From contig DASZRK010000061.1 of assembly GCA_035549195.1 (NCBI GenBank), positions 1-32,393 on the forward strand: a stretch of 32,393 bases of DNA, read 5' to 3'. The notes under the pieces are model-generated. The model was not told the origin of the DNA. It was given only the letters and a program-made list of their open reading frames with translations, and ran no database searches. The position numbers were made by a program, and so were the translations under genes. Source of the DNA: a bacterium (GTDB lineage Bacteria > Oederibacteriota > Muellerivitia > Muellerivitales > Muellerivitaceae). Below are positions 1 to 32,393 of this stretch, one piece after another. Each line of letters starts with the position of its first letter. Position 1 is the stretch's first letter.

Positions 1-299
1 TCCCCATCGAGGAAGTGCCCCTGGTCCAGAAGAGCATCATCGAGAAGGCCCGGCACCGGGGCATCCCCGTCATCACGGCGACCCAGATGCTGGAATCCAT
101 GGTGCATAACGTCCGGCCCACCCGGGCCGAGGTGAGCGACGTGGCCAACGCCATCCTGGACGGGACCACCGCCATCATGCTGTCCGAGGAGACGGCCATC
201 GGGGAGTACCCGGTGGAGACCGTCGAAATGATGTCCCGTATCGCCCGCAAGACCGAGACGGCCATCCAGGACGAGGCCTCCCGGATCCATTCGGCCTGA
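1..299 (+). CDS. pyk: Pyruvate kinase, C-terminal part (5' end outside window)
   Basis: The reading frame enters from the left edge (codons in phase with base 3). It converts phosphoenolpyruvate and ADP to pyruvate and ATP at the end of glycolysis, in the cytoplasm. Family signatures are clear: [29 protein letters not shown] and [14 protein letters not shown], the last part of the TIM-barrel core that binds substrate, metal and K+. The protein stops about 20 residues after the barrel's last helix ([21 protein letters not shown]). Typical pyruvate kinases continue with a regulatory C-terminal domain of roughly 110 residues. No such sequence follows, because the next gene starts 17 bases later. 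This is therefore a short, core-only enzyme, or one whose C-domain was lost. Identity is sure; the allosteric consequence is inferred. Confidence 0.93.
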
Positions 300-316
300 G
301 CCGCACCGGAGGACCC

Positions 317-664
317 ATGAAGATCACCATCTACCAAAAGCCCACCTGCACCACCTGCCGGCAGGTCCATAACGCCCTGAAGGAAAGCGGGGTGGACTTC
401 GACGCGGTCAATTACTACGTCGAGCCCCTGTCCAAGGCCAAGCTGGGGGAATTGGTCAAGAAGATGGGGATCCGGGCGTCGGAGCTGTTCCGCAAGAAGG
501 AAGAGGCCTATAAGACCCTGGGGTTGGGGGGGCGGGAAGTGTCCGACGAGGAGGCCATCGACCTGATGGTGAAGCACCCCGACCTGCTCCAGCGTCCCAT
601 CGTCGAGAAGGGCGACAAGGCCATCCTGGCCCGCCCCGCCGAAAGGCTCCGGGAGATCCTCTGA
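317..664 (+). CDS. ArsC/Spx/YffB-family thioredoxin-fold protein
   Basis: 115 residues, the normal length for the arsenate reductase (ArsC)/Spx superfamily. The N-terminus reads ITIYQKPTCTTCRQVHNAL, a thioredoxin-fold strand followed by Cys11-x-x-Cys14 at the start of helix 1. The C-terminal part has the family pattern PDLLQRPIVEKGDKAILARP, whose RPI(V) segment forms the anion/cis-Pro region. The second Cys and the missing GCGTSR-type motif fit the YffB/Spx-like branch as well as true ArsC, so arsenate reduction is not assured. The start is set by GGAGG five bases upstream of the ATG. It follows pyk by 17 bases and may be co-transcribed. It ends tail-to-tail with the next gene with no base between the stop codons, inside CTGATCAG. 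Confidence 0.85.
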   Translation: MKITIYQKPTCTTCRQVHNALKESGVDFDAVNYYVEPLSKAKLGELVKKMGIRASELFRKKEEAYKTLGLGGREVSDEEAIDLMVKHPDLLQRPIVEKGDKAILARPAERLREIL

Positions 665-1942
665 TCAGACCTGCGAGACGTCGATGTCCGCGCAGAGGAT
701 CTGCAGTTTCCCCGTCCCCGGATCGTTCAAGACCCCCGAAAAAGTGATGCAGAGGTTGCCCGAGGCCAGCGAGATATAGGGCTCGGTCAGGTAGCGGGTC
801 ATGCCGTTGTAGGTCAGTCCGTAGTAATACTCCTTGAGCGAGTGGTCCGTGCTCCGGGGGGCCGGTTGGAAGAGGAACTGCTTGCGGCTCTGGACCTTGC
901 GGGTGTTGCAGACCGTTTCGCTGACCTGCACCCCGTCCTGGTTGAGCAGGTAGAGGCATTCCAATTGGGGATGGCGGGGGAAGAAGGAGGCCAACTGCCC
1001 CTCCCGGTCGGCCAAGGGGATCTCGGACAGGGCCTCGAAGATCGAGAGGGCGATGACCTGGCAACGGCTGCGCCGGTCCTTGTCCCGTCCCATCCGCTCG
1101 GTCATCATCCGGCGGTAGCGCGAGGCCATGAAGACGATCCGGGCCTTGAGCCCCAGGGTCGAGGCATCGGACTTCTGGGGCTTCGAGAAATAGCTCCCCT
1201 GCAGCATGTCCGCCCCAAGGTCGAGTGCCGTCAGGGCGTCCTCCTCGTTCTCCAGGCCGTCCGCCACCACCAGGGAGCCGAGCTTCTGGGTCAGGTTGAC
1301 CACCGTCCGCACCCCTTCCCGCTTGTAGGCGTCCTTGGCCATGCTTTGCACCAGGGCGGGATCCAGCTTCACCACATCCGGGTTCAGGTGCAGGACCTGG
1401 TTCAACTTCTCCCGGCTGTTATTGATGCCTTCCAGGGCGATCAGGAATCCCTCGGCCTTATGGAACTCCACGAACTTCCGGATGGCGGCGGTGTCGGAGG
1501 ACACTTCCGGGGCGATCTCGATGACCACCATGCTGGGGTCCAGCCCCATTTCCCGGACGCTCTTGATCAGGTAACCGGACCCGACCACATCGGAGGTCAG
1601 GATGGTCGAATCGATGTTCAGGAAAAGGAGCATGCCCGGGATGTTGGATTGGACCTTGGCGAAGCCTTCCAGGCCCTTGTCCCGGAAAAGACGGTCCAGG
1701 GCCAACCGGGCCCCCTTCTCGTCCAGTTTCTTGTAGAGATCCTCGGGTTCGATCAACTGTTTGGTCTCCGAGTCGACCCCGCGCCCGTGGGCTTCCAGGC
1801 CGACCACGCCGATCTTCTTGATGGAGATGATGGGTTGGAAGAAGGAGGCGGCGCTTTTCTGTTCGATCAGGTCCAAAGCGGAAAAATCGGGCCCCGGGGC
1901 CTTTTCGACCACGGCCTCGACGGTATGGCTGGGGGTGTCCAT
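665..1942 (-). CDS. Degenerate EAL-domain protein with C-terminal sensor-like domain
   Basis: 425 residues from the ATG at 1942, chosen because AAAGGA lies 5 bases upstream; an in-frame TTG at 1957 is less likely. Residues about 30-265 follow the EAL cyclic-di-GMP phosphodiesterase fold: FFQPIISI, N109, EIAPE (142-146), VVKLD (191-194) and LGADMLQGSYFSKP near 242-255. Catalytic positions are altered. The EAL motif is EAH (50-52), the DDFG metal site is LEGI (170-173), and the usual AEGVE is ADGLE (227-231). Hydrolysis is therefore unlikely; a c-di-GMP-binding or purely scaffolding role is more plausible (inference). Residues about 300-425 form a separate alpha/beta region with LECLYLLNQDGVQVSE, resembling PAS/PDC-like sensor domains found C-terminal to EAL in YkuI-type proteins. 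There is no membrane segment, so it should be cytoplasmic. Confidence 0.8.
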   Translation of the reverse strand: MDTPSHTVEAVVEKAPGPDFSALDLIEQKSAASFFQPIISIKKIGVVGLEAHGRGVDSETKQLIEPEDLYKKLDEKGARLALDRLFRDKGLEGFAKVQSNIPGMLLFLNIDSTILTSDVVGSGYLIKSVREMGLDPSMVVIEIAPEVSSDTAAIRKFVEFHKAEGFLIALEGINNSREKLNQVLHLNPDVVKLDPALVQSMAKDAYKREGVRTVVNLTQKLGSLVVADGLENEEDALTALDLGADMLQGSYFSKPQKSDASTLGLKARIVFMASRYRRMMTERMGRDKDRRSRCQVIALSIFEALSEIPLADREGQLASFFPRHPQLECLYLLNQDGVQVSETVCNTRKVQSRKQFLFQPAPRSTDHSLKEYYYGLTYNGMTRYLTEPYISLASGNLCITFSGVLNDPGTGKLQILCADIDVSQV

Positions 1943-2156
1943 GGGATTCCTTTCCAAGAACCAGGTATAGGGGTCCTACTGCAATGGATGTGCCAGGGAT
2001 GGAGGAGCGGAAAAGGAAGGTGGCAAGGCTCGGCGAGGCGAAAAAGGGAGGCGGCAAGGCCGCTCAAATGGTTTTGCGGCGGAACATTCGGGGAAAACGA
2101 AAAGAACGGGCGAGTGCACGGTCCAACGAATTTGTCGTATCCACCCCTATGCGTCC

Positions 2157-2834
2157 TTAGGGAGCCTTTTTGAGGTCGAACTCGATCTCGCCGTCCTTGA
2201 GCCCGATCTGACGGGCGGCCCGGGCCGCGTAATCGGGTTCGTGGGTGACCATCAGGATGGTGGCCCCCAGTTCCCTGTTGATGCGTTCGAAGATGGAGAT
2301 GACCTTCTCACCGCTCACCGAGTCCAGGTTGCCGGTCGGCTCGTCGGCGAAGAGGTATTTGGGCTTCATCACCAGCGCCCGGGCGATGGCCACGCGTTGG
2401 CGCTCGCCGCCCGATATCTGGCCCGAGAGCTTCTTGCGGACGTGGCCGATCTCGAATTCTTCCATCAATTGGACCCCATAGGCCCGGAGCTCCTCGTGGC
2501 GGCCGGTCTTGCGGGCGGGGAAGACCACGTTCTCCTCGCAGGTGAGCTCGGGAAGCAGGTAATGGAACTGGAAGACGAAGCCCATGTTCTGGTTCCGGAA
2601 GGCATAAAGTTCCTTGCGGGTGAGGCCTGCGACCTGGCGGCCATCCAAGACCAGTGTTCCGGAAGTGAGCGGGTCCAGGGTACTCAAAGAGTAGAGCAAG
2701 GTGCTCTTGCCCGACCCGGAACGGCCCGTGATGGCAACGTATTCGCCGTCGTGGATCTCCAGGTCCAGGCCTTTCAAGACCACGGTGGGGGGCTGGCCGA
2801 AGGATTTGACCATCTTTTTCCCGGAAAGGCCCAT
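2157..2834 (-). CDS. ABC transporter ATPase, LolD/MacB-type
   Basis: 225 residues, typical of the LolD/FtsE/MacB-ATPase group. Walker A is GRSGSGKST (37-45), the Q-loop is at Gln89, the signature is SGGERQR (141-147), Walker B is YLFADEP (160-166) followed by TGNLD, and the switch histidine is in VTHEP. It should power the FtsX-like permease encoded just upstream. Such complexes do not pump through the membrane classically; they drive extraction of lipoproteins or export with a periplasmic adaptor (family knowledge). The start ATG follows AGGAGGG by 5 bases. That Shine-Dalgarno is the last part of repeat copy 1 and can pair inside it, so translation may be controlled by that structure. Last gene of the three-gene operon. 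Confidence 0.93.
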   Translation of the reverse strand: MGLSGKKMVKSFGQPPTVVLKGLDLEIHDGEYVAITGRSGSGKSTLLYSLSTLDPLTSGTLVLDGRQVAGLTRKELYAFRNQNMGFVFQFHYLLPELTCEENVVFPARKTGRHEELRAYGVQLMEEFEIGHVRKKLSGQISGGERQRVAIARALVMKPKYLFADEPTGNLDSVSGEKVISIFERINRELGATILMVTHEPDYAARAARQIGLKDGEIEFDLKKAP

Positions 2835-2934
2835 GCTAGCCCTCCTGCAATTCCGCGCTGGAAGCAGCGCGGAGAACGGAGGCTAGCATCGCACCGATTT
2901 CAATAGGACGTGGTCCAAAGGATGATCGGCGCAT
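2835..2934 (-). repeat. Structured intergenic repeat, copy 1 (RBS of the ATPase gene)
   Basis: 100-bp unit lying head-to-tail with copy 2. On the coding (minus) strand it can form stem I (GCGCCGAT with ATCGGTGC), an outer stem II (GCTAGCCTCC with GGAGGGCTAGC, one bulged G) and an inner stem III (CCGCGCTG, loop CTTC, CAGCGCGG). The 3' arm of stem II is the Shine-Dalgarno of the ATPase gene, and the unit ends exactly at its ATG. Confidence 0.85.
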
Positions 2935-3033
2935 GTAGCCCTCCATCGATTCCGCGCTGGGAACAGCGCGGAGAACGGAGGCTAGCATCGCACCGATTTC
3001 AATAGGACGTGGTCCAAAGGATGATCGGCGCAT
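2836..3033 (-). other. Small open frame running through both repeat copies
   Basis: ATG at 3033, one base after the permease TGA and preceded by the permease's own GAGGGGGG, opens a frame of 65 codons ending TAG at 2836. It reads each repeat as 33 codons beginning MRRSSFGPRPIEIG. A similar 32-codon frame (beginning MCRYPVSRPPHEIG, ending PMEG) lies in the third copy at 4290-4385. No known domain. It may be a by-product of a conserved RNA structure, so I do not call it a gene, but its length and end are kept in all copies. Confidence 0.3.
2935..3033 (-). repeat. Structured intergenic repeat, copy 2
   Basis: 99-bp unit nearly identical to copy 1, starting one base after the permease stop codon. 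Differences cluster in the loop of stem III (TTCC) and in the segment between stem III and the GGAGGG. It ends GGAGGGCTAC directly before the ATG that opens copy 1, so it would provide a ribosome-binding site for the small frame in copy 1 rather than for a full gene. Confidence 0.85.
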
Positions 3034-3034
3034 G

Positions 3035-4285
3035 TCAGCCCCCCTCAGCCCGCAGGATATCAATGGGATGCATGCGGCTGGCGGAGCGGGCCGGCAGATA
3101 ACCCGCCACCAAGCCTGACAGGACGGCCAAGAAGAACCCGGTCAGGTAGAAGTAATAGTGCCAGGCGATGAGCATGTGGTTGATCTTGGACATGCCCATC
3201 CCGCTGGAAAAGGTGATGGTTTGGATATAGAGACAGACCAGGGTGCCGACGATGCAACCCAGGATGCCCCCGATGAAGCCTAGGATGAGCCCTTGGGAGA
3301 GGAAAAGGGTGATGATGTCCCCGGCTTCGTAGCCCATGGACCGCAGGATGGCGATCTCCCCTCTCTTTTGCAGGATCATCATGTTGAGGATGTTGTAGAT
3401 GCCGAAGGCGGCGATCATGAGCACCACGAAGCTCAGGATGTACCGGATCATGTCCTGCATCTTGAAGACCTGGAAGAAATTGGCGTTGGCCTCGTCCCAG
3501 CTTTGGACCTTCTCCCGGCTGATGGCCGCCCATTGGTCGGCCACCTTCCGGGCCTGGGTGATATCCCTCAATTTCACGATGATCTGGGCGATCTCCCCGG
3601 GGGTCTGGTTGGCCTGTTGGACGTAATGGATCGGCGCATAGGCGGTCACGTCGTCGATCTGGACCATTCCGGTGTTGAAGAAGCCCGCCACCTTGGCCGG
3701 CACCACTGACCCGCCGATCTGGGTGATGTTGAGGGTGTCGTCCAAATGCAGGCCTAGTTTTTGGGCCAATGATTCTCCGATGACGACCTGGAAGCCCCCC
3801 TTGTCCAGGGACAGGAAGTTGCCCGAGCTCATGTCGTCCTGGATATCGGTGGCTTGGACCTGTTTCTGGGCTTCCACCCCGATGAGGATGATGGACCGGG
3901 TGAGCTTCCCCCGGTGGACCATGACTTGGGTCGTGATCTGGGGCGCGTAAGCCATCACCTGGGGGTCCGCGTCCAGCCGGTCGAACCAGCCCTGGGGGTA
4001 CTCGATGTGGGGCGGCTCGTTGTGGAGGACCGGAGGGACGATCCAATGGACCAGGGCATCGGGGAAGAAGTCCGGGTCGAGGGAATGCTCCTCGATGGTG
4101 GGCTCCTCGGCCTTGATACTGATGTGGGCGGTGGTGTTGATGAGCCGTTGGATGAGGTATTCACGGAAGCCCAGCATCATGCCTGAGAGGATGAGGAAGG
4201 CGGCGGTCCCGAAGGTGATCCCCAGGAGCGCCAGGAGGGTCTGACGGGGACGGGCCAGCAATTGCTTGATGGCTAGGTAGAGCAT
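3035..4285 (-). CDS. FtsX-like ABC transporter permease (LolC/LolE/MacB type)
   Basis: 416 residues. One membrane helix near 14-38 (LLALLGITFGTAAFLILSGM), then a large extracytoplasmic domain (about 45-280) of MacB_PCD type, then three helices (about 282-305, 330-360, 382-402). The C-terminal cytoplasmic end PARSASRMHPIDILRAEGG is the FtsX/MacB signature. IAILRSMGYEAGDI after the second helix is the coupling segment that contacts the ATPase. Two copies would form the channel-less mechanotransducing dimer. The start ATG has GGAGGG 5 bases upstream, supplied by repeat copy 3. Its last codons give GAGGGGGGCTGACATG, mimicking the end of the repeat. Substrate unknown; lipoprotein, lipid or antimicrobial compounds are all possible. 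Confidence 0.9.
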   Translation of the reverse strand: MLYLAIKQLLARPRQTLLALLGITFGTAAFLILSGMMLGFREYLIQRLINTTAHISIKAEEPTIEEHSLDPDFFPDALVHWIVPPVLHNEPPHIEYPQGWFDRLDADPQVMAYAPQITTQVMVHRGKLTRSIILIGVEAQKQVQATDIQDDMSSGNFLSLDKGGFQVVIGESLAQKLGLHLDDTLNITQIGGSVVPAKVAGFFNTGMVQIDDVTAYAPIHYVQQANQTPGEIAQIIVKLRDITQARKVADQWAAISREKVQSWDEANANFFQVFKMQDMIRYILSFVVLMIAAFGIYNILNMMILQKRGEIAILRSMGYEAGDIITLFLSQGLILGFIGGILGCIVGTLVCLYIQTITFSSGMGMSKINHMLIAWHYYFYLTGFFLAVLSGLVAGYLPARSASRMHPIDILRAEGG

Positions 4286-4385
4286 GTCAGCCCTCCATCG
4301 GATCCTCGCTGGTGACAGCGAGGAGCAAGGGGGCTGGCCTAGTGCCGATCTCGTGGGGAGGTCTCGAAACGGGATATCGGCACAT
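4286..4385 (-). repeat. Structured intergenic repeat, copy 3 (RBS of the permease gene)
   Basis: 100-bp element between the adaptor stop and the permease ATG. Primary sequence has diverged from copies 1-2 but the pairing is kept: stem I GTGCCGAT with ATCGGCAC, stem III CCTCGCTG, loop TCAC, CAGCGAGG, and an outer stem of CAGCCC with GGGCTG next to GGAGGG. Against copies 1-2, stem III position 3 changes G-C to T-A and stem I position 2 changes C-G to T-A, both compensated. Confidence 0.75.
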
Positions 4386-4387
4386 GG

Positions 4388-5176
4388 CTATTTACCGGGC
4401 AGGAGCAGGATGTCGTCCGCTTGCACACTGTGATCGGTCACCTCGGCCCATTGGCCGTCGGTGGCCCCCAGCTTCACCGGCACCTTTTTGGGGATGCCGC
4501 CCTTGAGGAGGGTCACGGTGCCGTGGTCGACCGCCACCAAGGGCACCTGGAGCACGTTCTCCTTGGAGGCCACTTGGATGGCCACGTCGCAGGTCATGCC
4601 CACCAGGACGCCGTCCGGCAGGCCGGGGGCCTCGATGTTCACATAGAACTCGCCGTCCTTAGGGTAGATGGCGGAGACCGTCCCGTCGATCTTTTGACCC
4701 CGCAGGCTCTCGAAGCTCAGAAAGGCCTTCTGGCCGCGATGGACCGGGATGGCGCCCGATTGTTCCAAGGTGACGACGATATAGGGATTTTTAAGGTCGG
4801 TGAGGGTCAGGACCGGGACCTGGGGGAACACGCTTTCACCTTCCTTATAGGGAAGGGAGGTGACCACCCCGGCAAAGGGTGCCCGGACCGTGTGGTGGTC
4901 GGCCAGGGCGATGAGGGGTTGGCCCTTTCCGACCGGGGCGCCTTCGTCCACAAAGAGCCGGGACAGGGTATCCGAAACCCCGAGCTTCAGCTGATAGGTA
5001 TGGCGGGCGGTGACCGTGCCGATCCCATAGACCGATTCCACCATGTTCCCGATCTTGGGGTGGACCCTTTGGGACCAGGCTTTCCATAGGTGGAGGCCTG
5101 CGGAACATCCGGCGATGGTCGCCAAGGCCAGGCCCAGCCAGAGTTTGTGTTTTTTGATCCAGTCGACAGGGTTCAT
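4388..5176 (-). CDS. Periplasmic adaptor (HlyD/MacA-like membrane fusion protein)
   Basis: 262 residues from the ATG at 5176; a GTG at 5185 would add three. A positively charged N-terminus (KKHK) precedes a hydrophobic segment LWLGLALATIAGC that works as a membrane anchor. IAGC also fits a lipobox, so it may be a lipoprotein. Then comes the biotinyl-lipoyl-like split domain typical of adaptors: VDEGAPVGKGQPLIALAD with APFAGVVTSLPYKEGESV, and beta-barrel and membrane-proximal parts (VGMTCDVAIQV, VPLVAVD). The coiled-coil hairpin normally between the two lipoyl halves is nearly absent (only HHTVRAPF links them). It therefore should not reach a TolC-like outer-membrane channel by the usual hairpin (inference). 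First gene of the ABC operon, 102 bases before the permease. Confidence 0.85.
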   Translation of the reverse strand: MNPVDWIKKHKLWLGLALATIAGCSAGLHLWKAWSQRVHPKIGNMVESVYGIGTVTARHTYQLKLGVSDTLSRLFVDEGAPVGKGQPLIALADHHTVRAPFAGVVTSLPYKEGESVFPQVPVLTLTDLKNPYIVVTLEQSGAIPVHRGQKAFLSFESLRGQKIDGTVSAIYPKDGEFYVNIEAPGLPDGVLVGMTCDVAIQVASKENVLQVPLVAVDHGTVTLLKGGIPKKVPVKLGATDGQWAEVTDHSVQADDILLLPGK

Positions 5177-5220
5177 GGGTGCCACTCTAGGTTCGGGGAT
5201 GGGGTGAAGGAATGACCTAC

Positions 5221-5250
5221 ATCATAAGGTGAGGTGGGCCGCCGGCCCAA
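5221..5250 (-). promoter_or_regulatory. Candidate promoter for the ABC export operon
   Basis: On the minus strand a TATGAT (5226-5221) has TTGGGC 18 bases upstream (5250-5245). The -10 is good, the -35 matches only TTG. Transcription would start near 5214, about 38 bases before the adaptor start. The same TATGAT -10 occurs before two other minus-strand genes here. Confidence 0.4.
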
Positions 5251-5307
5251 TCCGTTGCCATGAAAAAAGCCCGGGCCCCGTCCTGTCTCTTTTTCGTCCC
5301 GGTTCCT

Positions 5308-5313
5308 TATAAT
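5308..5313 (+). promoter_or_regulatory. Candidate -10 element for the RmuC-like gene
   Basis: TATAAT, a perfect -10, lies 27 bases upstream of the TTG start at 5340. No convincing -35 is seen 16-18 bases further upstream (GTCTCT). Confidence 0.45.
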
Positions 5314-5339
5314 GCCTCTTCCTGATCAGGGAGGATCGC

Positions 5340-6191
5340 TTGAACCTATACTTTTTATTGGGCCTGGCCGGCGCGGGCTTCGTCTTTTGGGGTGCGGCGG
5401 TCCTGACCTTTTCGCGCCTTTCCCAGGGAAGCGCGGCACGGCGGACGGGGCCCGAAGCCCAGCCGGCGCTCCGGCTGGCCGAAAAATGGCTGGCCGAATC
5501 CCAGCAGAGGATCGAGGGCCTGGTCGCCGAGGCCGAACAACCCTTGAGCGCCGCCCAGAACGAACTTTTGGAACTCAGGTTGGAAGCGGGCCGCCTGCCC
5601 CAGGGCATCAAGAACCTGCGCCTGGTCCGGGACGTCCTGGAAAGGTCCTTCGAACCGAAGGCCGCCGACCGGTCCTTGCCGGAGTGGCTGGGGATCTATT
5701 TGGGGGCTACGGACTTCGGGCCTGGGGAAAATGGCGTCCAATTCATCAAGACACCCCTGGGCCGGATGCCGGTCCTCCAAGTCGGGATGTCGGGGAAGCC
5801 TTTGCAGGGCAACGAAATGAAGGAAGCCCTGGGAGTCCTCAGCCGCGCTTTGGACGGGATCCAGGCCTCGGCGGGTTTCCTCTTTTTGCCCGATGCGGGC
5901 CACTATCGCGATTGCCTGGCGAATGCCGAGTGGATGGAAGGCCTCAAGGCGCACCGCTTGATGGCCGTGGACCTGAAGGGTCTGACCGCCCTCCTGGCGG
6001 CCCTGCGCCTGAGCGGGGATTCGGAAAGGGTCCTGGAGACCTTCCGGAAGGGGATCGATTCCACCAAGGCCTTGGAAGGCCAGACCGACCGGATGGCCGC
6101 CGAACTTTCCCGGTTGACCTCCAGCGCCCTGAGGGCCAGGGCCTTGATGGAAGGTGGGGTGCCGATGCCTGAGGATCGGGAACTTTCCTAA
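5340..6191 (+). CDS. Membrane-anchored protein, possibly a divergent RmuC-like protein
   Basis: 283 residues from a TTG start with GGGAGG 6-7 bases upstream. An N-terminal membrane helix (LYFLLGLAGAGFVFWGAAVLTF, residues 3-24) is followed by an alpha-helical, Glu/Gln/Ala-rich stretch (about 35-90) that could be coiled coil, and then an alpha/beta domain. The order GFLFLPDAGHYRDCL ... HRLMAVDLKGLTALLAALR ... a helical tail resembles the DNA-recombination protein RmuC (FVVMFIPSEAF ... VVLASPTTLLALLRTV ... helical tail), and RmuC also has an N-terminal helix plus coiled coil. The usual RmuC DAKFPL strand is not visible, so nuclease activity cannot be claimed. Its stop overlaps the convergent neighbour by 4 bases. 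RmuC-likeness is a weak inference; otherwise unknown. Confidence 0.55.
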   Translation: MNLYFLLGLAGAGFVFWGAAVLTFSRLSQGSAARRTGPEAQPALRLAEKWLAESQQRIEGLVAEAEQPLSAAQNELLELRLEAGRLPQGIKNLRLVRDVLERSFEPKAADRSLPEWLGIYLGATDFGPGENGVQFIKTPLGRMPVLQVGMSGKPLQGNEMKEALGVLSRALDGIQASAGFLFLPDAGHYRDCLANAEWMEGLKAHRLMAVDLKGLTALLAALRLSGDSERVLETFRKGIDSTKALEGQTDRMAAELSRLTSSALRARALMEGGVPMPEDRELS

Positions 6192-7867
6192 TCGGCCTTG
6201 GGCGGGTCCGGGGTCCGGAGCTGGAATGGTTTGGAATGGATGCGATAGACGTTGAAGGGCAGGCTCAAGAAATAACGCTCGATATAGATCTCCTGATGGT
6301 GTCGTTCCCGCATGTAGGTCTGGTACATTTCCCCTTCCTGTGGACTGCAGATCAGGAATACATCCGGCCGGTCGACCATGTCCTCCAAGGGTCGGTGGAT
6401 CCCGAAGCGAACCAGGGTACCGAGGGCCAAGGGTGATGTCTCGAAATTGCCGAACGGGAAAAAGTGGAAGGACCGGCGAAAGGGACCGAAACCCCGATAG
6501 GGGTCCAGGTCCTCGAAAGGGAACTGGGAATCCCAAATGATGAAGAGTTGATCGTTGGTAGGGGCCAGGCGTTCAAGTTCGGCATAGAGTTTGTCCCTGT
6601 GATCCGTGCAAAAGCGCTCGAAAGGCCGGAATTGGCGGATGGAATAAAGGGCCGAAAGGACGAGGATGACCGTTAAGATCGGTCGGCTCCACGGGTAAAG
6701 TGTCGGGACCACGCGGGATGGGCTTTGGACCCATCGCGATGGGAAATAAAGGGGTAGGGCGGCGGCCAAAAAATAGGACGGATAAAGCATGCGATCGGGA
6801 AGCCGGAGGAAATAAAGGAACCCGAGGCAGGCCGCGATGATCCACAGGAGTTGGAAGAGGATCAAGGGGGTCCCTTTGGGTCGTCTCAGGGCCAAAAGGG
6901 CCAGGACGCAGATCAGGGCGCATCGGGCCAGGGGAAAGCGAGTAATGGGCCCGAGGGCGCTGGCGAGATCGATGGACTCGTGCTTGAAGAGGGGCTTCAA
7001 TTTCTCCACCCCGTTCGGTCCCGTGACCGCAGGGTCCAGGAAGTACCAGTCCTTGAACATGGCCAGGTCGTTCGAGGTGACCCCCGCGGCCCCGAAGAGC
7101 GATGGGGCGCTGCGGGGGTCGATGGGCGTACCCCAGTCCACCAGTTCGGCCGACCGGTAGGTGAATCGGTAGAATTCCCGCCATTCGGGATCCGAATGGA
7201 AATAGAGGTAATGGAACGCGAAGATCGCGGCCAGGGACAGGGTGGTGAGGCCCAGGAGATGGCGGTCGCGGGGATCTTTCCGAGCCCGCCATGCCCCCAT
7301 TGCGATCAAGGGAAAGAGGAAAATGGACCAGGCGACAAAGGCCTTCCAACGCAGCAACAGGCAGGCCGCGAAACAGGAGGCCCCAAGCCACGACGTGGCC
7401 CTGCGCGGGGTTTTGGCGGGGTCGGTGAAGAGCCGGAGAAAAAGAAGCGTTCCAGCCTGGAATTCGAGGCCGGCGATCATGCTGTAATTGAGTTTCAGGA
7501 AAAAATAAATACCGATCTGGATCAGGAGCAGGAGATACAGGAAAAGCCGCCCGGGTTCCTGTCCGCCCAGCTCGATGGCCAGGCCCCAGCACCCCAGGGC
7601 GTGGATCAGGGCGGCCAGGAGCAGGAAGGTGAACCAAGGAAGGGCGGGAACAAGCATATTGAGCCACTTGAGGACCGATCCCAGCAGGACATTCGAGAAG
7701 ACCAAGTGCTCATCGGGATGGATGGAAAACCCCGAGCCTTGAGTGATGAAAACGGACCACCAGTCGTCGTTGACCATGAACAGGGGAGACCAGAAAAAGT
7801 GGCAGGATCCCACGAAGGCCGCCGCCAGGGCGAAGGGGCGCAAAAAGGGGATGGTTTTGGGGGTCAT
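6188..7867 (-). CDS. Multi-pass membrane protein, GT-C glycosyltransferase-like
   Basis: 559 residues with about ten to twelve hydrophobic helices between 10 and 400, then a soluble C-terminal part of about 160 residues. The first extracytoplasmic loop carries MVNDDWWSVFITQG. An acidic pair in this loop is the hallmark of GT-C glycosyltransferases, which use polyprenyl-phosphate sugars outside the cytoplasmic membrane. HPDEHLVFSNVLLGSVLKWL follows, as in many uncharacterised bacterial GT-C proteins. The C-terminal half has FIIWDSQFPFEDLDPYRGFG and no recognised domain. The start ATG has GAGAG four bases upstream. It is transcribed alone, divergent from the DUF1499 gene. Acceptor and sugar are unknown; the enzymatic call rests on topology plus the DD loop. 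Confidence 0.65.
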   Translation of the reverse strand: MTPKTIPFLRPFALAAAFVGSCHFFWSPLFMVNDDWWSVFITQGSGFSIHPDEHLVFSNVLLGSVLKWLNMLVPALPWFTFLLLAALIHALGCWGLAIELGGQEPGRLFLYLLLLIQIGIYFFLKLNYSMIAGLEFQAGTLLFLRLFTDPAKTPRRATSWLGASCFAACLLLRWKAFVAWSIFLFPLIAMGAWRARKDPRDRHLLGLTTLSLAAIFAFHYLYFHSDPEWREFYRFTYRSAELVDWGTPIDPRSAPSLFGAAGVTSNDLAMFKDWYFLDPAVTGPNGVEKLKPLFKHESIDLASALGPITRFPLARCALICVLALLALRRPKGTPLILFQLLWIIAACLGFLYFLRLPDRMLYPSYFLAAALPLYFPSRWVQSPSRVVPTLYPWSRPILTVILVLSALYSIRQFRPFERFCTDHRDKLYAELERLAPTNDQLFIIWDSQFPFEDLDPYRGFGPFRRSFHFFPFGNFETSPLALGTLVRFGIHRPLEDMVDRPDVFLICSPQEGEMYQTYMRERHHQEIYIERYFLSLPFNVYRIHSKPFQLRTPDPPKAD

Positions 7868-7927
7868 GGACTCTCGCGGCAGGGTGGACCGGATGGACCG
7901 GGGCTGAAGATGGTCGGGTTGTGCAGA

Positions 7928-7933
7928 ATCATA
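7928..7933 (-). promoter_or_regulatory. Candidate -10 for the GT-C-like gene
   Basis: TATGAT on the minus strand, 61 bases upstream of the ATG at 7867, within TTGTTATGATTC. No clear -35. Confidence 0.35.
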
Positions 7934-8010
7934 ACAAAACGGCCGTTGGGGGGGAAGGAACAGGCTCCCCGGGATCCCGTCATGGATCCACGGCGTTCGA
8001 GGAGTTGGAT

Positions 8011-8391
8011 ATGGGATGGAAGGACCTTTTCACCAAGAACCTGCATGTGACGACCCCGGAGGACCCGGACCCTTTCTTCCGTCCCCGGCATTATTCCGAG
8101 CCGAAAGGGCCGGTCGTGAAGGCGGCCCTGGAGGCCATCGCCGGGCTGTCCCGCTGGAAGGTCGTGGAGCACCGGGAGAACCAAGGGCGTATCCGCGCAA
8201 GCGTGGCGGCCAAATTCCTACCCTTCGCCGACGACGTGGACATCTACGTGGTCCAAGGTTTGGACGGCGTGACCAAATTGGAGATCATCTCCCGCGCCCA
8301 GGGCGGCCGGGGCGACTTCGGTCGTAACAAAAAGAACGTCCGTGATTTTTTGTCGTCGCTCGACGCCAAGCTTCCGCCGAAGGCGCCTTGA
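8011..8391 (+). CDS. DUF1499 family protein
   Basis: 126 residues from the ATG at 8011, chosen because GAGGAG lies 6 bases upstream; the frame stays open to 7921 but that part is low-complexity. The DUF1499 pattern is visible: HYSEPKGPVVKAALEAI, a central WKVVEHRENQGRIRASVAAK, then FLPFADDVDIYVVQ, IISRAQGGRGDFGRNKKNV and RDFLSSL. These families end with a DxGxNRxR-type motif, here DFGRNKKNVRDFL. Function of the family is unknown. No signal peptide or membrane helix is present, so it should be cytoplasmic. Its stop codon overlaps the -35 box of the pyr promoter, so the two transcription units are packed together. Confidence 0.8.
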   Translation: MGWKDLFTKNLHVTTPEDPDPFFRPRHYSEPKGPVVKAALEAIAGLSRWKVVEHRENQGRIRASVAAKFLPFADDVDIYVVQGLDGVTKLEIISRAQGGRGDFGRNKKNVRDFLSSLDAKLPPKAP

Positions 8392-8415
8392 CAGCGGTTC
8401 CAAAACCCGTATAAT
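8388..8415 (+). promoter_or_regulatory. Sigma-70-type promoter of the pyr operon
   Basis: TTGACA (8388-8393), a 16-base spacer and TATAAT (8410-8415): both hexamers are perfect consensus. Transcription should begin near 8422, just before the PyrR leader. The -35 overlaps the stop codon of the upstream gene. Confidence 0.9.
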
Positions 8416-8438
8416 CCGTTTTCGCAGTCACCTTTAAC

Positions 8439-8507
8439 GGGGTCCGAGAGACCTCAAAGGAAAGACGATGAAGCCCGTTCGCGCGCGAACTGAAAACCCA
8501 CGGACCC
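8439..8507 (+). promoter_or_regulatory. PyrR-responsive attenuator leader
   Basis: Three competing structures can be drawn. (1) A small hairpin GGGGTC, loop CGAGA, GACCTC (8439-8455); its loop fits the NGNGA part of the PyrR-binding loop known from Bacillus. (2) An antiterminator in which GGGTCCG (8440-8446) pairs with CGGACCC (8501-8507), enclosing the palindrome GTTCGCGCGCGAAC (8477-8490). (3) The terminator at 8505-8539. Structure 2 excludes both 1 and 3. PyrR with UMP would stabilise 1 and so favour termination. pyrR is the first gene downstream. The mechanism is inferred from the pairing and the known Bacillus system. Confidence 0.8.
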
Positions 8508-8539
8508 GGACATCCCCCCTGGATGCTTCGGGTTTTTTT
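8505..8539 (+). terminator. Attenuator terminator before pyrR
   Basis: CCCG (8505-8508) pairs with CGGG (8529-8532) and CATCC (8511-8515) with GGATG (8521-8525), followed by seven T (8533-8539). It lies inside the pyr leader, so it acts as the conditional stop. An upstream in-frame ATG at 8523 sits within this hairpin and is not a real start. Confidence 0.85.
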
Positions 8540-8564
8540 GTGCCTGAAAATGCTGGAGGCGCTC

Positions 8565-9113
8565 ATGACGCCTAAGATCAAGGCCGTCCTCATGGAAGCC
8601 CGGGACATGGACCGGGCTCTCACCCGTATCGCCCACGAAATACTCGAAAGAAATAAGGGCATCCAGGATCTGGTCCTCATCGGAATCAAGGCCCGGGGGG
8701 ATGTCCTGGCCGAGCGGTTGGCCATCAAGATCAAGAACATTGAGGGGACCGAGATCCCCTATGGGGCCATGGATATCACCTTCTACCGCGACGACGCGGG
8801 CATTCATAAGCCGGAAAAAGCCCCTAGTCCCACCGAACTTCCCTTCGACGTGAACAAGAAGAAGGTCATCCTGGTGGACGACGTCCTCTACACCGGCCGC
8901 TCCGCCCGGGCCGCCATTGACCAGATCATTGACTTCGGCCGCCCCACCTTCATCCAATACGCGGTCCTGGTAGACCGGGGCCATCGGGAATTCCCCATCC
9001 ATGCCGACTACGTGGGCAAGAACATCCCCTCCTCCTCCCGGGAGAAGGTGCTGGTCCATGTGAAGGAGAACGACGGGAAGGACGAAGTGGCCATCGCGGA
9101 GGTGGAATCGTGA
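8565..9113 (+). CDS. pyrR: PyrR, pyrimidine operon regulator / uracil phosphoribosyltransferase
   Basis: 182 residues from the ATG at 8565, set by GGAGG (8555-8559) five bases upstream. Features of the type I phosphoribosyltransferase fold: the PRPP loop [19 protein letters not shown], the N-terminal AHEILERN, and the PyrR-type [18 protein letters not shown] and ITFYRDD hood segment. PyrR binds the nascent leader RNA when UMP/UTP is high and promotes termination; many PyrR proteins also make UMP from uracil and PRPP. The leader just upstream has a matching binding loop and terminator, so autoregulation is likely. Its stop overlaps the pyrB start codon (GTGA), indicating translational coupling. 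Cytoplasmic. Confidence 0.95.
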
Positions 9114-10045
9114 ACTGGAAATCCAAGGACCTGCTGACCCTCGAGGAGCTTTCGGCCGACCAGATCGGCCTTATCCTCGACACGGCCTCATCCTTTAAAG
9201 AGGTCTCGACCCGCTCGGTCAAGAAGGTGCCGGCGCTCCGTGGCCGCACGGTGGTGCTCTTCTTCCACGAGCCCTCCACCCGCACCCGTATCTCCTTCGA
9301 GCTGGCGGCTAAGCGCCTCTCGGCCGACATCCTGAACGTCCAGACGGCTTCCTCTTCTTTGGTCAAGGGCGAGACCCTCATCGACACTCTCAAGACCCTC
9401 GAAGCCATGACCATCGACGCCATCGTGGTCCGGCACAAGTCCTCCGGGGTGCCCCAGATGCTGGCCAATATCACGCCCGCCACCGTCATCAACGCGGGAG
9501 ACGGAGCCCATGAGCATCCGACCCAGGGCCTGCTCGACCTCTTCACCATCCGGGAGCAGAAGGGCAGGATCCAGGGGCTCACCGTTACCATCGTGGGGGA
9601 CATCACCCACAGCCGGGTGGCCCGGTCCAACATCCATGCCCTGAACAAGATGGGCGCCAAGGTGCGGGTCTGCGCGCCGCCGACCCTCCTGCCGACCGGC
9701 ATCGAGAAGATGGGTGTCACTGTCCTCCATGACCTGGACAAGGCGCTCGAAGGCACGGACGTGGTCTATGTGCTCCGGCTCCAGTTGGAGCGGCAGAAGA
9801 ACAACCTCTTTCCCACCATCCGCGAATATAGCCAGATCTTCGGGGTCACGACCGAGCGCCTGAAACGGGCCAAGAAGGACGCCATCGTGATGCATCCAGG
9901 TCCCATGAACCGGGGGGTCGAGATCTCCTCGGGGGTCGCGGATGGGCCCCAATCGGTCATCGACGACCAGGTCACCAACGGGGTGGCGGTCCGCATGGCG
10001 GTTTTGTATCTCCTCCAAGGAGAATCCAATGAAAAGCCGAATTGA
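9110..10045 (+). CDS. pyrB: Aspartate carbamoyltransferase, catalytic subunit
   Basis: 311 residues, normal length. Condenses carbamoyl phosphate with aspartate to N-carbamoyl-L-aspartate, the committed step of pyrimidine synthesis. The carbamoyl-phosphate site [13 protein letters not shown] is near residues 50-62, the HPTQGLLDL site near 134-142, and [13 protein letters not shown] near 262-274. GTG start overlapping the pyrR stop by 4 bases. No pyrI regulatory subunit is present, and no inactive DHOase-like partner precedes it, so this is probably the class C trimer or a class with separate PyrC. The product feeds PyrC encoded next. Upstream carbamoyl phosphate comes from carA-carB of the same operon. 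Confidence 0.96.
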
Positions 10046-10130
10046 CCACGGGATACGGAAAACGAGGAGATGAAGATGGGAAAGAGGGAAAAGGATCCAG
10101 CCGTACTCCGTGATCTCCGTGTCTCCGTGG
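10046..10130. repeat. Inverted small-unit array between pyrB and pyrC
   Basis: The right arm has three tandem units, ACTCCGTG, ATCTCCGTG, TCTCCGTGG (10105-10130). The left arm (10046-10069, beginning CCACGGGATACGG) is an imperfect inverted version. pyrC's Shine-Dalgarno (GAAAGG) follows directly. It resembles two further arrays at 11444 and 27202 in design but not in sequence. Confidence 0.65.
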
Positions 10131-10146
10131 TGAAAGGCGGTTCTTT

Positions 10147-11433
10147 ATGAAGTCGATACTCATCCAGGGAGGCCACGTGGTCGACCCGGCCAACCAGATC
10201 GACGGCGAAGCCGATGTTTTCCTGAAGGACGGCAAGGTCGAGAAGGTGGGCAAGGGCCTCAAGGTGAAGGCCGACCAGACCATCGACGCCAGGGGCAAGT
10301 TGGTCACGCCCGGGCTGGTGGACATCCACGTGCATTTCCGTGAGCCGGGTTTTGAATACAAAGAGACCATCGCCACGGGGTCCCACTCGGCGGTGGCCGG
10401 CGGGGTCACGTCGGTCGCCTGCATGCCTAACACCAATCCACCCATCGACGACCAGGCCATCGTGCACTTCATCAAGAGCAAGGCCGAGAAAGAGGGCTAT
10501 TGCCACGTCCATCCCATCGGCTGCATCTCCAAGGGCCGGAAGGGGGAGGAAATGGCCGAGCTGGGCGAACTGAAGAAAGCGGGGGCGGTGGCGCTCTCCG
10601 ACGACGGGGCGCCCATCATGAACGCCGAACTGATGCGCCGGGTCATGGAATACGCCAAGATGCTGGACCTGACCGTCATCGACCACTGCGAAGACTCCCA
10701 CCTTTCGAACGAAGGGGTCATGCATGAGGGGGAAGCTTCGACCGCCCTGGGGTTGCGCGGCATCCCGGCGGCCTCGGAAACCGTGATGGTGGGCCGCAAC
10801 ATCCTCCTGGCCGAGATGACGGGAGCCAAGTTCCATGCCGCCCATGTCTCCACCGCCGGGTCGGTGGAGCTCATCCGCCAGGCTAAAAAGAAGGGCATCC
10901 ATGTCACCGCCGAGACCTGCCCCCATTATTGGACGCTCTCGGACAAGTCCATCAAGAACTACAACGCCAACTTCAAGATGAACCCTCCCCTCCGGAGCGA
11001 GGAGGATGTGGCGGCCATCCGCAAGGGCATCAAAGAGGGTGTCATCGACTGCATCTGCACCGACCACGCCCCCCACGCCTCCACCGAGAAACAATGCGAA
11101 TTCGACCAGGCGGCCTTCGGCATCGTGGGCTTGGAGACCATGTTCCCCCTGACCTACAGCCACCTGGTGGAACCGGGGGTCATCTCCCTGTCCCGGGCGG
11201 TGGAGATGCTGACCACCTCGGCGGCCAAGATCATCGGCCTCCCGGCGGGGACCCTTTCGGAAGGCGCGGTGGCCGACGTCGCCATCTTCGACATCAAGAA
11301 CGAAAAAGAAGTGAAGGCGCAGGAATTCAAGAGCAAGGGCAAGAACTCGCCATTCAACGGCTGGCGGCTCAAGGGATGGGCGGTGACGACCATCGTGGCG
11401 GGCGAGATCAAGTATCAGAGCGAGGATAAGTAA
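10147..11433 (+). CDS. pyrC: Dihydroorotase (class I)
   Basis: 428 residues, the length of bacterial class I dihydroorotases. It cyclises N-carbamoyl-aspartate to dihydroorotate using two zinc ions. The metal motif DIHVHFREPGFEYKETIATG (about residues 58-77) includes the HxH pair, followed by the family segment GGVTSVACMPNTNPPIDD. Other ligand-bearing motifs are DHCEDSHL, FHAAHVSTAGSV with AETCPHY, and the catalytic CTDHAPHA. The ATG has GAAAGG about 9 bases upstream, placed at the end of an inverted repeat array. The previous gene ends 101 bases upstream and carA begins 110 bases downstream, wider gaps than elsewhere in the window, and both are filled by repeats. Confidence 0.96.
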   Translation: MKSILIQGGHVVDPANQIDGEADVFLKDGKVEKVGKGLKVKADQTIDARGKLVTPGLVDIHVHFREPGFEYKETIATGSHSAVAGGVTSVACMPNTNPPIDDQAIVHFIKSKAEKEGYCHVHPIGCISKGRKGEEMAELGELKKAGAVALSDDGAPIMNAELMRRVMEYAKMLDLTVIDHCEDSHLSNEGVMHEGEASTALGLRGIPAASETVMVGRNILLAEMTGAKFHAAHVSTAGSVELIRQAKKKGIHVTAETCPHYWTLSDKSIKNYNANFKMNPPLRSEEDVAAIRKGIKEGVIDCICTDHAPHASTEKQCEFDQAAFGIVGLETMFPLTYSHLVEPGVISLSRAVEMLTTSAAKIIGLPAGTLSEGAVADVAIFDIKNEKEVKAQEFKSKGKNSPFNGWRLKGWAVTTIVAGEIKYQSEDK

Positions 11434-11443
11434 AAGGCCAATT

Positions 11444-11514
11444 GGCCACCGATGAAGAGGATGAATGGGATGGCTTAAATCCAAATCGGTGTTAATCGGT
11501 GTTCATCGGTGGCG
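11444..11514. repeat. Inverted small-unit array between pyrC and carA
   Basis: Right arm: three 10-bp units AAATCGGTGT, TAATCGGTGT, TCATCGGTGG (11483-11512). Left arm GGCCACCGATGAA (11444-11456) is the inverse of TTCATCGGTGGCG (11502-11514), 12 of 13 bases. It ends about 30 bases before the carA start, with the Shine-Dalgarno AAGGGG between. Confidence 0.7.
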
Positions 11515-11543
11515 AAATAGCCTTAGCTTGAAAGGGGTTTTGA

Positions 11544-12713
11544 GTGGCTTCTAAGATCAAAAAAGCGGTCCTGGCCCTCGAGGACGGGACCTGGTTCGAG
11601 GGACTAAGTTTCGGTGCCGAGGGAAAGTCTTTCGGAGAAGTGTGTTTCAACACTTCGATGACCGGTTATCAAGAGATCCTGACCGACCCCTCCTACCGCG
11701 GCCAGATCGTCACCATGACCTATCCCCTCATCGGCAACTACGGGGTGAACCCGGTCGATGTCGAATCCCGCAAGCCTTTCCTCTCCGGTTTCGTGGTGAA
11801 GGAATACTGCAAGCACCCCTCCAACTACCGCATGACCCAGAACCTGGGGGAATACCTCAAGAAGCACAACATCATCGGCATCGAGGGGTTGGATACCCGG
11901 GCCCTGACCGCCCACCTGCGCACCCACGGGGCCAAGAAGGGCGTGCTTTCGACGGCCGAACTGGACCCCAAGAAATTGGTCAAGCAGGCCAAGGATTCCC
12001 AGGGCCTGGTCGGCCGGGACCTGGTGAAGGAAGTCACCTGTGACAAGCCCTACCACTGGACCGAACTTCCTTACAACTTGGACTCGGCTTCGCACGCGCC
12101 GGAACCCCAAATGGACCTGTCGGGCCTGACGCCTCCTGAAAAGCGGATCAAGATCGCGGCGTTGGATTGCGGCATCAAGTACAACATCCTGCGGCGACTG
12201 ACCGCCGAGGGTTTCGACGTGACGGTTTATCCGGCCACGACCAAGGCGGATGTTCTGCTCGCCTCAGGGGCCAAGGGGTTCTTCCTCTCCAATGGTCCCG
12301 GTGACCCGGAGGCGGTTCCCTATGTGTACCAAACGGTCAAAAAACTGGTGGATGCCAATGCCCCCATCTTCGGCATCTGCCTGGGACACCAAATGCTGGG
12401 TCTGGCCTTGGGCGGCAAGACCTACAAGCTCAAGTTCGGTCACCGGGGCGGAAATCAGCCGGTCGTGAACACCAAGAACTACAAGGTGGAGATCACCAGC
12501 CAGAACCATGGTTTCGCCGTGGATCCGGACAGCCTGGACAAGAGCTTGGTCTACCAGAGCCATATCAACCTGAGCGACAACACCAGCGAAGGCTTAGCCA
12601 TGAAGCACAAACCGGTCTATAGCGTGCAATACCACCCGGAGGCTTCTCCTGGACCGCATGATTCACGCTACCTTTTCAAACAATTCAGGGAAATGGTGGA
12701 GAAGAACGGCTGA
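11544..12713 (+). CDS. carA: Carbamoyl-phosphate synthase, small (glutaminase) subunit
   Basis: 389 residues, usual length. It hydrolyses glutamine and passes ammonia through a tunnel to CarB. The N-terminal CarA domain has FNTSMTGYQEILTDPSY and GNYGVNP; the C-terminal class I glutamine amidotransferase domain has FFLSNGPGDPE and GICLGHQMLGLA with the catalytic Cys279, completed by His364 and Glu366 in YHPEASPGPHD. GTG start with AAGGGG 7 bases upstream. In most genomes carB follows closely; here 600 bases intervene, holding a repeat and a small membrane gene, yet the order carA-carB is kept. Cytoplasmic, expected to be co-regulated by the PyrR leader. Confidence 0.96.
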   Translation: MASKIKKAVLALEDGTWFEGLSFGAEGKSFGEVCFNTSMTGYQEILTDPSYRGQIVTMTYPLIGNYGVNPVDVESRKPFLSGFVVKEYCKHPSNYRMTQNLGEYLKKHNIIGIEGLDTRALTAHLRTHGAKKGVLSTAELDPKKLVKQAKDSQGLVGRDLVKEVTCDKPYHWTELPYNLDSASHAPEPQMDLSGLTPPEKRIKIAALDCGIKYNILRRLTAEGFDVTVYPATTKADVLLASGAKGFFLSNGPGDPEAVPYVYQTVKKLVDANAPIFGICLGHQMLGLALGGKTYKLKFGHRGGNQPVVNTKNYKVEITSQNHGFAVDPDSLDKSLVYQSHINLSDNTSEGLAMKHKPVYSVQYHPEASPGPHDSRYLFKQFREMVEKNG

Positions 12714-12752
12714 TCTGCCAAGGAGACGACAGGATACGTAAAAGGACGGGGT

Positions 12753-12901
12753 GTCATTGCGAGGAATGTTCACCGAATAGGTGAACGATCATGACGAAGC
12801 AATCCCAGTTGAGAAAAGCTTCTTCCCAGGGAGGGGTTATTGGGACTGAGGTTGCATCGTCGCGAACGTCGGCCTATTCGGCCGCCGCTCCTCGCAATGA
12901 C
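12753..12901. repeat. REP-like inverted-repeat element between carA and carB (copy A)
   Basis: Perfect 13-bp ends GTCATTGCGAGGA (12753-12765) and TCCTCGCAATGAC (12889-12901). Inside are a hairpin GTTCACC, loop GAATA, GGTGAAC (12768-12786) and a second CGGCC-TATTC-GGCCG-type hairpin. The ends match a dispersed repeat common in many bacterial genomes (CATTGCGAGGAGCG type, from memory). A diverged relative lies at 16644-16742. Confidence 0.75.
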
Positions 12902-12988
12902 GGATGGGCCGCATGATTCGAGGTGTTTGTCCAGGGAGCTCGAAGAGATGGTCGGATCTAATAACCGATAAGTCGTTAAAGAGGCGTG

Positions 12989-13313
12989 ATGAAAATCAAG
13001 AACGGAAAAAACACAAGGTTCCGAAAAGAAATAGGGGAAATGCGTTTTAGGATAAAAATTGGATTGGTCGTTGGTGGGGTGATGCTTCTGGTGGTGGTTC
13101 TTGGACAAGGGATTGGTTCAAAAATGCTAATCAACTTTGCTACAGTTTTGTTGGCTGCGTCGATAGTTTATGTACACTTGCAAACTTCAGGGCCGGTTTG
13201 TCCAAAGTGTTCCGGTACTTTTTGCGTGAATCTTAAAAAATTCATGCCCTTTCGACCTTGGACGACGTCGTGTTTGAGTTGCGGGTTCGAGATCAAACCA
13301 TTTAAGGGAAAGT

Positions 13314-13321
<8 letters not shown>
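12989..13321 (+). CDS. Small membrane protein with zinc-ribbon pair, between carA and carB
   Basis: 110 residues from the ATG at 12989 (GAGG 4 bases upstream; a GTG at 12986 is too close to it). A basic N-terminus ([16 protein letters not shown]) precedes two hydrophobic helices, about 22-40 and 47-64. A short cytoplasmic-type tail then carries CPKC (71-74), Cys79 and CLSCGFE (95-101), a rubredoxin/zinc-ribbon-like knuckle pair. No family recognised. Base composition is markedly more AT-rich than its neighbours, suggesting later acquisition. Its stop lies 8 bases inside carB, and carB's Shine-Dalgarno (AAGGGA) is within its last codons, so the two are translationally coupled. A function linked to pyrimidines is not shown. 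Confidence 0.7.
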
Positions 13322-16616
<3,295 letters not shown>

Positions 16617-16643
16617 AGGATCGGGGCTGACCTCCCCCATGGG

Positions 16644-16742
16644 GTGCCATCGCGGGGAGTGGCCCGCGCCTGGCGGGACGATCGCGATGCGGCGGCCCCG
16701 CTAGGAACGGTGGCCTATTCGGCAACGATCCCTGCCACGACG
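16644..16742. repeat. REP-like element downstream of carB (diverged copy B)
   Basis: GTGCCATCGCGGGGA at the left aligns with GTGTCATTGCGAGGA of copy A. Both have a hairpin with a 5-base loop (here CCCGC, GCCTG, GCGGG) followed by ACGATC, both have GGCCTATTCGGC, and both end in a TCC...ACGAC/ATGAC tail. The whole carB-downstream gap 16617-16937 (321 bases) holds this element, an unremarkable stretch with a TATATAT, and the -10 of the next gene; no gene is seen. Confidence 0.55.
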
Positions 16743-16878
16743 ATAAGAACACTTCCTGACAACGATTCCCGCTGTTCCGGTTAACGTGAAACTTTTTGGC
16801 ACAAGTTACTGTATATATCCAGGACGGATTTTGGATGTCCTTCCTCGAGGAAACGGTGGGAAAAAACCGTTCCGATGT

Positions 16879-16884
16879 TAAAAT
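16879..16884 (+). promoter_or_regulatory. Candidate -10 for the PilZ gene
   Basis: TAAAAT followed by CC, 54 bases before the ATG at 16938. The same GTTAAAATCC string occurs before the NHL gene at 28191. No clear -35. Its position supports the start at 16938 over the in-frame ATG at 16875. Confidence 0.4.
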
Positions 16885-16937
16885 CCGCGAAAGGGAAGGG
16901 ACATCTTTTGGGCCAAAGAATCCTCGGGGGATCGAAC

Positions 16938-17291
16938 ATGGAAGCCGCCAAAGATAAGCGCCAATACCAACGCGTAGGCTTCCGCAGGACGGTCCGGGTC
17001 TTCCCCGTCCTTCCTTCCAAGTCCGGCAATATCTACGAGGTCCAGAAGGACTCGATCTGGGTCCAGGCCGACAACATCAGCGAGGGCGGTCTCCTGTTGG
17101 CGACCGAACAATTCTCCAAATCCTCCCTCATCCTCAAGTTGAATTTCGAGGTCGGCCTGGACCGGATGGTCGAGGTCTACGGCAAGGTCATCTGGGTCGA
17201 AGGCGGCCGTTGCGGGGTCCGCTTCCTTTTTGCCGACAACGAGCTTCGCAAGGCCGTCCGGGGGATCGCCCGTAAGGCCGATAACGCCTGA
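16938..17291 (+). CDS. PilZ domain protein
   Basis: 117 residues from the ATG at 16938, preceded by GGGGGA at 6 bases; the frame is open to 16875 but the upstream part is poor and lies over the likely promoter. The c-di-GMP-binding PilZ signature is present: RQYQRVGFRRTVRV at the N-terminus (RxxxR) and DNISEGGLLLA (D/NxSxxG) about 40 residues later, followed by beta strands LILKLNFEV, GKVIWVEGGRCGVRF. A single-domain PilZ protein usually passes c-di-GMP signals to motility or secretion machines by protein contact. A degenerate EAL protein lies 15 kb away in the window, but no link can be shown. Monocistronic. Confidence 0.88.
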   Translation: MEAAKDKRQYQRVGFRRTVRVFPVLPSKSGNIYEVQKDSIWVQADNISEGGLLLATEQFSKSSLILKLNFEVGLDRMVEVYGKVIWVEGGRCGVRFLFADNELRKAVRGIARKADNA

Positions 17292-17333
17292 CTTTTACTT
17301 CTTCCCGCGGTTCTTTCCGGTCGCTTCCTCCTT

Positions 17334-17339
17334 TAGAAT
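17334..17339 (+). promoter_or_regulatory. Candidate -10 for the cobalamin adenosyltransferase gene
   Basis: TAGAAT ends six bases before the ATG at 17346, so transcription would begin at or next to the start codon (leaderless mRNA). A TTCTTT lies 17 bases upstream as a weak -35, and no Shine-Dalgarno exists between. Confidence 0.4.
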
Positions 17340-17345
17340 CCTCCC

Positions 17346-17894
17346 ATGGAACACCGCCTCCACGTCTATTACGGTTACGGCAAGGGCAAGACCACCAGCG
17401 TGGTCGGGCTCGCCGTCCGCGCGCTCGGCGCCGGCAAGAAAGTGGCCCTGGTTCAGTTCGACAAGGGTTTTGACGGGGTGAACGAGCACTATTCCGAACG
17501 CAAGGTCCTGCGGGGCCTGAAGGGCTTGGAGCTTTATCCCTTCGGGAAGGAAAGGGTCCTGGGGCCCAACGCCTTCCGCTTCAAGAACGAGCCGGGGGAT
17601 CTCGAGGAGGCCCAGGCGGCCCTGGCCAAAGCCAGGGAATTGTTGGAAAAGGGTGGGCGGGACCTGGTCATCCTCGACGAGATCCTGGCCGCGGTCATGA
17701 CCAAGCTCGTGACGAAAGAGGAGGTCATGGACCTCATTGCCCTTTACGATAAGGACCGCCGCTGTGAACTGGTACTGACCGGCCACCAGGTCTGGCCCGA
17801 ACTGGTGGAGAAGGCGGACCTGGTCACCGAGATGCGCAAAGAGAAGCATTACTTCGACCAAAAGGCCCCGTCCAAGGAAGGCATCGAATTCTAA
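17346..17894 (+). CDS. cobO: Cob(I)alamin adenosyltransferase, CobO/BtuR type
   Basis: 182 residues, normal length. It transfers the adenosyl group of ATP to reduced cobalamin or cobyrinate to give adenosylcobalamin, in the cytoplasm. The P-loop YYGYGKGKTTSVVGLAVRALG (9-29) is the diagnostic CobA/CobO form, followed by VALVQFDKG, LVILDEILAAV (Walker B-like) and the closing ELVLTGHQVWPELVEKADLVTEM and GIEF. The family's usual N-terminal arm is short here. No other cobalamin gene is nearby, so it may serve salvage of imported corrinoid. There is no ribosome-binding site, and the -10 abuts the ATG. Confidence 0.92.
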   Translation: MEHRLHVYYGYGKGKTTSVVGLAVRALGAGKKVALVQFDKGFDGVNEHYSERKVLRGLKGLELYPFGKERVLGPNAFRFKNEPGDLEEAQAALAKARELLEKGGRDLVILDEILAAVMTKLVTKEEVMDLIALYDKDRRCELVLTGHQVWPELVEKADLVTEMRKEKHYFDQKAPSKEGIEF

Positions 17895-18028
17895 CGGCGG
17901 AACTACGGTCTGTTCGCCGCAAGGGAGCGAAGAGGGGCAAAAGGCGGGTTTGATAAGGTGCTTTGTTTAGGCCGGGCCCCGGTGCTTTTCTTCGCAAACT
18001 TCCCGTCTTCGCGGTCAAAGGATAGGTC

Positions 18029-18676
18029 TTGAACACAAAACTCCATTCCCCCAAGCCTTGGTTCTTCCTGACGGGCCTGCTGGCCCTGGTCCCGGTCGCC
18101 AACAATTCGAGGCCCGCCCTCTTCTTTCCGGCCCTACCGGCCCCGGTCGTTTCGACCCTGGCGGTCTTCGGCGGTGTCTATACGGCGGTCCTGGCCTTCG
18201 CCCGGCTTTGGGCCGTCCTCCAAAGGCGGGACAAGGCCCGGGCCCTGGTCGGGGAGGTCTCCGGGGACCTGTCTCCCCGGCCCTCCGCTTCCGAGAACGA
18301 CCTGGGACAGTCGGGGAGGCTCATCACCCGCTTGGTGCGGAATGTGGAAGTGGACCTGGGGGAGATCCGGCCCGATTTTTCGATCGGGTCCTTGTCGCGA
18401 CTGAAACGGATCGTTCCGGCGCTCCTGGAGGAGGTCCTGACCGAGGAGGATGCCAGGATCCGGCTGGGGATCGTGGGGGTCTACCTGGGCGAGACCCTCT
18501 GCCGTTCCCGGGGCTGGCAGTGGGATTTCCGGGCCCGTCCGGACCTGCGGCAGTTCACCTATCAGGCGTCCCGGGTCGTGAAGGACGGACGGTCCCTGGA
18601 GGTCTTCACCAAGGCCGCCGGGCTCATGACGGGGAAGGCCGACTGGGGCGGTCTTTTGCGGGAGATCGGCGGGTGA
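18029..18676 (+). CDS. Membrane protein of unknown function
   Basis: 215 residues from a TTG start with AAAGGA 6 bases upstream. The first 65 residues contain two likely membrane helices (WFFLTGLLALVPV and VVSTLAVFGGVYTAVLAFARLWAVL), then a basic loop (QRRDKARA). The remaining 140 residues are soluble: a helical region (RLITRLVRNVEVDLGEIRPDF, LLEEVLTEEDARIRLGIVGVYLGETL) and a WQWDFRARPDLRQFTYQASRVV segment. No family recognised. Its stop shares bases with the GTG start of the next gene (GTGA), so the two are coupled and probably act together at the envelope. Confidence 0.7.
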   Translation: MNTKLHSPKPWFFLTGLLALVPVANNSRPALFFPALPAPVVSTLAVFGGVYTAVLAFARLWAVLQRRDKARALVGEVSGDLSPRPSASENDLGQSGRLITRLVRNVEVDLGEIRPDFSIGSLSRLKRIVPALLEEVLTEEDARIRLGIVGVYLGETLCRSRGWQWDFRARPDLRQFTYQASRVVKDGRSLEVFTKAAGLMTGKADWGGLLREIGG

Positions 18677-19317
18677 AGCCGGTCCTGCTCCGGCCCTGGG
18701 GCCTCCTGTTCCTGCTGGCGGCCCCCTGCCTTGGGGCGGGGACGCCCCTGGTGATCAAGAGCAAGGTCGTTCCGACCTCCTACCACCATGAATACAGCAC
18801 CGCCCAGATCGAATCCATGAGCTCCATCAAGGCCCCCAGCCGGGCGGCCCATGAGCCGGGGCTCACCCTCTTCGAGTATGAGCTGTCGTTCAATTACGAT
18901 CTGAACCTCAGGTCCGAACGCCCCGGCGGGCCCTATCGCTTCTGGGTCAAGACCCTGAACCTCGAATTCAACGTGAACCGGATGGAAGTCTTTGTCTCCA
19001 GCCAATACCCGGTCGGGTCCTGTCAATACAGGGCCATCCTGGACCATGAGAACACCCATGTGGCCATCAACACGAGGACCTTCAAGAAATATTTGGCGTT
19101 GTTGAAGAAGGAACTGTCCCGGACGGCCTTGCCGACCTCCCGCAGAACATGGACGGCGGCGGACCAGGCCCGGGCCCAGGCGGCGGTGGACGCCAGGATC
19201 AAACCGATCCTGGACCGGATCCAGAAGGAGTTCGCGGCGGAGGACCGGCGGGAGAACGCCAAGATCGACACGCCCGCCAGTTACCGGCGCACCAGCGCGA
19301 AATGCGGGGATTGGTGA
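18673..19317 (+). CDS. Secreted HExxH-motif protein, DUF922-like
   Basis: 214 residues from the GTG at 18673. Signal peptide VKPVLLRPWGLLFLLAAPCLGAG (about 1-22). The rest is predicted periplasmic or secreted. The centre reads YRAILDHENTHVAINTRTF: HENTH is an HExxH zinc-metallopeptidase-type motif inside a helix, as in COG5661/DUF922 proteins. Before it lie beta strands (FEYELSFNYDLNL, FWVKTLNLEFNV), and two cysteines could form a disulfide (GSCQY and a C-terminal Cys). A third zinc ligand cannot be placed, so peptidase activity is only possible. A basic helical tail (about 150-200) follows. Overlaps the membrane-protein gene by 4 bases. Confidence 0.72.
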   Translation: MKPVLLRPWGLLFLLAAPCLGAGTPLVIKSKVVPTSYHHEYSTAQIESMSSIKAPSRAAHEPGLTLFEYELSFNYDLNLRSERPGGPYRFWVKTLNLEFNVNRMEVFVSSQYPVGSCQYRAILDHENTHVAINTRTFKKYLALLKKELSRTALPTSRRTWTAADQARAQAAVDARIKPILDRIQKEFAAEDRRENAKIDTPASYRRTSAKCGDW

Positions 19318-19469
19318 CGCGGCTTATGACCGTGAAGCCGGGAAGGGCGTATGGCCGGGAAAGGTCCCTTCCTTTTGACGATGACGCAGTCCTTGGTCCG
19401 ACCCCGCCCTATTGTCCGGCGGGTGGAACGCCATCCCCCCTGGAACCTTGTTCTTGACGGCTTTTTGGC

Positions 19470-19499
19470 AAAAAAAAAGCTCCCGGTGGCCCGGGAGCT
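19470..19499 (-). terminator. Rho-independent terminator of the cold-shock gene
   Basis: On the minus strand AGCTCCCGG (19499-19491), loop GCCA, CCGGGAGCT (19486-19478), followed by nine T (19478-19470, sharing one base). A strong terminator 19 bases after the stop. The short gap 19318-19469 holds no gene that I can support. Confidence 0.9.
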
Positions 19500-19518
19500 T
19501 TCGCGGTCCTACAAGACA

Positions 19519-19719
19519 CTAGATCTTGCGAACGTTCTCGGCCTTCAGGCCCTTCTGTCCTTGGGTGACCTCGAACTCAACGCGGTCGCCCTCGTTGAGG
19601 GTCTTGAATCCGTCGGTCTGGATCGAGGAGAAGTGCACGAAAACATCCTCTCCGCCATCCTGCGAGATGAAGCCGTAGCCTTTATCGTTCTTGAACCACT
19701 TCACAGTGCCTTGTGCCAT
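19519..19719 (-). CDS. csp: Cold-shock domain protein (CspA family)
   Basis: 66 residues, the exact length of the family. Begins [19 protein letters not shown] and carries both RNA-binding motifs, KGYGFI (RNP1-like) and DVFVHFSSI (RNP2-like), ending [20 protein letters not shown]. Acts as a single-strand RNA/DNA chaperone in the cytoplasm. The start at 19719 is certain from the family; the frame is open further upstream. GAAAGG is about 9 bases before the ATG. A hairpin CCGGTC-GACCGG (19767-19783) stands in the leader just after a TATCAT -10 (19787-19792). The gene is monocistronic, with its own terminator. Confidence 0.97.
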
Positions 19720-19786
19720 GCCGCGACAACCTTTCACGAAAAAAATTTGGATCCGTCCCGGGCCAGCCGGTCCCGAAGACCGGGTT

Positions 19787-19792
19787 ATGATA
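19787..19792 (-). promoter_or_regulatory. Candidate -10 for csp, followed by a leader hairpin
   Basis: TATCAT on the minus strand. The leader of about 60 bases begins with the hairpin CCGGTC, loop TTCGG, GACCGG (19783-19767), so the mRNA would start in or next to it. No good -35 is seen. Confidence 0.35.
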
Positions 19793-19865
19793 GCCAAAAG
19801 GGCCTAAAAGTATAGGATTTTCATCCCGCTCCGCGCTTTGGATTTACCGTTTAAGGCGCGTGGGC

Positions 19866-20402
19866 TCAAGGCGCGTCCTCGTCCTTTTCGGGCAGGGATC
19901 CATAGGACCCCACGGTTTCCTTGAGGGCGGGCAGGTCCTCGTGGAGCACCTGGACATTGGGACAGGAGAGGACAAAGAGGATGACACGGTCTTCCTCCCC
20001 CACATAGGCCACGGCCTCGCAGGTGCCGTCCTTGAGCCGGGTGTAGAGATAGACCGGCACCGAGCGCAATTGTTTGGTCGAAAGGATCGGACCTTTCAGG
20101 ATCTCCATCTTGGGGTTCGAGGCCTTGCCGTCCTGCGCGTCCTTTTGGACCAGGTCCTGGACGGTCTTGACCTTCCCGCCCAGCCCGAACGTCGAAAGGG
20201 TGATGACCGAATCGGCCTTGTAGTAGGAGGAGCCTTGCGGGTAGAGGACCAGGTCGGCCTCGACCTGGGAAGCCAGGGACCGGTCCAGGACCCATCCCAC
20301 GGGCGCGTCCAGGGAATAGGAAAAGCCGTCCCCCTGGATCCACTCGGCCCGGAGGGGCAAGGCCAGGATGAAAAGGAAAAGACAAGCGGGTATGCAGCGC
20401 AT
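19866..20402 (-). CDS. Secreted protein of unknown function
   Basis: 178 residues. Signal peptide MRCIPACLFLFILALPLRAEW (cleavage after LRA, about residue 19). Mature part starts IQGDGFSYSLDAPVGWVLDRS, then alternates strands and short helices (ADSVITLSTFGLG, VYLYTRLKDGTCEAVAYVGEEDRVILFVLSCP), with two cysteines that may pair. The opening FSYSLDAPVGWVLD has the look of small PsbP/DUF1795-like periplasmic domains, which begin with a short 'YxxxxPxGW' strand; I hold that as a suggestion. It ends in an acidic tail. Monocistronic, with a -10 candidate upstream; no functional partner nearby. Confidence 0.75.
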   Translation of the reverse strand: MRCIPACLFLFILALPLRAEWIQGDGFSYSLDAPVGWVLDRSLASQVEADLVLYPQGSSYYKADSVITLSTFGLGGKVKTVQDLVQKDAQDGKASNPKMEILKGPILSTKQLRSVPVYLYTRLKDGTCEAVAYVGEEDRVILFVLSCPNVQVLHEDLPALKETVGSYGSLPEKDEDAP

Positions 20403-20437
20403 CGGGCGGGTCTCCGTTCGGTCCTAGGATGGGAAGT

Positions 20438-20443
20438 ATCATA
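20438..20443 (-). promoter_or_regulatory. Candidate -10 for the secreted protein gene
   Basis: TATGAT on the minus strand, 36 bases upstream of the ATG at 20402; identical to the -10 candidates at 5221 and 7928. The rest of the 20403-20640 gap shows no gene. Confidence 0.35.
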
Positions 20444-20640
20444 GACCGGGAAAGGGCCTTCCGCTGGGTCCGGTCGGGGTTTACCGGTGCCCGGGGGGAC
20501 CGAGGGTCCGGGCGATGGACGACACTTTGGGATGGTCCGGCGTCCAATACCTTGGCGGGGTCACATCCCGGCCGGGGTAAGGTAGGATGAAGTAGCGCAG
20601 GAAGGATGCGGGGATCACGCGTGGGAAAGAGGGGGATGGA

Positions 20641-23600
20641 ATGAGGAATGTCCTGGGGGTTTTGGTCTTGATGGCGCTGGCGGCGGTCCGCTCCTTCGCC
20701 GCCGATGCGGCCTCGATGAACTGGCTGGTGAACGGGGATTTCAGGTCCCAGGGCGGCTGGAACAACAGCCCCACCCTGGTGGATGGCCCAGAGGGCTTTC
20801 CGGCGGCCTTCCTGGAGAACAAAAGCCCCATGTGGACCGAGTTCAGCCAGCGGGTGGACCTGCCCCAACCCCTGCCCCCCGCCCTCGAGGTCTCGGGATG
20901 GCTCAAGACGGAGAACGTGGTCAAGGGCCCGAACGATTGGGAAGTGGCCCGCATCACCATCGTCTTCTACGACGCCAACGGCAAACGCGCCGGGGATTGG
21001 CCCGCTCCCATCGCCAATGTGCAGGGCACCCATGATTGGGAATACTATTCCAACCAGTTCACCCCTCCGCCGGGAACGGCCTGGGTCACCACCGAGATCT
21101 CGCTGGGGAACTGCACGGGCAAGGCCTGGTTCAGCCGCCTGGCCCTCACTGTTTACGACTATGACCAGAAGCCCCTGGCCCCGGGCCAACCCACCCATCC
21201 GGACCGGAAGGCCCCCTCGGACGTCCGTTCGGACAACTGGCTGCTCAACCCAGGCTTCGAGATGCCGGGCGGCGGCGATTGGGGGCAGGCCCGCATCGGG
21301 AGCCCCGGCCACGACTCGATCCATTGCCTGGTGGAATCCAACGACAGCCCGGCCTGGACCCTGGCCAGCCAGAACGTTTCCTTCAAGGATAAGCATCCGG
21401 TCTTCGTGGTCTATTCGGGTTGGGTCAAGACCAAGGGCGTCACCGTGGGCGCGAACAACTGGGAAACGGCCCGCCTGGGGATCGACTTCCGGGACGACCA
21501 GAACAAGCAGGTGGGCGGATGGCAGGATTCGGTCTGCAAAGTGGTCGGTGACAGCGACTGGGCCTATTACGAGAAGAAATACGCCGTTCCCACCGGGGCC
21601 ACCCAGGCCCAGGTGGACGCGGGGCTGGGCAATTGCGTGGGCAAGGGCTGGTTCGACGACCTGGCCCTGAAGCTCCTGGACGCTGACGGCAAGGCCATCA
21701 CGACCCTGCTGGTCACCGAGCAGAGGTCCGACACCTCCGATTGGTACGCCTATACCCCGCCCAAGGACCCGGCCGACGCGCCGCTCGACCTCTCCTTCCT
21801 CAACGACCGACCCGCCGGGAAGCACGGCTTCGTCACCGTGAAGGACGGCCATTTCACCTTCGCCGACGGCACCCGGGTGCGTTTCTGGGGGAGCGACTTG
21901 GTGGGGCCCAATAATTTCCCCACCCACGCCCAGGCCGACGCCCTGGCCGTGCGGCTCTCCAAGCTGGGGGTCAACCTCATGCGCTTCCACATGCCCGAGG
22001 CCAGTTGGAGCCCGGACAACAACTTCTTCGATCCCAAGGCCGACAACACCCTCACCCTCAAGCCCGAGCAGGTCGAGAAGTTCGACTACCTCCTGGCGGC
22101 CTTGAAGAAGAACGGCATCTATTTCTACCCCGACTGGCTGGTGGACCGGAAGTTCAAGGAAGGGGACGGGGTGATGGCCTGGCAGGACCTGGGAGCGGGC
22201 GCCAAGGGGGTCATCCATTTCGACCCCAAGGTCATCGAGCTCACGAAGAAGTACGCCCAGGAGCTCATCGGCCACGTGAACCCCTACACGGGCCTCGCCT
22301 TGAAGGACGACCCGGCCTATGTGGGCAACGAGATCGCGAACGAGTCCTCGATCTTCTCGGGGTTCGGCGCGCAGGATTTCCCCGAGCCCTACTGGGACGA
22401 ACTGCAGAAGATGTATTCGGCCGCCGGCGGACCGGGCGCCATCACCCGTTTCAAGTTCGACTGGGAGACCCAGAAACTGGTGCCGGTGAAGGATCCCGAG
22501 AACGCCGACGCCACCTTGAAGTTCCTCCTGGCGCAGGTGACCCGGGCGGACCGGGACATGAAGGAATTCCAGGCGGGCTTGAGCCCCCATGCCCTCTTGA
22601 CCGGCAGCAACATGGGCCTGCCGGTGCTGGGCTCCATCCGCTCGGACGCCACGCTCGACTTCATGGACACCCACGCCTATTGGGACCATCCCCAGATCTG
22701 GAACATCGCCGGGGGCTGGCAGAACGTGGCCCACGCGCCCATGAACAACACCTCCCAGCTCTTGAGCCCCTTCCAGGGTTCGCTGGTCTTCGGCCTGTCG
22801 AACGACGCGGTGGAGGACAAACCCCTCATCGTCACCGAGTGGAACGACTGTTTCCCCAACGAGTACCGCCTCGAAGGGCCGATGCTCATGGCCGCCTACG
22901 GGAGCCTGCAGGATTGGGACGGCATGCTCCAGTTCGACCACGGCATCGACGTGCCCGGGACGGTGCGCATGACCAATTTCGACATCAACAACCGGGTGGA
23001 CGACCAGCCCCTCTTCCAGGCGGGGGCGCTCATCTTCCGCCTGGGCTACCTGAAGGCCTCCCCGGTGACGGTGGTGGAACCCCTCTCGGACAAGGACGTG
23101 CTTTCCAACGGCATGAAGAGCGATTGGCTCTTCGACCATCCCTGGCTGCCCTATGTGGCCCGGGTGGTGAAGAAGTTCACGGGGAAGGGGGAGGGGAAGC
23201 CCGCCGACATCGCGTCCATCGAGAAGCTCTATGACGCCTCGGGCAAGCGGGTGGATAGCGTGACCGGGGAGGAATCCCTCGACTTCGACAAGGGCATCCT
23301 CAAGATCGATAGCCCCAAGGCCCAGGGCTTGGTGGGGAACATCGGGGTGGAGCAAGTTTTGGGGACCAGCGGCTTCACGATGAAGCTGGCCAAGCGCAAC
23401 CCTTTTGCGGCGGTGGTGGCCCTGTCCTTGGACCGGCAACCCTTGGACCGTTCCAAGACCTTTATCGTCATCGCCCAGGCCCGGGCCGAGAACAGCGGCC
23501 AGGTCTATAACCCCACCCGCACCGCGCTCAAGGAGGCGGGCGGCCCGCCCATCCTCCAGCAGGGGGTCGAGGGGGCGCTGTCCATCCGGGTCGGGGCTTC

Positions 23601-23748
23601 CGCCCGGTTCGCGGTCTATCCCCTGGACGAGTCGGGGCACCGGAAGGCCGCGGTCCCGGCGAAGGTGGAGAAGGGCGCCTTGAAGTTCTCCATCTCGCCC
23701 AAGGACCATACGTCCTATTACTGGGTGACGGCGGTCGACAAGAAGTGA
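20641..23748 (+). CDS. Large secreted clan GH-A glycoside hydrolase with two carbohydrate-binding-like domains
   Basis: 1035 residues with a signal peptide (MRNVLGVLVLMALAAVRSFA, 1-20). Two homologous beta-sandwich modules follow, about 26-185 and 200-360, each opening with NWL(V/L)N-G(D/F) and sharing WL/VKT...NDWE/NNWE, DWxYY and GNCxGKxWF. They resemble CBM4/9-type binding modules. From about 375 to 850 lies a TIM barrel: FVTVKDGHFTFADGTRVRFWGSDL, GVNLMRFHMPE, EIANES (564-569) with Glu568 as likely acid/base, and VTEWND with Glu733 as likely nucleophile. That pair places it in clan GH-A (GH5-like). A C-terminal beta domain (about 910-1035) ends the protein. Substrate not deducible; likely a beta-linked polysaccharide. 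Shine-Dalgarno GAGGGGGA. Ends 3 bases from the convergent neighbour. Confidence 0.85.
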   Translation: MRNVLGVLVLMALAAVRSFAADAASMNWLVNGDFRSQGGWNNSPTLVDGPEGFPAAFLENKSPMWTEFSQRVDLPQPLPPALEVSGWLKTENVVKGPNDWEVARITIVFYDANGKRAGDWPAPIANVQGTHDWEYYSNQFTPPPGTAWVTTEISLGNCTGKAWFSRLALTVYDYDQKPLAPGQPTHPDRKAPSDVRSDNWLLNPGFEMPGGGDWGQARIGSPGHDSIHCLVESNDSPAWTLASQNVSFKDKHPVFVVYSGWVKTKGVTVGANNWETARLGIDFRDDQNKQVGGWQDSVCKVVGDSDWAYYEKKYAVPTGATQAQVDAGLGNCVGKGWFDDLALKLLDADGKAITTLLVTEQRSDTSDWYAYTPPKDPADAPLDLSFLNDRPAGKHGFVTVKDGHFTFADGTRVRFWGSDLVGPNNFPTHAQADALAVRLSKLGVNLMRFHMPEASWSPDNNFFDPKADNTLTLKPEQVEKFDYLLAALKKNGIYFYPDWLVDRKFKEGDGVMAWQDLGAGAKGVIHFDPKVIELTKKYAQELIGHVNPYTGLALKDDPAYVGNEIANESSIFSGFGAQDFPEPYWDELQKMYSAAGGPGAITRFKFDWETQKLVPVKDPENADATLKFLLAQVTRADRDMKEFQAGLSPHALLTGSNMGLPVLGSIRSDATLDFMDTHAYWDHPQIWNIAGGWQNVAHAPMNNTSQLLSPFQGSLVFGLSNDAVEDKPLIVTEWNDCFPNEYRLEGPMLMAAYGSLQDWDGMLQFDHGIDVPGTVRMTNFDINNRVDDQPLFQAGALIFRLGYLKASPVTVVEPLSDKDVLSNGMKSDWLFDHPWLPYVARVVKKFTGKGEGKPADIASIEKLYDASGKRVDSVTGEESLDFDKGILKIDSPKAQGLVGNIGVEQVLGTSGFTMKLAKRNPFAAVVALSLDRQPLDRSKTFIVIAQARAENSGQVYNPTRTALKEAGGPPILQQGVEGALSIRVGASARFAVYPLDESGHRKAAVPAKVEKGALKFSISPKDHTSYYWVTAVDKK

Positions 23749-23751
23749 TCC

Positions 23752-24993
23752 TTAGGCCTCGAAGCGGGCGGCCCAGGCCTTGGGCCCCAAGGGGCAAAGG
23801 TCCTTGGGCTTCTTGAACAGCCGGCTCCGGACCCTCGCCACGACGTCATAGGCTCGGTCCCTCCAGGCCCGAGGGACCAGCCGCCCTTTCCAGGCCATCA
23901 GGCGCCACAGCCCTCCCATTGTTTCCAATAGAAAGAGCACCGCGTCGGAACGGGTCAACAGGATCCCACCGGGGGTCCGGACCACCAGGCTGTCGGGAAG
24001 CCCGGCGCGGACCTTGGCCGGGACCATTCTTTTAAATGCCTTCCCCTGGAGCGGCGCGAATCGGAAGGCCGGTTGTTGCCGGTCCTCCGCCAGGATGAAC
24101 ACCACCGTCCGGTGGCAAAGCCCGCAGGCTCCGTCATAAAAGAGGACCGGCGTCCCCTCGACCTTCCGGGGCTTGATCCATCCTGGGTCGAAGAGGAAGC
24201 CTTGCACGACCAGCATCCCCAAGGTCAGTTCGGGGAAGTCCAAGACCGCCAGGATCACCAGGTGCATCCAGGTGACGGCGGCCCAAACCCAGGGCCTGAG
24301 GACCCGGAACAAGGCCAGGGGACCGTTCAGGAATTCCAGCAGCAACACGCCGAAGCCTAAGGCCGCCAGGAGCGGGGCGGGCAGGGCGGCCAAGAGATGC
24401 GCCGCGGAATTGTCCCGGGCCATGGGATGTTGAAGGATCCAGGACAGGGCCGTGCCGTCGGTCCAGGAATGGGTGAAGGCCTTCCGGTAACCGCTGTAGG
24501 AATAGGTCCAGGAGACCACCAGCCAGGCCGCGCCATAAAGGGCGGATGGAAAGCTCCAAGAGGCGCCCCGGTCGGACAGGCGCCGGGCTTCCCAGGAACC
24601 ATAAGGCGCCCGGGGCAGGCAGGCGTGGGCCAAGAGGAGCCATCCGAGGTAGGGGAGGTGGGGATTGAGGATGAGCGGGTTGCGGTCCAGCAGGCAGGCG
24701 CCGATGAGCCAAAGGAAGACCGCGGCCCAACGGTCCCAAAGCCCGATGGCCAGGCAAATCCCGGCCAAGACTCCGGATGCCAGGAAGAGGCCGATGAACC
24801 CCGGGCTGTTCCAATAGGCGAGCGGGTTCGGAAAGAAAGAAAAGGCATGGCTTTGAGCGGCGAGGGCCAGGGCGCCTTGGCTTGAAAAGAGCTCCGTCCC
24901 CCAAGGGATGAGCCTTAGGAAGTGAAGGGCCATGAAGAGGCCCAGCAGGGCGCGGAAGAGGCTGTATTGTCCGCCGGTCCATTGGTTCCTCAA
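23752..24993 (-). CDS. HTTM-DCC fusion membrane protein
   Basis: 413 residues. Residues about 1-275 form a multi-helix membrane region (e.g. FRALLGLFMALHFLRL, FIGLFLASGVLAGICLAIGLW) of HTTM type, the horizontally transferred relative of vitamin K-dependent gamma-carboxylase. WTYSYSGYRKAFTHSWTDGTAL near 162-182 matches its core, with Lys170 in SGYRKAF. Residues about 280-400 are a DCC (DUF393) thiol domain: PVLFYDGACGLCHRTVVFIL with the DxxCxxC at 287-293. The two together in one chain suggest a redox step coupled to the membrane enzyme (inference). Its start overlaps the preceding secreted-protein gene by 4 bases. Confidence 0.83.
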   Translation of the reverse strand: MRNQWTGGQYSLFRALLGLFMALHFLRLIPWGTELFSSQGALALAAQSHAFSFFPNPLAYWNSPGFIGLFLASGVLAGICLAIGLWDRWAAVFLWLIGACLLDRNPLILNPHLPYLGWLLLAHACLPRAPYGSWEARRLSDRGASWSFPSALYGAAWLVVSWTYSYSGYRKAFTHSWTDGTALSWILQHPMARDNSAAHLLAALPAPLLAALGFGVLLLEFLNGPLALFRVLRPWVWAAVTWMHLVILAVLDFPELTLGMLVVQGFLFDPGWIKPRKVEGTPVLFYDGACGLCHRTVVFILAEDRQQPAFRFAPLQGKAFKRMVPAKVRAGLPDSLVVRTPGGILLTRSDAVLFLLETMGGLWRLMAWKGRLVPRAWRDRAYDVVARVRSRLFKKPKDLCPLGPKAWAARFEA

Positions 24994-25457
24994 GGGCAGC
25001 CGCCATCGAGGGGGAAGTCGGCCTCGGGGAAAAGGGAGACGCCGGGGGTCATGATGCGGATGCGGGCGGGCCAGCGGACCGTGGACCGGTCGATGCCCAT
25101 TTCCGCCAGGAGGGGACCGCAGAGGGCGTAACGCTTGACCGACCCGGTCATGGAATGGGGGTCGTCCCAGTTGCCCGTCAATATCCGCAGGTACATGCTG
25201 CGGCGGGCGAGGGGACCGGGGATGCGGTCCAGGACCGAAGGGCCCAGGCGATCTTGATGCTCAGTGCCCGCCTGGTCGGTCCAATCCAGGTAGTAGCGGC
25301 AGGCGAAGCTCTCCACGCCGTTGGAGCGGCAAAAGACCTGCGGGGCCGGGGCGGCGTCGGTGGCCAGGGCGGCTTGGCCCAGGCCCTGCCAATGGAGGAG
25401 ATCCCCGGTGACCTGGGAAAGACCCAGGAGCAGGAGGAACAAGGCCCGGACCCTCAT
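24990..25457 (-). CDS. Small secreted protein coupled to HTTM-DCC
   Basis: 155 residues with an N-terminal signal sequence (MRVRALFLLLLGLSQVTG, about 1-18). Mature part has four to five cysteines (VFCRSNGVESFACRYYLDW, ALCGPLL, GGCP) that could form disulfides. No known family; the tail includes TPGVSLFPEADFPLDGGCP. It overlaps the HTTM-DCC start by 4 bases (ATGA), so it is the first gene of a two-gene unit and a natural candidate substrate or partner of that membrane enzyme. A TAGAAT -10-like sequence stands upstream on this strand. Its 5' side is bounded by the mobile element at 25499. Confidence 0.7.
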   Translation of the reverse strand: MRVRALFLLLLGLSQVTGDLLHWQGLGQAALATDAAPAPQVFCRSNGVESFACRYYLDWTDQAGTEHQDRLGPSVLDRIPGPLARRSMYLRILTGNWDDPHSMTGSVKRYALCGPLLAEMGIDRSTVRWPARIRIMTPGVSLFPEADFPLDGGCP

Positions 25458-25498
25458 GGATTCCCCTTTCGAAGCACTCCCGCGATTCTATCGAAAGA

Positions 25499-25540
25499 CC
25501 TCCTCCCCACAAAGGGGCCAGGCCTACATTTTACACTTTA
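25499..25540. repeat. Left inverted repeat of the REPtron
   Basis: Runs from CCTCCTCCCC to ACACTTTA; perfectly complementary over 42 bases to 26502-26543. Hairpin CCCC (25505-25508), ACAAA, GGGG (25514-25517), with CTAC at 25524-25527. Confidence 0.9.
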
Positions 25541-25564
25541 CCGATCCAGGAGGACGGATAAAAT

Positions 25565-26518
25565 GTGGCCATGCCCCGCCCCCGACGTATCCATTATGAA
25601 GGCGCCGTTTATCATGTGACCTCCCGCGGCAACGAGCGGCGAAGGATCTTTTTGGACGACAAGGACCGTTGGGTTTTCCTCCGCCTTTTGGAGGAGGTGA
25701 TCCGGGAGGAAGGGGTCCTCTGTCATGCCTGGGTCCTGATGGACAACCACTATCACCTCCTGCTGGAGACGCCGGGGTCCAACCTTTCCCGGGCCATGTG
25801 GCACCTCAATGGTCTCTATACCCAGCGGTTCAATAAACGTCATGAACGGGTCGGGCATCTCTTCCAGGGGCGCTTCAAGGCGATCGTGGTCGAGAAGGAA
25901 ACCTACCTCCAGGAACTCTGCCGCTATGTGGTCCTGAACCCGGTGCGGGCCCGTATGGTGAAGGCCCCGGGCGATTGGAAGTGGAGCAGTTACCGGGCAA
26001 CGGCGGGCTTGGACCGAAAGGAAAATTGGCTGGAAATCGATTGGATCCTGTCCCGGTTCGGCCGCGGGCGGGAACAGGCCCAAAGGGCCTATCGAAAGTT
26101 CGTGGCGGAGGGGGTCGGTCAAAAGGTGTCCCCGTGGGAGGAACTGCGTTCGAGGGTCTATTTGGGCAGCGAAGTTTTTTTGGACCATGTCCAAGACAGG
26201 GGAAAGGAACAACGGGGCCCGGATATCCCGAAGTACCAAAGGTCGGTGGTGCGCCAGTCCCCCCAAAAGGTGTTGGCGAAGGTGGGCGCGGAATTTGGAT
26301 TGGACCCGGCCGGGATCCTTCGCCGGGGTTCCCGCAAGAGCGAAGGGCGGGCGGCGGCGATCTATCTGCTGCGGCAAGAGTCGGGGTTGAGTTTGCGCGA
26401 GATCGGGATTCAAATGGGGGTCGGTTTCTCGGCGGTGGGGAACCAATGGGCCAGGGTCAAGCGGCGGATGGAACAGGACCCCGGCTTCGCCCGCCGGGTG
26501 CTAAAGTGTAAAATGTAG
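25565..26518 (+). CDS. REP-associated tyrosine transposase (Y1_Tnp/IS200-like, RAYT)
   Basis: 317 residues. Start GTG at 25565, since AGGAGGA lies 10 bases upstream; ATG at 25571 (MPRPRRIHYEGAVYHVTSRGN) is the usual family start but far from it. HUH endonuclease: MDNHYHLLLE with His62 and His64, catalytic Tyr114 in KETYLQELCRYVVLNPVRA. RAYTs cut single strands at REP hairpins. The C-terminal part (about 240-305, EGRAAAIYLLRQESGLSLREIGIQMG...SAVGNQWARVKRR) is a helix-turn-helix of the DnaA C-terminal type. The stop codon TAG is part of the right repeat's GTAG. Intact reading frame; probably still functional. Confidence 0.92.
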   Translation: MAMPRPRRIHYEGAVYHVTSRGNERRRIFLDDKDRWVFLRLLEEVIREEGVLCHAWVLMDNHYHLLLETPGSNLSRAMWHLNGLYTQRFNKRHERVGHLFQGRFKAIVVEKETYLQELCRYVVLNPVRARMVKAPGDWKWSSYRATAGLDRKENWLEIDWILSRFGRGREQAQRAYRKFVAEGVGQKVSPWEELRSRVYLGSEVFLDHVQDRGKEQRGPDIPKYQRSVVRQSPQKVLAKVGAEFGLDPAGILRRGSRKSEGRAAAIYLLRQESGLSLREIGIQMGVGFSAVGNQWARVKRRMEQDPGFARRVLKCKM

Positions 26519-26543
26519 GCCTGGCCCCTTTGTGGGGAGGAGG
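26502..26543. repeat. Right inverted repeat of the REPtron; carries queE's RBS
   Basis: Inverse of the left end. GTAG at 26515-26518 overlaps the transposase stop codon. Hairpin CCCC (26525-26528), TTTGT, GGGG (26534-26537). The final AGGAGG (26538-26543) is the only good Shine-Dalgarno before queE. Confidence 0.9.
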
Positions 26544-26553
26544 GATGGTGGCG

Positions 26554-27192
26554 GTGAAGGTCAATGAGATCTACCTGAGCGTCCAGGGCGAGTCGTCCTG
26601 GGCGGGGAAGCCCTGCGTCTTCGTGCGCTTGACCGGCTGTTCCCTCCGCTGTGTTTGGTGCGACACGGCCTACGCGTTCCATGAGGGGAAGGAAATGCCC
26701 CTGGAGGACGTCCTGGGCCAGGTGGACTCCTTCGGGGTGAAGCTCGTGGAATTGACCGGGGGGGAGCCTTTGGAGCAGGCCGGCGCGATCCCCCTGATGG
26801 AACGGCTCCTGGCCAAGGGCTATCAGGTGCTCCTGGAAACCAGCGGCGCGGTGGACCTGGGGCCGGTCCCCCAAGCCGTGGTGAAGATCATGGACGTGAA
26901 GTGCCCGGGGTCGGGCGAGGAAAAAAGGAACCTCTGGGATAATCTGGGCAAGCTCATTCCCGGCCAGGACGAGGTCAAGTTCGTCTTGAGGGACCCGGTC
27001 GACTACGACTATGCCCGGGATGTCATCGGTCGCTTCGGCCTGGCGGGGAAGTTCACCTTGCTTTTCTCCCCCTCCCACGGCGAATTGGACCCGGCGATGT
27101 TGTCCGAGTGGATCACGCGCGACAAACTTCCGGTCCGGTTGAACCTCCAGCTCCATAAATACATCTGGCCGAACGAAACGAAGGGGCGCTGA
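26554..27192 (+). CDS. queE: 7-carboxy-7-deazaguanine synthase
   Basis: 212 residues. Radical SAM enzyme that turns 6-carboxy-tetrahydropterin into 7-carboxy-7-deazaguanine on the way to preQ0 and queuosine. Begins VKVNEIYLSVQGESSWAGKP, then LTGCSLRCVWCDTAY with the iron-sulfur CxxxCxxC at Cys29, Cys33, Cys36, then LTGGEP and LLETSGAVDL. C-terminal LNLQLHKYIW is family-typical. The start at GTG 26554 follows AGGAGG by 10 bases; GTG 26548 or ATG 26545 are alternatives closer to the site. This site lies in the right end of the mobile element. queC follows after 174 bases filled with a repeat array. Substrate synthesis (queD) is not in the window. Confidence 0.93.
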   Translation: MKVNEIYLSVQGESSWAGKPCVFVRLTGCSLRCVWCDTAYAFHEGKEMPLEDVLGQVDSFGVKLVELTGGEPLEQAGAIPLMERLLAKGYQVLLETSGAVDLGPVPQAVVKIMDVKCPGSGEEKRNLWDNLGKLIPGQDEVKFVLRDPVDYDYARDVIGRFGLAGKFTLLFSPSHGELDPAMLSEWITRDKLPVRLNLQLHKYIWPNETKGR

Positions 27193-27201
27193 CCATGTGG
27201 A

Positions 27202-27349
27202 CCGCCAAGCCGCCAAGCCGCCAAGAAAACCGGGATCGGTGGACGGCTTTTCTTCTTGGAAGATCCCTTTCGACGGAAGGTTCGCCCCGTTCGTCTTCCT
27301 TGGGCCGTGCAGGGTATTCGCTGTCCTTGGCGTCTTGGCGTCTTGGCGG
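27202..27349. repeat. Inverted small-unit array between queE and queC
   Basis: Left arm: three perfect 8-bp units CCGCCAAG (27202-27225). Right arm: CTTGGCGT, CTTGGCGT, CTTGGCGG (27326-27349), the inverse with one varying base, 100 bases apart. The array ends 17 bases before the queC start and the queC frame is spuriously open through it to 27256. Confidence 0.85.
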
Positions 27350-27366
27350 TGGATCGGGGTGCGGCC

Positions 27367-28122
27367 TTGGCTAAGAAAAAAGCGGTCGTCCTCGTTTCCG
27401 GCGGACTGGATTCCACCACCTGCCTGGCCATCGCCAAGTCCAAGGGTTTCGAACTCTATGCCCTGACCCTTTCCTACGGCCAACGGCATAAGGTCGAGGT
27501 CCAGGCCGCCCGCGAGGTCGCCAAGGCCTACCGGGTGAAGCGGCACCTGGAACTGGAAGTGCCCTTGACCGCCTTCGGGGGGTCCGCCCTGACCGATAAG
27601 AAGATCAAGGTGCCCAAACAACGTAGCCTCCAGGCCATGGCCCAGGGCATCCCCTCCACCTATGTTCCCGCCCGCAACACGGTCTTTCTTTCGCTGGCCC
27701 TGGCTTGGGCCGAGGTATTGGGTGCGGAAGATATCTTCATCGGGGTGAATGCGCTGGATTACAGCGGCTATCCTGATTGCCGGCCCGAGTTCATCCGCGC
27801 CTATGAGCGCCTGGCCCAACTCGCCACCAAGAAGGGGGTCGAGGGAAAGTGGAAGCTCAAGGTCCACACGCCTCTTATAAGGATGAGCAAGGCCCGGATC
27901 ATCCGGACGGGCTTGAAGCTGGGTGTGGACTACGGCATGACCCATTCTTGCTACGACCCCGAGCCTGTCCCCAAGGCCACAAGCCGTGGGACAAGGTTTG
28001 GTCGCACCCATTCCGAACGGGAATGGGTGGGCGCCTGGAAGCCCTGCGGCCGCTGCGATTCCTGCCTGCTCCGCGCCAAGGGGTTCCTGGAAGTCGGCCA
28101 AAAGGACCCGGTCTTTTCTTGA
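27367..28122 (+). CDS. queC: 7-cyano-7-deazaguanine synthase, with in-frame palindromic insertion
   Basis: 251 residues from the TTG at 27367 ([18 protein letters not shown]); the upstream open part is repeat array. ATP-dependent conversion of 7-carboxy-7-deazaguanine to preQ0. N-type PP-loop SGGLDSTT at 11-18, [52 protein letters not shown]. Zinc site Cys195 (SCYDP), Cys227, Cys230, Cys233 (PCGRCDSC). Between Cys195 and Cys227 lie 31 residues, whereas QueC proteins I know have about 10, so about 21 are extra ([14 protein letters not shown]...EWVGAW). The DNA for this part is two adjacent palindromes. The frame stays open, so the enzyme may tolerate a longer zinc loop. No clear Shine-Dalgarno. 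Confidence 0.9.
27964..28034. repeat. Double palindrome inside queC
   Basis: Hairpin 1: CCTGTCCC (27964-27971) against GGGACA(A)GG (27988-27996), with inner GGC/GCC. Hairpin 2: CACCCATTCC (28005-28014), loop GAACG, GGAATGGGTG (28020-28029), 10 perfect pairs. Both fall exactly where QueC has extra residues. Confidence 0.75.
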
Positions 28123-28123
28123 G

Positions 28124-28155
28124 CCCTGAATTTCCAGGGATTTGACGGTTTTCTG
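28124..28155 (+). terminator. Weak terminator candidate after queC
   Basis: CCCTG (28124-28128), loop, CAGGG (28135-28139) just after the stop, followed by ATTTGACGGTTTTC. The T-run is interrupted, so this is tentative. Confidence 0.3.
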
Positions 28156-28192
28156 ACCGACCTTTATGGCGCAAGATGGTCCCCGGGCGGGT

Positions 28193-28198
28193 TAAAAT
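28193..28198 (+). promoter_or_regulatory. Candidate -10 for the NHL/kelch protein gene
   Basis: TAAAAT in GTTAAAATCC, 48 bases before the ATG at 28247. The identical decamer precedes the PilZ gene (16877-16886). No -35 is evident. Confidence 0.4.
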
Positions 28199-28246
28199 CC
28201 ATTCCCTCGCTCTTTGAACCACACCTATGAGTCTCGCTTTTATCGG

Positions 28247-31200
28247 ATGGGAATTATCCAAAAGACCCTTCGGCTTGCCAGCCTGACCTTCCTCTTCCTG
28301 GGTGCCTTCGCGGCCTTCCCACGGCCCCTTTCGGCCTTTACCGACGGCCAATCCGCGGATCAGGTCGTGGGGTTCCAAACCTTCACCCAGAACGCATCCT
28401 ACCGGGCCGATACCCTGGCCAATACCTTTTATCACCCCTATCGGGTCTATTCCGATGGGACCCACTTGTTCGTCAATGATTCCCAAAATTCCCGGGTGGT
28501 CTTCTTTAATTCGCCGCCCGCCACTTGGAATACGGGAGCGGACCTGGTCTTGGGTCTTTGCGACATCAATTCGGGAATGGCGGCCAATCGGGGCCCCCAG
28601 GCCGGGGAAGGGCCGGCCTCGTCGAACAGCCTTTCCACCAACCTGGGCAGTTATTATGACGGGACCCGATTTTATGTGGCCGACACTTCCAATAACCGGG
28701 TGCTGATCTTCAATGGACTTCCCGGGAGCAGCGGGACCTCGGCGTCGGTCGTGGTAGGGCAGACCGGTTTCACGACCACCAGCGCCAATCAAGGCAGCGC
28801 CAATCCGACCATCCATACCCTCAACGCCCCGGGCGGGGTCTATAGCGACGGAACCCACCTCTATATCGCCGATAGTTCGAACAACCGGGTGTTGTTCTTC
28901 AACAGCATTCCGGTCACCAATAACGCCCCGGCGGACTTTATCATCGGCCAAGCCTTGTCCACCACCAAGACCGCCAACCAAGGGCTCGCCGCCCCGACCT
29001 CCCAGACCCTGAGCAACCCCCAATATGTCTATGGGGCGGGGACCACCCTGATCGTGGTGGACCGTGGGAACAACCGGGTCCTTGTCTTCAATAGCGCCCC
29101 CGTGAGCAATAACGCCCCGGCGGATTCGGTGGTGGGACAGCTCAACATGACCACGGGCACCGCGAACCAAGGGGGAAGCACCTCGGCCTCTTCCCTCGCT
29201 TCTCCCTCCCAGGCGATCCTGTTGAACGGGAACCTTTGGGTGGCGGATGCGGGGAACGACCGCGTCCTTGAATACGCCGGACTTCCCAGCGGGACGGGCG
29301 CTTCGGCCACCCTGGTCGTCGGCCAAACGGACCTCAATTCCAACCTCGTCGATTCGGGGATCGGGACCAATTCGCGGGGCTTGAACACCCCCGATGGCGT
29401 CGCCGGGGACGGCACCCGGCTCTATGTGTCCGATTTCAACAACAACCGGGTGATGGTCTTCGATTCCATGCCCGTCACGAACAATACCCCCGCCGACTTT
29501 GTCCTAGGACAACCGGATTTCAATTCCAACCTGGCCAACCAGCGGGGCGTTACGAAGGACGCCTGGAACCTCAGCATTCCATCGGGAGTGGCCTATGACG
29601 GGACCTATCTGTATGTCGCGGACCAGTCAGGGGGGCGGGTCCTCATGTATCCGGGATTGCCCGACTCCAACGGCGTCACGGCCATCCGGGTCGTCGGACA
29701 AGCCAATTTCACGGCCTTTTCTTCCACCATTTCCGCCTCGGTCCTGAACGGTCCCTTCGGCGTTGCGGCGGATGGGACGAAGTTGTTCGTTTCCGATGCG
29801 GGTCAGAACCGGGTCCTTATCTACAACAATGTCCCCTCCTATAACGGGGCCCCCGCCGACGTGGTGGTGGGCCAAGCTTCCATGGGGACCTCTTTGGTCA
29901 ACCAGGGCGGGGTTCCTGGGGCGAATACGCTGGATTTCCCCACGGCGCTCCTCCGGGTCGGGGCCAAACTCCTCGTGGCGGACAGCCTGAACAACCGGGT
30001 GCTGGTCTTCAACAACGTCCCAGCCGGTCCCAACGCCGCGGCGGATGTGGTGATCGGCCAGACGGGGATGGGCGTGACCGCGGCCAACCAAGGACTATCC
30101 GCCCCCACCTCCCAGACCCTCAACCAGCCCGTGGGGCTTTACTGGAGCGGCAACAAACTTTATATATGCGATCCCGGGAACAACCGGGTCCTGGTGTACA
30201 ACTCCATTCCCGTCACCAACAACGCCCCCGCGGATCTCGTCCTGGGACAGACCAGCATGACGGCGGCCCTCGCCAACCAAGGGGGGACAGCCACTGGATA
30301 TACGCTCAAGGGGCCCTTGGGGGTCGGTGGGGATGGCGTTCGGATCTTCGTGGCCGACACGGGCAATCACCGGGTGCTGGAATTCGATTCCGAGCCGACG
30401 GGTTTGGACCCTTCGGCGGACCATGTGCTCGGTCAGACGGGCCTCACCAACTCCTCGCGTTTGAGGACGGGGTACGGGACCTGTCCCGACCCGGGTAATT
30501 TCTCATCGCCCTATGCCCTGGCGGGGATCGGGAACGCATTGGTCGTGGCGGATACGGTGGACAACCGGGTCCTTGTCTTCCATGACGCCGGGCTTCCGTC
30601 TCCGACCCCCACCGCGACCTTCAGCCCCACGTCCAGCCCCACCATCACCCCGACGCCCCTCGCGGGGCCGGGGGCGAACTGGTACTTGTCCGACCCGGCG
30701 TTCCCGCCGAATTCCATCGGGGGAAAATACGGGAGCTCCGCCGTGGAATTCAACGGCAGCCTTTGGTTGGTCGGGGGTGAAGGGGGTGTCAGCGACCAGG
30801 AGGTCTGGAATTCGGTGGATGGGACCAACTGGACCCTTGTCACGACCGCGCCTTTCCCGGGGAGGGCTTGGCAGACCTTGACGGTCTTCAACGGTCAATT
30901 GTGGGTGATCGCGGGTTACGATCAGGCGACCGGGGCCCTGGCGGATGTCTGGAGCTCTCCGGACGGGAGCCATTGGACCGAACAGACCGCGGGCGCCTTC
31001 CCGGCGCGAAGCGGGCACGTTTCCTTCGTTTTCAACGGCAAGCTTTGGGTCGTGGGTGGGTACAGTACCGCCGGCGGCTATCTGAACGATGTCTGGAACT
31101 CCCCGAACGGGGTCAACTGGACCAAGGTGCGGGCCAATGCGGATTTTTCGCCCCGGTACAACTTTGGGGCCGCCGTCCTGAACGGGGCGGTTTATGTCGT

Positions 31201-32393
31201 GGGCGGGGTCACCGGCGGCCCGGCGGGGTCGGACGTTTGGAAGTCCACCGATGGGGTGACCTGGATCCAACTGGCCTCCTCCTCGCTCTTCGGACCGCGG
31301 GAGGAATTCGGTCTTTTGGTCTATGGCGGCAGGATGTGGTTGATCGGGGGCTACGACTTTTCCAACGACCATAACGACGTTTGGAGCTCTTCGGATGGGG
31401 TCTCTTGGAACGAGGAAACGGCCGCCGCGTCCTTTTCCATCCGGGATTCCTTCGGTTCCGCCGTTTTTTCCAACCGTCTTTGGGTCCTGGGCGGGTTCCC
31501 GAACAGGAGCGATATCTGGTATTCCCCCCAACTGCCCGCCACGTCCACGCCCACCCTGACCTCGACCTCCACCGCAAGCCAGACCCCCACCGATTCCCCC
31601 ACCCCATCCCCAACGGACAGTCCGACACCGACCTCAACGGACACCCCCACCGAAAGTCCCGCCGATAGCGCCACTGATAGTCCCACTTCCACCGCGACCC
31701 TTTCCCCGACGGACAGCCCGATACTGACCTCAACGGACACTCCCACCGAAAGTCCCACCGATAGCGCCACCGACAGTCCCACCTCCACCGTGACCCTTTC
31801 TCCGACGGACAGTGCCACTTCCACGGCCACCGATAGTCCTAGCGCTACTCCCACGGATAGCGCCACGTGGACCCCGACGGACAGCCCGACCCGGACCGCC
31901 AGTTCCACCGCCACGGACACGGGAACGGACACCGCCACTCCAACCCCTACGGATAGCCCTACTTCCACGGTTTCGCAGACGCCCACCTCCACGGCCACCG
32001 ATACACCGACGGACACCGGGACCGATACGCCCAGCGCGACCGCCACGGACACAGGAACGGACACCGCTACGCCAACCCCGACGGATAGCCCTACTTCCAC
32101 GGCTTCGCAGACGCCCACTTCCACGGCCAGCCGGACCTCCACCGACACCGCGACCCGGACCGCCAGTTCCACGGGGACGGATACGGCCACCTCGACCCCG
32201 ACCTCGACCGTGACCGATACCCCGGTCTTCTCCTACACCCCCACCTCCACCGCCACCGATACGGGTACCGATACGCCGACGGACACCGCGACAGATAGCG
32301 CCACTCCGACCGTGACGAATTCGACTACGCCGACTCCGTCGGCTACGCTCACCGCTACGCCTTCGGCTTCGCCGACCACTACCCCCACGGACA
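28247..32393 (+). CDS. Very large secreted NHL-repeat, kelch-like protein with Thr/Pro-rich tail (3' end outside window)
   Basis: At least 1382 residues, open to the window edge. Signal peptide MGIIQKTLRLASLTFLFLGAF...PLSA (about 1-31). Residues about 32-780 hold some twelve NHL-type repeats, each with NNRVL(V/I)(F/Y)N followed by xxGQ; two six-bladed propellers would fit. A short SPTPTATFSPTSSP linker leads to a second propeller (about 815-1095) with kelch/galactose-oxidase-like blades: NGSLWLVGG, NGQLWVIAG, NGKLWVVGG, NGAVYVVGG, GGRMWLIGG, SNRLWVLGG, each next to W.S.DG..W. From about 1100 the chain is a Thr/Ser/Pro/Asp-rich stalk (TPTDSPT, TATDT). Likely exported, cell-surface or matrix role unknown. 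No Shine-Dalgarno at the ATG; a TTG at 28214 is an alternative. Confidence 0.85.
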   Translation, partial: MGIIQKTLRLASLTFLFLGAFAAFPRPLSAFTDGQSADQVVGFQTFTQNASYRADTLANTFYHPYRVYSDGTHLFVNDSQNSRVVFFNSPPATWNTGADLVLGLCDINSGMAANRGPQAGEGPASSNSLSTNLGSYYDGTRFYVADTSNNRVLIFNGLPGSSGTSASVVVGQTGFTTTSANQGSANPTIHTLNAPGGVYSDGTHLYIADSSNNRVLFFNSIPVTNNAPADFIIGQALSTTKTANQGLAAPTSQTLSNPQYVYGAGTTLIVVDRGNNRVLVFNSAPVSNNAPADSVVGQLNMTTGTANQGGSTSASSLASPSQAILLNGNLWVADAGNDRVLEYAGLPSGTGASATLVVGQTDLNSNLVDSGIGTNSRGLNTPDGVAGDGTRLYVSDFNNNRVMVFDSMPVTNNTPADFVLGQPDFNSNLANQRGVTKDAWNLSIPSGVAYDGTYLYVADQSGGRVLMYPGLPDSNGVTAIRVVGQANFTAFSSTISASVLNGPFGVAADGTKLFVSDAGQNRVLIYNNVPSYNGAPADVVVGQASMGTSLVNQGGVPGANTLDFPTALLRVGAKLLVADSLNNRVLVFNNVPAGPNAAADVVIGQTGMGVTAANQGLSAPTSQTLNQPVGLYWSGNKLYICDPGNNRVLVYNSIPVTNNAPADLVLGQTSMTAALANQGGTATGYTLKGPLGVGGDGVRIFVADTGNHRVLEFDSEPTGLDPSADHVLGQTGLTNSSRLRTGYGTCPDPGNFSSPYALAGIGNALVVADTVDNRVLVFHDAGLPSPTPTATFSPTSSPTITPTPLAGPGANWYLSDPAFPPNSIGGKYGSSAVEFNGSLWLVGGEGGVSDQEVWNSVDGTNWTLVTTAPFPGRAWQTLTVFNGQLWVIAGYDQATGALADVWSSPDGSHWTEQTAGAFPARSGHVSFVFNGKLWVVGGYSTAGGYLNDVWNSPNGVNWTKVRANADFSPRYNFGAAVLNGAVYVVGGVTGGPAGSDVWKSTDGVTWIQLASSSLFGPREEFGLLVYGGRMWLIGGYDFSNDHNDVWSSSDGVSWNEETAAASFSIRDSFGSAVFSNRLWVLGGFPNRSDIWYSPQLPATSTPTLTSTSTASQTPTDSPTPSPTDSPTPTSTDTPTESPADSATDSPTSTATLSPTDSPILTSTDTPTESPTDSATDSPTSTVTLSPTDSATSTATDSPSATPTDSATWTPTDSPTRTASSTATDTGTDTATPTPTDSPTSTVSQTPTSTATDTPTDTGTDTPSATATDTGTDTATPTPTDSPTSTASQTPTSTASRTSTDTATRTASSTGTDTATSTPTSTVTDTPVFSYTPTSTATDTGTDTPTDTATDSATPTVTNSTTPTPSATLTATPSASPTTTPTD
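31613..31804 (+). repeat. 96-bp tandem duplication in the Thr/Pro-rich stalk
   Basis: Units 31613-31708 and 31709-31804, each beginning ACGGACAG and sharing ACCTCAACGGACAC at the same offset; about 10 scattered differences. 32 codons per unit. A partial third begins at 31805. Confidence 0.8.
31910..32173 (+). repeat. 132-bp tandem duplication in the Thr/Pro-rich stalk
   Basis: GCCACGGACAC at 31910 and again at 32042, offset 132 (44 codons), well matched for about 95 bases (both hold ACGGATAGCCCTACTTCC). GACCCGGACCGCCAGTTCCAC recurs at 31888 and 32152, offset 264 (two units). Confidence 0.75.

Follow-up and report, generated by a model that had tools for sequence, protein, structure and literature searches.

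We propose that the repeats found between the genes of a bacterial ABC transporter operon belong to a dispersed two-hairpin element, non-autonomous and probably mobile, from a single family of the candidate phylum FCPU426, which sits at start codons, rebuilds a Shine-Dalgarno (SD) sequence and an ATG at its right end and brings along a leader frame. We assign a probability of about 0.72 to this interpretation. As to the nature of the element, the best reading is a REPIN/MITE-like mobile repeat that acts as a start-codon-targeting, translation-coupling mini-cistron. The operon lies in what we call the window, i.e. the whole analysed stretch of 32,393 nucleotides. G numbers denote genomes of the GTDB family of the window, unless stated otherwise (G019 belongs to the phylum but to a different family).

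On the minus strand of the window, a HlyD adaptor gene is followed by genes for a MacB_PCD/FtsX permease and an ABC ATPase (Table 1). An earlier reading, made from the sequence alone, had placed three elements of ~100 bp in the two junctions of this operon, and they are indeed present there. The adaptor-permease junction consists of one two-hairpin element of ~99 nt and the permease-ATPase junction of two tandem copies. The members of the tandem pair are 95% identical, and the permease copy is 65% identical to the others. Each copy opens with CATG, which is the original start of the gene. All of them fold much more stably than dinucleotide shuffles, with MFE of -51.1, -49.5 and -46.6 kcal/mol and z-scores of -5.35, -5.39 and -4.94 (0 of 200 shuffles as good). 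Hairpin II possesses a long inner GC stem, and the 3' arm of its outer stem holds GGAGGG, the SD of the next gene, just as the sequence-only reading had described it. The spacing of five bases between GGAGGG and ATG, claimed for every copy, applies to two of them; the middle copy has four (CTAC). In the first tandem copy the stop position is occupied by TAC, so the leader frame stays open over the copy junction. The original SD of the ATPase gene, GAGGGGGG, is homologous to GAGGGAGG ahead of the empty-site ATPase start in G004. The CATG of the original start, the leader ORFs and the dispersal in related genomes had all escaped the earlier reading.

Table 1. Genes, element copies and initiation signals of the ABC operon in the window.
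Feature	Position	Strand	Remarks
HlyD/RND-type periplasmic adaptor gene	4388..5185	-	upstream in operon
Element copy at permease start codon	4286..4386	-	left CATG through the base preceding the permease ATG; R2 75.6 bits
Hairpin I of permease copy	4342..4383	-	GTGCCGAT...ATCGGCAC; fold and covariation
Hairpin II of permease copy	4288..4336	-	SD within outer stem; inner stem CCTCGCTG/CAGCGAGG; fold and covariation
SD of permease, borne by element	4291..4296	-	GGAGGG; sequence
Leader ORF ahead of permease	4287..4385	-	32 aa (MCRYPVSRPPHEIGTRPAPLLLAVTSEDPMEG); from displaced start codon to TGA 1 base before permease ATG
MacB_PCD/FtsX permease gene (LolCE-like)	3035..4285	-	ATG 4285-4283
Original SD of ATPase gene	3039..3046	-	GAGGGGGG; inside permease 3' end, now preceding leader ORF
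Tandem pair at ATPase start, first (upstream) copy	2936..3034	-	
GGAGGG of first tandem copy	2939..2944	-	4 bases ahead of its ATG 2934-2932; sequence
Leader ORF across both tandem copies	2836..3033	-	65 aa; TAG 1 base before ATPase ATG
Tandem pair, second copy	2835..2935	-	ends before ATPase ATG; R2 89.4 bits
SD of ATPase, borne by second tandem copy	2840..2845	-	GGAGGG; sequence
ABC ATPase gene (LolD/MacB-type)	2157..2834	-	ATG 2834-2832

Insertion of the element at start codons is well supported by comparison of orthologous sequences. Four orthologous ABC operons, whose permeases are 84, 74, 60 and 60% identical to that of the window, are without the element at both junctions. The empty junctions of G004 read GGTAAATAACC-ATG-TTCTAC and GAGGGAGGCTGATC-ATG-GGC, while the filled junctions of the window read GGTAAATAGCC-ATG-[element-ATG]-CTCTAC and GAGGGGGGCTGAC-ATG-[element-ATG]x2-GGC. 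The insert thus sits exactly behind the start codon and terminates in a new ATG. A second locus is dnaE, filled in G001, G003, G004 and G006 and empty in G000, G002, G005 and G007. In the filled sites the element lies between the ATG of a leaderless-looking start and the second codon of the protein, and the empty starts (L208, L209, L211, L213) consist of TATAAT, 6 nt and ATG; judged from this layout, dnaE appears to be a leaderless gene in four family members. The dnaE copies are mutually similar, and the patchy pattern could include an old insertion followed by precise losses. Further, nuoJ is filled in G002 and G007 and empty in G006 (a member of the same genus), G000 and G004, and nuoK is filled in G002 only. 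Neighbouring genes of nuo operons overlap by ATGA, and the inserts have ATGA on both sides, except for GTGA on the left at nuoK. In the nuoJ and nuoK copies the first base is A in place of the usual T or C, and the opposite stem base is changed to T; the resulting A-U stands at pair 5-44 and its A completes the upstream stop codon.

Many copies, mainly of the 78-nt type, reside in intergenic palindromes rather than at start codons. In G002 and G007, such copies are nested in larger palindromes, and when the stretch that begins behind the left NNTG and includes the right ATG is cut out, the joined flanks match the other palindrome arm without a gap. The left NNTG and the right CATG of intergenic copies have only TG in common. 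This favours a right CATG borne by the element over target duplication, although at CATG targets the outcome would be indistinguishable from a duplication of 3-4 bp. The 78-nt copies in G002 and G007 (e.g. L035, L055, L063) occupy the same spot inside palindromes of ACCACGAAGTACACGAAG / ACCACCAAGGTCACCAAG / CCACAGATTCATGGGATG type, as if the element preferred, or belonged to, the apex of host palindromes.

At the level of sequence, the filled and empty sites show insertion precisely 3' of NTG, which is very often the start codon of an operon gene or of a gene with a leaderless promoter upstream. The right end is seen to rebuild an SD and ATG, which leaves the predicted gene product unchanged. 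Tandem copies, for example the pair in the window, are shown by the same comparison to arise at the new CATG.

The distribution of the element was followed with two covariance models, R1 built from the three window copies and R2 built from 13 long copies; E-values of such home-made models are rough. R1 gave strong matches in genomes of the same family. R2 detected the element in 8 of 8 family genomes, with 4-43 detections each (counts that include some antisense rows of the same place), and, with E<=1e-3 as limit, in 0 of 37 genomes from elsewhere in the phylum. The window's own genome harbors few copies beyond the operon. Altogether, 123 dispersed copies were read across genomes. In the R2 alignment, 88.0% of cells are paired, compared with 79.3% in shuffles and 31-47% in slid registers, and two-sided changes occur in 17 of 27 pairs as against 7.9 in shuffles. 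The compensated changes of stems I and III, noticed earlier among the three copies, are confirmed, and the covariance search of relatives extends the covariation well beyond them. Of the two roles suggested for the element by the sequence-only reading, the mobile ribosome-binding-site cassette receives strong support from the empty sites, the polymorphism of dnaE, nuoJ and nuoK and the 123 dispersed copies.

Scanning ~85,000 GTDB species genomes for the inter-hairpin core pattern yielded 39 stretches, 37 of them from FCPU426 MAGs, an assignment that rests on record titles and with some of the 37 titled otherwise. The two remaining matches outside the lineage are probably due to chance, and viral contigs do not contain the core. 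Centralia_MAG_561 carries FCPU426-type elements (L169, L171, L172, L195, L203) under the title 'Proteobacteria bacterium', which is probably a mislabel. A weak two-hairpin match is located beside tRNA-like sequence in G019 (L018 1501-1586). It contains a terminator-like hairpin within hairpin II and is possibly a distant relative, possibly a product of chance.

The general plan of the element is NNTG, hairpin I (TGCCGAT..ATCGGTA), a C(T)ATR linker, hairpin II (CCGACCTCC..GGAGGTCGG) and CATG. CATG-(YR)CCGA is found at both ends, and many of the 78-nt copies adopt one quasi-palindromic fold; as in a REPIN, two related palindromes in inverse orientation make up one unit. Subfamilies in G001 and G005 (e.g. 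L043, L044, L106) have another stem I (GTCCCGC/GCGGGAC, ATGCCAAT/ATTGGCAT) with the overall plan unchanged, which means that the stem sequence turns over and the structure stays. Apart from CATG/NNTG, the end motifs TGCG, CTCG, GACA and CGTA are found in minor subfamilies. The linker triplet tends to be complementary to the end motifs; over 57 distinct combinations, permutation gave p values of 4e-4 and 1e-4, calculated without phylogenetic control. Two-hairpin copies with TGCG ends adjoin a tRNA-like 3' end in three genera (L007 1501-1608, corresponding to G000:C15:77083-77190, L069 and L117) and are conserved. About 5 kb from them, G000 and G002 contain another conserved pair, with CTCG ends, and the linkers of both kinds of copies match their own end motif.

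For the analysis of leader frames, we regarded a copy as a gene-start copy when its right-end ATG opens at least 60 codons, which is the case for 43 copies. This criterion is lenient, as 38-49% of random ATG/CATG taken from these flanks qualify as well (CATG 49%), and the count of 43 is therefore not used alone as a proof of targeting. Against this leniency stand the copies with left NATG, of which 31 of 43 pass the test, and the downstream proteins: of ten scanned, nine have Pfam domains, mostly beginning near the N-terminus. After clustering of gene-start copies at 75% identity, 34 were left. The leader stop falls at -25..+4 of the new ATG in 22 of these 34, versus 14 of 68 when the two remaining frames are counted (Fisher p 2e-5), and in 10 of 34 it forms an exact ATGA overlap. 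Copies away from genes have a stop at -25..+4 in 3 of 28 cases and an ATGA in none. In about one third of gene-start copies the leader stop is not near the new ATG. Statistically, then, gene-start copies are shown to keep the frame of the displaced start open up to the new start. The leaders in the window end 1 nt before the ATG, and thus have the arrangement of short-uORF coupling, where the upstream frame closes at the downstream start or runs into it. An SD-like motif precedes the right ATG in 37 of 43 copies and the left NTG in 25 of 43; a TANNNT box is located just upstream in 7 of 43. In isolated folds, the SD is mostly but incompletely paired: its unpaired probability averages 0.34 in gene-start copies and is 0.29 and 0.22 at the two window starts. 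The idea that the structure hides the ribosome-binding site is thus correct as far as the SD is mostly paired, but the pairing is partial and, in the copies of the window, the AUG is mostly unpaired.

We suggest the following course of events. Ribosomes loading at the old SD and ATG would translate the short leader; leader translation would open hairpin II, and handover to the new ATG would proceed by termination-reinitiation. The insertion would thereby be nearly silent, and we infer that the leader ORF would make the downstream gene translationally coupled. Such a handover would explain why insertions in essential operons are tolerated. A single-strand, hairpin-recognizing (HUH-like) enzyme acting in trans might be responsible for movement of the element. 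In its most specific form, the proposal is that of a mobile family specialized on start codons, which would recognize (C)ATG, replace the initiation region with a hairpin-embedded SD and ATG, carry a translatable leader flanked on either side by ATGA overlaps, and spread through essential operons (dnaE, nuoJ, nuoK, purL-like, ABC) with little harm, while imposing coupling on them. We consider this full version to have an even chance of being true.

A plainer account, a plausible one at somewhat under even odds, is that of a selfish REPIN/MITE-like repeat, for which start codons are simply tolerated CATG sites. The purine-rich arm and ATG would then be there by chance, and the leader would only keep the operon alive. 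This agrees with the many intergenic copies nested in other palindromes, with the unrelated target genes and with the tandem copies, and survivorship alone could yield copies that are in frame and compatible with coupling. Less easily reconciled with it are the compensated hairpin pairs in gene-start copies, such as pair 5-44 at nuoJ and nuoK, and the open leader frame, which is specific to gene-start copies.

A cis-regulatory RNA of a regulon, either of riboswitch or of protein-binding type and lost in some lineages, would account for a conserved structure with covariation, for the SD in a stem and for copies at the same genes across genera, like those at dnaE. We nevertheless find it improbable. 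The stems of the element are conserved but its loops vary freely, and Rfam gives no gathering-level match in the window, the best sub-threshold matches being irrelevant. The clear downstream genes encode DnaE, NuoJ, NuoK, a PurL-type protein, HIT, PhoH, AMP-binding, response regulator and nucleotidyltransferase proteins; they are unrelated in function and share no common pathway. Intergenic copies also speak against a regulon, and precise empty sites within one genus had already weakened the idea. Its narrower form, a conserved RNA of the ABC operon that sets the ratio of permease to ATPase, was the other role suggested by the sequence-only reading. It is rejected on account of the empty orthologous junctions in four relatives and the unrelated downstream genes.

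Still less probable is a family of genes for small proteins (~30 aa) that have inserted between the genes of operons. Open frames with a start and ATGA stop on both sides are what such genes would look like, but the reading frame of the second half of the element differs from copy to copy, with all three frames represented. Peptide conservation does not go beyond what the stems impose, and the frame is mostly closed away from genes. It is therefore translatability and not peptide sequence that is kept, and a conserved small protein is rejected. Finally, a duplication confined to this operon, the outcome that the sequence-only reading had foreseen should relatives lack the element at the homologous junctions and covariation be confined to the three copies, has a negligible probability: the near-identity of the tandem copies and the few other copies in the same genome would fit, and the relatives do lack it there, yet covariation reaches further, and the homologous elements in all eight family genomes and the divergent permease copy refute it as a full account and leave it valid for the tandem pair only.

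The start-codon mini-cistron, our preferred reading, can be compared with several known systems. REPINs and REP/BIME sequences with their RAYT (TnpAREP) are short and dispersed, with two inverse related hairpins, terminal tetranucleotides, compensatory stem changes and tandem clusters (PMC3116915, PMC8266576). The element shares the paired inverse hairpins, the end tetranucleotides, the compensated stems and the tandem copies; it differs in ending with CATG instead of GTAG, in having no adjoining RAYT, in its location on start codons and in supplying an SD and ATG. CGTC-tagged REPs, as far as the accessible part of their description goes, are palindromic, end in a tetranucleotide tag and have no known transposase of their own (PMC3733652). 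The element shares these traits, whereas the tag of those REPs is CGTC, they are single palindromes of 20-40 bp, and start-codon insertion is not reported in that part of the source. In possible analogy to miniatures derived from IS200/IS605, the element inserts 3' of a short target and has the same motif at its right end. Complementarity of the linker triplet to the end motif, uncorrected for phylogeny, recalls the pairing of guide and cleavage site in that group (principle: PMC8266576). Unlike for such miniatures, no autonomous partner, cognate transposase or full-length parent was found at the Y1 transposase loci inspected. The element is short, non-autonomous and dispersed, with empty sites in relatives, as is typical of MITEs.

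At 23 Y1 loci examined, there was no convincing element alongside, R2 matches being weak (E 0.2-0.6), and no Y1/RAYT genes were detected in G001 and G006, where the element was detected 9 and 32 times. Since it has no GTAG/CGTC tag, only weak matches beside Y1 and two host genomes without a detected Y1 gene, we describe the element as working like a REPIN or MITE and not as a member of the REP-RAYT family. The window itself contains a REP-associated tyrosine transposase (25565-26518, plus strand; NF047646 above cut-off). The gene is bounded by near-perfect inverted repeats of ~40 bp (about 25499-25540 and 26503-26545) containing GTAGGCCTGGCCCCTTTGTGGGG, and comparable ends occur in its relatives from G002, G003 and G005. 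As mobilizer of the element this RAYT is rejected, because it has its own GTAG-containing inverted ends and Y1 is absent from two element-bearing genomes.

Rickettsia palindromic elements (RPEs) and ORF-carrying MITEs are small, palindromic and mobile, and are tolerated in or at genes because they are translatable (PMC10969869, PMC2229807). The element resembles them in size, palindromic structure and translatability at genes. RPEs, however, are in-frame fusions inside genes with a conserved peptide, whereas the element forms a separate leader cistron at the start codon, restores the start and has no single conserved frame. Termination-reinitiation is established at ATGA overlaps generally, according to the part of the source available (PMC6728339), and short-uORF coupling is exemplified, in the portion accessible, by iraD (PMC5574718). 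In both, as in the element, a short upstream frame stops at the following start codon or overlaps it. In the cases covered there, this layout belongs permanently to the gene; the element is a dispersed repeat that installs it. No description of a comparable start-codon-inserting repeat was found in the open literature searched.

Small palindromic mobile repeats were known already, mainly as intergenic passengers or in-frame inserts. The present element is set apart from them by insertion at the start codon, where it reconstructs the initiation site and forms a leader cistron. One insertion can turn a leaderless-looking start, as that of dnaE in four relatives, into an SD start behind a leader ORF. 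The nested empty and filled loci (dnaE, nuoJ, nuoK, ABC) make the effect on expression before and after insertion directly testable. An element that lands on start codons would represent a simple way for selfish DNA to inhabit compact operons, and it would be a natural source of new leader ORFs and of translational coupling.

Follow-up and report, generated by a model that had tools for sequence, protein, structure and literature searches.

We found that the 1045-bp unit lying beside queE in the window (the whole stretch of DNA that was analysed, 32,393 nucleotides) is quite likely a TIRtron, that is, a TIRYT gene set between terminal inverted repeats (TIRs) which would act as transposition ends, with the C-terminal domain of the protein on the TIR and the HUH domain cutting about 7 nt outside the tip. 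It belongs with the TIRtrons of PMC3733652 and probably falls in subclass 2.1 of PMC6006769, as these elements are outlined in the relevant passages of both papers. What is new here are the duplications at the tips and the break position predicted from their outer edge. The anatomy, the multiplicity of the units in relatives, the solo ends, the deletion derivatives and the duplication signature with its outer edge can all be read from the sequences compared; the coordinates are collected in Table 1.

The perfect 42-bp inverted repeats proposed in an earlier note on this DNA were confirmed. Both arms are 100% complementary, with a spacing of 961 nt, and the core 18-mer of the arm occurs twice in the window, once in each arm, against 0.04 occurrences expected by shuffling. 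It was also correct that one end covers the stop codon of the gene: the right arm holds the stop TAG (26516-26518), which is at the same time the TAG of the GTAG at 26515-26518. The GTAG and the 4-bp hairpin (CCCC-TTTGT-GGGG) that the same note assigned to each end are indeed present in both arms; their reading as GTAG REPs was discarded because the GTAG is not conserved, being replaced in relatives by GTGG, TTGG, ATAG and others, and because the folding of the arms is no better than that of shuffles (z of -0.49 for the right arm and -0.64 for the other). In relatives, TIR similarity usually ends at or before the GGGG half, so the hairpin is not a feature of the family. A different and strong hairpin is formed in the window copy by the left TIR together with the start-codon region (25499-25580, z -4.19), while the right end has a z of 0.11. 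It was considered as a general trait and rejected, with a mean z of -0.57 for 36 elements (five below -2) against -0.26 for gene interiors (2 of 37); this hairpin is peculiar to the window copy and absent in relatives.

Table 1. Features of the unit beside queE, in positions of the window.
Feature	Positions	Strand	Basis
Left terminal inverted repeat of 42 nt, matching the right one exactly	25499..25540	-	sequence
Right terminal inverted repeat, covers the last codons and the stop codon	26502..26543	+	sequence
Left TIR tip GGGGCCAG (outward reading CTGGCCCC); GGGGTCAG in relatives	25514..25521	-	comparison with relatives
Right-end TIR tip CTGGCCCC	26521..26528	+	comparison with relatives
Left-end break zone, +5 to +9 outside the tip	25505..25509		predicted
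Right-end break zone, +5 to +9 outside the tip	26533..26537		predicted
Extra mirrored 8 nt past +7, left, CCTCCTCC	25499..25506		15-nt outward identity, longest among 76 pairs
Extra mirrored 8 nt past +7, right, GGAGGAGG; possible queE ribosome-binding site	26536..26543		sequence
Promoter-like TTTACC - 16 nt - TAAAAT - 6 nt - ATG	25537..25570	+	spacing in 8/10 family copies
TIRYT gene, Y1 HUH transposase-like protein, 315 aa	25571..26518	+	profile matches
HUH motif H60-Y61-H62	25748..25756	+	invariant in protein alignment
Catalytic tyrosine Y119 in Y---NP	25925..25927	+	invariant in alignment; class 2 motif in the passages of PMC6006769
C-terminal domain, residues 229-315, predicted DnaA domain IV fold	26255..26515	+	structure model
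DnaA-box-like 9-mer TTTTACACT, left TIR, 7/8 informative positions	25529..25537	+	suggestive only
DnaA-box-like 9-mer TTTTACACT, right TIR	26505..26513	-	suggestive only

The 315-aa protein matched Pfam Y1_Tnp at residues 12-120 and the NCBIfam model of REP-associated tyrosine transposases (REP_Tyr_transpos) with a score of 92.3 against a cut-off of 80; a match to Bac_DnaA_C at residues 232-283 was weak and below its cut-off. H60-Y61-H62 and Y119 with its NP are invariant in 10 of 10 aligned proteins, and the tyrosine motif of the window protein is YVVLNP, not Y---Q. Among five structure models only one was confident (mean pLDDT of 83.5; 57.7-63.8 for the other four), and it was this best model that could be aligned with TnpAREP (4er8) with a Z of 16.6 and 2.3 Å over 156 residues, and, through its residues 229-315, with DnaA domain IV (1j1v) with a Z of 13.2 and 1.7 Å over 87 residues. 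The DnaA-like C-terminal domain extends past the segment matched by the solved TnpAREP. As modelled, the protein looks like a RAYT-type nuclease with a seemingly complete DnaA DNA-binding domain. The reading frame, the HUH motif and the tyrosine are intact in the window gene, and the copy as a whole looks intact.

A left/right inverted pair beyond shuffles was present at 41 of 61 gene starts of a first set of relatives (39 of 46 full-length ones), from which starts with less than 60 nt of stretch upstream or less than 90 nt downstream were excluded (L011 among them). A further set had a TIR pair in 54 of 72 genes, with no detectable pair in the other 18, and 9 of these 54 were removed because they repeated one another or members of the first set. 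The ends of the family have AAAGTG..AATG..GGCCTGACCCCTTTG in common. In relatives each end consists of an inner part, which is specific of the copy and common to its left and right sides, and a tip that is usually CTGACCCC or CGTCCC; agreement of the inner part was on average 0.885 between left and right of one copy (n = 11 elements or derivatives) versus 0.679 between different copies (220 comparisons). Among full-length cases, overlap of the right TIR with the stop codon was seen in 23 of 39 in the first set and 20 of 45 in the second, and in some copies (L012) the first 9 nt outside the tip are unlike between the left and right ends. Direct repeats of 7-8 bp in the inner TIR reached a score of at least 5 in 9 of 41 elements, against 0.7 expected; they are real in a subset but not general. 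L227, L229, L230, L232, L234, L235 and L236 carry a TIRYT lineage whose genes have no detectable TIR pair, and several of these loci align through their flanks across species; by sequence, they look like cases of domestication. A second TIRtron type, with a different inner TIR, was seen in a single relative genome as truncated pieces that are 99% identical at two sites, L017 2454-2690 and L046 1947-2183 (the same as L066).

Short tandem duplications across the tip and the first flank bases were observed at 38 of 160 ends, where about one per set would be expected by chance. They were defined as units of 7-30 nt with at most 10% mismatch that start within 16 nt inside the tip, and only ends whose tip could be recognised and whose flank measured 14 nt or more were counted (77 of 82 in the first set and 83 of 90 in the second). 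The first set had 19 duplicated ends out of 77, compared with a mean of 0.11 after shuffling the outer flank (largest 2 in 300 runs) and 0.76 in random windows (largest 4). For the second set the values were 19 out of 83, with controls of 0.34 and 0.92 (largest 3 and 4); this set is partly dependent, as L204 is a 97.8% copy of L203, itself the same stretch as L036. The inner edge of the duplications lies between -17 and about 0 in most of them, and the range of the outer edge overlaps +5 to +9 in 16 of 19 per set (32 of 38). When the 38 boundary pairs were entered by hand, each duplication contributing a single outer edge, placed leftmost, 30 fell in this zone, against a mean of 31% and a maximum of 58% in 20,000 permutations of the periods; the zone was chosen after viewing the first set and the second was searched by the same rule. 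Identity between left and right ends, measured per position in 76 pairs, was about 0.65 at +1 to +4 and 0.41 at +7, and reached background by +10. Considering that the outer edge of the duplications coincides with the stop of left/right identity, we infer that one strand or the other is broken some 7 nt outside the tip. Gene-less ends of one relative genome (G005) stand outside these counts, and five of them show duplications by eye, without a control (L108, L113 twice and L115 twice).

Related TIRtrons, to judge from their sequences, move as units. Near-identical whole units with unrelated flanks were found in two Verrucomicrobia-group genomes, one with L203 and L204 (97.8% over 1169 bp) and one with L220 and L222 (96.6% over 1137 bp). 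In both pairs the tips are repeated in one copy and not in the other at one end at least, so the repeats arise on single insertions. The breakpoints of homology between near-identical copies are located 0, 0, 3, 3, 5, 6, 6, 8, 9 and 10 nt outside the tip; none is beyond 10 nt, but the spread is not tight. G005 has, besides solo ends, ten matches to the protein that vary in their state, and its deletion derivatives retain both ends, as in L110 (about 1873-2064), whose ends are 91% and 94% identical to those of L010. The presence of near-identical units at several sites of one genome shows that movement as a unit occurs in at least some class 2 Y1 genes, and the window unit is probably mobile by type. 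The perfect identity of its arms had been taken as a sign of recent movement, which turned out not to be secure: in L125 and L127, from two species of one genus, the unit occupies one shared site, the 3.9 kb compared there, flanks included, being 87% identical, and the left and right ends differ at no more than 2 of 41 positions within each, so that ends may still be near-matching at that divergence without a recent move. The TIRs of L125 and L127 are 41-bp self-palindromes, and their unit is vertically inherited at that site.

The end and the whole unit were searched for, as the earlier note had recommended. The 1045-bp unit and its gene occur once in the window's own genome, where no second full copy was found. 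Ends searched there at up to 3 mismatches comprised the two arms, one exact solo end and one with 3 mismatches; the solo ends are on contig C39 (32 bp, 97%) and, degraded, on contig C18 (3 mismatches), and relatives carry units elsewhere. On C39 (L004 1501-1620) the 3′ end of the upstream gene, which we take to be pirin-like, is repeated behind the solo end, starting at about +8 outside the tip; from its sequence, this repeated 3′ end appears to be a displaced or truncated paralogue. The TIRYT protein is present in 4 of 8 family genomes (1, 3, 10 and 1 matches), with 61-65% identity for the full-length ones, and its nearest named relatives belong to candidate division FCPU426 MAGs. queE was located in 6 of the 8 genomes, the own one included (G004 and G007 had no match). 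In 5 of 5 relatives with queE, queC is kept beside it and the unit is absent there, the flank covered being about 1.0-1.5 kb upstream of queE; the case in which the note would have called the unit immobile at present, all relatives carrying it at one site with no other copies, was not observed. The empty site joining the left gene to queE, which it also had in mind, was not found in these five genomes because the left neighbour, absent from their queE flank, does not adjoin queE in them. A sister-genome search with a 4.7-kb stretch of G005 gave diverged pieces only and no clean empty site. Among 72,556 plasmid records 23 matched, one of them covering at least 80% of the query and all below 60% identity, and the viral contigs searched gave no confirmed match. 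Although no TIRYT match was obtained at E 1e-10 in the genomes G006 and G003, they show 12 and 5 tip-like sites against 2 and 2 in the reversed control, possibly fossil ends.

With regard to class, the passages of PMC3733652 and PMC6006769 on these elements describe TIRs unrelated to REPs and a motif GGGGWSAS, borne by "some" TIRs in the former and by the majority in the latter, and hence typical but not defining; the window tip GGGGCCAG is off at one of the eight positions, and the GGGGTCAG of relatives fits. HTH or DnaA_C tails are mentioned for the subclass in PMC6006769. TIRtrons are known, though little studied, cousins of the REP systems. Named in 2013, the TIRYTs have their probable home in subclass 2.1, which was described in 2018 as second in size among the Y1 subclasses. 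The window unit has a RAYT-type Y1 HUH protein with HUH and Y---NP, long TIRs unrelated to GTAG REPs and a C-terminal domain of the HTH or Bac_DnaA_C kind, the latter by a weak Pfam match and a fold match on the one confident model. It shares with the TIRtrons, as there portrayed, the long TIRs at a fixed distance, the overlap with the 3′ end of the gene, and TIR repeats that are solo or paired. The copies of class 2 are presented in those passages as few and poorly conserved within a genome, whereas here near-identical whole units occur in two genomes. Neither a break position nor tip duplications are described in them; here the duplications are observed and a break position is predicted. Literature searches for an earlier account of the tip duplications showed none among the matches listed, and this silence does not prove that no earlier description exists. 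How TIRYT ends are recognised and cut is left open in the same passages, and the duplication edges give a concrete, testable cut position. When the literature was searched for the tip sequences as strings, among the matches listed all look unrelated by title, and GGGGTCAGG together with transposase and inverted repeat had no match.

The REPtrons, which according to those passages of PMC3733652 and PMC6006769 do not appear to travel as units, have the same catalytic domain (TnpAREP of E. coli, 4er8), the Y---NP motif and a gene flanked by inverted elements. The window unit differs from them in that it has no conserved GTAG hairpin, none beyond shuffles, no population of dispersed REP copies in its own genome and a DnaA-like domain added, and in that such units are mobile in relatives. 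In the expression "compact mobile REPtron" of the earlier note, the compact unit of a mobile type stood, as it is absent at queE in the five relatives and their units are at different sites, and the REPtron did not, in view of the long TIRs and the HTH-tailed protein. The passages of PMC6006769 give Y---NP as the motif of class 2 and Y---Q as that of IS200/IS605. The latter (IS608, ISDra2) have the same HUH Y1 fold, but in the window unit the motif is YVVLNP, and long inverted ends take the place of subterminal hairpins, which are not found at both ends. DnaA domain IV is alike in the predicted fold of residues 229-315; no AAA+ part was seen in the window protein, and the DnaA-box likeness of the TIR is limited to part of the clade. 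RAYTs are also reportedly divided into groups by Bertels et al. in 2017.

In the mechanism that we propose, the C-terminal DnaA-like domain would bind the inner, copy-specific TIR and the HUH domain would break the strand about 7 nt outside the near-universal GACCCC/CGTCCC tip through Tyr119, a division of labour between the inner TIR and the tip. The whole unit, internal-deletion derivatives or single ends would then be copied or moved. A second break within the TIR, variable in position and followed by filling and joining, would duplicate the intervening piece and leave the tandem duplications of the tip; if this is true, tandem tip copies in the flank map the cut without biochemistry. Since the inner TIR holds the -35-like part of the putative promoter, binding could also repress the transposase gene. 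More broadly, and with a confidence somewhat short of even, the TIRtrons may represent a distinct class of HUH transposons in which a DnaA-type domain replaces hairpin recognition, with a fixed nick spacing of about 7 nt at both ends and a nick-and-rejoin footprint in the flank.

The window copy has no tip duplication, and its left and right ends stay identical for 15 nt past the tip, further than in any other of the 76 pairs; L125 and L127, with their self-palindromic TIRs, come next. With a break at +7, eight mirrored nucleotides of flank are left over, CCTCCTCC at the left end and GGAGGAGG at the right end; the right-hand one is suitably placed to be, possibly, the ribosome-binding site of queE. 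These mirrored bases could come from a palindromic target, from copying between the arms, or from chance. Insertion in the middle of a natural 16-bp palindrome CCTCCTCC/GGAGGAGG would agree with a break at about +7, which would let the flanks join into such a palindrome, but we consider it unlikely, as no empty site was found and left/right identity past +9 is at background in the 76 pairs, so that it is not a rule. A doubtful though somewhat better candidate is that the unit is an immobile leftover whose arms are kept identical by gene conversion or template switching, the extra 8 nt being flank copied from the queE side. The single copy in its own genome and the length of the mirror identity are consistent with it, and so are L125 and L127, which at one site and 87% identity keep ends with no more than 2 mismatches in 41 bp, though their TIRs are self-palindromic; the intact frame, HUH and Tyr, and the absence of the unit at queE in 5 of 5 relatives, argue against it.

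It is very improbable that the unit is a domesticated REPtron, with a RAYT serving the host and two GTAG REPs maintained by selection. Such a reading takes in the match to the RAYT family model, the single copy and the GTAG in both arms, but it conflicts with the variation of the GTAG position in relatives, with arm folding not beyond chance, and with the lack of a REP population, as a search allowing up to 3 mismatches gave only one close solo end and a degraded one; the extra DnaA-like domain past the TnpAREP-matched part and the absence of the unit from the queE flank of the five relatives also speak against it. As to the tip duplications, replication slippage at G+C-rich ends, which would leave no mark of an enzyme cut, would explain an inner edge that varies from -17 to about 0. 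We regard it as improbable, because the outer edge does not vary in this way (30 of 38 in +5 to +9 at the leftmost placing, beyond the 58% reached at most by permuted periods) and random windows taken from these loci yield about one duplication. For the unit itself we retain the TIRtron reading.

Two further observations concern the inner TIR. In 8 of 10 copies of the family, the left TIR supplies at its inner edge TTTAC, 16 nt, TAAAAT, 6 nt and ATG, and the spacing is one base off in the other 2. This element suggests a promoter for a leaderless message, whose -35-like part and the inner edge of the TIR overlap. In the window unit the inner TIR has TTTTACACT, and the TIRs of L011, L019 and L057 have TTATCCACT, which agree with TTWTNCACA at 7 of 8 informative positions. 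The DnaA-box score was on average 6.0 in seven family elements versus 5.07 in shuffles (largest 6.14), and mildly raised in the 45 elements of the second set (5.36 versus 4.86; largest shuffle 5.22); 34 other elements of the first set showed no enrichment (4.97 versus 5.06). DnaA boxes as a general feature of TIRs were rejected, because the score is not above chance in these 34 elements and the orientation of the 9-mer varies between clades; the likeness is suggestive, a lead and not a result. In the passages of PMC6006769 on the tip, its consensus is said to be unlike DnaA boxes, and the inner part is not considered there.

Around the unit, the minus-strand frame at 19804-23709 (1301 aa) and the left neighbour at 24990-25457 (155 aa) had no Pfam match at 0.01. 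Between queE and queC, at 27201-27350, lies a second inverted-repeat unit that is not related to the first and is built on CTTGGCGTC repeats, its 47-nt arms being 74% complementary; allowing up to 2 mismatches, CTTGGCGTCTTGGCGTCTTGGCGG had 16 matches in the own genome, versus 0 in the reversed control.
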